A model generated the notes under the pieces. That model ran no database searches. It had not been told where the DNA came from and saw nothing but the letters and a program-made list of their open reading frames with translations. The position numbers were made by a program, and so were the translations under genes. Positions 1 to 64,000 of a stretch of DNA of 64,000 nt are shown here, one piece after another. Source of the stretch: Clostridiales bacterium. GTDB taxonomy: Bacteria; Bacillota; Clostridia; Oscillospirales; Oscillospiraceae. Location: positions 17,852 through 81,851 of the forward strand of contig DQIA01000104.1 of NCBI GenBank assembly GCA_003525905.1, written 5' to 3'. Numbering within the stretch: position 1 is the stretch's first letter; each line of letters starts with the position of its first letter.

Positions 1-1
1 A

Positions 2-739
2 GAATATACTTCGCTCACCTCCTCCACGGGCATTGAGGTCCTGCTGGGCTACGGTCTGCCGATGGCTGTCGGTCTGATCTCCGGCCCATTCGGGGACCAG
101 TGCTTCTGGCAGCGAGCTTTCGCAATCAGGCGCGACCGCATCGGCAGATCGTTTTTTGCCGGTGCGTTTTTGTTTGCGCTCGTTCCGATCTGCATGGGAA
201 CGGTGGGCTTCCTTGCCGCAGGCTCCGGCTTTGTGGCCAGCGACACCGGCATGGTCAACTTTGAATTCGTTTCCTCGCTGCTTCCGACATGGGTGCTGGT
301 CCCGTTTCTGTTTATGATTATCTCCGGCCTGCTCTCTACAGTGGATAGCAACCTTTGCGCGGCAGCATCGCTCACGACAGACTGGCTCGGCATTGGGAAG
401 GACACGGTGCAGACTTCGCGCCGCACCATGCTTTGCCTGCTGATCGTGGCTATCGCCATCGCCAACATTCCCGGCCTGACGGTGACATACCTGTTCCTGT
501 TCTACGGAACGCTCCGCGCTTCGACGCTGTTGCCGACGGTCATGACGCTGCTCGGTAAGAAGCTGACGGGCAAGGGCGTTTTTGCCGGTGTGCTGACCGC
601 GCTGTGTGTCGGGCTTCCGATCTTCGCCTACGGCAATCTCGCCGGCATTCCGGCTGTGAAAGCGGCAGGCAGTCTGACGACCGTCCTGTCCAGCGGCCTT
701 GTCGCCGTTATCGCCTCGAGAAAGGCGGTGAGAGCATGA
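2..739 (+). CDS. Sodium:solute symporter-like membrane protein, C-terminal part (5' end outside window)
   Basis: The reading frame is open from the window edge and ends at TGA 737-739, so only the C-terminal ~245 residues are seen. Several hydrophobic segments are present. The stretch LSTVDSNLCAAASLTTDWLG resembles the conserved Ser/Ala-rich helix of the SSS (sodium:solute symporter) family, which in this family lies near the sodium site. Its stop codon overlaps the ATG of the PAPS-reductase-like gene (ATGA), so the two are probably translated together and this transporter belongs to the prophage cassette rather than being a host remnant. The substrate cannot be read from the sequence. It could also be another APC-fold permease. 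A transporter in this position is unusual for a phage. Confidence 0.6.
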   Translation, partial: EYTSLTSSTGIEVLLGYGLPMAVGLISGPFGDQCFWQRAFAIRRDRIGRSFFAGAFLFALVPICMGTVGFLAAGSGFVASDTGMVNFEFVSSLLPTWVLVPFLFMIISGLLSTVDSNLCAAASLTTDWLGIGKDTVQTSRRTMLCLLIVAIAIANIPGLTVTYLFLFYGTLRASTLLPTVMTLLGKKLTGKGVFAGVLTALCVGLPIFAYGNLAGIPAVKAAGSLTTVLSSGLVAVIASRKAVRA

Positions 740-1518
740 GTCTCGGGAGGAAGCAGAGGATCGACAACAGCGCATGGCTGGAAGCCGTTGCAACTATCGA
801 AGAAGCCGTTTCCCGCGCAGAGCTGGACGAACTTACTGCCGCGACCGTGGCGGACATCAAGGCCGTGACGGCTGGGAAGTGCGCTGCCTACGCATGGAGC
901 GCTGGTAAGGACAGCATTGTCCTTGGTAAACTTTGTGAAGCGGCCGGCGTCACCGATAGTATGATCGGCGTGTGCGACCTGGAATACCCCGCCTTTGCCG
1001 CGTGGATCGAGGAGCATAAGCCGGCAGGCTGCGAAGTCATCAACACGCATCAGGATATCGACTGGCTGGTGAAGCATCAAGAGATGCTTTTCCCCAAGGA
1101 CTCCGCCGCGGCCGGACGATGGTTTTCTATCGTGCAGCACCGAGCGCAGCGTGAATACTTCAAGGCGCACGAGCTGGACGTCATCATTCTCGGCCGCCGC
1201 CGTGCGGACGGCAATTATGTCGGTCGCAACAGCAATATCTATACCGATGGCAAAGGTGTTACGCGATTCAGCCCGCTCGCTGCGTGGAAGCATGAGCACA
1301 TCCTTGCCTATATTCACTACCATCAGCTCCCGCTTCCGCCGATCTACGGCTGGAAGAACGGATATCTGTGCGGCACTCACCCGTGGCCCGCCCGCCAATG
1401 GACGGGCAGCATCGAGAACGGCTGGCACGAGGTCTACGATATCGACCCCGGCATCGTCCTTGCGGCGGCTGAAAAGATCGACAGCGCTCGCGCCTTCTTG
1501 AAGGGGGTGCAGGCATGA
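736..1518 (+). CDS. PAPS-reductase-like (IbrA-type) N-type ATP pyrophosphatase, first copy
   Basis: Predicted 260 residues. The ATG overlaps the symporter stop and follows a GGCGG-type ribosome site. Residues 55-60 are SAGKDS, the PP-loop of N-type ATP pyrophosphatases (PAPS reductase, DndC, IbrA), followed by IVLGKL. The family binds ATP and usually adenylates or activates a substrate. I do not see the C-terminal ECGLH-type cysteine motif of true assimilatory PAPS reductases, so sulfate reduction is unlikely. The neighbour downstream overlaps by 4 bases and is ParB-like, matching the phage IbrA/IbrB pairing. The second IbrA-like protein at 2111 is longer and clearly divergent, so this is not a recent tandem duplication. 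Exact function unknown. Confidence 0.75.
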   Translation: MSLGRKQRIDNSAWLEAVATIEEAVSRAELDELTAATVADIKAVTAGKCAAYAWSAGKDSIVLGKLCEAAGVTDSMIGVCDLEYPAFAAWIEEHKPAGCEVINTHQDIDWLVKHQEMLFPKDSAAAGRWFSIVQHRAQREYFKAHELDVIILGRRRADGNYVGRNSNIYTDGKGVTRFSPLAAWKHEHILAYIHYHQLPLPPIYGWKNGYLCGTHPWPARQWTGSIENGWHEVYDIDPGIVLAAAEKIDSARAFLKGVQA

Positions 1519-2120
1519 AGGTCATAAAGAAGCCTCTGACCGAGCTGCGGCGACCGGATCGGAATGTCCGAATGCACACCGACAAGCAGCTGAAGGAGTT
1601 CCGCCGCTCTGTCGAAATGTTCGGTCAGATCCGCCCCATCGTGGTCGACGAGGACGGCGTTATTCTCGCCGGCAACGGCTTGTATGAAACGCTGCTCTCC
1701 CTCGGCCGCACAGAGGCGGACTGCTATGTCGTGTCCGGACTGACTGAGGCGGAGAAGAAAAAGCTCATGCTGGCCGATAACCGCGTCTTTGACTTGGGCG
1801 TTGACGATCTGGCCGCGCTGGACGCTTTTATCCTTGAGCTGAAAGACGACCTGGACATTCCCGGCTACGAAGAGGATCTTCTCCGTGCGATGGTGATGGA
1901 GGCTGACGAAGCCAGCGACGCCCTGCTTGAGTACGGCACCATTGAGCCGGAGCAGGCTGCGGCCATCACCGAGACGCGCGAGAAATACGCCGCCCGGGAA
2001 GAAGCTGCTGCGGCGCAGGCTGAGGAAGTCGCACCCGCACAGAGCGGCACGGCGTCTTCCGCCGAGCCCGCTAAGAGGTTTATCCTCTGCCCGAAATGTG
2101 GTGAGCGGATATGGCTGTAA
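1515..2120 (+). CDS. ParB-like (IbrB-type) protein with C-terminal CPxCG motif, first copy
   Basis: Predicted 201 residues; the ATG overlaps the previous stop. The N-terminal half (about residues 1-100) looks like a ParB/sulfiredoxin-fold domain: LTELRRPDRNVRMH at the start, IRPIVVDEDGVILAGNG in the middle (the place of the usual GxHR box), then LMLADNR. The C-terminus is Ala/Glu-rich and ends in CPKCGERIWL, half of a possible zinc ribbon. ParB/Srx-fold proteins bind nucleotides or DNA, and in phages they pair with PAPS-reductase-like partners. Spo0J-type partition function is unlikely because no ParA is present and the HTH region is short. Inference: it acts with the preceding PP-loop enzyme, possibly on DNA or nucleotides. 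Confidence 0.7.
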   Translation: MKVIKKPLTELRRPDRNVRMHTDKQLKEFRRSVEMFGQIRPIVVDEDGVILAGNGLYETLLSLGRTEADCYVVSGLTEAEKKKLMLADNRVFDLGVDDLAALDAFILELKDDLDIPGYEEDLLRAMVMEADEASDALLEYGTIEPEQAAAITETREKYAAREEAAAAQAEEVAPAQSGTASSAEPAKRFILCPKCGERIWL

Positions 2121-3265
2121 AGCGCATCAGCTCAGACATCGACGTTGTGACTGCGGCGCGCCAGCGGATCAAGAATGTATTTTCCAACGGCGTCCCCGTA
2201 TACCTCTCGTTTTCCGGCGGCAAGGACAGCATCGTTCTCGCCGACCTGACCTATAAGCTGATCCAGGCTGGAGAGATCAATCCCTCGCAGTTGACCGTCC
2301 TTTTCGTGGACGAGGAGGCAATCTTCGATTCCATTGAAGCAACGACCAAGGCGTGGCGGAAGAAGTTCCTGCTTGCCGGCGCCAAGTTTCAATGGTGGTG
2401 CATCGAGGTCAAGCATTTCAGCTGTCTCAATGAGCTGTCCAGCGATGAAACCTTCGTCTGCTGGGATCGACGCAAGCGCGATGTCTGGGTGCGGCAGCCG
2501 CCGCCCTTTGCCATCCGCAATCACCCGCAGCTCCGGCCAAGAATCGACAACTATCAATCCTTCCTGCCCCGCGTAACGATGGACGGCATCATGATCACCG
2601 GAGTCCGCGCGGCAGAGTCCATTCAGCGGCTCCAATACATGGCGGCACTAAATATGGGCGCAAAGGGCATCACCGGCACGAACACCATCTATCCCATCTA
2701 CGACTGGAAGACGGCGGACGTCTGGCTGTACCTGCGAGACCAGCGCATCGAAGTCCCCGAGGTCTACCTGCAGATGTATCAGGTCGGCGTCAATCGGAAT
2801 CAGCTGCGCGTGTCGCAGTTCTTCTCCGTTGATACCGTACCCGTGCTGGTACACCTGGGCGAATATGACCCATCTCTCATGGAGCGCGTCCTTCGGCGCG
2901 AGCCGAATGCCTACCTTGCCATGCTGTACTGGGACAGCGAAATGTTCCACCGCACCACAAGGAAGCGCCGGGAGCTGGAGGGCGAGGACACCAAGGACTA
3001 CCGTGCGCTCCTGAAGGAGATGCTGTTCGTCCGCCCGGGAGACTTCTTCAACACGGAGCATAAGCGCAAGATCGCCAAGCAGTACCGCAAGATGTTCATT
3101 CAGATGGACGGAATGGCGCGGCCGCGCGACTACAAGAAAATGTACGGCGGTCTGACTGCTGGTGATCCCAAGCTCCGCACCCTGCGCGCCATCTATCAGG
3201 ACATATCCTGCGCCTATGCCGATTACGCCAAGCGCTTCCGGAAGGGAGGTGAGGCAAATGGCTGA
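2111..3265 (+). CDS. IbrA-like PAPS-reductase-family protein, second copy
   Basis: Predicted 384 residues. The ATG lies inside the end of the preceding gene (10-base overlap) after GTGAGCGG. Residues 33-40 (SFSGGKDS) form a canonical PP-loop, followed by LFVDEEAIFDS, as in the PAPS reductase/IbrA group. The long C-terminal part contains a basic segment (HRTTRKRRELEGE) and aromatic patches typical of the longer IbrA-type proteins. E. coli IbrA is known as a prophage-borne partner of IbrB that affects expression of other genes; its enzymatic reaction is not established. This copy is followed immediately by a second ParB-like gene, so two complete IbrA/IbrB-like pairs lie in one operon. Confidence 0.8.
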   Translation: MAVKRISSDIDVVTAARQRIKNVFSNGVPVYLSFSGGKDSIVLADLTYKLIQAGEINPSQLTVLFVDEEAIFDSIEATTKAWRKKFLLAGAKFQWWCIEVKHFSCLNELSSDETFVCWDRRKRDVWVRQPPPFAIRNHPQLRPRIDNYQSFLPRVTMDGIMITGVRAAESIQRLQYMAALNMGAKGITGTNTIYPIYDWKTADVWLYLRDQRIEVPEVYLQMYQVGVNRNQLRVSQFFSVDTVPVLVHLGEYDPSLMERVLRREPNAYLAMLYWDSEMFHRTTRKRRELEGEDTKDYRALLKEMLFVRPGDFFNTEHKRKIAKQYRKMFIQMDGMARPRDYKKMYGGLTAGDPKLRTLRAIYQDISCAYADYAKRFRKGGEANG

Positions 3266-3782
3266 CGCGGATCTGTTCGCCCCGTTATCCTCCCTGCAAT
3301 GGGTAGACCGGGAGCAGCTCAAGCCCAATGACTACAACCCCAACAAGGTCAACCGTGAGAATCTGAAACTGCTGGTGCAATCGATCATGACCAATGGCTG
3401 GACGCTTCCCATCGTCGTGCGTCCCGACTACACCATCATCGACGGCTTTCACCGCTGGACCGTGGCCGGAGAGGAGCCGCTGCACACCATGCTCAAAGGC
3501 AAGGTGCCGGTGGTAATCGTGCGGCATGATGACGCGACCGAGGATATTTACGGCACCGTCACACACAACCGTGCTCGTGGTACACATCTGCTTGAGCCGA
3601 TGAAAGCCATCGTAAAGCGGCTGCTGGACGAGGGCAAGTCCGTTCAGGAGATCGGCAAACAGCTCGGAATGAAACCCGAAGAAGTATTCCGGCTCTCTGA
3701 TTTCTCGCGTGATGACTTCCTCGGCATGATGACCAAGGGCGTTAAGGGGTATAGCCATGCGGAATTGCTGACGAAGTTATAA
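3258..3782 (+). CDS. IbrB-like ParB N-terminal domain protein, second copy
   Basis: Predicted 174 residues. I chose the ATG at 3258, preceded by GGGAGGTGAGGCAA, rather than the longer open frame; it overlaps the IbrA-like gene by 8 bases. ParB/Srx-type features are QLKPNDYNPN, IIDGFHRWTVAG and THNRARGTHLLEPM. The last is a conserved box of IbrB-like proteins. The C-terminal third (VQEIGKQLGMKPEEVFRL) looks like a helix-turn-helix, so DNA binding is plausible. It is the last gene before a long non-coding stretch and the terminase genes. Function is inferred from pairing with the PP-loop enzyme; DNA modification or regulation are both possible. Confidence 0.8.
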   Translation: MADADLFAPLSSLQWVDREQLKPNDYNPNKVNRENLKLLVQSIMTNGWTLPIVVRPDYTIIDGFHRWTVAGEEPLHTMLKGKVPVVIVRHDDATEDIYGTVTHNRARGTHLLEPMKAIVKRLLDEGKSVQEIGKQLGMKPEEVFRLSDFSRDDFLGMMTKGVKGYSHAELLTKL

Positions 3783-4227
3783 CACAATACCACAGCCAGG
3801 CGCATACATCGCACGAGAGCGGCGTATCTGCGTCTGGCTGTGTTGCTCCCTCCCCCTCTCGGCATCGTCGCGCTGAGGGCGGGGAAATGCGTTGCAACAG
3901 GCGACGACGGCAAAAGGTACTGTGACGACCCCCGCCCCACACGCCGCGGGCTCGCCGACCCCGAAAAAAGCGTAGTTACCAAGGCAAAATTTTGGCATTT
4001 CCGTTCCGCTTTGGCGTTGCTTTTGGTGCCAAGCGCGGCACCTGTGGCGGTACCTGCCGCAATCCCCCATCGCTTTATCCGTCTTTCTCTGCGGAAATGT
4101 GGAGGAAGTCCAGATAAAGGCCTCCTATGAAATATAAGACCACACGCGGGATAAGGGTCTCGCACAGAGCTGCTGGTACCGGCCTGTGTGCTCCAGTGCA
4201 ATTCTGGTGAGTCCCGCATTCGGACAT

Positions 4228-4290
4228 AAAAAAAGACCCGACTGCTGCAACAGTCAGGTCTTGCGCCCTCAGGCGATATGGTTTTGCACT
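4228..4290 (-). ncRNA. Candidate short leftward phage RNA (about 63 nt) ending in an intrinsic terminator
   Basis: A promoter on the minus strand (4297-4325) would start transcription near 4290. About 30 bases later comes a 12-bp hairpin with one mismatch (4233-4244 with 4251-4262, 6-base loop) followed by seven U residues (4234 to 4228). A small CGCC-TGA-GGGCG hairpin lies before it. No open reading frame of useful length fits in between. The arrangement promoter-short leader-strong terminator is what a small RNA looks like. It could equally be a leader of a lost gene, or the hairpin may serve only as a terminator. Confidence 0.4.
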
Positions 4291-4296
4291 ATTGAT

Positions 4297-4325
4297 ACCA
4301 TATCACAATTTACGCAGACAGTCAA
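4297..4325 (-). promoter_or_regulatory. Sigma-A-type promoter for the short leftward RNA, overlapped by a dyad
   Basis: On the minus strand TTGACT (4325-4320) and TATGGT (4302-4297) are separated by 17 bases. An 8-bp inverted repeat, GATATGGT (4275-4282) and ACCATATC (4297-4304), has its right arm over the -10 box, so a repressor could act here. Confidence 0.45.
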
Positions 4326-4358
4326 GCCGGCTGGACTGCGCAAGGAAGGAGGAGCGCC

Positions 4359-4928
4359 ATGTCTGAAGCTATTGATGTCATTACCGGGGAAACAGAGGTA
4401 AGCACGACAGAGCTGGCCTGCGTCCTGGGCATCACAGGACGGCGCATTCGCCAGATGGCGGAGGACGGTCAGCTGCAAAAGGTCAGCAAGGGGCGCTTCC
4501 TCCTTGCCGATTCCGTCCAGCGGTATGTTAAGTTCCTGTCTGACGGCCCGATGGACGAAGAGGATAAGAAGCTGGAGAAGACCCGCCGCGTGGCGGAGAC
4601 GACGATGAAGGCGTCCAAGGCCACCATTGCCAAGCTGGAGGCTGAGGAGCTGAAAGGCAAAATGCACCGGAGCGAGGACGTGGCCGCGATGACTACCGAC
4701 TTGATCTATGCCATTCGCGGGGCGATGATGGCCCTGCCCGGCCGCCTGGCCGTGGACGTGGCCTCGGCGAACTCCCCAGCGGAGGCCGCCGAGATTATCC
4801 GACGCGAGGTCAACAAGGCCATGCGGGAGCTCTCCAATTACCGCTATGACCCAAAGAAATACGAGGAGCGCGTCCGGGAGCGGAGGGCCTGGGAAGCTGA
4901 CAGCGGGCGTGATGTCGATGACGGATAA
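4359..4928 (+). CDS. Terminase small subunit, Nu1-like
   Basis: Predicted 189 residues, ATG preceded by AAGGAGGAGCGCC. Residues 14-45 (STTELACVLGITGRRIRQMAE) form the winged helix-turn-helix typical of lambda gpNu1-type small terminases, which recognise the packaging site. The rest is helical and charged, with an Ala-rich helix near 105-150 that would mediate oligomerisation and contact with the large subunit. It sits directly before the GpA-type large terminase and overlaps it by 17 bases. Family membership is inferred from the HTH plus position. Confidence 0.85.
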   Translation: MSEAIDVITGETEVSTTELACVLGITGRRIRQMAEDGQLQKVSKGRFLLADSVQRYVKFLSDGPMDEEDKKLEKTRRVAETTMKASKATIAKLEAEELKGKMHRSEDVAAMTTDLIYAIRGAMMALPGRLAVDVASANSPAEAAEIIRREVNKAMRELSNYRYDPKKYEERVRERRAWEADSGRDVDDG

Positions 4929-6876
4929 GGAAACGCGCCGGCTCATAGAGGAGAAAGAGGCCCGCGAGCGGGTAAAGAGGCTGAATGCCGTCATCGGGAA
5001 AGTCTTGGCCGGCATGAAGCCGCCGGACGACCTGACCGTGACCGAATGGGCGGAGAAGAATCGCCGCCTGTCGGCCGAGAGCTCCGCAGAGCCCGGACCG
5101 TGGCGCACCGAACGCACCCCCTATCTCCGCGAGCCGATGAATGCATGGACCGACCCAAAAATACGGCACATCGTCATGGTGGCCGCGTCCCAGGTCGGCA
5201 AGTCTGAATTTCTCAATAACTGCATCGGCTATGTGATCGACCAGGACCCCGGCTCGATCCTGTTTGTCCACCCTACCACCATTGACGCAAAGGAGTATTC
5301 CAAGCTCCGCATCGCGCCGATGATCCGCGACTGCCCCACGCTGCGAAAGAAGGTCAGCGACCCCAAGAGCCGTGACAGCGGCAATACCATTCTGCAAAAG
5401 ACCTACCCCGGAGGCATCCTCACGATGTGCGGCTCCACCGAGGCCCACGCTCTGGCGTCAAAGCCTATCCGCTATGTGCTGGGCGACGAGCGCGACCGCT
5501 GGGCGCTGTCTGCCGGTAACGAGGGCGACCCGTGGGATCTGGCGATGGCGCGGCAGACGACATTCTACAACGCGAAAAGCGGCGAGGTGTCCACGCCCAC
5601 CGTCAAAAACGCCAGCGCCATTGAAGCTGCCTACGCGACAGGCACGATGGAGCGGTGGAAATCCCGCTGCCCTCATTGCGGCGAGTATCACGAGATCCAA
5701 TGGGCGGACATCCGCTTTGAGCACGACGAGATCATCGTCGCGGGGAAAAAGACCTACAAGGTCCGCAGCGTCTGCTATGCCTGCCCCGGCTGCGGCTGCA
5801 TCTCCACCGAGGCGGAAATGAAGCGCGCCCCGGCAAGATGGGAGGCGGACAACCCCGCCGCCTATGAGCAGGGCACGCGCTCGTTCTGGCTGAACGCCTT
5901 TGTCAGCCAGTGGGCGAGCTGGGAATCCATCATTCTGAAATACCTGAACGCCATCGGCAGCACCCGCAAGATGCAGGTCGTCTACAACACCTGCTTCGGC
6001 GAGCTGTGGGAGGATCGCGGAGACCTGGAGGACGAGGACAGTCTGATGGCGCGCCGGGAGGAATACCCGGCTGAGCTGCCGGAGGGCGTGCTTGTTCTGA
6101 CGGCCGGTGTCGATACCCAGGACGACCGCATGGAATACGAGATCGTCGGCCATGGCCACTTTGGTGAGACGTGGGGCATCGAGAAGGGCATCATCATGGG
6201 ACGGCCCGACGACGATGCCGTATGGGCGCAGCTGGACGAGCTGGTATTTGACCGTGTTCTGCGCTTTGAGAACGGCGTGGGGCTGAAAATGTCAATGTCC
6301 TTTGTGGACGAGGGCGGACACTTCACGCAGGAGGTCCGTATGCAGTGCCGGGCGCGGCTGGGCAAAAAGGTGTTCTGCATCAAGGGTATGCCCGGCAGCG
6401 ATAAGCCCTACACCGCGCCGCCGAAAAAGCAGAAGATCATCATCAAGCAGACGGCGGTCGGCACCTGCTGGCAGTACCAGATCGGCGTTGACTCCGGCAA
6501 GGAGGTCATCATGGACAACCTGCGCGTACAGACGCCGGGCGCGAAATATTGTCACTTCCCCAAGCGGGATGACTACGGCTCCGGCTACTTCACAGGGCTG
6601 CTCTCCGAGGTCAAGGTCTACGACCCCAACAAAAAGCAGCCGTGGCAGTGGAAGAAGATCCCCGGCCACGAGCGCAACGAGGCGCTGGACTGCCGCAACT
6701 ACGCGCTGGCGGCGTTCAAGGCGCTTCCTAAGAACCTGGACGAGATAGACAGGCGGCTAAAGGAGGCGGGCGGCGAACGCGCTCCTGCCCCTGTTGCAAC
6801 GCCTGTCATGCCGCCTCCCGCCGCCAAGCAGAGGCCGAAGCGCAGAAGAAGGAAGAAATACTACGACGATTGGTGA
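4912..6876 (+). CDS. Terminase large subunit, GpA-like
   Basis: Predicted 654 residues, using the ATG at 4912 rather than the longer frame that starts deep inside the small subunit gene. The Walker A-like segment is VAASQVGKS (about 90-98). The family powers DNA translocation by ATP hydrolysis and cuts concatemers with a C-terminal nuclease; GVDTQDDRMEYEIVG near residue 400 carries acidic residues expected at the start of the nuclease domain. Two CxxC pairs (CPHCG about 253, CYACPGC about 288) suggest a zinc ribbon insertion. The C-terminus is very basic (RPKRRRRKK). Length and order match lambda gpA-type terminases. Confidence 0.95.
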   Translation: MSMTDKETRRLIEEKEARERVKRLNAVIGKVLAGMKPPDDLTVTEWAEKNRRLSAESSAEPGPWRTERTPYLREPMNAWTDPKIRHIVMVAASQVGKSEFLNNCIGYVIDQDPGSILFVHPTTIDAKEYSKLRIAPMIRDCPTLRKKVSDPKSRDSGNTILQKTYPGGILTMCGSTEAHALASKPIRYVLGDERDRWALSAGNEGDPWDLAMARQTTFYNAKSGEVSTPTVKNASAIEAAYATGTMERWKSRCPHCGEYHEIQWADIRFEHDEIIVAGKKTYKVRSVCYACPGCGCISTEAEMKRAPARWEADNPAAYEQGTRSFWLNAFVSQWASWESIILKYLNAIGSTRKMQVVYNTCFGELWEDRGDLEDEDSLMARREEYPAELPEGVLVLTAGVDTQDDRMEYEIVGHGHFGETWGIEKGIIMGRPDDDAVWAQLDELVFDRVLRFENGVGLKMSMSFVDEGGHFTQEVRMQCRARLGKKVFCIKGMPGSDKPYTAPPKKQKIIIKQTAVGTCWQYQIGVDSGKEVIMDNLRVQTPGAKYCHFPKRDDYGSGYFTGLLSEVKVYDPNKKQPWQWKKIPGHERNEALDCRNYALAAFKALPKNLDEIDRRLKEAGGERAPAPVATPVMPPPAAKQRPKRRRRKKYYDDW

Positions 6877-6886
6877 GGTGTCCGAT

Positions 6887-7141
6887 ATGGATAAAGTTGA
6901 ACTGCGGGCGCGGCTGGACTTCTGGCAGAGCGCCCTTTCCAAGCTGCGCGCCGCATATCTGGCCCTTGTGGACGGCGGCGTAAAAAGCTATGTCATCGAC
7001 GACCGCGAGCTGACGCGCTTCGACCTGCCTGATCTGAAGGACGAGATCGAGGACGCGGAGAAGAAGGTCGATGAGCTGACGGCGGAGCTGAACGGCCGCA
7101 AGCCGAGAAAGGCTTTCGGTATCGTCCCCCGCGACTGGTGA
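6887..7141 (+). CDS. gpW-like / DUF6148-type head-tail connector small protein
   Basis: Predicted 84 residues; ATG at 6887 after GGTGAGGTG. It is a small helical protein with a conserved-looking core SYVIDDRELTRFDLPDLKDEIEDAEKK cut by no insertion. Small proteins of this size between the large terminase and portal in lambda-type head operons are gpW-like or DUF6148 proteins, which attach to the portal or assist DNA retention. I assign it from size, helical pattern and position; no catalytic residues are expected. Confidence 0.65.
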   Translation: MDKVELRARLDFWQSALSKLRAAYLALVDGGVKSYVIDDRELTRFDLPDLKDEIEDAEKKVDELTAELNGRKPRKAFGIVPRDW

Positions 7142-7144
7142 CCT

Positions 7145-7198
7145 TTTTCGTGAGGTCACGAAAATGATACCGGCAAAGCGCCCGAAAGGGCTTTTTGC
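7145..7198 (+). terminator. Two hairpins between gpW-like gene and portal
   Basis: A perfect 9-bp dyad TTTTCGTGA / TCACGAAAA (7145-7164) is followed by GCCC-GAAA-GGGC and five T residues (about 7180-7196). The second resembles an intrinsic terminator and may lower transcription into the portal gene or mark an mRNA processing site. Confidence 0.5.
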
Positions 7199-7276
7199 AC
7201 AGGCAGCCTGGCGGAGTTTGCTCCTTTCGCCGCCGGGCGGCCTGTTTTTTATTCCGAAAACGGGAGGCGATAAGCA

Positions 7277-8902
7277 TTGAGCAACAAGAAAGACCGCCGC
7301 CGCGCAGCCGCGCCGCAGGCGAAGGGGTACAGCGAAGCCGGGGCCAGCTTGACGCGGCGGGCGCTCAAGGGATTTGTTCCGGACAGCGGCGCTCCCAATG
7401 AGGACATCAACCGCAACAACGCCACCCTGCGGCAGAGGGCGCGAATGCTCTACATGGCCGCGCCGGTGGCTACGGCGGCGATCAATACCAACCGCACCAA
7501 GGTCATCGGGACGGGGCTGACGCTCAAAGCGTCCGTGGACCGCGAGGTGCTGGGCATCTCCCCGGAGGCGGCGAAGAAGTGGCAGCACGCGGCGGAGATG
7601 GAATTCCGGCTGTGGGCAGGGAAAAAGCAGAACTGTGACGCGCTGGGCCTGAACAATTTTGAGAGTTTGCAGCAGCTCGCCTTGAAGTCGTGGCTGCTCA
7701 GCGGCGACGTGTTCGCGCTGGTCAAGCGATACCCGGCAACACCGCTAAACCCCTATACCCTGCGGCTGCACATCGTGGAGGCGGACCGCGCCTGCACGCC
7801 AAGCGAATATGGCGGCGGTGTCACCATCGGCGGCTTCGTGGAGGGCAAGATCCCCGAGGGAAAGCCCGGCGCAGGCCACAAGGTCTACGACGGCGTGGAG
7901 GTGGACAGCAACGGCCGCGTGGTCGCCTATCACATCAGCAACACCTACCCGCACCAGATCACCAGCGAGCCGCAGAAGTGGCAGCGTGTTGAGGCCTACG
8001 GCGCCAAGACCGGCCTGCCGAACATTCTCCACATCATGGACAGTGAGCGCCCGGACCAGTACCGCGGCGTTCCCTATCTGGCGCAGGTCATCGAGCCGCT
8101 GCTCCAGCTTCGGCGCTATACGGAGTCCGAGCTGATGGCGGCGCTGGTGCAGAGCTTCTTCACTGCATGGATCGAAACGGAGACCGACCCCTCCGATACA
8201 CCCTTCAACGAGGTCGGCGCAGGAGATATTGCCGGCGTCCCCGCCGAGGTCAACGCGGACGGCGGACCGGTGGCGAACAACATCTCCGATGATGACAACG
8301 AGTACGAGATGGGACCGGGTACGGTGACGCACCTCGCCCCCGGTGAAAAGGTTAACTTCGGCAATCCGAACATCCCCACCGCTGGCTTTGAGACCTTTGT
8401 CAAGACGCTGTGTAAGCTGGTCGGCGCAGCTTTAGAGCTGCCTTACGACGTGCTGATCAAGGAGTTCAACAGCTCCTATTCCGCAAGCCGAGGCGCGCTG
8501 TTGGAGGCGTGGGAAGCATTCAAAATGCGCCGGAAGTGGTTTGTGGACGACTTCTGCCAGCCGGTCTATGAGATGTTCCTGGCCGAAGCGGTCGCTCTGG
8601 GGCGCATCAACGCCCCCGGCTTCTTCACGGACCCCCTTGTGCGGGAGGCATGGTGCGGCGCGCGCTGGATCGGCCCCGTGCAGGGCAGCCTTGACCCCAA
8701 GAAGGAGGCAGAAGCCGCCCTCATGCTGATCGACAACGCCATCAAGACCCACGAGCAGGTCAGCCGCGAAATGAGCGGCGGCGACTGGGAGGAGAACGTG
8801 GAGCAGCTGCAGCGTGAAAACGAGCTGCTGACACAGGCAGGAGGCAACAAGGTCACCGTTGTATCGGCATCGCCGAAAGAAGGTGACGGCGATGAAGACT
8901 AA
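7277..8902 (+). CDS. Portal protein, lambda gpB family (TTG start)
   Basis: Predicted 541 residues starting at TTG 7277, which has GGGAGGCG eight bases upstream; no ATG fits as well. The lambda-type portal signature is present near the N-terminus: RARMLYMAAPVATAAINTN, then VIGTGLTL, and LSGDVFALVK about 145. A dodecamer of this protein forms the DNA entry vertex and binds terminase and connector proteins. The order terminase-gpW-like-portal-protease matches the lambda head cluster. The C-terminal part is Gln/Glu-rich. Confidence 0.95.
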   Translation: MSNKKDRRRAAAPQAKGYSEAGASLTRRALKGFVPDSGAPNEDINRNNATLRQRARMLYMAAPVATAAINTNRTKVIGTGLTLKASVDREVLGISPEAAKKWQHAAEMEFRLWAGKKQNCDALGLNNFESLQQLALKSWLLSGDVFALVKRYPATPLNPYTLRLHIVEADRACTPSEYGGGVTIGGFVEGKIPEGKPGAGHKVYDGVEVDSNGRVVAYHISNTYPHQITSEPQKWQRVEAYGAKTGLPNILHIMDSERPDQYRGVPYLAQVIEPLLQLRRYTESELMAALVQSFFTAWIETETDPSDTPFNEVGAGDIAGVPAEVNADGGPVANNISDDDNEYEMGPGTVTHLAPGEKVNFGNPNIPTAGFETFVKTLCKLVGAALELPYDVLIKEFNSSYSASRGALLEAWEAFKMRRKWFVDDFCQPVYEMFLAEAVALGRINAPGFFTDPLVREAWCGARWIGPVQGSLDPKKEAEAALMLIDNAIKTHEQVSREMSGGDWEENVEQLQRENELLTQAGGNKVTVVSASPKEGDGDED

Positions 8903-9092
8903 CTTCGAGCATCTGCAGAGCCTGAATGTGCGGAGCATGGCGCTCGCCATCTGGAACTACGCAAGCGACTACTGCGCCTATTGCCCGAAGAACATGGAGC
9001 GCCGCTGCAACGAGAACTGCCGCGCGGGAATCCGCGAGTGGCTGAACAGTCCCTACATTCCGTCAAGCGATATCTGGAAAGAAAAGAGGTAA
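8892..9092 (+). CDS. Small Cys-rich protein of unknown function
   Basis: Predicted 66 residues; ATG at 8892 lies inside the end of the portal gene after AAGGTGACGGCG. It carries four cysteines in two pairs (CAYCPKN and CNENC), which could bind a zinc ion. It is wedged between portal and protease genes and is overlapped by neither beyond a few bases, so it is likely real. I do not recognise the family. Confidence 0.6.
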   Translation: MKTNFEHLQSLNVRSMALAIWNYASDYCAYCPKNMERRCNENCRAGIREWLNSPYIPSSDIWKEKR

Positions 9093-9097
9093 AGCGC

Positions 9098-10354
9098 ATG
9101 AGTATTCCGGCAAAGAGAGCTGGGCGAAAGTCTCCCGCCGTCAGCATCTCGAAAAAGGTCTATACGATGGCCACGGTGGACGGCAGTGATGCCGAAATCA
9201 CCATGTATGGAGACATCTACGAGGAGCAGCCCACGAACTGGTGGGGCGAGCCCGTCGAGGGGCAGTACATCCTGCTCTCCGAGTTTTTGGAGGACCTCAA
9301 GCAGATCTCCGGCTGCACGTCCATCACTATCCGCATGAACAGCTACGGCGGCGACGCCGGAGCGTCCAACATGATCCACAACCGCCTGCGGGAGCTGGCG
9401 CGGAACGGCACGAAGCTTACCTGCATCGTGGACGGCGTGGCCATGAGCGGCGGCAGTCTTATCATGTGCGCCTGCGATACGGTCAGGGTCAATCCCTCCA
9501 GCCTCGTCATGATCCACAAATGCTGGACCTTCCTGTGGGGCGGCTACAACGCCGACGAGCTGCGGGAACAGGCTACCCAGCAGGAGGCGTGGGACAAGAT
9601 GCAGATGGAGGTCTACACGCGCAAGACCGGGCTGTCAGCCACGGTGATCTCCCACATGATGGCGGACACGACCTATATGACAGGCCGCGAGGCCATCGAC
9701 AAGGGCTTTGCGGACGAATTGATCGAGGACGCGGAGCCGACCAGCATCGCCGCCAGCGCGGACGGGCGCAGCCTGTTCGTGAACGGGAGGCAGATGCACC
9801 TTGCCCCCGGCATGTTTGCGCCGGACAACATTCCCACGGTCACACCCGAGGCCTCCGCCCCGGTTGAGACAGATAAAAACAAGCCGGAAGTCACCGGCGA
9901 TGAAGGAGGAATTTCCATGACTAAGGAAGAGCTCCGGGCGAAGTACCCGGACGAGATCGCCCAGGTGGAGGCCGACGCCCGTGCTTCCGTCGATCACACC
10001 GAGGCGGTCAACACCGCGATCCAGGCTGAGCGTGCGCGCATGCAGGAGATCGACGAGATCTCCGGTCTGCTTGACGCGACGGCCGTGCAGCAGGCAAAGT
10101 ACGGCGATAAGCCTTGCTCTGCTGCCGATCTGCTGATGGCAGCGGCTAAGAACGCCGCCAAGCAGGGCAAGAAGTTCCTGGCCGATCTGAAAGATGACGG
10201 CGAGGAATCCGGCGCAGAGGGCGTTCCTGCCGCTCCTGCCCCCGCAGTCGAAACTCCCGAGGACGAGGGCGAGGAGGAAAAGACCCCCGAGGCGCGCATG
10301 AACAAGGCCCGCAGCATGGTCTCCGACCTGCTCGGCAAGAAGAAGGAGGGCTAA
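9098..10354 (+). CDS. Head maturation protease, ClpP/S14-like, with C-terminal scaffold region
   Basis: Predicted 418 residues; ATG at 9098 follows AAAGAGG. The N-terminal part (about 20-225) is ClpP-like: MNSYGGDAGASNMIHNRL, then GVAMSGGSLIMCA with the nucleophile serine, and SLVMIHKCW with the histidine. Such proteases cleave scaffold and capsid proteins during prohead maturation. The remaining C-terminal region (274-418) is helical and charged and can be made separately from an internal start (listed next), as in lambda C/Nu3. Position between portal and gpD-like decoration gene supports this. Confidence 0.9.
   Translation: MSIPAKRAGRKSPAVSISKKVYTMATVDGSDAEITMYGDIYEEQPTNWWGEPVEGQYILLSEFLEDLKQISGCTSITIRMNSYGGDAGASNMIHNRLRELARNGTKLTCIVDGVAMSGGSLIMCACDTVRVNPSSLVMIHKCWTFLWGGYNADELREQATQQEAWDKMQMEVYTRKTGLSATVISHMMADTTYMTGREAIDKGFADELIEDAEPTSIAASADGRSLFVNGRQMHLAPGMFAPDNIPTVTPEASAPVETDKNKPEVTGDEGGISMTKEELRAKYPDEIAQVEADARASVDHTEAVNTAIQAERARMQEIDEISGLLDATAVQQAKYGDKPCSAADLLMAAAKNAAKQGKKFLADLKDDGEESGAEGVPAAPAPAVETPEDEGEEEKTPEARMNKARSMVSDLLGKKKEG
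9917..10354 (+). CDS. Nested scaffold protein from an internal in-frame start (Nu3-like arrangement)
   Basis: Inside the protease gene an in-frame ATG (codon 274) is preceded by an excellent ribosome site, AAGGAGG at 9903-9909 with a 7-base gap. Initiation there gives a 145-residue protein starting MTKEELRAKYPDEIAQ, helical, rich in Glu, Ala and Lys, as expected for a scaffold. Lambda makes its scaffold Nu3 in the same way from within gene C. The internal site is stronger than that of the full-length gene, so the scaffold should be made in excess. Direct proof of translation is lacking. Confidence 0.75.
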   Translation: MTKEELRAKYPDEIAQVEADARASVDHTEAVNTAIQAERARMQEIDEISGLLDATAVQQAKYGDKPCSAADLLMAAAKNAAKQGKKFLADLKDDGEESGAEGVPAAPAPAVETPEDEGEEEKTPEARMNKARSMVSDLLGKKKEG

Positions 10355-10357
10355 TCC

Positions 10358-10762
10358 ATGATCAATCTGAGCCAGAAGCTCGGCGACATGACCTTTGACG
10401 GTCTGATCACCGACATCAAGCCCGCGCCCGAAGTGCGCGGCGGCGTTATCCGCAAGCTGTCCGCTGCGGCCACGCTCAAGCGCGGCACCATCCTTGCCAA
10501 GTCCTCCGGCACCGCCGGCGACGGCAAGCTGGTCATTCTCGGCAGCACGGCCAAGGAAAACGAGACCCTGACCCCCGATTGCATTCTGTGTGATGACATC
10601 GAGGTCGGCACCGCTGCCGACGAGAAGGTAGCTGTCTACACCGCCGGCTGCTTCGACATCGGCAAGGTGACGGTCTCGGCCAGCTACACCATCACCGATG
10701 GTGATAAGGATAACCTGCGTATGCGCGGCATCGTCTTCAAGGCTGCTGCCGCTGCCAACTAA
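10358..10762 (+). CDS. Head decoration protein, lambda gpD-like
   Basis: Predicted 134 residues; ATG at 10358 after AAGGAGGGCTAATCC. The compact beta-rich sequence with RGTILAKSSG and a conserved late segment (VTVSASYTITDGDKD) fits the HDPD/gpD family, trimers of which stabilise the expanded capsid shell. It lies between the protease/scaffold and the major capsid gene, exactly as in lambda (C-Nu3-D-E). Confidence 0.85.
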   Translation: MINLSQKLGDMTFDGLITDIKPAPEVRGGVIRKLSAAATLKRGTILAKSSGTAGDGKLVILGSTAKENETLTPDCILCDDIEVGTAADEKVAVYTAGCFDIGKVTVSASYTITDGDKDNLRMRGIVFKAAAAAN

Positions 10763-10776
10763 GGAGGGAATCAACA

Positions 10777-11853
10777 ATGGCTTCTGAACTGAATTTCTTT
10801 GACACCTATGTGCTGATGGCGATCACCGAGGAGATCGTTCCTCAGCAGACCTTTTTCAAGGACCGCTACTTCCCCACCGGGGAGGGCGACATCTTCGCCT
10901 GCGACAAGGTGCTGACTGAGTACCGCAAGGGCGACCGCAAGATGGCCGCGTTCGTCTCCGCCCGCGCCGGCGATATCCCCATGGATCGCCGCGGCTACGA
11001 GATCCACGAGTATCAGCCTGCTTTCATCGCTCCGTCCCGCCTGCTGACGCTGGACGAGCTGCGCAAGCGCGGCTTCGGCGAGGCCATCTACGCCAACAGC
11101 ACCCCCGCCCAGCGCGCGGCCCGTCTGCAGCTGGGTGACCTGACCGACATGGACCGCCGCATCGTGCGCCGCGAGGAGTGGATGTGCGCGCAGACCATGA
11201 TCAACAACGCCTGCACCATGCAGACCTACATCGACGACAAGACCGAGGGCGAGAAGCTGTATGTCAAGTTCTTCGATGACGCCAGCGACCACACCTATAC
11301 CGTGGCCACCAAGTGGAACGCCACGGGCGGCGACTTCTTCGGCGATGTGAAGGCCATGTGCCGCAAGCTCTCCAAGCGCGGCCTGCGCGCGGTTGACCTG
11401 GTGCTCGGCTCTGACGCAGCCGACGCGATCCTCGACATGGAGAAGGTGCAGAAGCTGCTCGACCGCAACAGCGGCATCATCATCGGTACCATCGACCAGG
11501 AACTCAGCCGCTACGATGGCGTGGTCTATATGGGTACGCTGAACTTCGGCGGCTTCAAGCTGAACCTGATCTCCGTAGACGAAACCTACATCGACGACAG
11601 CGGCGCGGAGCAGAAGTATTTCCCCGCCACCTCCGCCATGGTCACCGCCCCCGACTGCGGCCATCTGATGTATGGCCAGATCACCCAGATCGACTACGGC
11701 TCCACCGAGTTCGCGTCCCATGCGGCGACCCGCGTTCCGAAGTTCTCTCTGAACCAGGAGGCGGACATCCGCAAGCTGCGTCTGGGCGCGCGTCCGCTGG
11801 CTGCTCCTCACAACTACTGCCCGTACATCTACGCGGCCGAAGTTGTGTCCTGA
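10777..11853 (+). CDS. Major capsid protein, lambda gpE-like
   Basis: Predicted 358 residues; ATG after AAGGAGGGAATCAACA. The sequence begins with FFDTYVLMAITEEIVPQQTF and has the central RAARLQLGDLTDMDRRIVRREEWMC typical of the gpE family of HK97-fold capsid proteins. Length is normal for the family (about 340-360). It forms the icosahedral shell. Gene order and strong ribosome site support the call. Confidence 0.95.
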   Translation: MASELNFFDTYVLMAITEEIVPQQTFFKDRYFPTGEGDIFACDKVLTEYRKGDRKMAAFVSARAGDIPMDRRGYEIHEYQPAFIAPSRLLTLDELRKRGFGEAIYANSTPAQRAARLQLGDLTDMDRRIVRREEWMCAQTMINNACTMQTYIDDKTEGEKLYVKFFDDASDHTYTVATKWNATGGDFFGDVKAMCRKLSKRGLRAVDLVLGSDAADAILDMEKVQKLLDRNSGIIIGTIDQELSRYDGVVYMGTLNFGGFKLNLISVDETYIDDSGAEQKYFPATSAMVTAPDCGHLMYGQITQIDYGSTEFASHAATRVPKFSLNQEADIRKLRLGARPLAAPHNYCPYIYAAEVVS

Positions 11854-11876
11854 CCCGGCGCGGAAAGGAGACTGCT

Positions 11877-12350
11877 ATGACGAAAATTGAGATCATCTGC
11901 GGCACATACGGCTACAGGCCGGATGGCTCGAAGCACCCCATTCCCATCGACCGCGGCGGTATCTGCGAGGTCTCCGAAGAGGAGGCGCAGCGCCTTTTTG
12001 CCCTGTGTGTCGCCCGCCCCGCCGAGGAAACGCCCTCTCCCGCTGTTGCAACGCCCCCTGCGGGTGAGGACGGCAGCGGGGCTGGCGCTGACCCATCTAA
12101 CAGCGGCGAGGGCGCAGAGGGCGCGGAAAGCGCCCATCTTGACCCCGAGCAGCTCAAAACGCTGACCAACGCCAAGCTCACGGAGCTGGCCAAGGAGATG
12201 GGTATCGACACCGCTAAGCTCAAGACCAAGGCGCAGCTGATCGCCGCCATTACGGATGTTCCGCTGGAGGACGCGATCGCCGAGGACGACGACGGCGTGG
12301 ACGACGGCGAAGCGCCCCCTGTGCTGACGCCGGAGGCGCCTGTGGTATGA
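11877..12350 (+). CDS. Head-tail region protein with SAP-like C-terminal motif
   Basis: Predicted 157 residues; ATG after AAAGGAGACTGCT. The N-terminal 45 residues may fold as a small beta domain (YGYRPDGSKHPIPIDRGG). A low-complexity Pro/Gly/Glu linker follows, then LTNAKLTELAKEMGI and LKTKAQLIAAI, a SAP/HeH-like two-helix motif often seen in phage head-tail proteins. It resembles the FI-type position after the capsid gene in lambda. The exact role is unknown; overlaps the next gene by 4 bases. Confidence 0.55.
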   Translation: MTKIEIICGTYGYRPDGSKHPIPIDRGGICEVSEEEAQRLFALCVARPAEETPSPAVATPPAGEDGSGAGADPSNSGEGAEGAESAHLDPEQLKTLTNAKLTELAKEMGIDTAKLKTKAQLIAAITDVPLEDAIAEDDDGVDDGEAPPVLTPEAPVV

Positions 12351-12715
12351 GTGGCTTCAAGGATATGGTCGCCCGCGACAACTTCGGCGTGTTCCTCAAC
12401 TGCGACGAGTTCGCGGAAAAGCGCACCGTCAAGTATGACGGGGCGACCTACGAGGATATTCCCATCGTCCTCTCCGGTCTGAAGGAGAAGGATCGCCGCC
12501 AGCTGATGAGCGACCATGCCCAGGGGCTTTACATCGTTTCCTCCGTTCTCCACTGCGCCCTGTCCGATCTCGGCGGGGTGCAGCCGGAGCGGGGGCAGCG
12601 TATCAGGATCAACGACCAGGAGGGCGGCGGAGGCTTCTTCCGGGAGTTCTATGTCGCGTCCTCGGTCTGTGAGATGGGTATGCTGCGCGTGGAATTGGAG
12701 GCGGTGGACGAATGA
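12347..12715 (+). CDS. Head-tail joining (gpFII-like position) protein
   Basis: Predicted 122 residues, start overlapping the previous stop (ATGA). It is acidic at the N-terminus with a beta-rich C-terminal half (EFYVASSVCEMGMLRVELEAVDE). Small beta-sandwich proteins of this size after the capsid gene are usually head-completion proteins that close the capsid after packaging. I see no diagnostic motif; the call rests on size and order. Confidence 0.5.
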   Translation: MSGFKDMVARDNFGVFLNCDEFAEKRTVKYDGATYEDIPIVLSGLKEKDRRQLMSDHAQGLYIVSSVLHCALSDLGGVQPERGQRIRINDQEGGGGFFREFYVASSVCEMGMLRVELEAVDE

Positions 12716-13284
12716 GCTTTATCCGCGTCAACGAGGTCGGCGACGACAGCCTGGAGCGCGTGAACAAGCTGCTGCACAATATCCCCGGCGGCGTTTACAA
12801 AGCGGCGTTCTCCGCGTTGAGGCGCGCCGGAGATACAGCCAAGACCCGCGCCGGACAGTTCGCCGCCGCCGAGTACACCATCAACAAGGGTGAATTCATG
12901 CGGAGAGTTCACTCCAAGACCCACATCACAGGCGGTGCGGGAGGCGTGATGGGTATGAGCATCAGTTTCTCCGGCACCGTGCTCCCGCTGCTGACCTTCA
13001 ACACCACATACAGCCGGGACGGCACCGTGCAGACACAGGTAAAGCGCAACGGCGGAGCTGCGACGCTTCAACACGCATTCGTGGCCCGCATTTTCGGCCC
13101 GACTGCCGTTTTCGAGCGCGTCGGCTCTCCGCGCTTTCCTGTGGAGCAGAAGTTTGGTCCGTCTACCGGACACATGATGCGGAACGAAGAAGTCATCGAG
13201 AAGATGGACGAAACGATCCGCGACACCTACGAAAAGCGCGTTGAGCATGAAATCCTGCGCGTGCTGAACGGATGGGGAGGCTGA
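12712..13284 (+). CDS. Minor tail / tail completion protein, gpZ-like
   Basis: Predicted 190 residues, 4-base overlap with the previous gene. The N-terminal AAFSALRRAGDTAKTRAGQF segment and the overall pattern agree with the minor tail protein Z family, which helps join tail to head. The C-terminal part contains EKMDETIRDTYEKRVEHEI, a long helix. The call relies on this pattern and on gene order; HK97 gp10-type neck proteins are an alternative. Confidence 0.65.
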   Translation: MSFIRVNEVGDDSLERVNKLLHNIPGGVYKAAFSALRRAGDTAKTRAGQFAAAEYTINKGEFMRRVHSKTHITGGAGGVMGMSISFSGTVLPLLTFNTTYSRDGTVQTQVKRNGGAATLQHAFVARIFGPTAVFERVGSPRFPVEQKFGPSTGHMMRNEEVIEKMDETIRDTYEKRVEHEILRVLNGWGG

Positions 13285-13287
13285 TTT

Positions 13288-13773
13288 ATGACAAGAACCA
13301 TTCTGCTGAAACGCCTGCGGGCCTTTACCGAGGAGGTCACCGCCGACCTGATCATGCCGACCCGTTTGCAGAAGGGCGACACGGAGCAGATCTTCCGCCC
13401 TGCAAAGGTCTACCTGATGCGCCTGCCGGACGGCACTTCTGCCACCAAGAAGGCTCCCTATGTGCTGCACCAGGTCATTACCGGCATGGATCAACAGCCG
13501 CAAGGACAGCGTGTGACCTCCAGCGCCAAGGTCCGGTCTATCTGCTGTGTCTATAACGATGACGAGCAGGAGGGCGGGCTGATGCTTCTGAATCTCATGG
13601 AACGGCTGCGCATTGCGATGCTCAGGCAGGTCGTGATCGGGGGGCAGTTTACCCTTGACCTGGAGGCGGGGCTTGAAACGCTGGTCTATCCCGATGACAC
13701 CGCCCCCTATTTCGTGGGGGAAATGATCTCCACATGGATGCTTCCCCCTGTGGAAAGAGAGGTTAACCTATGA
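13288..13773 (+). CDS. Tail terminator-like neck protein
   Basis: Predicted 161 residues. The alpha/beta pattern with LLNLMERLRIAMLRQ in the middle and a late VGEMISTWMLPPVEREVNL segment resembles tail terminator (gpU-fold) or related neck proteins that cap the tail tube. It lies between the gpZ-like gene and the sheath genes, the usual place. It overlaps the next gene by 4 bases. Moderately confident in the class only. Confidence 0.5.
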   Translation: MTRTILLKRLRAFTEEVTADLIMPTRLQKGDTEQIFRPAKVYLMRLPDGTSATKKAPYVLHQVITGMDQQPQGQRVTSSAKVRSICCVYNDDEQEGGLMLLNLMERLRIAMLRQVVIGGQFTLDLEAGLETLVYPDDTAPYFVGEMISTWMLPPVEREVNL

Positions 13774-14099
13774 GCGAAAAAATCATCGACACGGCGGCTC
13801 AGACCGCCGCACCAAAGACGGCAAAGAAAAAGCCTGCCGCGCCGAAGAAGGTCGCCGACACCGGCGGCTTCTGCGTCTATCTCGGTCCGACCATGATGGG
13901 CGTGATCCAGCGCGGCACCATCTATCGCGGCGGCCGGAAGGAAGTCCTTGACTCCCTTGCCCCGGTGATCGAGCAGCACCCGCTGATCGCGTCGCTGGTG
14001 GTGAGTGACGAAACGCTCCCCGCCGACCGCATCAAAGTCAAAACGCCTGGGAACCTGCTGTATGTGAATTATCACAAGCTGGCCAAGGGCATGAAGTAA
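13770..14099 (+). CDS. Small phage protein before the sheath gene, unknown function
   Basis: Predicted 109 residues. The N-terminus is a Lys/Ala/Pro-rich flexible segment (residues 1-30). The remainder is compact: TGGFCVYLGPTMMGVIQRG then PVIEQHPLIASLVV. Small proteins of this kind precede the sheath gene in many contractile-tail prophages of Clostridia. No enzymatic motif is seen. Confidence 0.6.
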   Translation: MSEKIIDTAAQTAAPKTAKKKPAAPKKVADTGGFCVYLGPTMMGVIQRGTIYRGGRKEVLDSLAPVIEQHPLIASLVVSDETLPADRIKVKTPGNLLYVNYHKLAKGMK

Positions 14100-14112
14100 G
14101 GAGGAAATTTCA

Positions 14113-15534
14113 ATGAACCACGGCGTATATGTCTCTCAGCAGGCTACCAGCGTCAGCACCCCTGTCGTGGCGGAGTCCGGCGTCCCCTTCGTGGTCGGTC
14201 TGGCTCCTGTTCAGGCGGCGGATAAGCCTGCTGCCCCCGGCACCCCTGTTCTCTGCACCAGCTGGTCTGAGGCGGTGGAGAAGCTGGGCTACTCCGACGA
14301 CTGGGCAACCTACACGCTCTGCGAATTCATGTATTCGCACTTCAAGCTGTTCGCCTGCCAGCCTGTCATTTTCTGCAATGTTCTGGATATCGCCACCGCA
14401 AAGGAAGCGTCTGCCGCGACCGATGTTGCGGTGACGGAGCACAAGGTAAAGCTTCCCATCGCGGCCATCAACGATTCCGCTCTGGTCATCAAGCCTGCCG
14501 GCGGTACCGGCTCTGCCTATGTGTCCGGCACCGACTATAACGCCTATTACAGCGGCGAGCATCTGGTGGTGGAGCTGCTGTCTACCGGCAGCGCCTATGA
14601 TGCCGAGCAGGTAAACATCGCCTACAACAAGGTCAAGGCATCCACCGTCACCGCATCTGACATCGCCTCCGCGATGGAGAATGTGGAGCTGTGCCTGACC
14701 CTGCTGGGCATCGTCCCCGATCTGCTGTGCGCCCCCGGTTATTCTCAGCAGTCTACCGTGGCCGCTGCAATGACCGCCAAGGCAGGCAACATCAACGGCC
14801 TGTTCCGCGCCAAGGCGCTGATCGACATCGACTGCGGTGCTTCCGGCGCGCGTGCCTATTCCGATGTTCTCACCAAGAAAAACGCCGCCAACATCGCCGA
14901 CGAGGACGAGATCGCCTTCTGGCCGATGGCGAAGCTGGGCGATTATAAGTTCCACCTGTCTACCCAGATGGCGGGGCTGATGGCGCAGATCGACACCGGC
15001 AACGGCGGCTGCCCCTACGAGTCTCCCTCCAATAAGGGGCTGCAGTGCGACGGCCTCTGCCTGGAGGACGGCACCGAGGTCAACCTGACGCTTGCGCAGG
15101 CCAACTACCTCAACGGCATCGGCGTGGATACTGCGCTGAACTTCATGAGCGGCTGGGTGGCGTGGGGCAACTACACCGCCTGCTATCCCTCCAACACCGA
15201 TGTCAAGGATTACTTTATCCCGGTCAGCCGTATGTTCGGCTGGGTCGGCAACTCCCTCGTCAAGACCTTCTGGAGCAAGCTGGACAAGCCTATGACCCGC
15301 CGCCTGATCGACACCGTTCTCGATTCCGCCAACATCTGGCTCAACGGTCTGGTGGGTATGGGCTACCTTCTGGGCGCTCGCGTGGAGATGCTGGAGAACG
15401 AAAACCCGCTGACCAACCTCATGGCCGGCATCATCAAGCTCCATGTCTACATGACGCCGCCCTCTCCTGCTCAGGAGATCGACTTCGTGCTGGAGTATGA
15501 CGCCAGCTATGTCACCAGCGCCCTGCAGGGCTAA
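14113..15534 (+). CDS. Tail sheath protein, P2 gpFI-like
   Basis: Predicted 473 residues; ATG after AAGGAGGAAATTTCA. The start MNHGVYVSQQATSVSTPV and the segment SWSEAVEKLGYSDDW match the N-terminal region of contractile tail sheath proteins; GWVAWGNYTACYP and the late EIDFVLEYDASYV are conserved-looking C-terminal elements that lock subunits together. It contracts around the tube during infection. It proves the phage has a contractile tail. Confidence 0.93.
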   Translation: MNHGVYVSQQATSVSTPVVAESGVPFVVGLAPVQAADKPAAPGTPVLCTSWSEAVEKLGYSDDWATYTLCEFMYSHFKLFACQPVIFCNVLDIATAKEASAATDVAVTEHKVKLPIAAINDSALVIKPAGGTGSAYVSGTDYNAYYSGEHLVVELLSTGSAYDAEQVNIAYNKVKASTVTASDIASAMENVELCLTLLGIVPDLLCAPGYSQQSTVAAAMTAKAGNINGLFRAKALIDIDCGASGARAYSDVLTKKNAANIADEDEIAFWPMAKLGDYKFHLSTQMAGLMAQIDTGNGGCPYESPSNKGLQCDGLCLEDGTEVNLTLAQANYLNGIGVDTALNFMSGWVAWGNYTACYPSNTDVKDYFIPVSRMFGWVGNSLVKTFWSKLDKPMTRRLIDTVLDSANIWLNGLVGMGYLLGARVEMLENENPLTNLMAGIIKLHVYMTPPSPAQEIDFVLEYDASYVTSALQG

Positions 15535-15549
15535 AAGGAGGTTTGAATC

Positions 15550-16059
15550 ATGGATCAGAGCATTATCAACTTCAAGGTCTACGAGGACTCTGTTGAATAT
15601 GTCGGTATGGCACAGGCGACCCTGCCTGACCTGACCGCGCTGACGCAGTCCATCTCTGGCGCCGGCATTGCCGGCAATGTGGAGGCGGTCATTCTCGGCC
15701 ACTTCGACGCTATGACGCTGGGCCTTAACTTCCGCACCGTCACCGATCAGAGCGTGAAGCTCTCCGAGCCTCGCCGTCACACCATCGACCTGCGCGTTGC
15801 GCAGCAGGACGAAGATGTCGTGGCAGGCAAGGTGGTCGTCCGCGCCGTCAAGCACATTCTTGTGGTCATTCCCAAGAGCGACAAGGGCGGCTCCGTCGCC
15901 CCCGCCGCGCCCTCCAACGGCTCCGGCGAGTACGCCGTCCGCTACTGGGCGACCTACATTGACGGCAAGAAGGTGCGTGAGGTCGACCAGCTCAACTTCA
16001 TCTGCTATGTCAACGGTACCGACTACCTGGCCGACGTCCGCAAGGCGCTCGGCATGTAA
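15550..16059 (+). CDS. Major tail tube protein, P2 gpFII-like
   Basis: Predicted 169 residues; ATG after AAAGGAGGTTTGAATC. It begins with a tube-type strand pattern (INFKVYEDSVEYVGMAQATLPDL) and ends YLADVRKALGM, as in FII proteins, which build the inner tube inside the sheath. Directly follows the sheath gene, as in P2. A terminator-like hairpin follows the stop. Confidence 0.92.
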   Translation: MDQSIINFKVYEDSVEYVGMAQATLPDLTALTQSISGAGIAGNVEAVILGHFDAMTLGLNFRTVTDQSVKLSEPRRHTIDLRVAQQDEDVVAGKVVVRAVKHILVVIPKSDKGGSVAPAAPSNGSGEYAVRYWATYIDGKKVREVDQLNFICYVNGTDYLADVRKALGM

Positions 16060-16073
16060 GAGACCTGACAAAA

Positions 16074-16108
16074 GCCCGGGGCGGGACATCCGCTCCGGGC
16101 ATCTTTTT
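16074..16108 (+). terminator. Intrinsic terminator after the tail tube gene
   Basis: GCCCGG..GCGG (16074-16084) pairs with CCGC..CCGGGC (16090-16100), followed by ATCTTTTTG. It lies in the tail operon and probably reduces transcription of the tail assembly and tape measure genes relative to sheath and tube, which are needed in many copies. Confidence 0.7.
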
Positions 16109-16131
16109 GAGATTTGAAAGGAGTTATCACC

Positions 16132-16557
16132 ATGGCTGATATCAACAAGACCGTTGTTCCCGCTGACGCTTTCTCCACCGTCGATCACGACGAGTACGCC
16201 GCCGCCGAGGCGCAGGCCAAGGAGAGCGTAGGCAACTACACCCTCAAGCTGAAAAGACCCTTCACCTACGAGGGGCAGACCTTTGACGAGCTGAACTTCG
16301 ACTTTGAGGGGCTGACCGGCGATGACGCTCTTGCCATCGAGGACGAGCTTCAGGCCATCGGCAAGCCCACCATCTCGCCTACCTTCTCCGGCCAGTTCCT
16401 GGTGCGCATGGCGGCGCGAGCCTGCACCAATACCATCATTGACGCCAGCGGCCATCCCCGCCGTATCGGCGACGACGCCCTGCGCGCCCTGCCCATCTTC
16501 GAGTTCAACCGCGTCAGAGGCAAGGCCCGCTCTTTTTTGCTGGCATCGGAGCTGTAA
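16132..16557 (+). CDS. Tail assembly chaperone, P2 gpE-like (zero-frame product)
   Basis: Predicted 141 residues; ATG at 16132 after AAAGGAG, preferred over the upstream in-frame GTG/ATG. The core YTLKLKRPFTYEGQTFDELNF is typical of the gpE/phage tail assembly chaperone family. In P2-like phages the chaperone is made in two forms, gpE and a frameshifted E+E'. Six codons before the stop lies T TTT TTG, the slippery heptamer known from P2, correctly phased. It lies just before the tape measure gene, as expected. Confidence 0.88.
   Translation: MADINKTVVPADAFSTVDHDEYAAAEAQAKESVGNYTLKLKRPFTYEGQTFDELNFDFEGLTGDDALAIEDELQAIGKPTISPTFSGQFLVRMAARACTNTIIDASGHPRRIGDDALRALPIFEFNRVRGKARSFLLASEL
16533..16539 (+). 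promoter_or_regulatory. Programmed -1 frameshift site T TTT TTG
   Basis: The heptamer is phased X XXY YYZ in the E frame (codons TTT 16534-16536 and TTG 16537-16539). After a -1 slip the ribosome reads GCT from 16539 and stays open to TAA 16722-16724, exactly in the frame of the E'-like ORF. The product would be about 197 residues. This is the same heptamer as used by P2 E/E'. Confidence 0.8.
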
Positions 16558-16598
16558 CCGGCGACGGCGGCGTCTGGCTCCGCAGGCAATGTCTTACG

Positions 16599-16724
16599 AT
16601 GGCGAAAACCAATCAGACCCCCGTTTCCTACTGGCTGTCGCTGCCCCTGCCGTCCCTGTGCAAGTGGATCAGAGTCAGCAACCAGCTTGTGAAGGAGGCG
16701 CGGGAGCGACGCAAGAATAAATAA
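16599..16724 (+). CDS. E'-like tail assembly segment, expressed by frameshift
   Basis: The open frame from 16599 encodes 41 residues (YWLSLPLPSLCKWIRVSNQL in the middle), ending KEARERRKNK. It has no ribosome binding site in front of its ATG, and the frame continues upstream without a stop to the slippery site at 16533, so it is most likely read only as the C-terminal extension of gpE. Short size and place between E and the tape measure gene are as in P2. In P2-like phages the fused form contacts the tape measure protein. Confidence 0.75.
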   Translation: MAKTNQTPVSYWLSLPLPSLCKWIRVSNQLVKEARERRKNK

Positions 16725-16744
16725 ATCTGAAAGGAGGGCCGTCT

Positions 16745-19700
16745 ATGGCAGGCCGCAAAGAGTATGAGATGCTATTCCAGCTGAACGCGCAGCTTGGAGG
16801 CAGTTACAGCAAGACCTTCAAGGCCGCTCAGCAGGAAATTGTGTCCATGCAGAAGGAAGTCCAGGCCCTCTCCAAGACACAGGCGGATATTTCCGCATTC
16901 CAAAAGCAGCAGGCAGCCGTGGAAGCGACACGGAAGCGGCTGGAAATGCTGCGGCAGCAATATGACAATATTCAGCGGGAGATGGAGGAGACCGGCAACG
17001 AGTCCGCCGACATGAAGAACAAGCTGCTGGCAAAGCAGCTTCAGATCGACAAGACCTCCGCCTCGCTGGAGAAGCAGACGGCAAAGCTGAACGAGCTGAG
17101 CGGGGCTTTGGAAGAGGCGGGCGTCAATACCGACGACCTCTCCCACAGCTCCGAGCAGCTTGCCGGCAAGATCGACACGCTGAAAAAGAAGCAGGGCGAG
17201 GCCGCCGATAAAGCTATGACCTTCGGCGACAAGGCGGGGCAGGCCTTTAATCAGGTACACGAGGCCATCGTGGCCGCAGGCATCGCCGTCGCCCTGAAAG
17301 AGATCTACGAATACTTCGCCAGCTGCGCGCAGGCGTCGATGGACTTTGAGAGCGCCATTACCGGCGTCGCCAAGACCACAGACCTCACAGACGAGGAACT
17401 GGCGGCAATGTCGGATTCCATCAAGGCGCTGTCCACGGAGATCCCCGCCACCACAGAGGAGATCGCGGCGGTAACCGAAGCCGCGGGACAGCTCGGCATC
17501 CAAAAGGACGCCCTGCTGGACTTCACCGAGATCATGACCATGCTCGGCACTGCCACCAACATGACAGCTGACGAGGCAGCAACCTCCCTTGCGCGCTTCG
17601 CCAACATTACCGGCATGGCAACGGACAATTACGGACGGCTCGGCTCTGTCATCGTTGACCTTGGCAACAACTTCGCCACAACGGAATCCGAGATCGTGGC
17701 GATGGGTACGCGCCTGGCGTCGGCGGGTAAGCTGGCCGGACTGACCGAGCCGGAGATCATGGCTCTGGCTGCGGCGATGTCCTCTGTCGGCATCGAAGCC
17801 GAGGCGGGCGGTACCGCCATGACCCAGACGCTCAACGCCATTGAAAAGGCCGTTGCAAAGGGTGGGGACGACCTCGCGGAGTTCGCCCGCATCGCGGGTA
17901 TGTCCTCCGAAGAATTTTCTTCTGCGTGGAAGAACGACGCCATGAGCGCCCTGACTTCCTTCATCGGCGGGCTCGGCAAGCTGGACGAGCAGGGCGAGAG
18001 CACCGTCCTCGTACTGGAAGACCTGGGGCTGACCGGCATCCGGCAGAGCAATATGCTCAAAGCCCTGGGTCTTGCCGCAGACCAGATGACCGGCGCGGTG
18101 GACACTGCAAATACCGCCTGGCAGCAAAACACCGCCCTTACCAACGAGGCCAACAAGCGCTACGCCACCGCGCAGAGCCGGTTGACCATGATGCAGAACG
18201 CCTACAACAACCTCAAGGTAGCCATCGGCGACGCCTATACTCCCGCGCTCAGCGAGGCTTACGGCGTCGGCACGAAGGTCCTCAACAGCATTACGGCGTT
18301 CATTCAGAAGAACCCGGCGTTGGTCAATGCCATCACCGCCTTTGCAGGCGTGATCGGCGCGGTCGTCGCCGCGCTGGCTGCCTATGCGGTCGCTGCAAAG
18401 ATAGCCGCAGCCGCCAGTGCAATTCTCACTGCGGCGATCCCCGGCGTCAATGTCATCATGGGCGTTACCGCTGCCGTGGCCGCAATCACGGCGGGCATCG
18501 TTGCTCTGGCCACCGCTGCGGCGAATGACGCCGTACCCAGTGTGAAGGAGCTGACCGAAGCCGCCCGAGGAATGCGGGAGGCGATGGACGAGGCCAAGGC
18601 CACCTATGACGATACTGTTACCTCCACCATGGCCGCTGCAGGCGTCGCAGACACCTACATCGGCAAGCTGGAGGAGATGGAGGCGGCGGGGCTCAATACC
18701 GACGAGCAGCACAGGCAGTACCACAACACCCTGGCTCTGCTCTGCCAGGTGGTACCGGAGCTGGCCGATTATATCGACCTCGAAACCGACACCATCAATG
18801 GCGGCACCGAAGCGCTCCGCGCCAACACCGAGGCGTGGAAGCAGAATGCCATGCAGCAGGCCTATCAGGATCAGCTCACCGAGCTGTACTCCCAGTATTC
18901 CGCCGTGCTGATTGAGGCAGAAGAAAACAGCATCGGGCTCACCAAGGCGCAGTACAGCTTGGAGGCCGCCCAGCAGAAGCTGTCTGATACCTACGCGCAG
19001 ATGGATGCGCTATGGGCAGACGCGCAGAAGCAGGCGGATGCCTATTACGACCAGTACGGCTATTACACCGATGCGACCGCTTTTCTCTCGCAGGAATACT
19101 ACGACCTGCAAAACTCCATCTACGATACCAACAACGAGATATGGGCGGCTGAGAAGTCCATCAAGAATTACAACAAGGCGATGGAGGAGGACGCAGACGC
19201 CGTTTCCGATGCTGAGGCGGAGATCGCCCTCGCGGAAGAGGCGGTCAAGAATCTGACCGCCTCCATGAACGAAGGCACTGGCGCGTCCGAGGAGGCTGCT
19301 GCACAGGTCAGCGAGTTCCAGGCTGCCATCTCCGGCGTGCAGGAAAAGATCAACGCCCTTGTGGAGTCCTACAACGAGGCGTACAGCGCGGCATACGAAA
19401 GCATATCCGGACAGTATCAGCTTTGGGACGAGGCCGCAAAGGTCGTTGCAACCAGCGCAGGCAGCATCAATTCTGCACTGGAGAGCCAGATCACCTACTG
19501 GCAGGACTACAACGCCAACCTGCAATCCCTGACTGACCGCAGCGCCGACATCGAGGGACTGAGCGACATGATCGCCTCCTTTGCTGACGGCAGCTCCGAC
19601 AGCGTGAACGCGATCGCCGGCATGGCAGGCGCCACCGACGAGCAGCTGGCCACGATGGTAGCCAACTGGAAGACTCTGCAGCAGGAGCAGCAGAACGCAG

Positions 19701-20344
19701 CGGGGAGCGTAGCCGACCTCAAGACCGACTTCACGGCCACCATGGACGAGCTGCAGACGGCGCTTGCTGAGGACATTGAAGCGATGGACCTTGGCGACGA
19801 GGCCAAGGCAAGCGCGCAGGCCACCATTCAGGGCTTTATCGACGGAGCTGTCGGTATGCTGCCCCAGGTGACCGCTGCCTACAACCGCGTCGCCGCCGCA
19901 GCCAGAGCCGCACTGTCCGCGTCCGGTACCGGAACGGCCGGCAGCATTCCTGGCTACGCAGTTGGTACGCAGTCCGCCGCACCCGGCTTTGCCCTCGTCG
20001 GCGAAAACGGCCCAGAGCTGGTCTACTTCAACGGCGGCGAGCAGGTCATGACCGCCGAGGAGACCGCCGCTATGCGCGAGAGCATGGAGATCCAGGCCAT
20101 CACCTTCGCCCCGCAGCTGCTGGAGGCACTGCACGCCATCCATGGCGACGGCGCGCTTTCGGCAGAGCCGGGCGCAGGCTCCGGCGCCGGATCGGTGGAG
20201 CTGCAGATCGTGTTTCAGATCAACGGCAGCGCATCGCCCGAGACGGTGGAAGCTCTGCGTGAGTACGGAGACGAGTTCGCCGAGCGCGTCCTTGAAGTCA
20301 TGGAGGAGGCCGGCATCGACACCGCAAGGAGGGCCTACAAATGA
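16745..20344 (+). CDS. Tape measure protein, TP901 family
   Basis: Predicted 1199 residues; ATG after AAAGGAGGGCCGTCT. Residues 15-160 are coiled coil (many Lys/Glu/Gln heptads). Around 195-420 lies the TP901-type core (ITGVAKTTDLTDEELAAMS, then AAGQLGIQ and LARFANITGMA). Residues about 520-600 are strongly hydrophobic (AAVAAITAGIVALATAAA), the segment thought to enter the cell membrane. Another coiled coil and a Gly/Ala-rich C-terminus follow. Length sets tail length, roughly 1.5 angstrom per residue for the family. Its stop overlaps the gpX gene. Confidence 0.95.
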   Translation: MAGRKEYEMLFQLNAQLGGSYSKTFKAAQQEIVSMQKEVQALSKTQADISAFQKQQAAVEATRKRLEMLRQQYDNIQREMEETGNESADMKNKLLAKQLQIDKTSASLEKQTAKLNELSGALEEAGVNTDDLSHSSEQLAGKIDTLKKKQGEAADKAMTFGDKAGQAFNQVHEAIVAAGIAVALKEIYEYFASCAQASMDFESAITGVAKTTDLTDEELAAMSDSIKALSTEIPATTEEIAAVTEAAGQLGIQKDALLDFTEIMTMLGTATNMTADEAATSLARFANITGMATDNYGRLGSVIVDLGNNFATTESEIVAMGTRLASAGKLAGLTEPEIMALAAAMSSVGIEAEAGGTAMTQTLNAIEKAVAKGGDDLAEFARIAGMSSEEFSSAWKNDAMSALTSFIGGLGKLDEQGESTVLVLEDLGLTGIRQSNMLKALGLAADQMTGAVDTANTAWQQNTALTNEANKRYATAQSRLTMMQNAYNNLKVAIGDAYTPALSEAYGVGTKVLNSITAFIQKNPALVNAITAFAGVIGAVVAALAAYAVAAKIAAAASAILTAAIPGVNVIMGVTAAVAAITAGIVALATAAANDAVPSVKELTEAARGMREAMDEAKATYDDTVTSTMAAAGVADTYIGKLEEMEAAGLNTDEQHRQYHNTLALLCQVVPELADYIDLETDTINGGTEALRANTEAWKQNAMQQAYQDQLTELYSQYSAVLIEAEENSIGLTKAQYSLEAAQQKLSDTYAQMDALWADAQKQADAYYDQYGYYTDATAFLSQEYYDLQNSIYDTNNEIWAAEKSIKNYNKAMEEDADAVSDAEAEIALAEEAVKNLTASMNEGTGASEEAAAQVSEFQAAISGVQEKINALVESYNEAYSAAYESISGQYQLWDEAAKVVATSAGSINSALESQITYWQDYNANLQSLTDRSADIEGLSDMIASFADGSSDSVNAIAGMAGATDEQLATMVANWKTLQQEQQNAAGSVADLKTDFTATMDELQTALAEDIEAMDLGDEAKASAQATIQGFIDGAVGMLPQVTAAYNRVAAAARAALSASGTGTAGSIPGYAVGTQSAAPGFALVGENGPELVYFNGGEQVMTAEETAAMRESMEIQAITFAPQLLEALHAIHGDGALSAEPGAGSGAGSVELQIVFQINGSASPETVEALREYGDEFAERVLEVMEEAGIDTARRAYK

Positions 20345-20553
20345 GTAAGACCTACACCACCATTCAGGGCGATATGTGGGACAGCATCGCCTTCTCCCAG
20401 CTGGGGAGCGAAGCGTACACCGACCGGCTGATGAATCTCAATCCGCAGTATCTCGGGTACTACACCTTTCCGGCCGGGATCGTGCTGAAGCTGCCCGACC
20501 CTGCTGAGGATGTCGGCGATGCCCTGCCCCCGTGGAAGCAGGTGGTCGGATGA
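20341..20553 (+). CDS. Tail protein X, LysM-like
   Basis: Predicted 70 residues, start overlapping the tape measure stop. YTTIQGDMWDSIAFSQLGSEAYTDRL fits the gpX family, a LysM-like fold that binds at the tail tip or baseplate hub. Its stop overlaps the start of the gpD-like gene, and the order T-X-D is a P2-type arrangement. Confidence 0.88.
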   Translation: MSKTYTTIQGDMWDSIAFSQLGSEAYTDRLMNLNPQYLGYYTFPAGIVLKLPDPAEDVGDALPPWKQVVG

Positions 20554-21899
20554 GCAGCCCGAATCAGGCGCGCCGCGTCACGGCGCAGATATTTTTCCAG
20601 GGCGCGGACATCACCGGCAGTATGCGCCCCTATTTCCTGTCGGCCACCTACACCGACAAGGAGGCGGACGGCACCGACGATCTGCAGCTGAAGCTTCAGG
20701 ACCGCGATGATATATGGCTCAAAAAGTGGCTGGCCGATGCCATCGACGCAGCAGCCTCCGCAGGGAGCCTGTCCGCGTCCTCCAAGGCCAAGACCGATGG
20801 TGCGGCAAAGTCCTACAAGGTCACCGCCAAAAGCGGCTTGAATGTCCGCTCTGGCCCCAGCACCAGCTACGGTAAATACGGTGCTCTGGTCTGCGGCGCG
20901 GAGCTGCAGGTCGAGGGCATCGAAAACGGCTGGGCGAAGGTCAGCTATAACGGCAAAACCGCCTATGTCAGCGCATCGTACATCAAGGAATCCGGCGGCG
21001 GGGGCGGCGATGCTTCTGCCGCCGCTCCTGCCTCTGCTTCCGGCGCCGGCTTCAAGATCAGCGCCGTGTTCGTTCGGGAGAACTGGACGGGCGGCGGCAG
21101 GGATAAGGTGCTGGACTGCGGACAGTTTGAGCTGGACAGCGTTGACGCCTCCGGCCCGCCGAACACCATCACCATCAAGGCGACGGCTCTTCCGTACAGC
21201 GCACAGATCCGCCAGACGGAGAAATCCAAGGCATGGGAGGCCTACACGCTTTCCGGCATCGCAAACGAGATGGCCGCTGCCAACGGAATGACCTGTATGT
21301 TCCTCGCCAACAGCGACCCGTCCTATGGCCGCGTGGAGCAGTACAAGCAGAGCGACATCGCCTTTCTCTCCAAGCTGTGCCACGAGGCGGGCATCTCTTT
21401 GAAAGCCACCAATAACCTGATCGTACTTTTCGACCAGGAGGATTACGAGAAGAAATCCCCCGTGCTGACCATCGTCCGCGGCAGCGGCAGCTACACCAAG
21501 CACAAGCTGAACGCGGGAACGGCCGGAACGCAGTACGCTTCCTGCCGCGTCAGCTACACAGACCCCGGCACAGGGAAGTGCATCGAGGCCACCGTCAAGG
21601 TCGAGGACTACAACGACAAGGCCAAGAACAACCAGCAGCTGGAGATCACCGCGAAGGTGGCAAGCGTAGCCGAGGCCAAGACCAAGGCCGAAAAATATCT
21701 CCGGCTGCACAACAAGTACGCAAAGACCGCGACCTTTACGCTGCCCGGCAATCCGGATATCGTGGCCGGCGTCACAGCCAAGCTCACCGGCTGGGGTGCG
21801 TGGGACGGGAAATACATTGTGGAGCAGGCTGCGCACTCGGTCGGCTCGTCCGGCTATACCACGCAGGTCAAGCTGCGCAAGACATTGGAGGGATATTGA
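20550..21899 (+). CDS. Baseplate hub protein, P2 gpD-like, with inserted bacterial SH3 domain
   Basis: Predicted 449 residues; ATG at 20550 overlaps the gpX stop. The N-terminal strands (RRVTAQIFFQGADITG) and the middle part (FELDSVDASGPPNTITIKAT, VEQYKQSDIAFLSKLCHEAG) match late control gene D/gp27-like hub proteins. Residues about 88-146 form a bacterial SH3 domain: SGLNVRSGPSTSYGKYG then GWAKVSYNGKTAYVSASYI, followed by a Gly/Ala linker. SH3b domains bind cell wall peptides, so this hub may grip peptidoglycan during penetration. The insertion is unusual for gpD. Confidence 0.88.
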   Translation: MSSPNQARRVTAQIFFQGADITGSMRPYFLSATYTDKEADGTDDLQLKLQDRDDIWLKKWLADAIDAAASAGSLSASSKAKTDGAAKSYKVTAKSGLNVRSGPSTSYGKYGALVCGAELQVEGIENGWAKVSYNGKTAYVSASYIKESGGGGGDASAAAPASASGAGFKISAVFVRENWTGGGRDKVLDCGQFELDSVDASGPPNTITIKATALPYSAQIRQTEKSKAWEAYTLSGIANEMAAANGMTCMFLANSDPSYGRVEQYKQSDIAFLSKLCHEAGISLKATNNLIVLFDQEDYEKKSPVLTIVRGSGSYTKHKLNAGTAGTQYASCRVSYTDPGTGKCIEATVKVEDYNDKAKNNQQLEITAKVASVAEAKTKAEKYLRLHNKYAKTATFTLPGNPDIVAGVTAKLTGWGAWDGKYIVEQAAHSVGSSGYTTQVKLRKTLEGY

Positions 21900-22249
21900 T
21901 GGACGAACTGCAGAATATCCTTTCGAGGCTCGTTCAGACCGGCACGGTAACGGCCGTCGACAGCGCAAAGCGCAGGGCTCGTGTCAAGTTTAAGGACACA
22001 GGCATCATTTCGGACTGGCTTTATGTGCTCCAGCACTACGAAGCGAATTTCTACATAAAGCCGGACGCAAAGCACACGCATGAGATCACGGACACCTTCA
22101 CCGGCGGCGGCACAGCCAGCGAATTCCCCGACCACGACCACCTGCCCGGCTCGCATCTGACCTACTGGATGCCGAAGGTGAATGACCGCGTCCTCTGCCT
22201 ATACCTTCCGGTATTCAACGGGGACGGTTTTGTGTTAGGAGGTTTTTGA
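21899..22249 (+). CDS. Baseplate assembly / spike protein, gpV-like (short form)
   Basis: Predicted 116 residues; ATG overlaps the gpD stop (TGATG). The N-terminal NILSRLVQTGTVTAVDSAKRRARVKF is the OB-fold of gpV/gp45 spike proteins. HTHEITDTFTGGGTASEF includes His residues that may bind metal. It is shorter than P2 gpV (about 210), with no long C-terminal beta-helix, so either the spike tip is very short or another protein supplies it. Confidence 0.8.
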   Translation: MDELQNILSRLVQTGTVTAVDSAKRRARVKFKDTGIISDWLYVLQHYEANFYIKPDAKHTHEITDTFTGGGTASEFPDHDHLPGSHLTYWMPKVNDRVLCLYLPVFNGDGFVLGGF

Positions 22250-22251
22250 GC

Positions 22252-22653
22252 ATGGGAATGGTCGGCTGTCTGGGCGACATCGTTTTTACGGTGTCTGACC
22301 GCACGATCGAAACGATCAATAATGTCACCTGGTCTGGGTCTGCCCGGTACGCGACCCATCAGCGGCACGGCACACACGCCCTTACGGAGTTCACCGGCCT
22401 TGACCCCGACAAGATGACCTTCGACATCGTTCTCTCCGCTTACCTCGGCGTTGATCCTATCGCCGAGGTCGTGAAGCTGTGGAACTATGAGCGCGGCGGC
22501 ATCGCCGTCCCGCTGGTGATCGGCAACAAGGGCTACGGGAAATATCGCTGGTCCGTGCTTGATCACAAGATGAAGATGAAAACCTATGACGGACGCGGCA
22601 ACGTCACCAGCGCCACCGTGTCCGTCAGCCTGCAAGAGTATCTGAGGGGGTAA
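22252..22653 (+). CDS. Tail protein, P2 gpU-like
   Basis: Predicted 133 residues. ATG 22252 chosen because AGGAGG (22237-22242) lies nine bases upstream; the TTG at 22246 is too close. The pattern WSGSARYATHQRHGTHALTEF followed by FDIVLSAYLGVDP and AVPLVIGNKGYGKYRWSVL fits the P2 gpU family, found at the tail tip/baseplate of contractile phages. The spot between V and W differs from P2 itself, where U precedes D, but is common in prophages of Firmicutes. Confidence 0.75.
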   Translation: MGMVGCLGDIVFTVSDRTIETINNVTWSGSARYATHQRHGTHALTEFTGLDPDKMTFDIVLSAYLGVDPIAEVVKLWNYERGGIAVPLVIGNKGYGKYRWSVLDHKMKMKTYDGRGNVTSATVSVSLQEYLRG

Positions 22654-22660
22654 AGCTGCC

Positions 22661-22981
22661 ATGAGCTACAAGGTGACCGCATCTGACATCGGCGCGGTGC
22701 AGCTCAACGAGACTGACACCGTCCGCTCTGTCTTGCAGAATATCGCCATTATCCTTTCCACGCGGCAGGGGACCTGTCCGTTGTATCGCGGCTTCGGTCT
22801 TCCTCAGAAGTTCGTGGATAAGCCTCTGCCGGTAGCTATGCCTATGATGTATTCCGAGGTCAAAGAGGCAGTGGAAGAATATGAGCCCCGCGCCGAGGTG
22901 GTGAATGTGACCTTTGCGGCCGACAGAAACGCCCCGGGCAGGCTGATCCCTACCGTGGAGGTGAACATCATCAATGAGTGA
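22661..22981 (+). CDS. Baseplate wedge protein, gpW / Gp25-like
   Basis: Predicted 106 residues. It has the Gp25/gpW features: TVRSVLQNIAIILSTRQGTCP, YRGFGLPQKFVDKP and EVKEAVEEYEPRAEVV, where EPR is the conserved box of the family. It joins sheath and baseplate wedges. It overlaps the gpJ-like gene by 8 bases. Confidence 0.92.
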   Translation: MSYKVTASDIGAVQLNETDTVRSVLQNIAIILSTRQGTCPLYRGFGLPQKFVDKPLPVAMPMMYSEVKEAVEEYEPRAEVVNVTFAADRNAPGRLIPTVEVNIINE

Positions 22982-24113
22982 GAGAAATACGGGATATCAG
23001 TTTGTTTCTACCGACACCGAAGCGGTGGAATCGCTGCTGATCTCCATTTACGAAAAAATCACCGGCGTCAGCGTGAAGCCCGCCAGCCCCGAAAAGCTGT
23101 TTATCCAGTTCGTGGCCGCCGTGGTGATCCAGGAGCGCGGGCTGAACAATTACACAGGCAATCAGAATATCCCAAGCCGCGCGGAAGGGGAAAACCTGGA
23201 CGCGCTGGCCGAGCTGTTCTATGTCACGCAGCGCCCGGCGGCGCAGGCTGCGGTCTGCACCGAGCGCTTCCATATCTCCGAGGCACAGACCACGGCGATT
23301 CTCATTCCTTCCGGTACGCGCGTCACCGACGCCAGCGGTACGCTGACATGGGAGACGGTCGCGGATGCCTATGTGTCCATCGGCGAGACCTATGCCGATG
23401 TGCAGATCCGCTGCCAGACTGTTGGTGCGGTCGGCAACGGCTACGCAGCAGGACAGATCAACACCTTCGTTGACCTGTTCGACTACTGTGAGCGCTGCGA
23501 AAACCTCACCGCCAGCGATGACGGCGCAGACCAGGCCACTGACGACGAGTTCTATGAGCTGATGCGCGCCAGTCAGGACGCTTACAGCTGCGCCGGAGCC
23601 AAGGGCGGGTATATCTACTTTGCCAAGCAGGTCAGCACCAAGATCGCCGACGTGGTGGCGAACAGCCCCAGCGACGGAGCGGTGGACCTCTATGTCCTCA
23701 TGGACGACGGCACCATCGCTACCACGGAGATCAAGAATGCTGTCCTTTCCGCCTGCAACGATGACACGGTGCGGCCGCTGACGGACAAGGTCTCTGTCAA
23801 GGACCCGCAGAAGGTGAGCTACAATATCACCTTCACCTACTATGTGCCGAAGGACAGTTCCCTCAGCTCCACAGAGATCAAGGCTGCGGTCGACAAGGCC
23901 GTGGCTGAGTTCGTCGCGTGGCAGTGCGGGAAGCTGGGGCGCGACATCAACCCCTCCGTGCTGATCGGAAAGCTCATGCAGACCGGCATCAAGCGCGTGG
24001 CGCTGACCAGCCCGGTCTTTACCACGCTGCGGGATGGCTCCGACGACACGACGCCGCAGGTTGCGTCGGTCGGGACCATCACAGCCACGAATGGGGGCTA
24101 TGAGGATGAATAA
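22974..24113 (+). CDS. Baseplate J-like protein
   Basis: Predicted 379 residues. Conserved baseplate J elements include NIPSRAEGENLDALAELFYV, IPSGTRVTDASGTLTWET, YVSIGETYADVQIRC and YSCAGAKGGYIYFAKQV. The protein forms the periphery of the baseplate wedge. The order W-J-I is as in P2. It overlaps W (8 bases) and I. Confidence 0.95.
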   Translation: MSERNTGYQFVSTDTEAVESLLISIYEKITGVSVKPASPEKLFIQFVAAVVIQERGLNNYTGNQNIPSRAEGENLDALAELFYVTQRPAAQAAVCTERFHISEAQTTAILIPSGTRVTDASGTLTWETVADAYVSIGETYADVQIRCQTVGAVGNGYAAGQINTFVDLFDYCERCENLTASDDGADQATDDEFYELMRASQDAYSCAGAKGGYIYFAKQVSTKIADVVANSPSDGAVDLYVLMDDGTIATTEIKNAVLSACNDDTVRPLTDKVSVKDPQKVSYNITFTYYVPKDSSLSSTEIKAAVDKAVAEFVAWQCGKLGRDINPSVLIGKLMQTGIKRVALTSPVFTTLRDGSDDTTPQVASVGTITATNGGYEDE

Positions 24114-24693
24114 AGCGCACGGCATCACGAAGGAAAACCTGCTGGCCTCCTTGCCGGCAGTCCTTGCCAACGACGACAATATGGCAGCACTTGCCTCTGC
24201 CGTTGCCGAGGTGCTGGCTGCCCGCGTAGGCGAGATCGAGCGCGTGTCGATCTACTCACAGATCGACCGGCTCCCGAACGAGCTGCTGGACATTCTGGCG
24301 AACGACTTCAAGGTTGACTGGTGGGACGCCAACTACACCCTGGAGGAAAAGCGCCGGACGCTGAAAGACTCATGGAATGTTCACCGCAGGCTCGGCACCA
24401 AGGCGGCAGTCGTGCTGGCGATCTCCGCCATCTACCCCGATACGCAGGTCAGCGAATGGTGGGAATACGGCGGCAAGCCGTACCACTTCAAGCTGCTGAT
24501 CGACGCCACCTATGAGGATGTCGACCCCGTCAGACATCAGCGCGTGATCGACCGCGTTGACTTTTACAAGAATCTGCGCTCGGTGCTGGACGAGGTAGAA
24601 TACTACGACGCCGGAGGACTGGCAACAGAGTATTTCGGCGCGGCCTGTATCGGCTGCGAGCTGGTCGACAGCGCGGCCGCCATTCGATACTGA
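24106..24693 (+). CDS. Tail protein I, P2 gpI-like
   Basis: Predicted 195 residues. Start at ATG 24106 chosen because GGGGG (24093-24097) is eight bases before it; ATG 24100 is also possible. DILANDFKVDWWDANYTLEEKRRTLKDS and HRRLGTKAAVVLAISAIYP match the gpI family, which links baseplate and fibre. It precedes the fibre gene, as expected. Confidence 0.92.
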   Translation: MNKAHGITKENLLASLPAVLANDDNMAALASAVAEVLAARVGEIERVSIYSQIDRLPNELLDILANDFKVDWWDANYTLEEKRRTLKDSWNVHRRLGTKAAVVLAISAIYPDTQVSEWWEYGGKPYHFKLLIDATYEDVDPVRHQRVIDRVDFYKNLRSVLDEVEYYDAGGLATEYFGAACIGCELVDSAAAIRY

Positions 24694-24710
24694 CACGGAG
24701 GTGTTTTACT

Positions 24711-27419
24711 ATGGCAACATGGAACGGCGTCATCACCAACGCCGGCAACAGCCTGCTCAATGAGTGGGTGAATGAAAAGACCCTGAACTTCGACAGCGCA
24801 GCTGCGGGGCAGGGCACCGTCGCGGCGGCGGCAATGATGGCACAGACCGCCCTCGTCAATGAAAAGCAGACCGCGAGCCTGCTGGGCGGCGAGAGGGTAT
24901 CTTCCGGCATTCGTCTGAAGCTCCGCATCGCTGCGCCGAATACGGCCTATACGCTGAATCAGTTCCGCGTATCTGCCAGCGTGGACGGAGGAGCGTCCGC
25001 CATGATCGCCTTGTTCCAGCTGGAGCAGGGCGTTCCCATTCCCAGCAAGACAGAATCGCCGGATTTCGTCTACACCTTTTACGCTCTGATCTCCTGCTCG
25101 AATACCGGCACATGGACGGTGACGGTCGACACCAGCGCCTGCGTCACACAGGGCGATATGTCCGCCGCCATCGCTGAGGCGGTAAAGACCAAGCAGGACA
25201 AGATCATGGTCAAGGGTCTGCTGCTGGGCGACGGGAACGGGAATATCTCTGCGGCAGTCGCCGGAAAGGACTACGGTTATCCGCTTGCAACAGGCTCAGG
25301 AGCGCCGACAGACACGACCGAGGGTACCGCAGGGCAGCACTACTATGACAGCGCTACGGGCAAGGAATACGTCTGCAGCGGCAAGGACAGCAGCGGCAAG
25401 TATCAGTGGAAGCTGTCCGGCGCCAGCGACGCGGCCGATCTGACCTATAACGGCGAATCGCTCGACACCTTCCTTGATGGCGTTTCCGGCGACCTCGACA
25501 CGCTCTCCAAGGGGCTGGACGGAAGTAAGCCACTCACCGGCAAGACCGATCCGACCTCCAGCACGAAGGGCTCGGTCGGCCAGTCGTATCTGAACACAGA
25601 TACCATGCAGACCTTCTACTGCACGGCAGCCAACGATCAGACCGGCGTATATACATGGGAAAAGCCAAAGGGCGGCGGCGTGGCTCCACAGCTGGAGGTC
25701 TCTGTTGCCACCGGATCAGCTATCACCTGTACGAACGGCGAGACTACGCTGACTGGCACCAGCGTCGGCGGTAAATGCGTTTTTGATCTCCCTGGCTACG
25801 GTACATGGTCGCTGTATGCCACGTTGAACGGGCAGACCACCGCCACCGAGACTGTGGTCGTGGATCAGGTCAAGCAGTACGCGGTGACGCTGAGTTACTT
25901 CGCGGCTACGCTGACCGTAACGGCGGAATCCGGCGCAGTCGTGACCGCCGCGCTTGGCACGAAGCAGTATACCGGCACCTGCGGCAGCAACGGCAAGTGT
26001 GCGCTGACCGTCAACTATGCCGGCACCTATTCCGTGACGGCCACCAAGAGCGGGGTATCCTCGTCCACGGCGTCCGCATCGGTGTCGACCTCCGGCGGCA
26101 GTTACACCGCAACGGTGAAGTTCTGCACCCTCACCGTCACCATCGACAGCGGCTCTACGGTCAAGGCGGTCAACGGCTCCACCACACTCACGGCCACCAG
26201 CAGCGGAACGGCAAAGTTCTACCTGCCGAACACCGGCACGTGGAGCGTCACCGCCACCAAGAACGGCGAGACGGCCACCGGCAGCGTAGCTTGCAGCTCC
26301 TACACCGGCTATACGCTGGAGCTGTCCTATGTCAAGGTCTTCGGTGTCTGCTGGAATTACAATGCACAGTCGACGGCGCTGACCCGCCTGAAAAAGTCCA
26401 CCGATCCGAACGGACTGGTCAATGTCGACATCACCACGAATCCCGCGCCTGCGGTCGGTACCGGCGCCGGCAGCTCTCCCTTCGACAACTATCTCCCGTG
26501 GAGCGGCATGGACGAGTACAACATCATCAACAATGCCGTAAGCTACAAGAAGGGGCAGAGCGGCTTCTCTCGAAGCAGCTACGATACCGTTGTCTTCATC
26601 CCCGAGTATTACTTCCGTATTATCGACGATGCCGCCAACAAGAAACGGTACTTCTACATCGCGGATAAGGCCAAGAGCGGCTTCACCAAGCACCCCGGCT
26701 CCGGCAAGTATGTCGGCCGCTACAACACGATCTCCGGCCATTATTCCAAGACCGGCGCTGCGCCGCTGGTCAACCTGACCCGCGCATCGGCTCGTTCCGG
26801 TGCCAGAGGAAAGGGTAGCAAGTGGAGCGAGTATGACTTCGCGTCTTGGTGCGCGGTCTGGCTGCTCTATTTGGTGGAGTTTTCCGACTGGGACAGCCAG
26901 AGCAAAATCGGGCGCGGCTATGTCGACGGCAACAGCTCTGCCATTTCTTCCGGCGGCACGGACAGCATGACTTACCATACCGGACGCGCAGCTGGGACGA
27001 ACGGAAAGACCGCCGTCCAGTACCGGCACATCGAGAATCCCTACGGCAATGTCTTCGAGTTTATCGACGGGATCAACTTCTCCGACGGAACGGTATATGT
27101 CTGCCTGAACCCTGCGAGCTATGCAGATGACACCGCGGCCAACTATACGAACATCGGCTCCAAGATACAGAGCGATGGGTACATCACGGCCATCGGCGTA
27201 GCGGCTGCCATGCCCTGGGCGTTCTTCCCCACGGGGGTCGGAGGAAGCGAAACAACCTATATTCCGGACTACGCCTACTACAGCTCTGGCTGGCGTGTCC
27301 TCTTTGTGGGTGGCGGCTGGAGCAATGGCGGCGTTGCCGGCCTTTTCTACTTCTACGCGAGCTACGCCTCGTCGAGCACGAACTCGTACGTCGGCGCGCG
27401 ACTCCTTTTCCACCCCTAA
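24711..27419 (+). CDS. Tail fibre/receptor-binding protein with C-type-lectin-like variable domain (DGR target)
   Basis: Predicted 902 residues; ATG after CGGAGGTGTTTTACT. Residues 1-150 resemble phage fibre attachment domains. Two YYDSATGKEYVC / TDTMQTFYCTAAND stretches (about 210-235 and 290-316) may be small beta repeats. Three Ig-like repeats follow (about 328-395, 398-471, 473-541), each with a GTWSVTATKNG-like edge. The C-terminal third (about 570-902) looks like the formylglycine-enzyme-type C-type lectin fold used by retroelement targets (NPYGNVFEFIDGINF, SSGWRVLFVGGGWSNGG). Its last 46 residues are the variable repeat matched by the template repeat at 27641. It most likely binds a host surface receptor. 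Confidence 0.92.
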   Translation: MATWNGVITNAGNSLLNEWVNEKTLNFDSAAAGQGTVAAAAMMAQTALVNEKQTASLLGGERVSSGIRLKLRIAAPNTAYTLNQFRVSASVDGGASAMIALFQLEQGVPIPSKTESPDFVYTFYALISCSNTGTWTVTVDTSACVTQGDMSAAIAEAVKTKQDKIMVKGLLLGDGNGNISAAVAGKDYGYPLATGSGAPTDTTEGTAGQHYYDSATGKEYVCSGKDSSGKYQWKLSGASDAADLTYNGESLDTFLDGVSGDLDTLSKGLDGSKPLTGKTDPTSSTKGSVGQSYLNTDTMQTFYCTAANDQTGVYTWEKPKGGGVAPQLEVSVATGSAITCTNGETTLTGTSVGGKCVFDLPGYGTWSLYATLNGQTTATETVVVDQVKQYAVTLSYFAATLTVTAESGAVVTAALGTKQYTGTCGSNGKCALTVNYAGTYSVTATKSGVSSSTASASVSTSGGSYTATVKFCTLTVTIDSGSTVKAVNGSTTLTATSSGTAKFYLPNTGTWSVTATKNGETATGSVACSSYTGYTLELSYVKVFGVCWNYNAQSTALTRLKKSTDPNGLVNVDITTNPAPAVGTGAGSSPFDNYLPWSGMDEYNIINNAVSYKKGQSGFSRSSYDTVVFIPEYYFRIIDDAANKKRYFYIADKAKSGFTKHPGSGKYVGRYNTISGHYSKTGAAPLVNLTRASARSGARGKGSKWSEYDFASWCAVWLLYLVEFSDWDSQSKIGRGYVDGNSSAISSGGTDSMTYHTGRAAGTNGKTAVQYRHIENPYGNVFEFIDGINFSDGTVYVCLNPASYADDTAANYTNIGSKIQSDGYITAIGVAAAMPWAFFPTGVGGSETTYIPDYAYYSSGWRVLFVGGGWSNGGVAGLFYFYASYASSSTNSYVGARLLFHP
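27269..27407 (+). repeat. Variable repeat (VR) of the diversity-generating retroelement
   Basis: This 139-base segment aligns without gaps to the template repeat 372 bases downstream. There are 14 differences, and all fall where the template has A: eight A to G, five A to T and one A to C. Most change Asn codons (AAC/AAT) in the template into Tyr, Ser, Gly, Val or Ala codons in the fibre. This is the signature of adenine-specific mutagenic retrohoming. Confidence 0.97.
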
Positions 27420-27426
27420 TGGGGGA

Positions 27427-27446
27427 CCGGGGGCCGCAGCCCCCGG
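27427..27446 (+). promoter_or_regulatory. Hairpin just downstream of the VR
   Basis: CCGGGGGC (27427-27434) pairs perfectly with GCCCCCGG (27439-27446) around a CGCA loop. It begins 20 bases after the VR end, and no such hairpin follows the template repeat. Hairpins/cruciforms after the VR promote homing in known retroelements. It might also end fibre transcription, though no T-run follows. Confidence 0.6.
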
Positions 27447-27535
27447 AGATTTCCCGCCTGCACCAGCTGGCGGCATAAGCGCAAGCCCAAAAGCTGAATG
27501 GGGTACGGGGCGAAGCCCCGTCGACACGATTTTTG

Positions 27536-27558
27536 AAAATAACGTATTCTGTTATTTT
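27536..27558. terminator. AT-rich hairpin between fibre gene and template repeat
   Basis: AAAATAAC (27536-27543) and GTTATTTT (27551-27558) form a perfect 8-bp stem, followed by CTCCCGTTTTTCC. Another stem, ACGGGGC-GAA-GCCCCGT, lies just upstream (about 27505-27521). These may end fibre mRNA. A TATAAT box follows at 27593-27598 without a good -35 box, so a separate start for the template RNA is possible but not shown. Confidence 0.4.
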
Positions 27559-27640
27559 CTCCCGTTTTTCCGTATGCGTGGCAGGCCGGAGGTATAATTA
27601 TCTCCGGGACTGTCTGCGCCATGCGCCGAGGGCTTGATTT

Positions 27641-27779
27641 CTACGCCAACTACAACTCTGGCTGGCGTGTCCTCTTTGTGGGTGGCAACTGGAACAATGG
27701 CGGCAATGCCGGCCTTTTCTACTTCAACGCGAACAACACCTCGTCGAACACGAACTCGAACGTCGGCGCGCGACTACTT
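27641..27779 (+). repeat. Template repeat (TR) of the diversity-generating retroelement
   Basis: The 139-base copy is rich in AAC codons when read in the fibre frame, giving many Asn positions that can mutate. It lies between fibre gene and reverse transcriptase in the same orientation, the common TR place. The two repeats share an invariant GC-rich 3' segment (CGTCGGCGCGCGACT, 27761-27775), expected to be the start site for homing, and diverge immediately after 27779. The short open frame through it is not considered a gene. Confidence 0.95.
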
Positions 27780-27904
27780 GTTTTTCTTTTGACTGGCGCA
27801 GGCTTTCCCTCACCGCTTGGTGAAAATATTGCCGCATAGGACGGGGTTTAGTAGGCTTCGGCTCGAATAACCTCGCAGGCAAACAAGGACGGAGGGAAAA
27901 TCCT

Positions 27905-29002
27905 ATGCCGAAACGAGTCGGCTATCTCTACGACAAGATGGTTGACCGGGACTTCATTCGCGCTGTCATTCAGGAGGCGGCAAAGGGGCGCCGGAGTCGT
28001 AAAGACATCGCCCCTGTGTTGGCGGACCTGGACGGGTATGTCGAAAAGACCTATGAGCTGGTCGCAACCGAGAGCTTTGTACCGTCCGAGCCGAAGATCC
28101 GCGAGATCTATGATGAGAGCAGCGAGAAACACCGTAAGATCAAGATGGTCCCATTCTGGCCGGACGGCGTGATCCAATGGATGCTTGTGACGGCTATGAA
28201 GCCGGTGCTTATGCGCGGTATGCACCCGTGGTCCTGTGCGTCCATTCCGGGACGCGGCGGGAAGCATATCTACAAGAAAATCCGCGGCGCGCTTCGCAAC
28301 GACCCGAAGGGAACGAAGTACGCCGCGGAGCTTGACGTCGCGCAGTATTACCCCAGCATCTCCGGCAAGCGCCTGATCTGGGCTCTTGCGCGGAAGATCA
28401 AGGACAAGCGCTTTCTGCGGACGGTCTATTCCATCATCGAATCCTGCGGCGGCGGGCTGGCTATCGGGTATTACATCTGCCAATGGCTGGCAAACTTCTA
28501 CCTGGAGTCTCTGGACCAGTACATCATGACGCTGCCGGGCGTGAAGTATATGACCCGCTACATGGACAACATCACCCTGCTCGGGCCGAATAAGAAGCAG
28601 CTGCACAAGGCGCGGAAGCTGATCGCCGCGTTCATGCAGCAGCGGCTCGGCCTGTCCATGAAAGCGAACTGGCAAATCTATCCCACGGCAAAGCGCATGG
28701 TGAGCGCGGTCGGCTACCGCTTTTCCCGCACTCATGTCATTCTGCGCAAGCGGAATTTCCTGCGCTTCACCCGGCAATGCCGCCGCGTCAAAAAGCGGCT
28801 TGACGCCGGAAAGCCTATCATGTTCGCCCAGGCCTCCGGGCTACTGAGCCGCGCCGGGCAACTGAAGCACTGCAATAGTCATACAATTCGGGTGAAGTAC
28901 ATTGACCCGATTGGAGTAAAACATCTGAAGGAGGTCGTGCGAAATGAGAGTAAGAGGCGACAACGCGCCCAGCAACGCATTCTCGCTGGAGGAGCAGCCT
29001 AA
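27905..29002 (+). CDS. Reverse transcriptase of the diversity-generating retroelement
   Basis: Predicted 365 residues; ATG after GGAGGGAAAATCCT. It copies the template repeat into mutated cDNA. Visible RT motifs are LDVAQYYPSI with the catalytic Asp (about 144), GLAIGYYICQWLANFYL (about 184-200), where DGR enzymes have IGxxxSQ, and RYMDNITLL (218-226) in the YxDD place. The last has Asn instead of the second Asp. Group II maturase/X domains are absent; size fits DGR enzymes. It overlaps the next gene by 59 bases. No obvious Avd gene is adjacent. Confidence 0.92.
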   Translation: MPKRVGYLYDKMVDRDFIRAVIQEAAKGRRSRKDIAPVLADLDGYVEKTYELVATESFVPSEPKIREIYDESSEKHRKIKMVPFWPDGVIQWMLVTAMKPVLMRGMHPWSCASIPGRGGKHIYKKIRGALRNDPKGTKYAAELDVAQYYPSISGKRLIWALARKIKDKRFLRTVYSIIESCGGGLAIGYYICQWLANFYLESLDQYIMTLPGVKYMTRYMDNITLLGPNKKQLHKARKLIAAFMQQRLGLSMKANWQIYPTAKRMVSAVGYRFSRTHVILRKRNFLRFTRQCRRVKKRLDAGKPIMFAQASGLLSRAGQLKHCNSHTIRVKYIDPIGVKHLKEVVRNESKRRQRAQQRILAGGAA

Positions 29003-29366
29003 TAAGCCGGGGGTAGCCCTGGTACGCTTCTATGAGAACGCCGAGCCGTTTGAGGAAAAGCGGGACGAGCTGACCATCAGCGGGTGGGTGTACGACGAAT
29101 ATCACCTGGAGCTGAATATGTACGACGGCCTGAGTGAAGACATCCTCGGCAACTATGCCGGTTATCTGGCGCAAGCCAAGCTGCACGAGGCGGAGGGCAA
29201 GACGATCCCCTCCCTGCAGCAGCAGGTAGCCGACCTGGAGACCGACAAGGCGGCATTGACGGAAAAGGTGACGAGCCTTGAGGGGCAGGTCACCGATACG
29301 CAGATGGCGCTATGCGATGTCTACGAACAGATCGTCGCCGTGACATCTACAACAGGAGGCGAGTAA
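28944..29366 (+). CDS. Phage protein with C-terminal coiled coil, unknown function
   Basis: Predicted 140 residues. The ATG at 28944 has AAGGAGG nine bases upstream, inside the reverse transcriptase gene. The N-terminal two-thirds is a compact domain (VRFYENAEPFEEKRDELTIS, GWVYDEYHLELNMYDGL). Residues about 95-133 form a coiled coil with heptads. It sits where tail fibre accessory genes are usual. It is not the Avd four-helix protein of known retroelements by size or pattern, although that has not been tested structurally. Confidence 0.65.
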   Translation: MRVRGDNAPSNAFSLEEQPNKPGVALVRFYENAEPFEEKRDELTISGWVYDEYHLELNMYDGLSEDILGNYAGYLAQAKLHEAEGKTIPSLQQQVADLETDKAALTEKVTSLEGQVTDTQMALCDVYEQIVAVTSTTGGE

Positions 29367-29369
29367 CCG

Positions 29370-29510
29370 ATGGCGAGCAATTACATGGTGAAGGTCTACG
29401 CAGACCTGATCCGCAAAGGGAAAAAGACGATTGAGGAAGTTCCTGACCCGCTGCAAGCAGCCGTCCGGAAAATCCTCGAAAATAGCAAGAATGGAGCTGA
29501 GGGCTTATGA
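29370..29510 (+). CDS. Small CD1375-like phage protein, copy 1
   Basis: A 46-residue frame begins at ATG 29370, eight bases after AGGAGGC. VKVYADLIRKGKKTIEEVPD followed by a short helix resembles the small CD1375-type proteins of clostridial phages, found between tail and lysis genes. A second, similar copy lies 54 bases downstream. An intrinsic terminator overlaps its 3' end. Function unknown. Confidence 0.7.
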   Translation: MASNYMVKVYADLIRKGKKTIEEVPDPLQAAVRKILENSKNGAEGL

Positions 29511-29533
29511 AAAGCCTTCGGCTCCTTCTTTTA
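29494..29533 (+). terminator. Intrinsic terminator overlapping the end of the first small gene
   Basis: GAGCTGAGGGCTT (29494-29506) pairs with AAGCCTTCGGCTC (29512-29524) with two G:U pairs, followed by CTTCTTTT. Strong enough to end transcription of the tail operon. Confidence 0.7.
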
Positions 29534-29563
29534 TACATTCTGATAGGAAAGGAGGTAGCAGTT

Positions 29564-29680
29564 ATGGCAGTTGTCTACGCGACCCTGATCGTCAAGGGCA
29601 AGAAGACCATCGACCAGGTTCCGAGCCTGATTCGGAAGCAGGTCGAGGAGATCCTGGCAGATCTCGAAGTCACCGTCTGA
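29564..29680 (+). CDS. Small CD1375-like phage protein, copy 2
   Basis: A 38-residue frame with ATG 29564 after AAAGGAGGTAGCAGTT. YATLIVKGKKTIDQVPSLI parallels the first copy's YADLIRKGKKTIEEVPDPL, so the two are paralogues from a tandem duplication. A terminator-like hairpin follows. The strong ribosome site speaks for real expression. Function unknown. Confidence 0.7.
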   Translation: MAVVYATLIVKGKKTIDQVPSLIRKQVEEILADLEVTV

Positions 29681-29698
29681 CCACGGCATTGATACGGA

Positions 29699-29727
29699 GG
29701 GCAGCTCCTTTGCGGGGGCTGCCCTTC
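29699..29727 (+). terminator. Terminator-like hairpin before the lysis genes
   Basis: GGGCAGC (29699-29705) pairs with GCTGCCC (29718-29724) with extra pairing of TCC/GGG inside, followed by TTCTT. It may attenuate transcription entering the lysis module. Confidence 0.6.
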
Positions 29728-29754
29728 TTATCACGCGCAGAGGAGGATTGAGAG

Positions 29755-30180
29755 ATGACGCTCAAGGAGATTTTGTTTGGTGGGGGAAGTGCGCTGTTTG
29801 TGCTGCTGACGCTGCTCCAGCTCGCCCCCATCAAAATCAATCCGTGGTCTGCAATAGCAAAGGCTTTCGGGCGCGCTATCAACAGCGAGGTCTTGGAGAA
29901 GGTCGGAAAGCTCGAAAGCGAGCTGCAGTGCGTTCGGTCTGGCATGGCCGAGGAAAAGGCCGTCAACTGCCGGGCGCGCATTCTACGCTTCGGCGATGAA
30001 TGTCTCCACGGCGAGCGCCACACCAAAGATCATTTCGACCAAACGCTCCGGGACATCGCCGCCTACGAACGATACTGCGAGGATCACCCGGAGTTTGAAA
30101 ACAATGTAACAGAGCTGACCAGTGACCGGATCAAGACGATATATCGCCGGTGCTTGGACAGCAACGACTTTTTGCAGTAA
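29755..30180 (+). CDS. Membrane-anchored phage protein upstream of holin
   Basis: Predicted 141 residues; ATG after AGGAGGATTGAGAG. An N-terminal hydrophobic helix (about 6-26) is followed by a Glu/Lys-rich coiled coil (about 45-70) and a helical tail with several Cys and His. Its place just before a holin-like gene suggests a role in lysis or lysis timing, but no family is recognised. Confidence 0.6.
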   Translation: MTLKEILFGGGSALFVLLTLLQLAPIKINPWSAIAKAFGRAINSEVLEKVGKLESELQCVRSGMAEEKAVNCRARILRFGDECLHGERHTKDHFDQTLRDIAAYERYCEDHPEFENNVTELTSDRIKTIYRRCLDSNDFLQ

Positions 30181-30192
30181 GGAGGACGCACA

Positions 30193-30603
30193 ATGAACGT
30201 GCTGGATATGACGATCATCCGCCTGGCCGCAGGGCTTGTGCTACTGATCGCCGCGAACATTGCCCTCGGTTCCATCAATGCCATCATTGATGGGGAATGG
30301 GATCAGACGAAGTTCCGCAACGGCTGCATCAAGAGTGCAGTTGTGGCAGCGGCGCTGGTCGCGGTCTACTTCGCCGGGTACCTCAACCCCGATCTGATGG
30401 TGGTGGAGGTCGATGGGCAGACCGTAAACCTGATGACAGCGGTATCGCTGGCTATGCTGGCAGCCTTTACCGCCTATGCCGTTGATGTACTGAAAAAGCT
30501 GAAGGATATGCTCTCTACCACGACGCCCGGGGCGGACGCGGCGCCTGCTGCGCTGCCTGCCGGTAAGAGCAAGGAAGACCATACCGTCCCCGAGGAGGAA
30601 TGA
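30193..30603 (+). CDS. Holin-like protein
   Basis: Predicted 136 residues; ATG after AAGGAGGACGCACA. Three hydrophobic helices are seen (about 9-28, 46-66, 80-98), followed by a charged, Ala/Pro-rich cytoplasmic tail. This topology, size and place before the amidase gene match phage holins, which form membrane holes to release or activate the endolysin. Confidence 0.75.
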   Translation: MNVLDMTIIRLAAGLVLLIAANIALGSINAIIDGEWDQTKFRNGCIKSAVVAAALVAVYFAGYLNPDLMVVEVDGQTVNLMTAVSLAMLAAFTAYAVDVLKKLKDMLSTTTPGADAAPAALPAGKSKEDHTVPEEE

Positions 30604-30606
30604 CCT

Positions 30607-31392
30607 ATGAGCAATAGCCCTCTTGTCAGCTACACAAAGCTCAGCCCGAATCACTCCGGGCAGAGGACCCGTAAGATCGACCGCATCACGCCGCACTGCG
30701 TAGTTGGCCAGTGCAGCGTGGAGCGGTTGGGAGATATCTTCCTCCCTGCCTCCAGAGAGGCGAGCTGCAATTACGGAATCGGCGCAGACGGCCGCGTCGG
30801 TATGTATGTTGAGGAGAAAAACCGATCCTGGTGTTCCTCCAGCAATGCAAACGACCAGCGGGCGGTGACTATCGAATGTGCGTCCGATGGCGCAGAGCCG
30901 TACGCATTCCGCGATGTAGTTTACAAATCGCTCATTACGCTTTGCGTCGACATCTGCAAGCGCAACGGCAAGACCAAGCTGCTCTGGCTGGAGGATAAGG
31001 ACAAGACGCTCGCCTACACCCCTGCACCGGACGAGATGGTGCTGACCGTACACCGCTGGTTTGCCAACAAAAGCTGCCCCGGGAACTGGATGTACGCCCG
31101 CATGGGCGACCTCGCCGAAAAGGTGACAGCCCAGCTTTCCGCAGGCATGGACGAGGAGGATGACGATATGGATATCAACAAATTCAAGGAGCTTTGGCGT
31201 GAGATGCGCAAGGAGCTTCAGGACAACGATGCTTCCGCCTACTCGGAGGAAGCGCGCAAATGGGCCGTGGATAACGGCATCATTCGCGGCGGCAACTCCG
31301 ATGAGTTCAATGGAATGTGGGAGGACATGATGACCCGCGAGCAGCTGGTGACCGTCCTCTACCGCTTCGCCCAGAAGTTTGGGCTGAGCTGA
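30607..31392 (+). CDS. Endolysin: N-acetylmuramoyl-L-alanine amidase (Amidase_2) with C-terminal repeat-like region
   Basis: Predicted 261 residues. The amidase fold is visible: ITPHCVVGQCS with the first zinc His (about 24), ASCNYGIGADGRVGMYV, RAVTIECASD, and LTVHRWFANKSCPG with the second His and a conserved Cys. It cuts the amide bond between muramic acid and the peptide. Residues about 205-261 contain EEARKWAVDNGIIRGG and MMTREQLVTVLYRFAQKFG, like one S-layer homology-type repeat, a possible wall-binding part. No signal peptide; the holin would release it. Confidence 0.9.
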   Translation: MSNSPLVSYTKLSPNHSGQRTRKIDRITPHCVVGQCSVERLGDIFLPASREASCNYGIGADGRVGMYVEEKNRSWCSSSNANDQRAVTIECASDGAEPYAFRDVVYKSLITLCVDICKRNGKTKLLWLEDKDKTLAYTPAPDEMVLTVHRWFANKSCPGNWMYARMGDLAEKVTAQLSAGMDEEDDDMDINKFKELWREMRKELQDNDASAYSEEARKWAVDNGIIRGGNSDEFNGMWEDMMTREQLVTVLYRFAQKFGLS

Positions 31393-31724
31393 TGGCAAAG
31401 CGCAAGCGCAGAGCCGCGAAGAAGCGCAAGGTCGAATGGAGTAAGGTCGTGTGCCTGCTGGCGATGCTGGCCGGTCTGTTGATCGTTCAAGAATGTCTGT
31501 TCCTCATGTATCTGTGCATCAAAAGCGGCTATACCGCCGCCGCTGCATGGCTTACTGCCGCCACTGGCGTTGGCGAGGCGATCATCATCGCCGGAGCAAA
31601 CGGCTACCTCTCGCTTGCGAAGTCCGACCACAAGCGTGGCGGGATCACCTTTGAGGCAGCCAAGGCAAACAACTTCCGGACCGACACGGAGGACGACGGC
31701 AGCATCGACAGCCCCGCCATCTGA
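31392..31724 (+). CDS. Small membrane protein at the end of the lysis module
   Basis: Predicted 110 residues; ATG overlaps the endolysin stop (TGATG). A very basic N-terminus (KRKRRAAKKRKVEW) precedes two hydrophobic segments (about 18-44 and 48-72); the tail is acidic. It could be a second holin, an antiholin or a spanin-like factor. It is the last gene before a strong terminator. Confidence 0.6.
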   Translation: MAKRKRRAAKKRKVEWSKVVCLLAMLAGLLIVQECLFLMYLCIKSGYTAAAAWLTAATGVGEAIIIAGANGYLSLAKSDHKRGGITFEAAKANNFRTDTEDDGSIDSPAI

Positions 31725-31741
31725 ATACCGCCCACACAATG

Positions 31742-31786
31742 AAAGCCCCCTCGCAGGATTTTACCGTCCTGTCGAGGGGGCTTTTT
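31742..31786 (+). terminator. Strong terminator of the phage late operon
   Basis: AAAGCCCCCTCG (31742-31753) pairs with CGAGGGGGCTTT, with a further CAGGA/TCCTG pairing inside, followed by TTTTT. It separates the rightward late genes from the convergent leftward operon. Confidence 0.9.
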
Positions 31787-31897
31787 CTATTTTCCGGCGC
31801 TTTCGCGTTTACGGGGCGCAGGAGCGTTTTTCGCATTTGGGTGGGCGTCTACCCTCCCACGCCGCAAAGGTGGTGTTGCAACTCGCCTACGGGCCTG

Positions 31898-32188
31898 TCA
31901 GGTGGTGTTCCCGCTGACATCCACTATGTCCACCGCAATAATCTCCACCAGCCGGTCGCCGGCCGCGCCCATATTGAGGCAGGAGCCGATGCGATAGTAG
32001 TCCCGGATATCCTGCTCGGTGCCGTGAATCCTGGTGGTGATGGCGTCGCCGTCGGCCAGGTGGACGACCACGACCTTCTCGGTGCATCGCTCCAGGTAGG
32101 CGCAGAATTCCTCGTAGCTCATGTGGCCCTCCGCTTTCATCGCGGCACTGGCAGCGGCCAGCTCCTCGGGCGTCCAAGATTTACTCAC
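31898..32188 (-). CDS. Small acidic protein, last gene of the leftward operon
   Basis: Predicted 96 residues. It begins SKSWTPEELAAASAAMKAEG, a helical N-terminus, and continues with a beta-rich, acidic part (VVVVHLADGDAITTRIHG). Its ATG overlaps the stop of the gene upstream (32185) by 4 bases. Function unknown. Its size, acidity and position in a string of small prophage genes are typical of accessory factors that interfere with host systems, but this is only inference. Confidence 0.6.
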   Translation of the reverse strand: MSKSWTPEELAAASAAMKAEGHMSYEEFCAYLERCTEKVVVVHLADGDAITTRIHGTEQDIRDYYRIGSCLNMGAAGDRLVEIIAVDIVDVSGNTT

Positions 32189-32655
32189 AGGTATTGTCTC
32201 CCTTCTTCATCGTCCACGGTGAAATGATAGCCCTCGGTCAAAAGCACAGTCCCTTTGATTGGCGCGTGGATCATGACGGTACGGCGACCGATGTAATCCG
32301 CTGGAATTTCACCGCGCTCGACCATATCCCGAAAGTACGGGCAATCATTCCAGCGGTCGGTGTACTGCTCACGCGCCCACGCTGCGGCGGAGTAGTGCCT
32401 CCTCATGCGCCAGTTCTCCGGCGCGGAGACGATAGCCCATGCGGTCAGCGGCCGCCGATCCCCCGTCATGTCTTCCAGCGCCTCCACCGTGCCGCAGGCA
32501 TCGCAGATATGGACCGTTGCCCTGCGGCTCAGTGCGTTGCGGGTGACGCTCTCCGCGTCCATCGCCATCTTCCCGCAGCGGGGGCAGGCAAAATGCCCGC
32601 CCTGCTGCTTCTCTGCAAAACGCTCGATCAGTGTCTTGGCTTCGTTCTCGTTCAT
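32185..32655 (-). CDS. Zinc-ribbon protein of unknown function
   Basis: Predicted 156 residues. I chose ATG 32655, which has GAGAAAGGAGAG just upstream, over the longer frame. Two CxxC pairs, CPRCGK (about 23) and CDACG (about 53), should bind zinc. The second half has a Trp/Tyr/His-rich stretch (RRHYSAAAWAREQYTDRW). Members of this type occur in clostridial mobile elements. No enzymatic motif is seen. Confidence 0.65.
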   Translation of the reverse strand: MNENEAKTLIERFAEKQQGGHFACPRCGKMAMDAESVTRNALSRRATVHICDACGTVEALEDMTGDRRPLTAWAIVSAPENWRMRRHYSAAAWAREQYTDRWNDCPYFRDMVERGEIPADYIGRRTVMIHAPIKGTVLLTEGYHFTVDDEEGRQYL

Positions 32656-32671
32656 AGAAATCTCTCCTTTC

Positions 32672-32935
32672 TCAGAACTGTTTGATGATGTCCTGCGCGT
32701 TTTCGCCGTAGTAACTCTTAATCCATCTATCGGCAAGGATTTCAATGTCAGTGGTGCGCTCGTAGCGCACGTCAATCAACAGCGTTTGCGTTGATGTCTT
32801 AACCGTCATGTAGTAGCCTGTGCCGTAGTGCTTGTTGTCGGTGGGGGGAACGAGGGTAAATGTGAGACTTTCGGTAAAAGGCTCGCCCTCACAGGTTGTC
32901 CCCTTGACGGTAGCACTCATAGTGTTGTAATCCAT
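32672..32935 (-). CDS. Small protein of unknown function
   Basis: Predicted 87 residues from ATG 32935, preceded by GAGAAAGGACACG. A compact beta-rich N-terminus (MSATVKGTTCEGEPFTESLTF, VPPTDNKHYG) is followed by a helix with an aromatic-rich end. It is separated from its neighbours by short gaps with ribosome sites of their own. No family recognised. Confidence 0.6.
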   Translation of the reverse strand: MDYNTMSATVKGTTCEGEPFTESLTFTLVPPTDNKHYGTGYYMTVKTSTQTLLIDVRYERTTDIEILADRWIKSYYGENAQDIIKQF

Positions 32936-32983
32936 ATCGTGTCCTTTCTCCCCGTCGTGCCGATAGGTCAGCCGGTCATGCAA

Positions 32984-33214
32984 TTACAACTTGGCGTTGT
33001 AGTCTTTCAACTTGACTTGGATGATGATTTCTTCGCGGCCCATGGTAACATAGGTGATTTTGGCTTCCAGAACTCCCGGCATCGCTTGCGCTGGGATTTT
33101 GTATAAGCTGCGGAAGTGGCCGATCTCCTGCATACCGGCTTTCACCACAACGGGGATTTCATCGCTGGCCGCGCCGATCTGACTGCAAAAGTCGAAGACA
33201 GTAATTTTTCTCAT
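32984..33214 (-). CDS. Small protein of unknown function
   Basis: Predicted 76 residues. ATG 33214 is preferred; a TTG two codons earlier also lies after GAGGGGGACTA. The sequence alternates strands (MRKITVFDFCSQIG, EIPVVVKAG, KITYVTMGREEIIIQVKLK), suggesting a small beta barrel. It is translationally coupled to the upstream zinc-ribbon gene. No family recognised. Confidence 0.6.
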   Translation of the reverse strand: MRKITVFDFCSQIGAASDEIPVVVKAGMQEIGHFRSLYKIPAQAMPGVLEAKITYVTMGREEIIIQVKLKDYNAKL

Positions 33215-33216
33215 GC

Positions 33217-33666
33217 TCAATAGTCCCCCTCAATACATTCGTCTGCTTCGGTGTAATATGCTCCGTCGTAGCCTTTTGCCATGACCTTTTCGTAGCAGCC
33301 GAAGCAGACCAGCCGGAAAGTGATGCCGTGGCAGTCGCGCGTAAAGGTCATGTCCTCCCGCAGAAACTCGCCCTTGCAGACTGGGCATTCAATCTTCCGC
33401 ACTTCCTCCCAGCCGGCGTCTTCCAGATCGTCGAAGCCGTTCCAAACGTCCTCCAAGACGATCTGCTTTTCCTCGTTGACAATCAGGCACGCGGCTTCGT
33501 CGCCGTAAAGTTCGCTTTCGAGCAGGAACAGGTGTGCGGTAAGCGTTTCCGGTTTGCCGTCCACGTCCGGGGTAATCTTATAATCGCCCTCGTCAATGAC
33601 GTACCACGTTCCCTTGTGACCGGTGATCTCAATGCCGCCGCTGCTACGATCCAGCTTTTTACTCAT
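33217..33666 (-). CDS. Acidic zinc-ribbon protein of unknown function
   Basis: Predicted 149 residues; ATG 33666 has GGGGAGGA nine bases upstream and lies inside the end of the preceding gene. CPVCKG (about 94) and CFGCYE (about 122) form a likely zinc site; CHG in between adds another Cys/His. The rest is markedly acidic (LEDVWNGFDDLEDAGWEEV, EADECIEGDY). Acidic small proteins of prophages sometimes mimic DNA, but there is no direct evidence here. Confidence 0.65.
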   Translation of the reverse strand: MSKKLDRSSGGIEITGHKGTWYVIDEGDYKITPDVDGKPETLTAHLFLLESELYGDEAACLIVNEEKQIVLEDVWNGFDDLEDAGWEEVRKIECPVCKGEFLREDMTFTRDCHGITFRLVCFGCYEKVMAKGYDGAYYTEADECIEGDY

Positions 33667-33868
33667 CGTCATCGTCCTCCCCATAGTCTTCTTCAAAGCG
33701 GCCCTCGGTAATGCCGCCGTAGGTGTAGCCGTTGTCAAAACTCAGATAGACCGGCGTATCTTCATCGTACTGGGCGAGGAAGTTAATCAGCTCGCCGGCC
33801 GTCATCGTTCTGCGGATCTGGTCGATGCCGTAACCTTCGCGGAAAGTAGAACAAATCAGCTTTTTCAT
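33659..33868 (-). CDS. Very acidic small protein
   Basis: Predicted 69 residues. After MKKLICSTFREGYGID it contains MTAGELINFLAQYDEDTPVY and a short FDNGYTYGGI turn, then ends in a run of Glu/Asp (EEDYGEDDDDE). The pattern helix-YDEDTPVY-strand is common in small proteins of clostridial mobile elements. It overlaps the next gene by 8 bases. Function unknown; the acidity would suit a DNA mimic. Confidence 0.65.
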   Translation of the reverse strand: MKKLICSTFREGYGIDQIRRTMTAGELINFLAQYDEDTPVYLSFDNGYTYGGITEGRFEEDYGEDDDDE

Positions 33869-33884
33869 TGTCGGCGCTCCTTTC

Positions 33885-34304
33885 TCAAAATCTGAATACC
33901 AGCCCTTTGACCTCGCGGCGGCCTGATGGATCGTGCAGTGGATCGCGGGTAACAGTTCCGACGCCCTCCAGATATGCGCCCTCGGCTACCAAGGCGTGGA
34001 CACTTTCCATGAGCGCGGTTGACTGATCTGTGACGATAATCTCGTCAATATCAGCTGCGGTTAATGCAGCAACGAATTCTTTCATCACGCCGTCCTTAAT
34101 CTGACTGCCCCATGGAAGCGCTCTGACCTCAAACATATCGGCTCGGTCTTCCGTGCTCTGCTCCCAGCTCCGGTATGCGTAAACCTGTCCGCGAGTGGGG
34201 TTCTTCTCCGTATCGTGGAGTTTTTCAAAGTATTCCTTTACAGTATCTCTGTTGAGCATATCCAAAATCTCCTGCCTGATTTCATCGGTGATATTGATCT
34301 TCAT
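33885..34304 (-). CDS. Protein of unknown function
   Basis: Predicted 139 residues; ATG 34304. A helical N-terminus (EIRQEILDMLNRDTVKEYF) is followed by an alpha/beta part that includes AADIDEIIVTDQSTALMESV and ends VTRDPLHDPSGRREVKGLVF. No catalytic motif recognised. Part of the leftward accessory operon. Confidence 0.6.
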   Translation of the reverse strand: MKINITDEIRQEILDMLNRDTVKEYFEKLHDTEKNPTRGQVYAYRSWEQSTEDRADMFEVRALPWGSQIKDGVMKEFVAALTAADIDEIIVTDQSTALMESVHALVAEGAYLEGVGTVTRDPLHDPSGRREVKGLVFRF

Positions 34305-34349
34305 CGTTGTTGCCTTTCTGCCCTCGTGACCTCCGGGGCGGGCGGTGAT

Positions 34350-34946
34350 TTAGCAGCAGTAGAAGCGAAGCTCGCCGTTGACCAGCTCATACATGCAGCA
34401 GGCGCAGTCAAAGCGGACGTAGTTCCAGTCGGTGGATTCGTACACGGGCGCGCGGTCGAAGGTGCCGGACTTGCGAAGGCGGCTGTGCTTGTTGACCTCG
34501 TAGGTGTTGACCTCGTGCAGAATGTGAATCTTCTCGGGAGCAAAGCCACACTCGTCAGCGATAAACGCCTTGGCCTCCTCGTCGGTCATCGTCTTGCCGC
34601 AGTCGGCAAGGTGGGCGTAGTCGTTCTGGCTCATGTTCGTGCCGGCACCATCGCTGGGCTTCCATTCAAGCTCGCGGTCCAGCTCGGCGGTCAGCTCGTC
34701 GATCCGCTTTTCACGGTCGGCCATATCCTTCTTGTACTGCCGCTCGCTCTCCAGCAGCAGGCTGTTCAGTCGGTCGATCTCGGCGGCCCTGGCCTTGCAG
34801 AGCTTCCGCGCCCCGCCGTCCTTGACGAAAGCCTTACAAAAGGCGTCCTTGTCACCGTCGAAGTCGTAATAGGCTTCTTCGATCTTGGCGTACTCTTTGG
34901 CGGTCGGCTCGAAGCCGGTGCGGTCGATAAACTCGGACATCATCAT
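34350..34946 (-). CDS. Coiled-coil protein with C-terminal Cys motif
   Basis: Predicted 198 residues; first ATG (34946) has AAGGAGG eight bases upstream. Residues about 50-95 form a coiled coil (EIDRLNSLLLESERQYKK). The C-terminal half carries LADCGKTMTDEEAKAF and ends with YVRFDCACCMYELVN and FYCC, a cluster of cysteines. It could bind metal. A 9-bp inverted repeat, GCCTTACTC (34971-34979) and GAGTAAGGC (35000-35008), lies in its leader and may act as a regulatory hairpin. Confidence 0.6.
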   Translation of the reverse strand: MMMSEFIDRTGFEPTAKEYAKIEEAYYDFDGDKDAFCKAFVKDGGARKLCKARAAEIDRLNSLLLESERQYKKDMADREKRIDELTAELDRELEWKPSDGAGTNMSQNDYAHLADCGKTMTDEEAKAFIADECGFAPEKIHILHEVNTYEVNKHSRLRKSGTFDRAPVYESTDWNYVRFDCACCMYELVNGELRFYCC

Positions 34947-35033
34947 TTTGCGTTCCTCCTTGATTTTTCTGCCTTACTCGGTTATAATCAAGGCGGCGGG
35001 AGTAAGGCTTCCCGCTCGCCTTTCGGGGTGTTT

Positions 35034-35070
35034 GAGTAGCGGCGCTTTAGCGGGGGTCGCTACTCTTTTT
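35034..35070 (+). terminator. Terminator-like hairpin reading rightward
   Basis: GAGTAGCGGC pairs with GTCGCTACTC (one G:U), followed by TTTTT. Nothing rightward ends here, so it may instead act as a structure in the leftward mRNA or stop antisense transcription. Confidence 0.45.
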
Positions 35071-35185
35071 ATGCCTTGACCTTGCTATCTCGCACGATCT
35101 TTGCGGCGGTAGCCGGATCGTCGGCGGTTGCTTCAATCAGCTTTGCGATGTTCTCTAAGAACTGATTGAGCTCGGCGGTTGTCAT
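35069..35185 (-). CDS. Small 38-residue protein, first gene of the leftward operon
   Basis: The frame MTTAELNQFLENIAKLIEAT continues to DSKVKA and a TAA stop at 35071-35069. A TTG three codons earlier is an alternative start near GTGAGG. It is the first gene after the leftward promoter. Short helical proteins of this sort occur at the head of accessory operons. Function unknown. Confidence 0.6.
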   Translation of the reverse strand: MTTAELNQFLENIAKLIEATADDPATAAKIVRDSKVKA

Positions 35186-35243
35186 CTCGTTCAAGTCCTC
35201 ACTTCCTTTCGTAAGAGGCTTTCGACCTCTGCCTTACGAGTAT

Positions 35244-35272
35244 ATAGTACACCATTTTGATTTACTTGTCAA
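35244..35272 (-). promoter_or_regulatory. Leftward promoter of the accessory operon
   Basis: On the minus strand TTGACA (35272-35267) and TACTAT (35249-35244) are 17 bases apart, a near-consensus sigma-A promoter. It uses the same -35 and -10 sequences as the rightward promoter, with which it is divergent. Confidence 0.85.
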
Positions 35273-35315
35273 TGGTTTTGATAAACTTTTTTGATTTATT
35301 TTCAAACTTTTTCAG

Positions 35316-35344
35316 TTGACAAGTCCACTCTTTTGATGTACTAT
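35316..35344 (+). promoter_or_regulatory. Rightward promoter of the HTH gene
   Basis: TTGACA (35316-35321) and TACTAT (35339-35344) are 17 bases apart. The -10 box lies within a perfect operator-like dyad. Four TTTTGAT direct repeats are spread across the divergent region (about 35254, 35275, 35288 and 35331). Confidence 0.85.
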
Positions 35345-35354
35345 GTGAAGTACA
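35337..35354 (+). promoter_or_regulatory. Operator-like inverted repeat over the rightward -10 box
   Basis: TGTACT and AGTACA form a perfect 6-bp dyad with a 6-base centre. A half-site, TGTACT, also covers the leftward -10 region on the other strand. It is a likely repressor site, perhaps for the HTH protein just downstream. Confidence 0.65.
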
Positions 35355-35372
35355 GAAAGGAGAGTGCATATT

Positions 35373-35615
35373 GTGTCGGTATCGGACAAGGTAAAGGGGC
35401 TGCTGGCTCTCTGCGGCAAGAAGCAGGTCGACATGGCTGCAAGCTTCGGAATGAGTAAGCAAACGATGGGAAACAAGATGAATCGCGGGAGTTGGTCTGC
35501 CAACGATCTCGCAAAGGCTGCGGAATTCTGCGGCTGCAAACTGGCGTTTATTATGCCAGACGGTCAGCAGATCATCATTGATGTTGAGGAAAAAGAAAAG
35601 GCCCCGGGCGAATGA
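35373..35615 (+). CDS. Small HTH regulator (Cro/repressor-like), GTG start
   Basis: Predicted 80 residues. GTG 35373 is chosen because AAGGAG (35357-35362) is correctly spaced; GTG 35364 is too close. KKQVDMAASFGMSKQTMGNKM is a helix-turn-helix, and the short C-terminal strand plus Glu/Lys tail fits Cro-type dimers. It lies directly after a promoter with an operator over the -10 box, so autoregulation is likely and the protein may control both divergent promoters. Confidence 0.8.
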   Translation: MSVSDKVKGLLALCGKKQVDMAASFGMSKQTMGNKMNRGSWSANDLAKAAEFCGCKLAFIMPDGQQIIIDVEEKEKAPGE

Positions 35616-35627
35616 ACGCCCGAGGCC
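35600..35627 (-). terminator. Terminator for the leftward HTH gene
   Basis: GGCC.CGGGCG (35600-35610) pairs with CGCCCG.GGCC (35617-35627). On the minus strand it is followed by TTTTCTTTTT. It overlaps the end of the rightward HTH gene. Confidence 0.75.
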
Positions 35628-35638
35628 TCGGAGCAGGC

Positions 35639-35893
35639 TTAACGCTTGCTATGTATATCCGCGCCGGTGCGCGTCTTGACTCTGGTCTCCTTGTTTTCCT
35701 CTCGGATCATCAGGTCTGACAGCTCGCACCCCAGCGCCTCACAAATAAGATCCAGATGCTCCAGGTTTACCCTTTCTGCGATCTCATGGTACAGGTCATT
35801 GATTGTCGAAGGTCGAATGCCTGTTGCCCTTGCAAGGTCAGCTTGTGACCACCTCCGCTCGCCAAGCCGGGTGGACAGTAAAATCCTAATCAT
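35639..35893 (-). CDS. Xre-family HTH regulator
   Basis: Predicted 84 residues from ATG 35893, which is better spaced from AAAGGAG than the ATG two codons before. GERRWSQADLARATGIRPSTI is the helix-turn-helix, and HLDLICEALGCELSDLM is the typical second part of small Xre/Cro-C1 proteins. It is transcribed alone between its own terminator and an operator-like dyad in its upstream region, suggesting autoregulation. It may be the lysogeny repressor, but is short for that role. Confidence 0.85.
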   Translation of the reverse strand: MIRILLSTRLGERRWSQADLARATGIRPSTINDLYHEIAERVNLEHLDLICEALGCELSDLMIREENKETRVKTRTGADIHSKR

Positions 35894-35912
35894 AGCCATG
35901 CTCCTTTACGGT

Positions 35913-35938
35913 AGATTCTAACAACGATTTTAGAATCT
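35913..35938 (-). promoter_or_regulatory. Operator-like dyad upstream of the Xre gene
   Basis: AGATTCTAA (35913-35921) and TTAGAATCT (35930-35938) form a perfect 9-bp inverted repeat with an 8-base centre. The half-site recurs as GTAGATTATAAC at about 35951-35962, next to ATAACG/CGTTAT. The site lies between the ribosome site and the region where a promoter must be, as expected for autoregulation. Confidence 0.65.
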
Positions 35939-35990
35939 CGCTGGATTTTGGTAGATTATAACGAAATCCGTTATGGCTATGAAAAAACAC

Positions 35991-36038
35991 AAAGAGGCTA
36001 CCGCGCAGGAACAATCCTGTGCAGTAGCCTCTTTTTTA
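35991..36038. terminator. Strong bidirectional terminator near the prophage right end
   Basis: AAAGAGGCTAC (35991-36001) and GTAGCCTCTTT with internal GCGCAGGA/TCCTGTGC pairing form a long stem, followed by TTTTTTATT on the plus strand and by CTTTGTGTTTTTTC on the minus strand. Confidence 0.85.
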
Positions 36039-36104
36039 TTCTTCCGCGTCGAGCGGACAGACCAAAACGAAGACTCCGCCGACCATATAGATTGCAGAGA
36101 TAGG

Positions 36105-36143
36105 AGCAGAGCCAGGCGACCTCTCGGTTCGTCTGGCTCTGCT
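36105..36143. repeat. 11-bp hairpin next to the tRNA-Tyr 3' end (probable prophage/host border)
   Basis: AGCAGAGCCAG (36105-36115) and CTGGCTCTGCT (36133-36143) are perfectly complementary. The stem ends two bases before the encoded CCA of tRNA-Tyr. It may help end or process the tRNA transcript. The prophage border is likely here or inside the tRNA 3' part. Confidence 0.5.
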
Positions 36144-36144
36144 T

Positions 36145-36229
36145 TGGTGGGGGAAGGTGGATTCGAACCACCGAAAGCACTGCTAACAGATTTACAGTCT
36201 GCCCCCTTTGGCCACTCGGGAATTCCCCC
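36145..36229 (-). tRNA. tRNA-Tyr (anticodon GTA)
   Basis: The minus strand gives an acceptor stem GGGGGAA/TTCCCCC, anticodon loop CTGTAAA, the long variable arm expected for tRNA-Tyr, a perfect T-arm GGTGG-TTCGAAT-CCACC, and an encoded CCA end (36147-36145). The prophage lies directly beyond its 3' end, so its 3' half is a candidate attachment site that would stay intact on integration. Confidence 0.97.
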
Positions 36230-36259
36230 AAATATGAACTTGTCCGTTTGAAAACACTG

Positions 36260-36335
36260 TGGAGCCGGTAGACGGATTCGAACCCCCGACCTGCTGATTA
36301 CAAATCAGCTGCTCTACCGGCTGAGCTATACCGGC
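36260..36335 (-). tRNA. tRNA-Thr (anticodon TGT)
   Basis: Acceptor GCCGGTA/TACCGGC, D-arm GCTC/GAGC, anticodon stem GCTGA/TCAGC with loop TTTGTAA, and encoded CCA are clear. The T-stem GGGGG/CCGTC has one G:U and one G-G mismatch, which is unusual. It is cotranscribed upstream of tRNA-Tyr. Confidence 0.95.
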
Positions 36336-36354
36336 GTCTCAAACAAGCATGGTT

Positions 36355-36383
36355 ATTATAGCGAGTTCGCGCCGTTTTGTCAA
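36355..36383 (-). promoter_or_regulatory. Consensus promoter of the tRNA genes
   Basis: Minus strand TTGACA (36383-36378), 17 bases, TATAAT (36360-36355): perfect sigma-A consensus, about 20 bases before the tRNA-Thr 5' end. Confidence 0.92.
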
Positions 36384-36444
36384 CCACTTTTTTGAGATAT
36401 TTCGATTTATTTTTCTGTCTGGCCGCCGCAGGTCCCCCCGACGC

Positions 36445-36473
36445 TTGCGTTTTGGCCCGATCCATGCTATGAT
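36445..36473 (+). promoter_or_regulatory. Promoter of the RsmF-like gene
   Basis: TTGCGT (36445-36450), 17 bases, TATGAT (36468-36473), 38 bases before the start codon. Confidence 0.7.
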
Positions 36474-36510
36474 ACCCCCGATCTGAAACCGTGCAAGGAG
36501 TTGGTCTGTC

Positions 36511-37851
36511 ATGCTGCCGCAGGGCTTCCCGGAACGAATGCTGCACCTGCTCGGCGAAGCGGAATTCGCCGAATTTCTCGCCTCCTATGAGCGCCCGCGG
36601 AGCGCCGGGCTGCGTCTGAATCCGCGCAAGCCCCTGCCGGATGGCGCTTCTCTCCCGTTCTGCGAGGCACAGGTCCCGTGGGAGCCGAACGGCTATTACG
36701 TCTGCGAGGGCAGCCGCCCTGGCCTGCACCCGTGGCACGACGCAGGCGCATACTATCTGCAGGAGCCGAGTGCCATGGCCCCGGCGCACCTGCTGGACGC
36801 GCAGCCCGGTGAGCGGGTGCTCGACCTCTGCGCCGCGCCCGGCGGCAAGACAACGCAGCTGGCCGCCGCCATGCAGGGCCGTGGCCTGCTCGTTTGCAAT
36901 GAGATCCATCCGCGCCGCGCGCAGGTGCTCGCCTCAAACATCGAGCGGCTCGGCATTCCGAACGCCCTTGTGCTCAGCGAGCATCCGGCAAAGCTGGCCC
37001 AGCGCTTCCCCGGCTATTTTGACCGCATCCTTGTCGACGCCCCCTGCTCCGGCGAGGGCATGTTCCGGAAGGAGGAGGCCGCCGTAACGGACTGGAGCGA
37101 GGCGACCGTGGCCATGTGCGCCGCGCGGCAGCAGGAGATCCTCGCCTCCGCAGCCGAAATGCTGGCCCCCGGCGGGCGGCTCGTCTATTCCACCTGCACG
37201 TTCTCGCCCGAGGAAAACGAGGGCGTCATCTCCGCCTTCCTGCATGCGCATCCGGCATTTTCCGTTGAGCCGGTCGAGGCTCCGTGGTTCTCTCCGGCGC
37301 GGCCGGACTGGATCGACGATCCCGCGCCCGGTCTGGAGCACGCCTTCCGCCTCTGGCCGCACCGTCTGCGCGGCGAGGGCCACTTTGCCGCCGTCCTGCG
37401 CAGCCATGCGGACGGCGCACGGCAGGATGTTCCCACGGAACGCCCCGCTCAGCTCCCGGCAGCCGCCGCAGACTTCCTGCGCAGCTGCACGCAGCCCATG
37501 CCGGACGGTGTGCCCGTCTGCTTCGGCTCCGTGTGCTATCTGGCCCCGACAGAGACGCCCGCCCTTTCCGGCCTGCGCGTGCTTCGCGCCGGTCTGGAGC
37601 TGGGCGAGCTGCGCCGTGACCGCTTCTCCCCCGCCCACGCGCTGGCGCTCTGGCTGCACACCTACCCGCAGACGGCGGATTTCCCGGCCGACGGCCCGGA
37701 GATCGCCGCCTATCTGCGCGGCGAGACGCTGCACGGCACGCAGCGCGGCTGGACGCTGCTGACGGCCGACGGGCTTTCACTCGGCTGGGTACGCGGCGCG
37801 GACGGCATCCTGAAAAATCAGTATCCGAAGGGCCTGCGGCATATGCGCTAA
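36511..37851 (+). CDS. RsmF/NOL1-NOP2-Sun-family rRNA cytosine-C5 methyltransferase
   Basis: Predicted 446 residues; ATG after AAGGAGTTGGTCTGTC. The SAM-binding core DLCAAPGGKTTQLAAAM (about 103-120), motif IV DAPCSGEGMFRK (about 175-187) and motif VI STCTF (about 227) with the catalytic Cys are all present. The enzyme methylates cytosine in 16S rRNA using S-adenosylmethionine. The C-terminal ~150 residues match the RsmF-type extra RNA-binding domain, so I prefer RsmF-like over RsmB. First host protein gene after the tRNAs, with its own promoter. Confidence 0.93.
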   Translation: MLPQGFPERMLHLLGEAEFAEFLASYERPRSAGLRLNPRKPLPDGASLPFCEAQVPWEPNGYYVCEGSRPGLHPWHDAGAYYLQEPSAMAPAHLLDAQPGERVLDLCAAPGGKTTQLAAAMQGRGLLVCNEIHPRRAQVLASNIERLGIPNALVLSEHPAKLAQRFPGYFDRILVDAPCSGEGMFRKEEAAVTDWSEATVAMCAARQQEILASAAEMLAPGGRLVYSTCTFSPEENEGVISAFLHAHPAFSVEPVEAPWFSPARPDWIDDPAPGLEHAFRLWPHRLRGEGHFAAVLRSHADGARQDVPTERPAQLPAAAADFLRSCTQPMPDGVPVCFGSVCYLAPTETPALSGLRVLRAGLELGELRRDRFSPAHALALWLHTYPQTADFPADGPEIAAYLRGETLHGTQRGWTLLTADGLSLGWVRGADGILKNQYPKGLRHMR

Positions 37852-37893
37852 CGGCTTCATTGGCGTTTTCTCCGCCCAATTTCCGGTTCTCTC

Positions 37894-37922
37894 TTTACAG
37901 AATGTTCAAACTATGCTATACT
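37894..37922 (+). promoter_or_regulatory. Promoter of murA
   Basis: TTTACA (37894-37899), 17 bases, TATACT (37917-37922). It leaves a leader of about 110 bases before murA. Confidence 0.8.
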
Positions 37923-38040
37923 AGACCGTCGAAAGAGCTTTCCAACTGAACGTCTCGGTGGGAAGGATTGTCGGCTGCCTGAAATTGGCGCTGTTGTTTT
38001 GCGACATATTGCATATACTCCGATCGTGAGAGGGTATGAC

Positions 38041-39333
38041 ATGAATAAATACATTATCCAGGGCGGCCATCCGCTGTCCGGCGTCGTAACCGTCAGCGGC
38101 GCAAAAAACGCCGCCGTGGCGATTCTTCCGGCAGCACTGCTCATAAACGGCACCTGCCGCATCGAAAATGTGCCGGATATCTCCGATGTCCGGCTCCTGC
38201 TGGAGATTCTGGACAGCATGGGCGCAAAGATCCGCCGCCTGAGTCCGAATACGCTGGAGCTCTGCTGCACAAGTGTGCGCGATTCTGAGGCCTCCGACGC
38301 GCTGGTGCGCCGTATCCGTGCCTCCTATTATTTCATCGGCGCGCAGCTCGGCCGCTTCGGCCATGCCCGCGTGGCATTGCCCGGTGGCTGCAACTTCGGC
38401 GCGCGCCCCATTGACCAGCACATCAAGGGCTTCGAGGCCATCGGCGCCGCCGTTGACCTGAAGGACGGCTTTGTCTGCGCCGCCGCCCCGGCGGACGGCC
38501 TGACGGGCGGCCGTGTCAATCTCGACGTCGTCTCCGTCGGCGCGACCATGAACATCATGATCGGCGCAGTCCTGGCGAACGGCACGACTGTTATCGAGAA
38601 CGCCGCAAAGGAACCGCACATCGTCGATCTGGCGAACTTCCTGAACGCCATGGGCGCGAAGGTCTCGGGCGCGGGTACCGACGTCATCAAAATTCGCGGC
38701 GTCCGCAGCCTGCACGGCGGCAGCTACTCCATCATTCCGGACCAAATCGAGACGGGCACCTATATGGCAGCCGTCGCGGCCACGGGTGGCGACGTACTCA
38801 TCCAGAACGTCATCCCCAAACATATGGACTGCATCTCCGCCAAACTGCGTGAGATGGGCGTGAAGATTGCCGAATACGACGACGCCATACGCGTGCAGCG
38901 CACGGGCGTCATGCGCCGGGCCAATGTCAAGACGATGCCGTATCCCGGCTTCCCGACGGACATGCAGCCGCAGATCGCCGTGTGCATGTCGCTTGCCTCC
39001 GGCGTGAGCGTCATTACGGAGAGCATCTATGACACGCGCTTCGGCTATTGCGCCGAGCTCAACCGCATGGGCGCGTCCATCAAGGTCGACACGAAGGTCG
39101 CCATCATCACGGGCGTGGAAAAGCTGCACGGCTGCACCGTCCGCGCCTGCGACCTGCGCGCGGGCGCTGCCATGGTCATCGCCGGACTTGCCGCCGACCG
39201 CACGACAACGATTGAGGACATTGAATACATTGAGCGCGGCTACGAAAACCTCATCGGCAAGCTCACCGCGATCGGCGCGGAGATCCGCCGTGTCAGCGTT
39301 CCGGATGGAACGGCCGTCCCCGCAGCAGTCTGA
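38041..39333 (+). CDS. murA: UDP-N-acetylglucosamine 1-carboxyvinyltransferase
   Basis: Predicted 430 residues; ATG 38041 after GAGAGGGTATGAC. MurA transfers enolpyruvate from PEP to UDP-GlcNAc, the first committed step of peptidoglycan synthesis. The hallmark loop LPGGCNFGARPIDQHI carries the catalytic Cys (residue 117), so the enzyme should be fosfomycin-sensitive. GAKNAAVAILPAALL at the start binds the substrate (conserved Lys-Asn), and YPGFPTDMQPQIAVCMSLA is also conserved. Length is normal. Followed by a strong terminator, so it is probably expressed alone. Confidence 0.96.
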   Translation: MNKYIIQGGHPLSGVVTVSGAKNAAVAILPAALLINGTCRIENVPDISDVRLLLEILDSMGAKIRRLSPNTLELCCTSVRDSEASDALVRRIRASYYFIGAQLGRFGHARVALPGGCNFGARPIDQHIKGFEAIGAAVDLKDGFVCAAAPADGLTGGRVNLDVVSVGATMNIMIGAVLANGTTVIENAAKEPHIVDLANFLNAMGAKVSGAGTDVIKIRGVRSLHGGSYSIIPDQIETGTYMAAVAATGGDVLIQNVIPKHMDCISAKLREMGVKIAEYDDAIRVQRTGVMRRANVKTMPYPGFPTDMQPQIAVCMSLASGVSVITESIYDTRFGYCAELNRMGASIKVDTKVAIITGVEKLHGCTVRACDLRAGAAMVIAGLAADRTTTIEDIEYIERGYENLIGKLTAIGAEIRRVSVPDGTAVPAAV

Positions 39334-39355
39334 AGCGTATTCCAGCGTATTTTCT

Positions 39356-39391
39356 GCTCCGCCGCGGCATTTCCCGCGGCGGAGCATTTTT
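39356..39391 (+). terminator. Terminator of murA
   Basis: GCTCCGCCGCGG (39356-39367) and CCGCGGCGGAGC (39374-39385) form a perfect 12-bp stem with ATTTTT after it. Confidence 0.92.
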
Positions 39392-39422
39392 ATGATTTGA
39401 AAAGGACCTCTCAGCGATATCT

Positions 39423-40061
39423 ATGGACAAATTCGTATTTCTTCTTGAGCTCATCGGCACAGTGGCCTTTGCAGCCTCCGGCTCGCTGACCGCCATGCGC
39501 CGGCATATGGACCTGCTCGGTGTCATCGTGCTCGGCGTCATCACCTCCGTCGGCGGCGGCATCCTGCGCGACGTCATTCTCGGCATCACGCCTCCCCTCG
39601 CCTTCCGCGACCCGACGTGCACGCTTGTGGCCGTCGGCGTGTCGCTCCTGCTGTGCATCCCGTGGATCCGCCACAGCCTCATGCACAACCACCGTCTGTT
39701 CGACGTCTCTCTGCTGCTCATGGACTCCGTCGGCCTCGGCGTGTTCACCGTCATGGGTATCTGGAATGCCATGGACTTCTCGCCGGACCGCAGCACCTAT
39801 CTTCTTGTGTTCGTCGGCCTGCTGACCGGCGTCGGCGGCGGTGTCATGCGCGATGTGCTGGCCGGAAACATGCCCTATATTCTCGTCAAGCACGTTTACG
39901 CCTGCGCCTCGCTCGCGGGTGCAGTGCTCTGCGCCGTGCTGTGGCGGCATGTGCCGCAGTATGTGGCCATGCTGGCCGGTATGGCGGCCGTCCTGCTCAT
40001 CCGCCTGCTCTCAGCGCATTTCCGCTGGAATCTGCCGCGCGTGAAGGACGAAACACTCTGA
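39423..40061 (+). CDS. TRIC/UPF0126-family membrane channel-like protein
   Basis: Predicted 212 residues, about seven hydrophobic helices. Two related halves are visible, each with a glycine-rich turn followed by RDV: TSVGGGILRDVILG and TGVGGGVMRDVLAG. This is the signature of the UPF0126/TRIC family, trimeric cation channels in structures of bacterial members (YadS/YicG type). The physiological role in bacteria is not settled. Followed by its own terminator. Confidence 0.9.
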   Translation: MDKFVFLLELIGTVAFAASGSLTAMRRHMDLLGVIVLGVITSVGGGILRDVILGITPPLAFRDPTCTLVAVGVSLLLCIPWIRHSLMHNHRLFDVSLLLMDSVGLGVFTVMGIWNAMDFSPDRSTYLLVFVGLLTGVGGGVMRDVLAGNMPYILVKHVYACASLAGAVLCAVLWRHVPQYVAMLAGMAAVLLIRLLSAHFRWNLPRVKDETL

Positions 40062-40069
40062 AAGACTTT

Positions 40070-40105
40070 GCCGGAACGGTATTTCTGCCGCTCCGGCATT
40101 TTTTT
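40070..40105 (+). terminator. Terminator after the TRIC-like gene
   Basis: GCCGGA.CGG (40070-40079) pairs with CCG.TCCGGC (40088-40097), followed by ATTTTTTT. Confidence 0.88.
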
Positions 40106-40150
40106 GTCCGGAAAACAGGGCAAAAATCCGGGATTTCCCGAAAAAAAGGA

Positions 40151-40179
40151 TTGACCCCCGACGTTTCGTATGATAGAAT
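40151..40179 (+). promoter_or_regulatory. Promoter of the rpmG-secE-nusG-rplK-rplA cluster
   Basis: TTGACC (40151-40156), 17 bases, TAGAAT (40174-40179). The next gene starts about 130 bases downstream, with an attenuator-like hairpin between. Confidence 0.85.
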
Positions 40180-40192
40180 AACTCTACCTGTG

Positions 40193-40226
40193 AAAAAGGG
40201 CTTTTTTGTTATGCCCTTTTTGCCTG
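40193..40226 (+). terminator. Attenuator-like hairpin in the rpmG leader
   Basis: AAAAAGGGC (40193-40201) and GCCCTTTTT (40213-40221) form a 9-bp stem ending in a U-run, directly after the transcription start. A terminator within the leader suggests controlled read-through into rpmG-secE-nusG. Confidence 0.6.
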
Positions 40227-40315
40227 CGGACGGCGCCCGCGTAGTTTCGGCGTCCCCTAAATTTTTCTAGCCGCAGGTCATGCAGGGAGGCAAAATTTTA
40301 AGGAGGTGCCGAACA

Positions 40316-40465
40316 ATGCGAGTCAAGATCACGCTCAGATGCAACGAATGCAAGCAAAGAAACTACAACACGATGAAAAACAAGAAGAACGACCCCGACC
40401 GTCTTGAAATGAAGAAGTATTGCAGGTTCTGCAGAAAGCACACGGTTCATACCGAGACGAAGTAA
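40316..40465 (+). CDS. rpmG: Ribosomal protein bL33
   Basis: Predicted 49 residues; ATG 40316 after [35 protein letters not shown] and [10 protein letters not shown] give two CxxC pairs, the zinc-binding (C+) form of L33. It is the normal first member of the rpmG-secE-nusG cluster of Firmicutes. Length is normal for the family. Confidence 0.96.
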
Positions 40466-40482
40466 GGGAAAGGGTGAAAGCA

Positions 40483-40713
40483 ATGGCAGAAGTCAACAAG
40501 AAGCCGAATATCTTTGTCCGCATGGGCACAGGCCTTTCCCGCTGGTTCCGCGAAATGAAGAGCGAGCTGAAGAAGGTCGTCTGGCCCTCCGGCAAGCAGC
40601 TGGTGAACAACACCGTCGTCGTTCTCGTCGCCGTTCTGATCGTCGGTATCATCGTCTGCCTGTTCGATCTCGGCGCAGGCGAGCTGATTGGCCTGCTGCG
40701 CAAGCTGTTCTAA
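40483..40713 (+). CDS. secE: Preprotein translocase subunit SecE
   Basis: Predicted 76 residues; ATG 40483 after AAGGGAAAGGGTGAAAG. The conserved amphipathic segment FREMKSELKKVVWPSGKQL is followed by one membrane helix (about 43-65), the minimal SecE found in Gram-positives. It clamps SecY in the translocon. Between rpmG and nusG, as usual. Confidence 0.96.
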   Translation: MAEVNKKPNIFVRMGTGLSRWFREMKSELKKVVWPSGKQLVNNTVVVLVAVLIVGIIVCLFDLGAGELIGLLRKLF

Positions 40714-40728
40714 GTCAGGACAAGCGGT

Positions 40729-41256
40729 ATGGCAGAAACAGCAAAATGGTATGTTGTGCATACCTATTCCGGTTATGAAAATACCGTTATGGCGACCATT
40801 GAAAAAACGGTCGAGACCCGTCAGCTGCAGGACATCATCCAGCAGGTCTCCATCCCCATGGAAACCGTGACCGAAGTCACGGAAAAGGGTCCGAAGACCT
40901 ATGACCGCAAGGTCTTCCCCGGCTATGTGCTGGTGAAGATGGTCATGACGGACGACGCCTGGTATATCATCAAGAACGTCCGCGGCGTCACCGGGTTTGT
41001 CACATCCGGCAGCACCAAGCCCACCCCCCTGACGGAGGATGAGGTCATTCAGCTCGGCGTCGAAAAGCGCGAGATCGTCGTTGGCTACAAGGTCGGCGAC
41101 ACGGTTCGCATCATGGACGGCCCGCTGACGAGCTTCAGCGGCATCGTCGAGGAGCTGGACGTCGAAAAGAACCGGGTGCGCGTCACCGTTTCCATGTTCG
41201 GCCGCGAAACGCCGGTCGATCTGGAGCTCGATCAGGTGGAGCTCTCCACCGACTGA
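40729..41256 (+). CDS. nusG: Transcription termination/antitermination protein NusG
   Basis: Predicted 175 residues. The N-terminal NGN domain starts [20 protein letters not shown] and includes [19 protein letters not shown]; the KOW domain is [20 protein letters not shown]. It binds RNA polymerase and coordinates elongation, pausing and termination. Length is normal. The ribosome site (GTCAGGACAAGCGGT) is weak, so translation may be coupled to secE 15 bases upstream. Confidence 0.96.
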
Positions 41257-41338
41257 TCCGGGCAAAACGTGGGAGGGGTTCTCCCCCGCCAGAAATACGC
41301 GTCAGCGTATTACCACATTCTATTTGGAGGTGCTTATC

Positions 41339-41764
41339 ATGGCACAGAAAGTTACTGGTTATATCAAACTTCAGATTCCGGCCGCCAAGGCGACCGCTTC
41401 GCCCCCTGTCGGCCCGGCTCTCGGCCAGCATGGCGTTAATATCGCACAGTTTATCCGCGAGTTCAACGACCGCACCAAGGATCAGGCCGGTTTTAAGATC
41501 CCCGTCGTGATCACGGTCTATGCGGACCGCAGCTTCTCCTTCGTCACCAAGACGCCTCCGACCCCGACCCTCATTCTGAAGGCCATCGGTCAGGAAAAGG
41601 GCTCCGGCGTTCCCAACAAGAACAAGGTCGGAACCATCACCAAGGCGCAGGTGCGCGAGATCGCAGAGCGCAAAATGCCCGACCTCACCGCCGCCACCAT
41701 CGAGGCCGCGATGAGCCAGGTTGCAGGCACCTGCCGCAGCATGGGCATCGTCGTTGTCGACTGA
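41339..41764 (+). CDS. rplK: Ribosomal protein uL11
   Basis: Predicted 141 residues, the standard length; ATG 41339 after [33 protein letters not shown] is the conserved N-terminus, with the Pro-rich segment that binds thiostrepton-type drugs and release/stringent factors. The C-terminal domain binds 23S rRNA at the GTPase centre. Lies between nusG and rplA in the usual order. Confidence 0.97.
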
Positions 41765-41844
41765 TCGCTGAGTCTGCCGAGGTCGCCTGACCTCATCTAT
41801 GTGGGAGGATTATTCCGCATCACCACTTTAAGGAGGATATAACA

Positions 41845-42534
41845 TTGTTTAGAGGTAAGAAATATAAGGACAGCGCGAAGCAGATCGACCGCTCCGTGCA
41901 GTATGAAGTCTCCGACGCCCTTGCGCTCGTCGTGAAGACCGCCCCCGCCAAGTTCGACGAGACTGTCGAGATCCACATCAAGCTCGGCGTCGACTCCCGC
42001 CACGCTGACCAGCAGGTCCGCGGCGCCATCGTCCTGCCCAACGGCACCGGCAAGACCCGCAAGGTCCTTGTCTTCGCCAAGGACGCCAAGGTCGACGAGG
42101 CCAAGGCAGCCGGCGCTGACTATGTCGGCGGCATGGAGCTCGTGGAGAAGATCACGAAGGAAAACTGGTTCGACTTCGACGTCGTCGTCGCTTCCCCGGA
42201 TATGATGGGTATCGTCGGCCGTCTTGGTAAGGTCCTCGGCCCGAAGGGCCTCATGCCCTCCCCGAAGGCCGGCACCGTCACCCCGAACGTCGCCGCTGCC
42301 GTCAAGGAGATCAAAGCCGGTAAGATCGAGTATCGTCTCGACAAGACCAACATCATCCACTGCCCGATCGGCAAGGTCTCCTTCGGCGCTGAGAAGCTGA
42401 CCGAGAACCTGAACACGCTGCTTGGCGCCGTCGTCAAGGCGAAGCCGGCCGCAGCAAAGGGCCAGTATATCCGCTCCTGCGTCGTTGCCTCCACCATGGG
42501 CCCCGGCGTAAAGGTCAATACTGCCAAGTTCTAA
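41845..42534 (+). CDS. rplA: Ribosomal protein uL1 (TTG start)
   Basis: Predicted 229 residues starting at TTG 41845, preceded by [31 protein letters not shown] and the conserved [20 protein letters not shown] and [15 protein letters not shown] are L1 signatures. It forms the L1 stalk and can repress its own operon by binding mRNA. No ATG lies nearby in frame. Confidence 0.96.
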
Positions 42535-42544
42535 TGCGTTTGAT

Positions 42545-42576
42545 CATGGAGCAGCAAAGCGTTTGTCTGCTCCATG
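42545..42576 (+). terminator. Perfect hairpin after rplA
   Basis: CATGGAGCAG (42545-42554) and CTGCTCCATG (42567-42576) form a 10-bp stem; only AATTT follows, so termination may be partial. Confidence 0.6.
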
Positions 42577-42602
42577 AATTTCCCCAGAAATCAGAAAATT
42601 GC

Positions 42603-42631
42603 TTGACAAATCCGGCATTTTCTGATAAAAT
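42603..42631 (+). promoter_or_regulatory. Promoter of rplJ-rplL
   Basis: TTGACA (42603-42608), 17 bases, TAAAAT (42626-42631). Its transcript begins with the L10 leader. Confidence 0.88.
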
Positions 42632-42637
42632 ATTTCC

Positions 42638-42751
42638 CGTTGCCAGAGACAGCAGGAGGCTTATGCCGTAACGATCCCCATCCTGCCGAGGTTACACGAA
42701 ATACAAGTGATTTCTGTGTCCTCATGTCTTTTGGCATGAGGACATTTTTTC
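42638..42751 (+). promoter_or_regulatory. L10 (rplJ) leader RNA with terminator
   Basis: The leader contains CAGCAGGAGGCTTATGCCG and TCCTGCCGAGG, the two sides of the L10(L12)4-binding structure of Firmicute L10 leaders, then a terminator stem GTCCTCATG (42718-42726) with CATGAGGAC (42735-42743) and ATTTTTT. Excess L10-L12 complex is known to bind such leaders and lower expression. Confidence 0.8.
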
Positions 42752-42765
42752 GGAGGTGACACACA

Positions 42766-43299
42766 TTGCCCAATTCCAAGGTACTTGAAAGCAAGAAGGC
42801 AATCGTCGATGCACTGGCTACGAAGCTGCAGGGTTCCACCGCTGCCGTGTTCGTGGACTACAAGGGCATCACTGTCGCACAGGATACCGAGCTTCGCAAC
42901 AAGTTCCGTGAAGCTGGCGTGGAATACACCGTTGTTAAGAACACTCTGACTCGTTTCGCTGCCAACAAGGCCGGCTATAACCAGTTCGATGAGATGCTCA
43001 ACGGCACCACTTCCCTCGCCACCACCACGGGTGATCCCATTGCTCCGGCTCGTATCGTCTGCGAGTTTGCCAAGAAGAACAAGAACGTTCTGAAAATCAA
43101 GGGCGGCTTCGTTGAAGGCTCCGTCCTGTCTGTCGAGCAGCTTCAGGGCTTCGGCGAGCTTCCCAGCAAGGACGCTCTCATCGCCCAGGTTCTCGGCACC
43201 TTCCTGGCTCCGATCTCCGCTCTGGCATTCTGCCTCGACCAGATCCGCCAGCAGAAGGAAGGCCCCGCTCCCGCGGAAGAAGCTCCCGCAGAAGCCTAA
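42766..43299 (+). CDS. rplJ: Ribosomal protein uL10 (TTG start)
   Basis: Predicted 177 residues from TTG 42766 after CGGAGGTGACACACA. KVLESKKAIVDALATKLQGS and AAVFVDYKGITVAQDTELR are typical of L10, and EYTVVKNTLTRFAANKAG is the rRNA-binding part. The C-terminal helix holds L7/L12 dimers; the protein ends in an Ala/Glu-rich tail. It binds its own leader. Confidence 0.96.
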   Translation: MPNSKVLESKKAIVDALATKLQGSTAAVFVDYKGITVAQDTELRNKFREAGVEYTVVKNTLTRFAANKAGYNQFDEMLNGTTSLATTTGDPIAPARIVCEFAKKNKNVLKIKGGFVEGSVLSVEQLQGFGELPSKDALIAQVLGTFLAPISALAFCLDQIRQQKEGPAPAEEAPAEA

Positions 43300-43339
43300 T
43301 CCATCACTCATCTATTACACTAATTAGGAGGATTTTATA

Positions 43340-43711
43340 ATGTCTGAGAAAATCGCTGCCCTGATCGAAGAAGTTAAGGGTCTGTCCGTCCTCGAGCTGT
43401 CTGAGCTTGTCCATGCTCTCGAAGAGACCTTCGGTGTCTCCGCTGCCGCTGCCGCTGTTGCTGCTCCCGCTGCCGGTGCTGCTGAGGCCGCTGAAGAGAA
43501 GACCGAGTTCGACGTCGTCCTGAAGGAATGCGGCGCGAACAAGATCGCTGTCATCAAGGTCGTCCGTGCTCTGACCGGCCTGGGCCTGAAGGAAGCCAAG
43601 GAGATCGTCGACAACTGCCCGAAGACCCTGAAGGAAGCTGTTTCCAAGGAAGATGCCGAGAAGATCGTCAACGACCTCAAGGAAGCCGGCGCTACCGCAG
43701 AGATCAAGTAA
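43340..43711 (+). CDS. rplL: Ribosomal protein bL12 (L7/L12)
   Basis: Predicted 123 residues; ATG after TTAGGAGGATTTTATA. The N-terminal dimer domain ([20 protein letters not shown]), the Ala-rich hinge (about 36-52) and the C-terminal factor-binding domain ([40 protein letters not shown]) are all present. It recruits translation GTPases. In most Firmicutes rpoB follows; here it is followed by a terminator and a repeat element. Confidence 0.97.
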
Positions 43712-43733
43712 GATATCCCCTATCCTGCAATTT

Positions 43734-43763
43734 ACGCCGCAGCACCGAAGTGCTGCGGCGTTT
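43734..43763 (+). terminator. Terminator of rplL; left copy of a duplicated hairpin
   Basis: CGCCGCAGCAC (43735-43745) and GTGCTGCGGCG (43750-43760) form an 11-bp stem with a CGAA loop and TTT. The same 30 bases recur at 43966-43995, on the other side of the repeat element. Confidence 0.9.
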
Positions 43764-43965
43764 GCGTTTCCCATAAGCCTCGCAGAGTTCGCCGCCCGCA
43801 GGCGGCGAATCAATTGAGATCATTTTCTCCGGCGGCGTGTACGTCGGAGAAAATACCACTCAGTCCGTCAGTGTGCGAATCGTTCGGCTCCGGCGGACGA
43901 TTCGTGCGCGCAGCGGACTGAAATTCCCTTATCAGAAAAGCCCTTTTGGCTTTTCTGATAGGCTC
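43764..43965 (+). repeat. Structured intergenic repeat, copy A, between duplicated rplL terminators
   Basis: The shared core runs from GCCTCGCAGAG (43777) to the last hairpin (43960). It holds four stems: TTCGCCGCC/GGCGGCGAA (43788-43809), ATTTTCTCCG/CGGAGAAAAT (43822-43854), a long one closed by CAGTCCG/CGGACTG (43861-43920) with inner CGAATCG/CGATTCG, and a TATCAGAAAAGCC/GGCTTTTCTGATA hairpin (43930-43960). Copies B (48742-48942, inverted) and C (55244-55426) share the first three stems almost base for base, with paired changes in the inner stem. No open frame is conserved. Confidence 0.9.
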
Positions 43966-43995
43966 ACGCCGCAGCACCGAAGTGCTGCGGCGTTT
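43966..43995. terminator. Right copy of the duplicated rplL terminator hairpin
   Basis: Identical over 30 bases to 43734-43763, then TGCG instead of GCG. It also lies where the leftward gene at 44021-44434 ends, so it could act for both directions. Confidence 0.85.
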
Positions 43996-44020
43996 TGCGC
44001 GTTTGTTTTGATTCCTGCGT

Positions 44021-44434
44021 TTATTCCTCGATCTCTGTGCTGATGCGATCGTCCTTTCCGCCCTCCGGGCGGCCGCTCAGGAAGCGCCGCGTGGCAAACA
44101 GCGCCACGACGCCCGCAATGCCAACGGCCAGGGAAAGGGGCTCATGATGGTTCAGCACCACATAGCGCGACAGCGCCATGATGAGCAGCTCCAGCGTGTT
44201 GCCGACGGTCGGCCGCAGCAGCATTTTTACAAATTCCACCGCCACGACAAGCGACGTGATGCTGCTCAGGAACGAATCGAGAAAGCCCTCCGCCAGAAAA
44301 ATGGACGGATCGCGCGCAAGCTCCCAGATCTCGATGCCCATCAGCGCAACGAGCACCAGCACAATGATGGCAGCCAGCACGATCTCGAGGATCTCCAGAA
44401 ATCTATGGATCCCGTGAATGATCTTTTCTCCCAA
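44021..44434 (-). CDS. Integral membrane protein, possibly PsiE-like (TTG start)
   Basis: Predicted 137 residues from TTG 44434, which has AAGGAG seven bases upstream. The open frame extends further, but a promoter with a perfect 17-base spacer (44468-44496) lies within that extension, so a start downstream of it is favoured. About four hydrophobic segments are visible, for example IVLAAIIVLVLVALMGIEI and LSLAVGIAGVVALFAT. VVAVEFVKMLLRPTVGNTLE resembles PsiE-type (phosphate-starvation-inducible) membrane proteins, but this is weak. Function unknown. Confidence 0.6.
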   Translation of the reverse strand: MGEKIIHGIHRFLEILEIVLAAIIVLVLVALMGIEIWELARDPSIFLAEGFLDSFLSSITSLVVAVEFVKMLLRPTVGNTLELLIMALSRYVVLNHHEPLSLAVGIAGVVALFATRRFLSGRPEGGKDDRISTEIEE

Positions 44435-44467
44435 AGTCTGCACTCCTTCTTCTGATTTTCCGTATTT

Positions 44468-44496
44468 AGTATACAGGAACCGGCCGGTCTCGTCAA
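44468..44496 (-). promoter_or_regulatory. Promoter of the leftward membrane protein gene
   Basis: Minus strand TTGACG (44496-44491), 17 bases, TATACT (44473-44468). Confidence 0.75.
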
Positions 44497-44521
44497 GCAG
44501 GAACATTTTTTCGAAACTCTC

Positions 44522-44550
44522 TTGCACGCCCAGAGCGTATGTGATATACT
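44522..44550 (+). promoter_or_regulatory. Promoter of the MATE gene
   Basis: TTGCAC (44522-44527), 17 bases, TATACT (44545-44550), divergent from the promoter at 44468-44496. Confidence 0.75.
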
Positions 44551-44565
44551 CATTGTGTCTACACC

Positions 44566-44597
44566 GCTGCAGCAGTCATCCGATCTGCTGCAGCCCA
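44566..44597 (+). promoter_or_regulatory. Hairpin in the MATE leader
   Basis: GCTGCAGCAG (44566-44575) and CTGCTGCAGC (44585-44594) form a perfect 10-bp stem followed by CCATTTT. It lies between promoter and start codon and could attenuate expression of the transporter. Confidence 0.5.
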
Positions 44598-44622
44598 TTT
44601 TATGATGACTGGAGAAGATACC

Positions 44623-45987
44623 ATGGAAACGAAAGCAGCCGGCAGCCTGACGCATGGCCGGCTCGGGAAGCAGATCCTTGCCTTCAGCCTGCCGCTGATG
44701 CTGTCGAATGTTCTGCAGGTCCTGTTCAATATGTCGGACATCGCCGTCGTAGGCCGTTTCTCCGGCCCGATCGCACTCGGCGCAGTCGGATCCACGGCGA
44801 CGCTCGTTACCCTGTTTACGGGTTTTCTCATTGGCCTTGGCAGCGGTATCAATGCCCTTGTTGCGCGCTTTCTCGGCGCAGGCAGCCGTGAGGAGACGCA
44901 GCGCACCGTCCATACGGCCCTTGCCCTGAGCCTCATCTTCGGCGCGGTGCTCCTGCTGCTCGGCGAGCTGACGGCTGTTCCTCTGCTGAAGCTGCTCGGC
45001 ACAAAGGAAGAGCTGATCGACGGCGCGACGATCTACCTGCGCATCTATTTCCTCGGCATGCCCGCCATGGCGCTCTATAACTTTGGCAATGCCGTTCTGA
45101 GCGCTGCGGGCGATACCCGCCGCCCCCTGCTTTATCTGCTCATCGCGGGCATTCTGAACGTCGCTCTGAATCTCTTCTTCGTCATCGTCTGCGGCATGAG
45201 CGCCGACGGCGTCGCACTGGCCAGTATCCTGACGCAGTACCTGTCGTCCGTCCTGATCCTCATTGCTCTTGTCCGGACGAAGGATGCCTACGGAGTCCGG
45301 CCGAAATGCATCCGCCTTCACCGCGACAAGCTCGCCCCCCTGCTGACACTGTGCTGCTCCGCGGGTCTGCAGAACGCCATCTTCGCCGTTGCCAACCTGT
45401 TCATTCAGGCAGGCGTCAACCGTTTCGACGCCCTGATGGTCGAAGGCAACTCCGCCGCCGCCAACGCAGACGGCCTTATTTACGACGTCATGGCTGCCTT
45501 CCACACAGCCTGTGCCAGCTTCATTGGGCAGAACTACGGCGCGGGCAACCGCGACCGCGTGCGCAGGACCTATTGGATCAGCCTCAGCTACTCGTTCGCG
45601 GCGGGCGCCGTGCTCGGCCTGAGCCTTGTGTTCTTTGGCCGCGGCTTCCTTGCCCTCTTTACGGACTCGGCTGAGGTCGCAGCCGCCGGTATGCACCGCC
45701 TGTGCATCATGGGCTTCTCCTATGCCATCTCGGCCTTTATGGACTGCACCATTGCAGCCTCCCGCGGCCTTGGCCGCTGTGTTGTGCCGACGATCATCGT
45801 CGTGCTTGGCTCATGCGTGTTCCGCGTGATCTGGGTCTACACGATCTTCGCCTCCGTCGGGACCATTGCCTCACTCTACCTGCTCTATCCGGTGTCTTGG
45901 ACGCTGACAGCCGGGGCCGAAATGGTCTACTTTTTCTACCTGTACCGCAAAGTATTCCGGAACCCGGCGAAACCGGCAACTGTCTGA
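44623..45987 (+). CDS. MATE-family multidrug/cation antiporter
   Basis: Predicted 454 residues from ATG 44623 (GGAGAAGATACC upstream); the ATG seven codons earlier has no ribosome site. About twelve membrane helices in two related halves. GKQILAFSLPLMLSNVLQVL and NMSDIAVVGRFSG are typical MATE N-terminal motifs, and GSGINALVARFLGAG is helix 3. It probably exports drugs or metabolites in exchange for Na+ or H+. The substrate cannot be predicted. A perfect 17-bp terminator follows. Confidence 0.93.
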   Translation: METKAAGSLTHGRLGKQILAFSLPLMLSNVLQVLFNMSDIAVVGRFSGPIALGAVGSTATLVTLFTGFLIGLGSGINALVARFLGAGSREETQRTVHTALALSLIFGAVLLLLGELTAVPLLKLLGTKEELIDGATIYLRIYFLGMPAMALYNFGNAVLSAAGDTRRPLLYLLIAGILNVALNLFFVIVCGMSADGVALASILTQYLSSVLILIALVRTKDAYGVRPKCIRLHRDKLAPLLTLCCSAGLQNAIFAVANLFIQAGVNRFDALMVEGNSAAANADGLIYDVMAAFHTACASFIGQNYGAGNRDRVRRTYWISLSYSFAAGAVLGLSLVFFGRGFLALFTDSAEVAAAGMHRLCIMGFSYAISAFMDCTIAASRGLGRCVVPTIIVVLGSCVFRVIWVYTIFASVGTIASLYLLYPVSWTLTAGAEMVYFFYLYRKVFRNPAKPATV

Positions 45988-45989
45988 AA

Positions 45990-46027
45990 AACAAATGCCT
46001 CGCTGCATTCGCAGCGAGGCATTTGTT
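45990..46027. terminator. Bidirectional terminator between MATE and LRR genes
   Basis: AACAAATGCCTCGCTGC (45990-46006) and its exact complement (46011-46027) form a 17-bp stem with an ATTC loop, with A and T runs on both sides. It ends both convergent genes. Confidence 0.93.
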
Positions 46028-46028
46028 C

Positions 46029-47744
46029 TTATCCGGCAATCGTGGAGGTCGGGTCCCAATAGACCACAACACCCATGTCGGACAGCTCCGTCACATGCGT
46101 GATCTTCGTACCGAACGCATTGACCTGCACGAGGTTCTGGCAGGCCTTCAGGCACTCGATGTCCGTGATGTCGGTGTTGTAATCCACATCCACATAGTTC
46201 AGCTCCGGCAGACCAGCAAGGCCGCTGATATCAGAGAGCTGGTTATAGGAGCCGTAGAACTGCTGCAGCCGGCACGTCTCCGTAAACGGCGGCAGCTCCT
46301 TGACGAGATTGTGGCTCATGTCAAGGTATGTCAGGTTCACGAGCGAGGCCGCACTGTCGACATTCTCGAGCTGGTTGTCCGAGAGGCGCAGCTCTGTAAG
46401 CTGCAGGCACGAGCCGAGGCCGGAGACGTCCGTCAGGGCGTTTTTCGAAAGATCCAGCTTCGTCAGGGCGCGCATGCCTGACAGCGGCGCGACGCTCGTG
46501 ATGCGGTTGCTGGCAAGTTTCAGTTCCGTCATCTCCGTACACTTGGCCAAGGCAGACACGCTCGTGATGTCATTCTCCGAAAGGTCGAGCGCCGTGAGCT
46601 TCGTCAGGCCGTCCAGCGCATCGATCGCCGTGATGGCATTGCGGGACAGGTCCGCCGTCTTCAGGCCGCTGTAGTTGGAGAGCGCGCCGATGTTGGAGAT
46701 GCTGTTATCGGACAGGTCGAGGTGCTCCATTGCCTTCGCGCCGGAGAGCGCCACGATGTTCGAAAGGCCGCAGCCGCTGAGGTTCAGATCGGACAGGTCG
46801 GTCAGCGTGCCGATATATTCGAGCGTCTGTGCCGAGACAAGGGAGCCGGAGAGGTCCAGCTTCTCGAGATACGGCATCACCATCAGGAAGGTATAGTCGT
46901 CAAACATACCGTTGTGGATCGTCAGGCTGTGCAGGCCCGTGAAGTAATGCAGGTCCGAGAAATCCGTGACCTCCTCCGGCATGACGAACTCCGTCACGGC
47001 CCACAGGTCGCTCGTGTAGATGACGGACGGCGACGGCTTGAGAATAAGGTCTCGCACATACTGCTCAAAGGCGCTGTCCGTAAACGTGACCTCCTCCACA
47101 ACACCGACAATCAGATAGTCGGCCTCCGTCAGCGGGCTGACAAGCCCGTCGTCGCTGACGGCAATGGCGGAAACATGCGTGGAGCCTGCCGGAAGGGCGA
47201 TCGGCTCAGCATAGGGCGCGTCCGCCGTCGAGGGGTACTGCTCCGTCACGGAGACATAGACGGTGCCGCTCGGCGCAGAGACCGAGACCGTGATATAATC
47301 CGAGAATTCGCCGCCGTCCGGAGTCAGTGCTGGGGCTGCCGGGCGGGCCGCCTCCAACGAGGCGCGAATGGCCGGGTCCGTGATGCTGTCGAGCATCTGC
47401 TGGGCATCAAGCAGCTTGTCCTGCGCCACATAGGTCGCGCTCAGGCGGCGGTAGAGCTGCTCCGAGGGGGCCGTGCGGATGGCTTCTACAAGCGTGCGCT
47501 CCGCGCGCGTGTAGCTGCCGTCAGCCAGGCAGGCATCCGCAAGCGCCAGCACATAGTCCACATTGTCCGGCGCAAGCGAGACGGCCGTCGTATAGCGGTC
47601 AACCGCGCGGGCATAGTTGCCGCTCTTCATGGCCTTCTCTCCGAGCGCCGCAAAATTATCCGCCGTCCAAAGGAAATGATACAATCCAAAGAGAAGTCCG
47701 GCCAGCAGCACGAGCACAACCAGCAGGATCAGGGCTTTCTTCAT
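46029..47744 (-). CDS. Membrane-anchored leucine-rich-repeat protein with TPR part
   Basis: Predicted 571 residues from ATG 47744 (GGAGACATTGCGT upstream). The N-terminal hydrophobic helix (KKALILLVVLVLLAGLLFGL) anchors it in the membrane. Residues about 35-120 resemble TPR repeats (AMKSGNYARAVDRYTTAVSL). About 130-210 is a beta-sandwich with GEFSDYITVSVSAPSGTVYV, like the chitobiase-type C-terminal domain. Residues about 275-570 are internalin-type repeats of 22 (LTALDLSENDITSVSALAKC). It likely displays an adhesive surface outside the cell. It has its own promoter. Confidence 0.85.
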   Translation of the reverse strand: MKKALILLVVLVLLAGLLFGLYHFLWTADNFAALGEKAMKSGNYARAVDRYTTAVSLAPDNVDYVLALADACLADGSYTRAERTLVEAIRTAPSEQLYRRLSATYVAQDKLLDAQQMLDSITDPAIRASLEAARPAAPALTPDGGEFSDYITVSVSAPSGTVYVSVTEQYPSTADAPYAEPIALPAGSTHVSAIAVSDDGLVSPLTEADYLIVGVVEEVTFTDSAFEQYVRDLILKPSPSVIYTSDLWAVTEFVMPEEVTDFSDLHYFTGLHSLTIHNGMFDDYTFLMVMPYLEKLDLSGSLVSAQTLEYIGTLTDLSDLNLSGCGLSNIVALSGAKAMEHLDLSDNSISNIGALSNYSGLKTADLSRNAITAIDALDGLTKLTALDLSENDITSVSALAKCTEMTELKLASNRITSVAPLSGMRALTKLDLSKNALTDVSGLGSCLQLTELRLSDNQLENVDSAASLVNLTYLDMSHNLVKELPPFTETCRLQQFYGSYNQLSDISGLAGLPELNYVDVDYNTDITDIECLKACQNLVQVNAFGTKITHVTELSDMGVVVYWDPTSTIAG

Positions 47745-47778
47745 ACGCAATGTCTCCAATCGGAAGTTATACGCGTTT

Positions 47779-47807
47779 ATTATACTTCCCCACGCGGCGG
47801 AAGTCAA
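47779..47807 (-). promoter_or_regulatory. Promoter of the LRR gene
   Basis: Minus strand TTGACT (47807-47802), 17 bases, TATAAT (47784-47779). Confidence 0.85.
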
Positions 47808-47873
47808 CGGAAATCGCGGTTTTCCGGGGAGGATGACGGAACGCGCCGCTATTTCCCCGGAAAAGCTTGCAAA

Positions 47874-48659
47874 TCACCCCAAGGCGACATCCAGCAGCAT
47901 CATGATCGCAAATCCGGCCACAATGCCCATCGTGGCTGTGTAGGGGCGCGCCTCGCGGTTGCGCTGACATTCCGGAATCAGCTCATGGACGGCCACAAGA
48001 ATCATCGCGCCCGCCGCAAAGGCAAGCGCATAGGGCAGGATCGCCTCAACGGAGCCGACGAGCAATGCGCCCAGCACGCCCGCGACCGGTTCAACCAGCC
48101 CCGAGGCCTGCCCGAGCAGGAAGCTGCGAAGCCGCCCCGCGCCCTCGCGCCGAAGCGGCACAGAGACCGCAGCGCCCTCCGGAAAATTCTGCAGGCCGAT
48201 GCCGAATGCAATGCTGACTGCACCCATGACCGCCTCCGGCGACGCGCCGCGCTGCAGCGCCCCAAAGGCCACGCCGACAGCCAGCCCCTCCGGGATATTG
48301 TGCAGTGTGATCGCGAGGATGAGCAGAACGACACGGTTCGCCCCGTTACCCCTCTCAGATCTGCAGCTGACACATGTGACCACGCGGTCAGATGCCCAGA
48401 GGAAGACGGCTCCCAGCAAAAAGCCCAGTGTGGCGACGAGCCACGGCGGCAGGCCGTCCTGCTCTGCCGCGCGGGCAATGGCGGGCTGCAGCAGGGACCA
48501 GAAGCTCGCAGCGATCATGACCCCTGCCGAAAAGCCGAGCATGCGGTTCATTGCTTCAGGCGACGGCCTGCGGAACAGGAACACCGTCGCCGCGCCGGCG
48601 GCCGTCACGGCCCACGTCCCAAGCGTCGCGATCAGTGCCCAAACGATCGGATTTTCCAT
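47874..48659 (-). CDS. ZIP-family metal transporter (GufA type)
   Basis: Predicted 261 residues with about eight helices. The metal-binding helices IV and V carry ITLHNIPEGLAVGVAFG and GIGLQNFPEGAAVSVPL, the HNxPEG and (Q)NxPEG motifs of ZIP transporters. It should import divalent cations such as zinc, iron or manganese. The loop between helices is short and lacks the His-rich stretch of eukaryotic members. No metal-responsive operator was seen upstream. Confidence 0.92.
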   Translation of the reverse strand: MENPIVWALIATLGTWAVTAAGAATVFLFRRPSPEAMNRMLGFSAGVMIAASFWSLLQPAIARAAEQDGLPPWLVATLGFLLGAVFLWASDRVVTCVSCRSERGNGANRVVLLILAITLHNIPEGLAVGVAFGALQRGASPEAVMGAVSIAFGIGLQNFPEGAAVSVPLRREGAGRLRSFLLGQASGLVEPVAGVLGALLVGSVEAILPYALAFAAGAMILVAVHELIPECQRNREARPYTATMGIVAGFAIMMLLDVALG

Positions 48660-48715
48660 ATTCCACCTCCCGTTTCATTGTATGCAGTGAGGGCGGAATT
48701 GCGTGCATGCGAAAA

Positions 48716-48741
48716 GAGCCGCTGAGGTTTCCCTCAGCGGC
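48716..48741 (-). terminator. Distal copy of the duplicated tuf terminator hairpin
   Basis: The 26 bases repeat the hairpin at 48943-48968. Reading leftward this copy is followed by TCTTTTCG and so carries the better T-run. Confidence 0.85.
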
Positions 48742-48942
48742 GCGCTGCCGAAAAGCCCATTGGACTTTCCGGCAAAGGGCTCGCAGTCCGCTGCGCGCAC
48801 GGATCATCCGCCGGGAGCAGGCGATCCGCACACTGGCGGACTGGGCGGTATTTTCTCCGACGTACAGGCCGCCGGAGAAAATGATCTCACTTCCTTCGCC
48901 GCCTGCGGGCGGCGAACTCTGCGAGGCATGATCGGACAAACT
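48742..48942 (-). repeat. Structured intergenic repeat, copy B (inverted), between duplicated tuf terminators
   Basis: Read on the minus strand it has the same order as copy A: GCCTCGCAGAG, TTCGCCGCC/GGCGGCGAA, ATTTTCTCCG/CGGAGAAAAT, CAGTCCG/CGGACTG with inner CGGATC/GATCCG, and a last hairpin TGCCG.AAAG/CTTT.CGGCA. Its 201 bases nearly equal the 202 of copy A. It lies downstream of tuf in the sense direction, as copy A does for rplL. Confidence 0.9.
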
Positions 48943-48970
48943 GAGCCGCTGAGGTTTCCCTCAGCGGCTC
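48943..48970 (-). terminator. Terminator of tuf, proximal copy
   Basis: GAGCCGCTGAGG/CCTCAGCGGCTC forms a 12-bp stem directly after tuf; only AGTTTG follows leftward. Twenty-six of its bases recur at 48716-48741. Confidence 0.88.
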
Positions 48971-48989
48971 AAGATGCGATATGCAGGAA

Positions 48990-50195
48990 TTAGTTCTCAG
49001 CAGTCTCGATGACGACGCCGGAACCGACGGTACGACCGCCTTCACGGATAGCGAAGCGGAGGCCCTTCTCGATAGCGATCGGGGTGATCAGCTCGACATC
49101 CATGTCGATGTTGTCGCCAGGCATGCACATCTCAACACCCTCGGGGAGGCTGATGATGCCGGTGACGTCGGTGGTACGGAAATAGAACTGCGGACGATAG
49201 TTGTTGAAGAACGGGGTATGACGGCCGCCTTCTTCCTTGGACAGGACATAGACCTGGCCACGGAACTTGGTGTGCGGATGGATGGAGCCCGGCTTGCAGA
49301 GGACCTGGCCACGCTCGATGCTCTTCTTGTCAACGCCGCGGAGCAGAGCGCCGATGTTGTCGCCGGCTTCTGCGTAGTCCAGCAGCTTGTGGAACATTTC
49401 GATATCGGTGACGACGGTGGACTTCTTCTCTTCCATCAGGCCAACGATCTCGACCGGCTCGTTCTTCTTGACGATACCACGCTCGACACGACCGGTGGCG
49501 ACGGTGCCGCGGCCGGAGATGGTGAAGACGTCCTCGACCGGCATCAGGAAGGGCATGTCAGCCTTGCGGTCCGGGGTCGGGATATAGTCGTCAACAGCGT
49601 CCATGAGCTCCTTGATGGAGGCATAGGCGGGGTCGTTGGGGTCGTTGCTCTCGCAAGTCAGAGCCTGCAGAGCGGAGCCCTTGATGATGGGGACATCGTC
49701 GCCCGGGAACTCGTAGTAAGACAGGGTCTCGCGGACTTCCATCTCGACGAGCTCGAGCAGCTCCTCGTCATCGACCTGATCGCACTTGTTCAGGTAAACA
49801 ACGATAGCGGGAACGCCGACCTGACGGGCCAGCAGCAGGTGCTCCTTCGTCTGGGCCATGGGGCCGTCGGAAGCAGCGATAACCAGGATAGCGCCGTCCA
49901 TCTGAGCAGCGCCGGTGATCATGTTCTTGATATAGTCGGCGTGGCCCGGGCAGTCGACGTGAGCATAGTGACGCTTCTCGGTCTCGTACTCAACGTGAGC
50001 GGTGTTGATTGTGATACCACGAGCCTTCTCTTCCGGAGCCTTATCGATGGAATCATAGGCCTCGAACTGAGCTCTGCCCTGGAGGGACAGCCACTTGGTG
50101 ATGGCAGCGGTCAGCGTGGTCTTGCCGTGGTCAACATGGCCGATGGTGCCGATGTTAACATGAGGCTTAGTTCTTTCAAATTTCTGCTTTGCCAT
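48990..50195 (-). CDS. tuf: Elongation factor Tu
   Basis: Predicted 401 residues. [15 protein letters not shown] is the P-loop, [15 protein letters not shown] is G3, and [12 protein letters not shown]4. Domains II and III follow ([13 protein letters not shown], and [19 protein letters not shown]). It delivers aminoacyl-tRNA to the ribosome. Length is normal. It lies last in the str operon and has an additional promoter in the fusA-tuf gap. Confidence 0.98.
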
Positions 50196-50252
50196 TGAAA
50201 AATCCTCCTGTTTGATTCGTAAATGGTAAAAACTTTATATTCGCTTACTTAC

Positions 50253-50281
50253 ACTATACACCAAAAGGTGTGCAATAGCAA
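50253..50281 (-). promoter_or_regulatory. Promoter between fusA and tuf
   Basis: Minus strand TTGCTA (50281-50276), 17 bases, TATAGT (50258-50253). An ACACC/GGTGT dyad lies between the boxes. It gives tuf extra expression independent of the operon. Confidence 0.75.
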
Positions 50282-50288
50282 GCATTTT

Positions 50289-52367
<2,079 letters not shown>

Positions 52368-52388
52368 TGGGTAACTCCTTTGATTTGT

Positions 52389-52859
52389 TTACCAGCGGAA
52401 ATGGGAGAATGCCTTGTTCGCTTCTGCCATCTTGTGGGTATCTTCGCGCTTCTTCACAGAGGCGCCGGTGTTGTTGCAGGCGTCCATGATCTCGCCGGCG
52501 AGGCGCTCTTTCATGGTCTTCTCGCTGCGCTTGCGGGAATAAGCAGTCAGCCAGCGCAGGCCGAGCGTCTGACGGCGCTCCGGGCGAACCTCCAGAGGAA
52601 CCTGATAGGTTGCGCCGCCCACGCGGCGGGACTTGATTTCCAGGGAAGGCATGATGTTTTCCATAGCCTGCTGGAAAGCGTCCAGACCGTTCTTGCCGGT
52701 CTTGGTCTCGACGATCTGGAATGCGTCATAGACGACGCGCTGGGCAACGCCCTTCTTGCCGTCGAGCATGACGCTGTTGACGAGCTTAGTCACCAGAGTG
52801 GAATTATAGACAGGATCCGGAAGGACCTCTCTCTTGGGAACATTACCTCTTCTGGGCAC
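52389..52859 (-). CDS. rpsG: Ribosomal protein uS7 (GTG start)
   Basis: Predicted 156 residues, exactly the usual length, when GTG 52859 is used; AAGGAGGGAAGCGAA precedes it. [20 protein letters not shown] is the conserved N-terminus. It nucleates assembly of the 30S head. The longer frame with an ATG six codons upstream would include the ribosome site. Confidence 0.96.
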
Positions 52860-52998
52860 TTCGCTTCCCTCCTTCATAAAAAAATGATTTCATAGGTACT
52901 TCAATAGCCCTTGCTACTGTTGGTGCCGTGCCAGAGATTCCCAAAAACGTATTTTCAAGAACATCATGGCAAGGCGGGATGCCTTGCGGCACGGGGGA

Positions 52999-53421
<423 letters not shown>

Positions 53422-53507
53422 GATGTTCTCCTTTCTTGCAAAAATCTGCTGCTTTGCAGCGTTTATCTTATCCCGGAATATCTGGAAATATTCCGCAGAT
53501 AACGAGA

Positions 53508-53747
53508 TCAGATGACCCCGGCAGCGGTAGCCGCCACGGAAATGCCGCAGGCCTGCCCGAGCTGACGGGCGGACGCAGCCGTCTCGACCGGGATACCGGC
53601 GAGCGTGCATGCCTCGCGGATGGGGTCAGTCAGCGCGGGATCCGCATCGTCCGCAAGGAAGACCTTGCGCACTCTGCCGTCGGCAAGTGCCCGGCGGAGC
53701 TGCTTGACTCCGACGATCCGCGCTGCATAGTTGAGTTCTTCGAGCAC
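53508..53747 (-). CDS. L7Ae/L30e-family RNA-binding protein (YbxF-like), GTG start
   Basis: Predicted 79 residues from GTG 53747, seven bases after GGAGGTG. The sequence [20 protein letters not shown] then [17 protein letters not shown] follows the L7Ae fold of Bacillus YbxF/RplGB, a kink-turn binding protein found just upstream of rpsL. Length fits (about 82). It starts the str operon here, with its own promoter. Confidence 0.88.
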
Positions 53748-53795
53748 CGTTTTACACCTCCGGATTGCTCGGTTTGCATGCTCACGCAATCATGA

Positions 53796-53824
53796 ATTAT
53801 AGCAGAATGAAGCGAAATAGTCAA
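53796..53824 (-). promoter_or_regulatory. Promoter of the str operon
   Basis: Minus strand TTGACT (53824-53819), 17 bases, TATAAT (53801-53796). A promoter here is needed because rpoBC does not lie upstream. Confidence 0.88.
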
Positions 53825-53872
53825 TCTTTTTTGCACGTTTTGCCGGAATTTTTTCTGAAGTCCGGAGAAAAT

Positions 53873-54067
53873 TCACTTTTCTTCCGTCTGTTCCGCGGGC
53901 TCTTCCACCATTTCGCCCAAAAACTCGCGCAATTCCGCGGCAATTTTGCACACCGGCGCATGGAGGCACGCCGGAAAATCGCAGTCCGCAGCACCGTCGT
54001 CCGTGTCGGCCATCACGACGCGCGACGCATCGAGCGCGCGGCAGTAGCCGGAAAAGCACTGTTCCAT
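53873..54067 (-). CDS. Small Cys-rich protein of unknown function
   Basis: Predicted 64 residues; ATG 54067 with AAAGGAG 10-12 bases upstream. CRALDASRVVMADTDDGAAD and CDFPACLHAPVCKIAAEL carry five cysteines in a pattern that could bind metal. It lies between the str operon and ytfI, transcribed leftward. The long reverse open frame that contains it is an artefact of GC-rich ytfI. Confidence 0.55.
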   Translation of the reverse strand: MEQCFSGYCRALDASRVVMADTDDGAADCDFPACLHAPVCKIAAELREFLGEMVEEPAEQTEEK

Positions 54068-54109
54068 CCCATTTTTCTCCTTTCCCGCGCAGCCGTTTTC
54101 GATTCCCGC

Positions 54110-54138
54110 TTGTAAAAACCGGGTAGCTGCATTATAAT
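54110..54138 (+). promoter_or_regulatory. Promoter of ytfI-gerW
   Basis: TTGTAA (54110-54115), 17 bases, TATAAT (54133-54138). It looks like a vegetative sigma-A promoter; no clear sporulation-sigma box was recognised. Confidence 0.7.
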
Positions 54139-54190
54139 AAAACCAGATCTGAGGATCTGATAAAAAGCATCGACAGACAGGAGGCGCGCC

Positions 54191-54784
54191 ATGCTGGCAC
54201 TCTGGATCCTGCTGGGGCTGTGTGCATTCGTTGCGCTGCTCCTGCTGCTTCCGCTGCATATCTATCTTGCCTTTACGCCGGAGGCGGGGTTTTCGTTTTA
54301 CGCCCGCTATGCGTTCCTGACCATCCGCCCGGGCAGTGGGCCGAACAAAAAGCTCATGGAGCAGATCTTCACGCTGCTCGGTCTGCGCGACGTCAGCAGC
54401 ACGGCCAACGCGCGCAGCGCCGTCTCGGCCAAGGGCGTAGCGGCCACGCTGCGTGAGCTCGGCGCTGTGCTGCGCACCCTGCTCGGGCGCGTGTTCTGGC
54501 TGCTGCACCGCGGCACGTTCCGCCGCTTTTCCCTGCATATCGCCGTCGGCGCGGAGGACCCGGCCGACGCCGCGCTGGACTACGGCATGGTGTGTGCGGC
54601 GCTGTATCCCGTGCTCGGGCTGCTGCAGTCCGCCATCCGTTTCCGCAGGCCGGACGTCGCCGTGACCTGCACGGAGGAGCCGCAGACGAACGTCGAATTT
54701 TCCGCAAAATTCTCGCTTCGCGCCATTCTCATCGTGCGGGCCTTCTTCCATCTGCTGGCGGAGAATGTCCGCAATACCTTATAA
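54191..54784 (+). CDS. DUF2953 (YtfI-like) membrane protein
   Basis: Predicted 197 residues; ATG after ACAGGAGGCGCGCC. An N-terminal hydrophobic helix (LALWILLGLCAFVALLLLLP) is followed by a beta-rich part (HIYLAFTPEAGFSFYARYAF) and the DUF2953 core (SLHIAVGAEDPADAALDYG, FSAKFSLRAILIV). DUF2953 genes lie next to gerW in endospore formers. Role in spores is inferred from this pairing. Confidence 0.85.
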   Translation: MLALWILLGLCAFVALLLLLPLHIYLAFTPEAGFSFYARYAFLTIRPGSGPNKKLMEQIFTLLGLRDVSSTANARSAVSAKGVAATLRELGAVLRTLLGRVFWLLHRGTFRRFSLHIAVGAEDPADAALDYGMVCAALYPVLGLLQSAIRFRRPDVAVTCTEEPQTNVEFSAKFSLRAILIVRAFFHLLAENVRNTL

Positions 54785-54799
54785 ATAAGGAGGAGCGTC

Positions 54800-55213
54800 A
54801 TGAAAGAGCTTCTGAAAGTATTGGAATTCACCGCCGACCGCACGCAGGCCCTTGCGGATTCGCAGTCCGTTGCGGGCGAGCCGCTGCACGTCGGCGATGT
54901 CACGCTCATTCCCGTCAGCAGCATCTCCTGCGGCTTTGCAGGCGGCGGGAGCGATCTGCCCGCGCGCACACGCAATGATGCCGCCGCGGCAGGCAGCGGC
55001 GCACGGCTGGCAAAAACGCCAGTTGCCTTTCTTGCCGTGTGTGGGCAGGAGGTGCAGGTACTGACGCTCGAGCAGCCCGCAAAGGAAGAAAAATCGCTGC
55101 TGGCGCAGCTTGCCCCGCTGGCCGAAAAGGTCCGGCAGGCCGCCGCGGAAAAGAAGGCGGCCAAGGCCGAAGAACCGCTTCCGGCAAAGACAGGAAAAAA
55201 GAAGTCCCGTTGA
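54800..55213 (+). CDS. GerW/YtfJ-family sporulation protein
   Basis: Predicted 137 residues; ATG after AAGGAGGAGCGTC. GEPLHVGDVTLIPVSSISCG, a glycine-rich loop FAGGGSDLP, and PVAFLAVCGQEVQVLTL match the GerW family. The C-terminus is Lys/Ala/Glu-rich. In Bacillus, GerW is needed for proper spore germination. Presence of ytfI-gerW implies a spore-forming lineage. Repeat copy C follows in the sense direction. Confidence 0.9.
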   Translation: MKELLKVLEFTADRTQALADSQSVAGEPLHVGDVTLIPVSSISCGFAGGGSDLPARTRNDAAAAGSGARLAKTPVAFLAVCGQEVQVLTLEQPAKEEKSLLAQLAPLAEKVRQAAAEKKAAKAEEPLPAKTGKKKSR

Positions 55214-55243
55214 CGCACCGGCCGCCTGCGCAGCGTATCAAAA

Positions 55244-55426
55244 GCCTCGCAGAGTTCGCTGCCCGCAGGCGGCGAAAAAAATAAGATCATTTTCTCCGGC
55301 GGCGTGTACGTCGGAGAAAATACCGCTCAGTCCGCCAGTGTGCAAATCGCCCGCCTTTGGCGGACGATTTGTGCGCGCAGCGGACTGCGATCTTTTTGTT
55401 GGGAAAGCCCAAAGGGCTTTCCCAAC
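55244..55426 (+). repeat. Structured intergenic repeat, copy C, downstream of gerW
   Basis: Same order of stems as copies A and B: TTCGC.GCC/GGCGGCGAA (one changed base), ATTTTCTCCG/CGGAGAAAAT, CAGTCCG/CGGACTG with inner CAAATCG/CGATTTG, and a last hairpin GTTGGGAAAGCCC/GGGCTTTCCCAAC (55398-55426) followed by AGTCTTTTAG. Unlike A and B it is not flanked by a visible duplication. It lies in sense after gerW and converges on the leftward gene. Confidence 0.9.
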
Positions 55427-55432
55427 AGTCTT

Positions 55433-56518
55433 TTAGAGTCCAAGGCCCTTTTGTAAATTCACAACGAAGTCCTGCACATTCGTCACGATGCCGCGGGCGG
55501 ACAGGCTGCCGCGGTCGGCCAGCTTGTTCACCACAAATTCCGACACGTCGACGCAGTAGAAATACACCTGCCGCACCGTGCCGTCCGGCAGAACGCGGAA
55601 CGAGGGCGTCATGTTGCCCGTGGCGATGGTGTGGAGCATCGTCGCCATGCTGATGACGGTCGTTGCGCCGCGGATCTGGTCGCGCATGGCGTTCTGCGCC
55701 GCATAGACGTCGCCGTAGACCGGAGGCAGCGGGCCGTCATCGCGGATGGAGCCGCCGAGCACATAGGGAACGCCGCACTTTTCGCAGCTGTAGATGATGC
55801 CGTCGTGGATGTTTTCGTTTTGGATGAAGCTCGCGATGCTGCCGTGATAGCGCACGCGGTTGATGGTGTCAAGATGATGATAGTGGCCGTTCGGCACGGA
55901 GCGCTGCGTGTAGATGTCCTGCCCGAGCGCCGTCTTAAGGTAGGCCGCCTCCAGGTCGTGCGTGGCCAGCGCATTGCCCGCCAGAATGGCGTGGACATAG
56001 CCGTTTTCGATCAGCTTGGCCATGGCCGCGCGGGCGTCATGGTCAAAGGCGAAGGCCGGGCCCATGACCCAGACGATCTTGCCGTGGTCACGCTCGTGGC
56101 GCAGCAGGTCATACAGCTCGTCATAATCGCGGGAGAAGGCCGTCTCACGCGAGCGGTTCTGGCGGAAGGCAAACGTCTCCTTTTCCTTCTCCTCCTCGCG
56201 GAAGCCGTTCGGGTGCACATAGATGCCGTCCGTGGCATCCTCGGTCCGGCCGGTGAACACCAGGTCGCCCTTGCGCAGCAGGCGGAACTCGCGGACGATA
56301 ATGCGGCCGTTTTCATACACGGCAACGCAGTCCATGCGGCTTTCCTCTGCAAGGAGCCACTGGCCGTTCACCTTGAAATACTCGGGGAAAATGCTCATGG
56401 CGTGGTAATGCTCCGGCGCAACGCCGTCAAACGGGGCGGGCACGCAGACGGCATCCGGCGCGTTCCGGAAGCGCTGCTCGGAAAAATCAGGCGGAAAATA
56501 AGGTCTGAGCTGGAACAT
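55433..56518 (-). CDS. LOR/SDH-type (TIGR00300-like) protein, possible ornithine cyclodeaminase
   Basis: Predicted 361 residues from ATG 56518, preceded by AAGGGGGACAAGACC. A N-terminal domain is followed by a dinucleotide-binding-like part: VWVMGPAFAFDHDARAAMAK, AILAGNALATHDLEAAYLKT, PNGHYHHLDTINRVR and EKCGVPYVLGGSIRDDGPLP. These match the LOR/SDH family of archaea, cyanobacteria and some Firmicutes; the cyanobacterial/archaeal members handle ornithine or arginine breakdown. The substrate here is not proven. Its own promoter lies upstream. Confidence 0.75.
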   Translation of the reverse strand: MFQLRPYFPPDFSEQRFRNAPDAVCVPAPFDGVAPEHYHAMSIFPEYFKVNGQWLLAEESRMDCVAVYENGRIIVREFRLLRKGDLVFTGRTEDATDGIYVHPNGFREEEKEKETFAFRQNRSRETAFSRDYDELYDLLRHERDHGKIVWVMGPAFAFDHDARAAMAKLIENGYVHAILAGNALATHDLEAAYLKTALGQDIYTQRSVPNGHYHHLDTINRVRYHGSIASFIQNENIHDGIIYSCEKCGVPYVLGGSIRDDGPLPPVYGDVYAAQNAMRDQIRGATTVISMATMLHTIATGNMTPSFRVLPDGTVRQVYFYCVDVSEFVVNKLADRGSLSARGIVTNVQDFVVNLQKGLGL

Positions 56519-56564
56519 GGTCTTGTCCCCCTTGGTATTAGTAATTTGTTGCTCGGATGAGCAT

Positions 56565-56593
56565 AGTATACCGGATTCCGCGGCAGGTTTCAA
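56565..56593 (-). promoter_or_regulatory. Promoter of the LOR/SDH-type gene
   Basis: Minus strand TTGAAA (56593-56588), 17 bases, TATACT (56570-56565). Confidence 0.8.
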
Positions 56594-56612
56594 GAGGGCA
56601 AATCGCGGGCAG

Positions 56613-56641
56613 TTGCGAAGTCTGGCTTCCTGTGGTATACT
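56613..56641 (+). promoter_or_regulatory. Promoter of the GTPase-NYN gene
   Basis: TTGCGA (56613-56618), 17 bases, TATACT (56636-56641), divergent from the promoter at 56565-56593. Confidence 0.78.
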
Positions 56642-56680
56642 AATTTGAAATGATTCGACAAAAACAGGGAGGTGCTGCGC

Positions 56681-59314
56681 ATGGAGGCGCAAAAGGGAGG
56701 AAAGCGGCGGCTCGTGCTCGGCATTTTTGCTCAGGTGGACGCCGGGAAGACCACGCTTTCCGAGGCGCTGCTCTACAAGACCGGCGCACTGCGCACGCTC
56801 GGCCGTGTTGACCGCGGAGACGCCCATCTCGACACGCACGAGCTGGAGCGGGCGCGCGGCATCACGATCTTTTCCAAGCAGGCGCGCTTTGAAACGGAGC
56901 GTCTCGCCGTCACCCTGCTCGACACACCGGGCCATGCCGATTTTGCGCCGGAGGCCGAGCGCGTCATGCCCGTCATCGACTGCGCGCTGCTGCTCGTCAG
57001 CGGCACGGACGGCGTGCAGGGCCACACGCTGACGCTCTGGCGGCTGCTGCAGCACTACGGCGTGCCCGTTGTTCTGTTCTTCAATAAAATGGATCTGCCC
57101 GGCGCAGACCGCGCCGCCCTGCTGGCCGATGCGCGCACCGCGCTCAGCGACCACTGTGCCGCGCTGGACGACGTCGAGTCCGTCGCCCTCAGCTCCGAAG
57201 CCCTGCTGGAGCACTTTCTGAACACCGGCGCATTGGATGACGCCCTTGCCGCCGACGCAGTGGCAAAGCGGGAGCTGTTTCCCTGCCTGTTCGGCTCGGC
57301 GCGGCAGCTTGACGGCATCGACGAGCTGCTGCAGGCGCTGGAGCGTCTTGCGCCCGTGCCTGTCTATCCCACGGAGCTTTCGGCCCGCGTCTATCAGATC
57401 GCCCACGATCCGCAGGGCAATCGCCTGACGTTTCTGAAGGTCACGGGCGGCACGCTTGCCGTCCGCTCCGCCGTGCGCTGCCATCGCCCGGACGGCGAGC
57501 CGCTGGAGGCGAAGGTCACGCAGCTGCGCCTGTATTCCGGCGCGGAATTTGAAGCCGTGCAGCAGGTCCCGGCCGGAGACGTCTGCGCCGCGCTCGGCCT
57601 GAGCGGTCTACTGGCCGGAGATACGCTCGGCGATGCCGCCCCGGACCGCGGCGCGGCGCTGGAGCCCGTGATGAGCTACTGCATCCGTCTGCCCGCCGAC
57701 CTCGACCCGCAGCTGGCGCTGCCGAAGCTCCGCCTGCTCGAGGAGGAGGAGCCGCAGCTGCGCATGGTCTGGGATGCCCGCCTGCGCGAAATTCGCGTGC
57801 AGCTCATGGGCGCGGTGCAGCTGGAAATCCTGCAGAGCCTCATCCGCATGCGCTTCGGCTGGGACGTCACGTTCGACACCGGCCGCATCTCCTACCGCGA
57901 GACCATCGCCGCACCCGTCGAGGGTGTCGGCCATTTTGAGCCGCTGCGGCACTATGCCGAGGTCCATCTGATCCTCGCTCCCCTGCCGCAGGGCAGCGGT
58001 CTCGTGTTCGACACCGTCTGCAGCGAGGATGTGCTGGACCGGAACTGGCAGCGCCTCATCCTGACGCATCTGCAGGAAAAGCAGCACCTCGGCGTGCTGA
58101 CCGGCTCCCCTGTCACGGACCTGCGCATCACGCTGGCCGCCGGGCGCGCCCATCTGAAGCACACAGAGGGCGGCGACTTCCGGCAGGCGACCTACCGCGC
58201 CGTGCGGCAGGGCCTGATGAAGGCCGAGAGCATCCTGCTTGAGCCGTATTACGCCTTCCGCCTGACCGTTCCGCCCGAGCAGATCGGCCGGGCCATTTCT
58301 GACATCCGCGCAAAGAGCGGCAGCTTTGATCCCCCGGTCGAAACGCCGGGCGGCACGCTGCTGCAGGGCCGCGCGCCCGTCTCCGAGCTTCGCGACTACG
58401 CGCGGGATGTGGCCGCCTATACCCGCGGCCGCGGGCGGCTGAGCTGCGAGGTCGCAGGCTATTTTCCCTGCCATAACACCGAGGCCGTCGTGGCTGCGCT
58501 GGCCTATGATCCGGCGGCCGACCTTGAAAATACGCCGGATTCCGTTTTCTGCTCCCACGGCGCGGGCATCACCATCCCGTGGGATCAGGTCGAGGAGAAC
58601 ATGCACCTTGAATCTGTCCTGCGGCCGAAGCCCGCAGCCGCGCCCGCCGCTGCGCCGCGCGTCCGCACACAGAACCTCGATCTGGACGAAAAGGAGCTGC
58701 AGCGCATCATCGAGCGGGAATTCGGCCCGCAGAAGACGCCGCTGTACCGGCCGCCCGCCGCCAAGGCCGAGGCAGCCGTCACCCTGCCGCCCCGCCGGAA
58801 AGAATACCTCATCGTAGACGGCTACAACATGATCTTTGCGTGGGACGGACTGCGGGAGCAGGCGGGATATGATCTCAGCGGCGCGCGCGAGCGCCTCCTG
58901 GATCTTCTGAGCAATTACTGCGGCTTCCACCCCTGCGAGCTCATCGTCGTGTTCGACAGCTACCGCGTCAGGGGCGGCACCGGCTCCCGCAGCAGCCACA
59001 ATAATCTGCGCGTCGTCTACACGCAGGAGGATGAGAGCGCCGACCTGTATATCGAAACGCTCGTCGGCAAGATCGGCAAAAACTACGCCGTCCGCGTGGC
59101 GACGTCCGACGCCCTCATCCAGCTCTCCGCCCTGCGCAGCGGCGTGCTGCGCGTCTCCGCCGCAGAGCTGGAGCGCGAGCTCGAGCGGACGAACGGCGAG
59201 ATCGCCGCCGTTCTGCGCCGTCTGCGCGAGGAGGCCCGCCACGCGGCCGGGCAGGAAAGCCCGCTGCGCGCCCTCGATCCAAAATCAAATCCCGACAAGG
59301 AGGAACCGATATGA
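56681..59314 (+). CDS. TetM/EF-G-like translation GTPase fused to a C-terminal NYN (YacP/Rae1-like) domain
   Basis: Predicted 877 residues from ATG 56681 (AGGGAGG eight bases before). G motifs are AQVDAGKTTLSEALL (G1), RGITIFSKQ, TLLDTPGHADF (G3), FFNKMDLPG (G4) and FGSAR (G5). Domains II-V of an EF-G/ribosomal-protection GTPase follow. After a Pro/Ala linker (about 640-700), EYLIVDGYNMIFAWDG begins an NYN domain (about 706-840) with conserved acidic residues in VDGYN, VVFDSYRV, EDESADLYIE and VATSDALIQ. Rae1/YacP-type NYN enzymes cut mRNA at the ribosomal A site. The fusion suggests a ribosome-acting GTPase with an mRNA nuclease. Its stop overlaps the aldo/keto reductase start. Confidence 0.9.
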   Translation: MEAQKGGKRRLVLGIFAQVDAGKTTLSEALLYKTGALRTLGRVDRGDAHLDTHELERARGITIFSKQARFETERLAVTLLDTPGHADFAPEAERVMPVIDCALLLVSGTDGVQGHTLTLWRLLQHYGVPVVLFFNKMDLPGADRAALLADARTALSDHCAALDDVESVALSSEALLEHFLNTGALDDALAADAVAKRELFPCLFGSARQLDGIDELLQALERLAPVPVYPTELSARVYQIAHDPQGNRLTFLKVTGGTLAVRSAVRCHRPDGEPLEAKVTQLRLYSGAEFEAVQQVPAGDVCAALGLSGLLAGDTLGDAAPDRGAALEPVMSYCIRLPADLDPQLALPKLRLLEEEEPQLRMVWDARLREIRVQLMGAVQLEILQSLIRMRFGWDVTFDTGRISYRETIAAPVEGVGHFEPLRHYAEVHLILAPLPQGSGLVFDTVCSEDVLDRNWQRLILTHLQEKQHLGVLTGSPVTDLRITLAAGRAHLKHTEGGDFRQATYRAVRQGLMKAESILLEPYYAFRLTVPPEQIGRAISDIRAKSGSFDPPVETPGGTLLQGRAPVSELRDYARDVAAYTRGRGRLSCEVAGYFPCHNTEAVVAALAYDPAADLENTPDSVFCSHGAGITIPWDQVEENMHLESVLRPKPAAAPAAAPRVRTQNLDLDEKELQRIIEREFGPQKTPLYRPPAAKAEAAVTLPPRRKEYLIVDGYNMIFAWDGLREQAGYDLSGARERLLDLLSNYCGFHPCELIVVFDSYRVRGGTGSRSSHNNLRVVYTQEDESADLYIETLVGKIGKNYAVRVATSDALIQLSALRSGVLRVSAAELERELERTNGEIAAVLRRLREEARHAAGQESPLRALDPKSNPDKEEPI

Positions 59315-60363
59315 AACAGATCACACTCGGCACGACCGGCATCACCGTTCCGCAGAACGCCTTTGGCGCACTTCCCATCCAGCGCGTGAGCGCGGACGAG
59401 GCCGTCCGCCTGCTCCGCCGCGCCCGCGAGGGCGGCATGCGCTTCTTCGACACGGCCCGCGCCTATACGGACAGCGAGGAAAAGCTCGGTCTTGCCTTCG
59501 GCGGGCACTGGGACGGCCTGTATGTCGCCACAAAGACCGCCGCCAAGACGCCCGAGGCCCTCCGGGCCGATCTGGAGACGTCCCTGCGCCTGCTGCAGCG
59601 CGACTACATCGATATCTACCAATTCCACATGGCCGGGCAGTGCTACCGTCCCGGTGACGGCACCGGCATGTACGAGGCCATGCTCGAGGCAAAGGCGCAG
59701 GGCAAGATCCGCCATATCGGCATCACGGCGCACAAGATCGGCGTTGCAGAGGATATCATCGCCTCCGGTCTCTATGAAACGCTGCAATATCCCTTCAGCT
59801 ATCTCTCTACGCCGCGCGAGGCCGCGCTGGCCGAGAGCTGCCGCAAGGCGAACATGGGTCTGATCGCCATGAAGGCACTGGCAGGGGGCCTGGTCACGAA
59901 TGCAGATGCCGCCTTTGCCTACATCGCGCAGTATGACAACGTGCTGCCCATCTGGGGCATCCAGCGCCCGGAGGAGCTGGAGCAGTGGCTCGGCTTCTTC
60001 CGGACTCCCGCCTCGCTGACGCCGGAGCTGCGCAGCTTTATCGAGAAGGAGCGCGGCGAGCTGACCGGCGAATTCTGCCGCGGCTGCGGCTACTGCCTGC
60101 CCTGCCCGGCCGGGATCCAGATCAACCAGTGCGCGCGCATCTCCCTGATGATCCGCCGCGCGCCGTCCGAGAGCTGGCTGGCCCCCGCCATGCAGGCCGA
60201 AATGGAGAAGATCGAGCACTGCCTCGGCTGTGGCCAGTGCAAGAGCCGCTGTCCCTATGAGCTGGACACGCCCAATCTGCTCAAGCGCAATCTGGCGGAC
60301 TACCGCCGCATTCTGGCGGGAGAGGTCAGCACGGAGTCCTATCTCCGCCCCGCACAGAAATAA
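59311..60363 (+). CDS. Aldo/keto reductase with C-terminal [4Fe-4S] domain
   Basis: Predicted 350 residues; ATG overlaps the previous stop, and AAGGAGG precedes it. The AKR barrel shows FFDTARAYTDSEEKLGLAF with the catalytic Asp/Tyr, VATKTAAKTPEALR with Lys and DIYQFHMAG with His. The C-terminal part has two ferredoxin-like clusters, CRGCGYCLPCPAG and CLGCGQCKSRCPYEL, giving eight cysteines. This type is common in anaerobes; the substrate is unknown. Coupling to the GTPase-NYN gene may be only for expression. Confidence 0.92.
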   Translation: MKQITLGTTGITVPQNAFGALPIQRVSADEAVRLLRRAREGGMRFFDTARAYTDSEEKLGLAFGGHWDGLYVATKTAAKTPEALRADLETSLRLLQRDYIDIYQFHMAGQCYRPGDGTGMYEAMLEAKAQGKIRHIGITAHKIGVAEDIIASGLYETLQYPFSYLSTPREAALAESCRKANMGLIAMKALAGGLVTNADAAFAYIAQYDNVLPIWGIQRPEELEQWLGFFRTPASLTPELRSFIEKERGELTGEFCRGCGYCLPCPAGIQINQCARISLMIRRAPSESWLAPAMQAEMEKIEHCLGCGQCKSRCPYELDTPNLLKRNLADYRRILAGEVSTESYLRPAQK

Positions 60364-60482
60364 ACCGGCATCCCCGAAAATTTGGTGGCGGCATGCCGAA
60401 CATTTCGGCCGTTTTCCCGTCAAATCGTTGTACATCGGCGCGGAGACATCGAAAAATTCACAAAACCGCAAAACTTCCCATA

Positions 60483-60511
60483 TTTACTCCGCATGCCGGA
60501 TGTGCTAGAAT
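60483..60511 (+). promoter_or_regulatory. Promoter of the phosphodiester glycosidase gene
   Basis: TTTACT (60483-60488), 17 bases, TAGAAT (60506-60511). Transcription would start near 60518, after all upstream in-frame ATG/GTG codons. Confidence 0.7.
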
Positions 60512-60543
60512 GTAGGAAAAATGTCCAAAAGGAGGAATGCGCC

Positions 60544-61851
60544 ATCAAACGCAACGAGACCGATCCCCGCGATCGGCAATATGAACCGGATCCTTCCGAG
60601 CAGGCGCAGAAACGCCGGAAAAAGGCGAAAAAACCGAACCGTGGTCTGCGTGTGGCCGCCGTGCTGCTGACGATCGTCCTGGCACTGGAGGGTCTTTACT
60701 GCTTTGTGGTCTTCACGGATATCCCGGCGATCAAATCGCTCCGTGAGGCCTATATTGAGACCGCCATGAACACGCTCTCCCATCAGTGGCTTGCCAAATG
60801 GTTCCTGCCTTCCTATATGATCGACGAGGTCGTGGCCCGTCAGGATCAGGCCCGCAAGGATCAGGAGGGCAAGATCAGTACCTGGGACAAGATCTCCGCC
60901 TCGGATGCCACAGACAAGAACGGTGAGACCGTCGCCCCGACGGAGCCGACGTCCCAGACAGACGAGGAGCGCTTCTATGAGCTGTTCTGGGAGCTGGACC
61001 GCATTTCGTTTGAGGACTACGTCAGCGCCCATCCCGATGTGACGGCCAACGGCTGGGACAACATCTATATCAATGAAGCCGGTCTGAATGACGACGGCAC
61101 CGATATCTACACCGCCATGGGCGAGCGGGTGCTCGCCGTCGACGCAAAGAACAAGATCCTGCTCGTCCGCGTGGAGGGCAGCGGCTATCAGGGCGTGCTC
61201 GCCATCGCCAAGGACCCTTCGCAGCTGTATAACGCGCCTTCCGCCTATATCGGCAGCTGGGGCCAGCAGCTCGAGGCCATCGCCTCAGCGCACGACGCTG
61301 TGCTCGGCATGACGGGCAGCGGCTTCATCGATCCGGACGGCAACGGCTCCGGCGGTGAGCTCGCGGGCTATGCCATGTCGCAGGGTGAGAGCTACGGCGA
61401 GCACTATGTCGTCACCGGCTACAAGCGCGTCGAGCTGCGCGAGAGCAACCTGCTCTACGTCACGGACGCCTCCGCACCGGTCGCAGCCGACACGACGGAC
61501 GCCGTGGAATTCTGGCCCGCCCTCGTTGTGGACGGTGAGCCCGCCGTGGAGAACTACGAGGCCTTCAACGGCATCCAGCCGCGCGCCTGCATCGGTCAGT
61601 CCGAGAAGAAGGAGATCCTCATGCTTGTCATCGAGGGGCGTATGCCGACCCGCTCCTACGGCACAACGATCGAGACCTGCACCGACATCCTCATGCGCCA
61701 CAAGGCCTATCAGGCCCTGAATCTGGACGGCGGCACGAGCGCCGTTCTGTGGTACGACGGCGAGTATGTGACGAAGTGCTCCAACACCAGCATCACGTCC
61801 CGCATGCTGCCGAACGCCTGGCTCTACGGCGGCGATGGCGCAGGCCAATAA
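60544..61851 (+). CDS. Phosphodiester glycosidase (NAGPA)-type membrane-anchored protein, probable ATC start
   Basis: Predicted 435 residues if ATC 60544 is the start: AGGAGG (60530-60535) lies eight bases upstream and no in-frame ATG/GTG/TTG fits. A Lys/Arg-rich cytoplasmic end is followed by a membrane helix (RVAAVLLTIVLALEGLYCFV). The outer part has a Thr/Glu-rich linker and a NAGPA-type domain: GVLAIAKDPSQLY, GSGFIDPDGNGSGGELAGY, QPRACIGQSEKKEILMLVIEG and ALNLDGGTSAVLWYDG, the last conserved in this family. It probably acts on cell-envelope glycans (removal of GlcNAc from phosphodiesters in relatives). Confidence 0.85.
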   Translation: MKRNETDPRDRQYEPDPSEQAQKRRKKAKKPNRGLRVAAVLLTIVLALEGLYCFVVFTDIPAIKSLREAYIETAMNTLSHQWLAKWFLPSYMIDEVVARQDQARKDQEGKISTWDKISASDATDKNGETVAPTEPTSQTDEERFYELFWELDRISFEDYVSAHPDVTANGWDNIYINEAGLNDDGTDIYTAMGERVLAVDAKNKILLVRVEGSGYQGVLAIAKDPSQLYNAPSAYIGSWGQQLEAIASAHDAVLGMTGSGFIDPDGNGSGGELAGYAMSQGESYGEHYVVTGYKRVELRESNLLYVTDASAPVAADTTDAVEFWPALVVDGEPAVENYEAFNGIQPRACIGQSEKKEILMLVIEGRMPTRSYGTTIETCTDILMRHKAYQALNLDGGTSAVLWYDGEYVTKCSNTSITSRMLPNAWLYGGDGAGQ

Positions 61852-61867
61852 TATTTTGGGTCCCATT

Positions 61868-61900
61868 CTGCTGCATGCCCCGCGCATGCAGCAGTTTTTT
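61868..61900 (+). terminator. Terminator after the NAGPA-type gene
   Basis: CTGCTGCATGC (61868-61878) and GCATGCAGCAG (61884-61894) form an 11-bp stem followed by TTTTTT. Confidence 0.93.
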
Positions 61901-61975
61901 CGGCTTTTGTGGAATTTGTCCGGGGAAACCGTGCCGCATGGCGGCATTTTGTCCGGAAGCCTGTCGAAATCCACG

Positions 61976-62004
61976 TTGACATTCCGCAAGAATATCGGTA
62001 TAAT
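61976..62004 (+). promoter_or_regulatory. Perfect-consensus promoter of the Fe-S scaffold/GGGtGRT genes
   Basis: TTGACA (61976-61981), 17 bases, TATAAT (61999-62004). The leader of about 110 bases has a TTCCCGC/GCGGGAA hairpin followed 8 bases later by TTTTTTT, which could attenuate transcription. High expression is expected. Confidence 0.92.
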
Positions 62005-62120
62005 ACGGTTAGAATCCGCGAGTTGCGTTTTGCTGCGGACTTCCCGCTGCCCGGCGGGAAAATCGTCATTTTTTTGCGCCTGCCCGCAGACGCAAGCAAA
62101 CAATGGAAAGGATTTTTGCA

Positions 62121-62813
62121 ATGATTTACACGACTGAAGTACAGCATATGTGCCCGGTTGCAAAGGGTGCATACCATGGCCCGGCGCCCATTCCTGAGGA
62201 AGGCAAGTGGGTCCAGGCGAAGGAGATCAGCGACATTTCCGGCTTTACGCATGGTGTCGGCTGGTGCGCGCCGCAGCAGGGCGCCTGCAAGCTCACCCTC
62301 AACGTGAAGAACGGCGTCATCGAGGAAGCTCTCGTCGAGACCATCGGCTGCTCCGGCATGACGCATTCCGCCGCCATGGCTTCTGAGATCCTCATCGGCA
62401 AGACCATCCTCGAAGCTCTGAACACCGACCTCGTCTGCGACGCCATCAACACCGCCATGCGTGAGCTGTTCCTGCAGATCGTCTACGGCCGCACCCAGAG
62501 CGCGTTCTCCGAGAACGGCCTGTCCGTCGGCGCTTCCATGGAAGACCTCGGCAAGGGCCTGCGCAGCCAGGTCGGCACGATGTTCGCCACGAAGGCGAAG
62601 GGCCCGCGCTATCTGGAGATGGCCGAGGGCTATGTCACCCGCGTCGCGCTCAACAAGCTCGACGAGATCGTCGGCTACGAATTCATCAACCTCGGCAAGA
62701 TGATGGACTTCATCAAGAAGGGTGATGAGCCCGCCACGGCAATGGAGAAGGCCAAGGGTCACTACGGCCAGTTCGACAACGCCGCGAAGTACATCGACCC
62801 GCGTCAGGAATAA
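62121..62813 (+). CDS. Iron-sulfur cluster assembly scaffold-type (NifU/IscU N-terminal-like) protein
   Basis: Predicted 230 residues from ATG 62121 after AAAGGATTTTTGC. WCAPQQGACKLTLNVKNGVI and ETIGCSGMTHSAAMASEILI carry the cysteines of the scaffold fold that hold a nascent cluster. It is longer than IscU, with a C-terminal helical part. This variant is known next to GGGtGRT genes in gut anaerobes, and the pair is 15 bases apart here. Whether it serves cluster assembly or has another job with its partner is unknown. Confidence 0.85.
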   Translation: MIYTTEVQHMCPVAKGAYHGPAPIPEEGKWVQAKEISDISGFTHGVGWCAPQQGACKLTLNVKNGVIEEALVETIGCSGMTHSAAMASEILIGKTILEALNTDLVCDAINTAMRELFLQIVYGRTQSAFSENGLSVGASMEDLGKGLRSQVGTMFATKAKGPRYLEMAEGYVTRVALNKLDEIVGYEFINLGKMMDFIKKGDEPATAMEKAKGHYGQFDNAAKYIDPRQE

Positions 62814-62828
62814 GAGGAGGAGCGCACC

Positions 62829-63830
62829 ATGGCTTTGTTTGAAAGTTACGAAAGAAGAATCGACAAGATCAACGGCGTTCTTGCGCAGTATGGCATCGGC
62901 TCCGTCGAGGAGTGCCGCGAGCTGTGCAAGGCGAAGGGCTTCGATCCGTATGAGATCGTCAAGGGCATCCAGCCCATCTGCTTCGAGAACGCCTGCTGGG
63001 CTTACACCGTCGGCGCAGCCATCGCGCTGAAGTCCGGTGTCACCACCGCCGCCGAAGCCGCCAAGAAGATCGGCGAAGGCCTGCAGTCCTTCTGCATCGA
63101 CGGCTCCGTCGCCGAAGACCGCAAGGTCGGCCTTGGCCACGGCAACCTCGGCGCCATGCTGCTGAGCGAGGAGTCCAAGTGCTTCGCGTTCCTGGCCGGT
63201 CATGAGTCCTTTGCCGCCGCCGAAGGCGCCATCGGCATCGTCCGCAACGCCAACAAGGCACGCAAGACCCCGCTGCGCGTCATTCTGAACGGCCTCGGCA
63301 AGGATGCCGCTCAGATCATCTCCCGCATCAACGGCTTCACCTATGTGCAGACGAAGTTCGACTACTACACCGGCGAGCTGAAGATCGTCAACGAGATCCG
63401 CTACTCCGAGGGCGAGCGCGCCGATGTCCGCTGCTACGGTGCTGACGACGTCCGCGAGGGCGTTGCCATCATGCATCACGAGGGTGTCGATGTCTCCATC
63501 ACCGGCAATTCCACGAACCCGACCCGCTTCCAGCACCCGGTCGCAGGCACCTACAAGAAGGAGTGCATCGAGCAGGGCAAGAAGTACTTCTCCGTCGCTT
63601 CCGGCGGCGGCACGGGCCGTACGCTGCATCCGGACAACATGGCCGCCGGTCCCGCTTCCTACGGCATGACCGATACCATGGGCCGCATGCATTCCGATGC
63701 ACAGTTTGCAGGCTCCTCCTCCGTCCCGGCTCACGTCGAGATGATGGGCTTCCTGGGCATGGGCAACAACCCCATGGTCGGTGCTACCGTCGCCGTCGCG
63801 GTTGCTGTCGAAGAGGCGCTCAAGAAGTAA
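62829..63830 (+). CDS. GGGtGRT protein
   Basis: Predicted 333 residues; ATG after AAGAGGAGGAGCGCACC. The family is named for the motif seen here as SVASGGGTGRTLHPDNMAAG (about 258). Other conserved parts are VGLGHGNLGAMLLSEE, FAFLAGHESFAAAEGAIG and VSITGNSTNPTRFQHPVAG. Function is unknown; pairing with the Fe-S scaffold gene and a perfect promoter point to an abundant protein in iron-sulfur or redox metabolism. Its last 19 codons (63771-63830) recur in a duplicated segment downstream. Confidence 0.92.
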   Translation: MALFESYERRIDKINGVLAQYGIGSVEECRELCKAKGFDPYEIVKGIQPICFENACWAYTVGAAIALKSGVTTAAEAAKKIGEGLQSFCIDGSVAEDRKVGLGHGNLGAMLLSEESKCFAFLAGHESFAAAEGAIGIVRNANKARKTPLRVILNGLGKDAAQIISRINGFTYVQTKFDYYTGELKIVNEIRYSEGERADVRCYGADDVREGVAIMHHEGVDVSITGNSTNPTRFQHPVAGTYKKECIEQGKKYFSVASGGGTGRTLHPDNMAAGPASYGMTDTMGRMHSDAQFAGSSSVPAHVEMMGFLGMGNNPMVGATVAVAVAVEEALKK

Positions 63831-63831
63831 T
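63771..63831 (+). repeat. Direct repeat, left copy: 3' end of the GGGtGRT gene
   Basis: These 61 bases, from CCCATGGTCGG through the TAA stop and one further T, are identical to 63923-63983. Confidence 0.97.
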
Positions 63832-63922
63832 TTGTTTCTTCCCCGCTCCCATGGGTAATGTGGCGAACCGCCACTGGCGGTTCGCTTCGATCCCTTCCGA
63901 AATGCTGTCCCAGCATTTCTCT
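63832..63922. repeat. 91-base insertion with two hairpins between the direct repeats
   Basis: It contains GCGAACCGCCA/TGGCGGTTCGC around CT and GAAATGCTG/CAGCATTTC around TCC. CTCCCATGG occurs near its left end (about 63846) and again at its junction with the right repeat, sharing the first bases of the repeats. No coding capacity. It is unrelated to repeat copies A-C at sequence level. Confidence 0.8.
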
Positions 63923-63983
63923 CCCATGGTCGGTGCTACCGTCGCCGTCGCGGTTGCTGTCGAAGAGGCGCTCAAGAAGTAAT
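63923..63983 (+). repeat. Direct repeat, right copy: non-functional second copy of the gene end
   Basis: Perfect copy of 63771-63831. It encodes MVGATVAVAVAVEEALKK plus stop without a start or ribosome site. The intact gene ends at the left copy. Confidence 0.97.
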
Positions 63984-64000
63984 ACTGATTCCTGATTAAA

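Follow-up and report, generated by a model that had tools for sequence, protein, structure and literature searches.

The window, i.e. the complete 64,000-nucleotide stretch of DNA that was analysed, contains three copies (A, B and C, all recovered as matches to an RNA model) of a small repeat that probably (we put the chance at roughly 0.8) represents a miniature, non-autonomous, MITE-like transposon mobilised in trans by transposases of the IS1182 family. From sequence comparison we infer that the element is mobile, and its target duplication is best read as a whole terminator. The proposed parts of the element are short terminal inverted repeats (TIRs), a conserved core of three hairpins and a variable fourth hairpin.

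The copies in the window

Copy A (202 nt, positions 43764-43965 on the forward strand, with the RNA model matching 43774-43924 at 153.5 bits) is found between two exact 30-nt copies of the rplL terminator hairpin, located on the same strand at 43734-43763 (upstream) and 43966-43995 (downstream). Following a conserved box (CTCGCAGAG), the fold contains stem 1 (43788-43809), stem 2 (43822-43854) and the two-part stem 3 (43861-43920), all with covarying pairs and the last with an inner part that varies with compensation; a fourth hairpin (43930-43960), recognised by folding and by comparison of the copies, differs in sequence from copy to copy. Copy B (201 nt, 48742-48942 on the reverse strand, RNA model match 48780-48930) is bracketed by exact 26-nt copies of the tuf terminator hairpin, one proximal to tuf (48943-48968) and one distal (48716-48741), both on the reverse strand. 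Its left terminal repeat, CAGTTTGTC (48935-48943, reverse strand), was identified by sequence comparison, and the same nine letters also open the IS1182 element of locus L350. The insert lengths of 202 and 201 nt follow from the exactness of the flanking hairpin copies. Copy C has its core, again an RNA model match, at 55241-55391 on the forward strand, between convergent genes for a GerW-like protein and ornithine cyclodeaminase; it is preceded by a left terminal repeat (CAGCGTATC, 55231-55239, one mismatch to the motif CAGnnTGTC) and followed by a fourth hairpin (55397-55428, from the fold), both on the forward strand, and shows no terminator duplication (its own flank score of 10 equals the best cross score of 10).

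The initial annotation had placed three copies at these positions, two of them bracketed by duplicates of the local terminator, and had noted compensatory changes in the inner stem; the model matches and the exact repeats bear this out, and the compensatory changes are more numerous among relatives. With about 200 nt, A and B are too short to hold a transposase gene, and the open reading frames that overlap the element are mechanical ones. We read A and B as hairpin-duplicating insertions, and C as an insertion lacking flanking hairpins that may have replaced a hairpin or may have decayed.

The folded core and its distribution

Folding of the window copies gave z-scores against shuffled sequences of -12.4 (A), -11.2 (B) and -9.4 (C), and each copy has the fourth, variable hairpin 3' of stem 3. 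The search for further copies and the RNA model that had been proposed as checks were both carried out, and a covarying three-hairpin core was found in 48 of the 394 genomes of the order, the hosts being gut bacteria, with dozens of copies in some genomes (32 in G149, 30 in G208 and 41 on one V. fastidiosa replicon; G163, G135 and G365 gave 16, 13 and 7 matches, respectively). A search of 200 genomes with the gerW region yielded a single weak match of 68 bases without revealing any close relative of the window. Three matches labelled as phage were on unannotated faecal scaffolds and were hence discounted as phage evidence.

In an alignment of 98 copies, 30 of the 41 base pairs show two-sided changes and 97.7% of the cells are paired, a level that none of 500 shuffles reached. 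On the element's strand the stems hold far more G-U than A-C cells (316 versus 12, and 72 versus 3 in a model-free alignment), and the structure is therefore kept on one strand. Such RNA-like pairing, the invariant letters outside the stems and the many copies that do not carry both TIRs (60 of 98) would also suit a functional RNA that came first, i.e. a cis-acting or stable 3'-end module under selection for which the mobile ends are a secondary means of spreading. We regard this as unlikely, since strand-specific structure could equally serve single-stranded DNA, since no Rfam family was matched at the gathering cut-off in the copies searched (those of the window and of L031, L155 and L204), and since 11 of the 23 V. 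fastidiosa copies placeable on the annotation (out of 41; all 23 intergenic between annotated genes) lie antisense to, or ahead of, the neighbouring gene. The earlier observation that the copies lie in sense downstream of a gene thus applies to A (rplL), B (tuf) and C (the gerW-like gene), but in the family only to 12 of these 23. Similarly, no preference for the sense strand emerges from terminator polarity among 52 duplicated copies, of which 32 have an A-rich 5' edge and 21 a T-rich 3' edge. An orientation guess based on open reading frames was replaced by the annotation, as long antisense frames made it mis-call even A and B, and Rfam matches for copy A, listed down to E = 10, were far under the cut-off and taken for chance.

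The 3'-end RNA domain that the initial annotation gave as its alternative nevertheless keeps a low but real probability for the core. A combined form, in which the core is a functional RNA (a 3'-end regulator or an RNA part of transposition) spread by IS1182-type ends, so that insertion would shift the T-tract downstream and the transcript would read through the RNA before reaching the duplicated terminator, seems to us distinctly improbable.

Terminator duplication, terminal repeats and IS1182-family elements

In a first survey of 95 copies in seven sets, drawn mostly from the top-scoring matches of each genome, 47 had their own hairpin on both sides (score of at least 18), versus 1 of 1790 mismatched flank pairs, this single pair being two matches inside locus L094. 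The duplicated copies comprised 2 of 3 in the window, 9 of 32 in V. fastidiosa (32 of its 41 copies surveyed), 4 of 9 in G149 (9 of 32), 4 of 5 in G365 (5 of 7), 3 of 15 in G163 (15 of 16), 8 of 11 in G135 (11 of 13) and 17 of 20 in G208 (20 of 30). A second survey of 62 copies, from which 10 loci taken as covered by the first were left out and in which a single G031 place appears twice (as L013 and as L056), gave 6 copies with a score of at least 18, one of which (L029) does not represent a hairpin with TIRs, and 56 without duplication; its cross pairs reached that score in 13 of 3776 cases, probably through other repeats in the flanks. The duplications span about 20-41 nt, and the targets are, by sequence comparison, terminator-like palindromes. 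The insert adjoins the 3' foot of the first hairpin copy and, at its other end, the 5' foot of the second, and therefore the whole hairpin is duplicated. On average the T-tract is weaker after the upstream hairpin copy.

Two other routes of mobility were weighed against these duplications. Single-strand transposition of the REP or IS200/IS605 type would be in line with a hairpin-rich element of strand-specific structure, but such elements are not known to make a target duplication, and we consider this route very improbable. Some group IIC introns use terminators as targets, and target-primed insertion by a reverse transcriptase, in the manner of such introns or of retrotransposons, would explain both the choice of terminators and the long duplications; it is nevertheless hardly credible for an element that, in the copies searched, matches none of the Rfam intron families and has its TIRs and its footprint in common with an IS family.

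These TIRs, CAGnnTGTC...GACAnnCTG, are located at the junctions. When duplication was defined as a score of at least 15 (52 of 98 copies), the 5' motif was found with at most one mismatch at the upstream junction of 39 of the 52 duplicated copies and its 3' partner in 37 of the 52, while among 1040 random windows of the same flanks 81 had the 5' motif. In the window the TIRs are degenerate, matching at 8-11 of 17 letters; with no more than one mismatch allowed, B and C each show a recognisable left end only, and A shows neither end. The initial annotation had named copies without a duplicated hairpin as an argument against insertion at terminators, and about half of the copies (48 of 95 in the first survey) are of this kind. 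We read them as explained and not fatal to insertion, because duplication goes with the TIRs: both TIRs are present in 30-31 of the 52 duplicated versus 7 of the 46 non-duplicated copies (31 versus 7: Fisher p = 8.7e-6). Copies that lack TIRs or duplication would then be decayed or otherwise spread core units.

It is also possible, though we hold it less than evenly probable, that the repeat combines two elements, namely a core unit able to spread by some means of its own and IS1182-type ends that captured it at a later stage in some lineages. No duplication reaches score 18 for 15 of 16 copies in G038 or for most of those in G031 (family f7), one V. fastidiosa subfamily lacks both a duplication and (judged by eye) a left TIR, and in the nearest relatives two V. 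fastidiosa sites next to prmC are occupied by remnants that are truncated or inverted (by eye), all of which would fit such a history. Copies without TIRs may, however, merely be old and decayed, the right TIR persists in some G038 copies (by eye), and neither a precise junction nor a short duplication was found for the TIR-less copies.

For the reading as a transposon mobilised in trans, the elements of the IS1182 family (NF033551) in the same order provide the link. At 8 of the 33 loci read, a complete IS1182-family element shows whole-hairpin duplication and nearly the same TIRs (for instance CAGCCTGTCGAAAAAG, CAGTCTGTCAAAAAAGG and CAGTTTGTCAAAAAACC); seven of these (L211, L340, L342, L343, L346, L349 and L350) were found by scripted reading, and L210, missed by the script, was read separately. 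The core was absent from all 38 IS1182 loci searched (E <= 0.1), and the interior of the element thus did not arise from a known IS by simple deletion. Since no transposase gene fits in the element and only its ends match, we file it as mobilised by, and not as a member of, the IS1182 family. The association between genomes is weak, with IS1182 matches (E <= 1e-20) in 10 of the 48 genomes that have the element and in 49 of the 346 that do not, a count that assumes that both genome draws were the same 394, and no IS1182 match was found in G135, G163, G365, G255, G080 or the V. fastidiosa replicon.

Empty sites are consistent with insertion. At the clp gene of V. fastidiosa (Vescimonas), which is followed 3' by the element between two similar hairpins, the core box is absent in 18 of 19 relatives (the exception being a single match when up to 2 mismatches are allowed), and a single terminator hairpin is present in the nearest two (flank identity 92% and 87%), as the initial annotation had anticipated for empty sites. 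At site C, the relatives L231 and L234 likewise carry one hairpin and no element, and among 80 loci of named genomes scanned with the gene adjoining C, a scan informative for empty site C only, the element was absent at E <= 1e-3. Together with the duplications, the TIRs and the IS1182 footprint, these sites favour the earlier proposal of a non-autonomous mobile element that duplicates terminators, although not as a general rule, as duplication was seen in about half of the copies. We propose that the transposase reads the terminator hairpin as an extruded structure, that both transposon ends would be joined at the 5' foot of the hairpin on each strand, as in pathway b of the IS1272 model, and that gap repair would then make the second hairpin.

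Comparison with known systems

No description of the repeat was found in the literature searched (subscription journals and preprints being outside its scope). The available text on IS1272 and TnSha1, members of the IS1182 family in staphylococci, describes targeting of hairpins, several of them terminators, without sequence preference (PMC4923244), and the insertions reported there cut or replace the hairpin without duplication (PMC4923244, PMC5678879). Our element shares with them the hairpin targets, including terminators, and the IS1182-family transposase, but in comparison with these accounts it duplicates the whole hairpin and carries no gene. Stem-loop duplication is predicted by pathway b of the IS1272 model, which the parts of that paper available to us only propose (PMC5678879), and the present set provides many natural cases of whole-terminator duplication, tied both to full IS1182 elements and to a small non-coding passenger. 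It thereby offers a test of structure-guided DNA transposition, in which a terminator is recognised by shape and not by sequence, and it describes a structured core that is found order-wide and has no Rfam match in the copies searched.

Like the bacterial MITEs (PMC10969869), the element is short, has TIRs, a target duplication and many copies, and carries no gene; related autonomous IS1182 elements are present in the order as well, although no interior common to the two was found. As far as the available text on MITEs goes, it differs from them in having a covarying, order-wide three-hairpin core as its interior and a complete terminator as its target duplication. The pneumococcal BOX, RUP and SPRITE repeats (PMC10383233, PMC10969869) are also small, structured and intergenic, one of them terminator-like; they are set apart by their descriptions only, which, in the parts available, place them in other hosts and do not describe terminator duplication. 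The IS1182 elements of the Oscillospirales at the eight loci listed above have a hairpin or palindrome target like that of the element, duplicate whole hairpins and have nearly the same TIRs but, unlike the element, carry a transposase gene and lack the core.

Copies of the element in the window and in Oscillospirales

All three structured copies of the ~200-nt repeat described in the initial annotation are indeed present: copy A (43764-43965, forward strand) after rplL, copy B (48742-48942, reverse strand) after tuf and copy C (core 55241-55391, forward strand) by a gerW-like gene, the neighbours that had been named. Each of them folds far better than shuffled sequence and carries, besides the three-hairpin core, a fourth hairpin whose sequence varies among the copies. 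The local terminator hairpin is repeated exactly around A (30 nt) and B (26 nt), enclosing inserts of 202 and 201 nt, as had been claimed. Comparison of the own flanks of copy C gave no bracketing duplicate; this copy would fit a mode of insertion that removes or cuts the hairpin, or decay. A match to the L10 leader RNA (42625-42757) lies upstream of rplL. Elsewhere in the window, a 139-nt direct repeat (90%; 27269-27407, 27641-27779 and 27811-27890) immediately precedes a match to RT-18 RNA and may represent the template repeat and variable repeat of a diversity-generating retroelement within a prophage-like region, and an exact 61-nt direct repeat is found at the window end (63771-63831 and 63923-63983).

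The proposed search for further copies recovered the element by blastn in 2 of 41 relatives and at 32 places on a Vescimonas fastidiosa replicon (NZ_AP023416.1, one such record in the plasmid collection). A covariance model made from 19 copies gave 41 matches on this replicon (E <= 1e-3) and, with up to 7 candidates per genome scored, matches in at least 48 of 394 genomes of the order, belonging to families f14, f7, f13, f20 and f3, with none in family f1 among the matches listed. In a class-wide draw 4 of 391 genomes matched, two of which belong to the order and two of which are weak. Genomes G149 and G208 hold at least 32 and 30 matches, respectively (E <= 1e-6, up to 150 candidates scored). 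Among the genomes drawn for the search, those of f14 are nearest to the window by tuf (G135 at 87%), and the same family contains a genus of which one genome has a 100% match to a stretch of V. fastidiosa. The f7 copies of G031 (odd-numbered loci L001-L029) show blastn likeness mainly over the first 90 bases, have lower model scores and continue, judged by eye, into other GC-rich repeats.

Terminator duplication and empty sites

For each copy, the upstream flank was scored against the downstream flank of that copy and against the downstream flanks of other copies in the same genome. A first survey covered 95 copies from seven sets, for the most part the top-scoring matches of each genome. Of these, 47, including A and B, had a duplicated hairpin on both sides (own-flank score >=18), and the remainder, including C, did not; a cross-pair reached this score in 1 of 1790 cases, that pair being two hits within one locus. 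Only six of 62 rows in a second survey (other genomes plus G031, G038 and G359) reached 18; one of these six is from family f13 and carries the terminal inverted repeat (TIR) CAGACTGTCGAAAA. For 49 of 52 pairs of flanking hairpins the direct comparison gave the better match, and for three the comparison with the reverse complement did. The hairpins around copies L163 and L077 are closer as mutual reverse complements than directly, and those of L188 nearly equal; flipping may be part of insertion or follow it. The 3' edge of the upstream hairpin contains fewer T residues than that of the downstream one (3.65/12 vs 4.85/12, Wilcoxon p = 2.8e-5).

After the V. fastidiosa clp gene, similar hairpins stand on either side of the element. 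The core box is absent from the next 450 nt in 18 of the 19 relatives belonging to the genus, and the match in the remaining one, with up to two mismatches, was taken for chance. One terminator hairpin occupies the place of the element in the two nearest relatives (92% and 87% in the flank), the second of which has a further hairpin ~160 nt onward; more distant relatives have other hairpins, or none by the same test. Site C likewise lacks the element in relatives L231 and L234, where the space separating the gerW-like gene from the ornithine cyclodeaminase gene contains one hairpin. The G149 site is not a clean comparison, since G218 and G312 lack both the element and the same neighbour gene and G038 has the element between two differing hairpins. 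For two non-duplicated V. fastidiosa copies beside prmC, the closest relatives retain, as judged by eye, remnants that are truncated or inverted.

A structured core

Across 98 copies (96 distinct), 97.7% of core cells are paired, and two-sided changes occur in 30 of 41 pairs, above 500/500 shuffles and all slid controls, figures taken from an alignment fitted to the covariance model and inflated by related copies. G-U pairs outnumber A-C mismatches in the stems (316 vs 12; 72 vs 3 in a MAFFT alignment), indicating that it is one strand that maintains the structure, either as RNA or as single-stranded DNA, with the reservation that prediction of the structure by RNA rules somewhat favours G-U. 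No Rfam family reached its curated cut-off on the element in the window, L031, L155 or L204. Of 23 annotated V. fastidiosa copies, 12 lie sense-downstream of the preceding gene (two more than 500 bases away), and the other 11 either are antisense or occupy 5' regions.

Terminal repeats and IS1182-type ends

The usual junction order is hairpin, CAGnnTGTC ... GACAnnCTG(A), hairpin. Within one mismatch, the 5' motif was found in 39 and the 3' motif in 37 of 52 duplicated copies (5' motif in control windows: 81/1040), and both together in 31 of 52 duplicated vs 7 of 46 other copies. Downstream of a clp gene, locus L325 has a hairpin between GAGCCTGTC and GGACAATCTG with the core absent, possibly a minimal element with similar ends. 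A shortened element with TIR CAGAGCGTC follows tuf in G135 (L096, near a contig end); it retains a stem-4-like hairpin and lacks stems 2 and 3.

A search for transposases of the IS1182 family (NF033551) gave matches at E <= 1e-5 in 8 of the 14 genomes or records examined and at E <= 1e-20 in 59 of the order's 394 genomes. We fetched 48 loci and read the ends of 33, fragments among them. Seven (L211, L340, L342, L343, L346, L349 and L350) combine a whole duplicated hairpin with TIRs CAG[ACT][CT]TGTC[GA]AAAA, and L210 is an eighth; the two hairpins of L211 are reverse complements of each other. In L344 the hairpins outside the TIRs differ, and several remaining loci have other terminal repeats and no hairpin duplication, so that the hairpin-duplicating elements form one group within the family. 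As an illustration only, since the ends were picked by hand, the left end of the element agrees with the nearest IS end at 14-16 of 17 positions for G208, G149, G365 and V. fastidiosa, at 11 for G135 and window copies B and C, and at 8 for copy A. The core was found in none of 38 IS1182 loci searched, and co-occurrence is weak (IS1182 in 10/48 element-bearing genomes vs 49/346 others; E <= 1e-20, manual tally).

The target, the junctions, the TIRs, the footprint that the element shares with IS1182 elements and the presence of just one terminator at the closest empty sites are direct observations. We conclude, in agreement with the proposed mobile, terminator-duplicating nature, that the element is very probably a MITE (a miniature non-autonomous TIR element) with IS1182-type ends and an RNA-like core, the latter being the main question that it raises. 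An IS1182 transposase would move it in trans, probably by joining the transposon to a cruciform at its 5' feet, with repair of the gaps thereafter; this corresponds to pathway b in the model of PMC5678879. According to PMC5678879 and PMC4923244, the published insertions of IS1272 and TnSha1 cut or remove the hairpin, whereas in the element described here the hairpin is duplicated.
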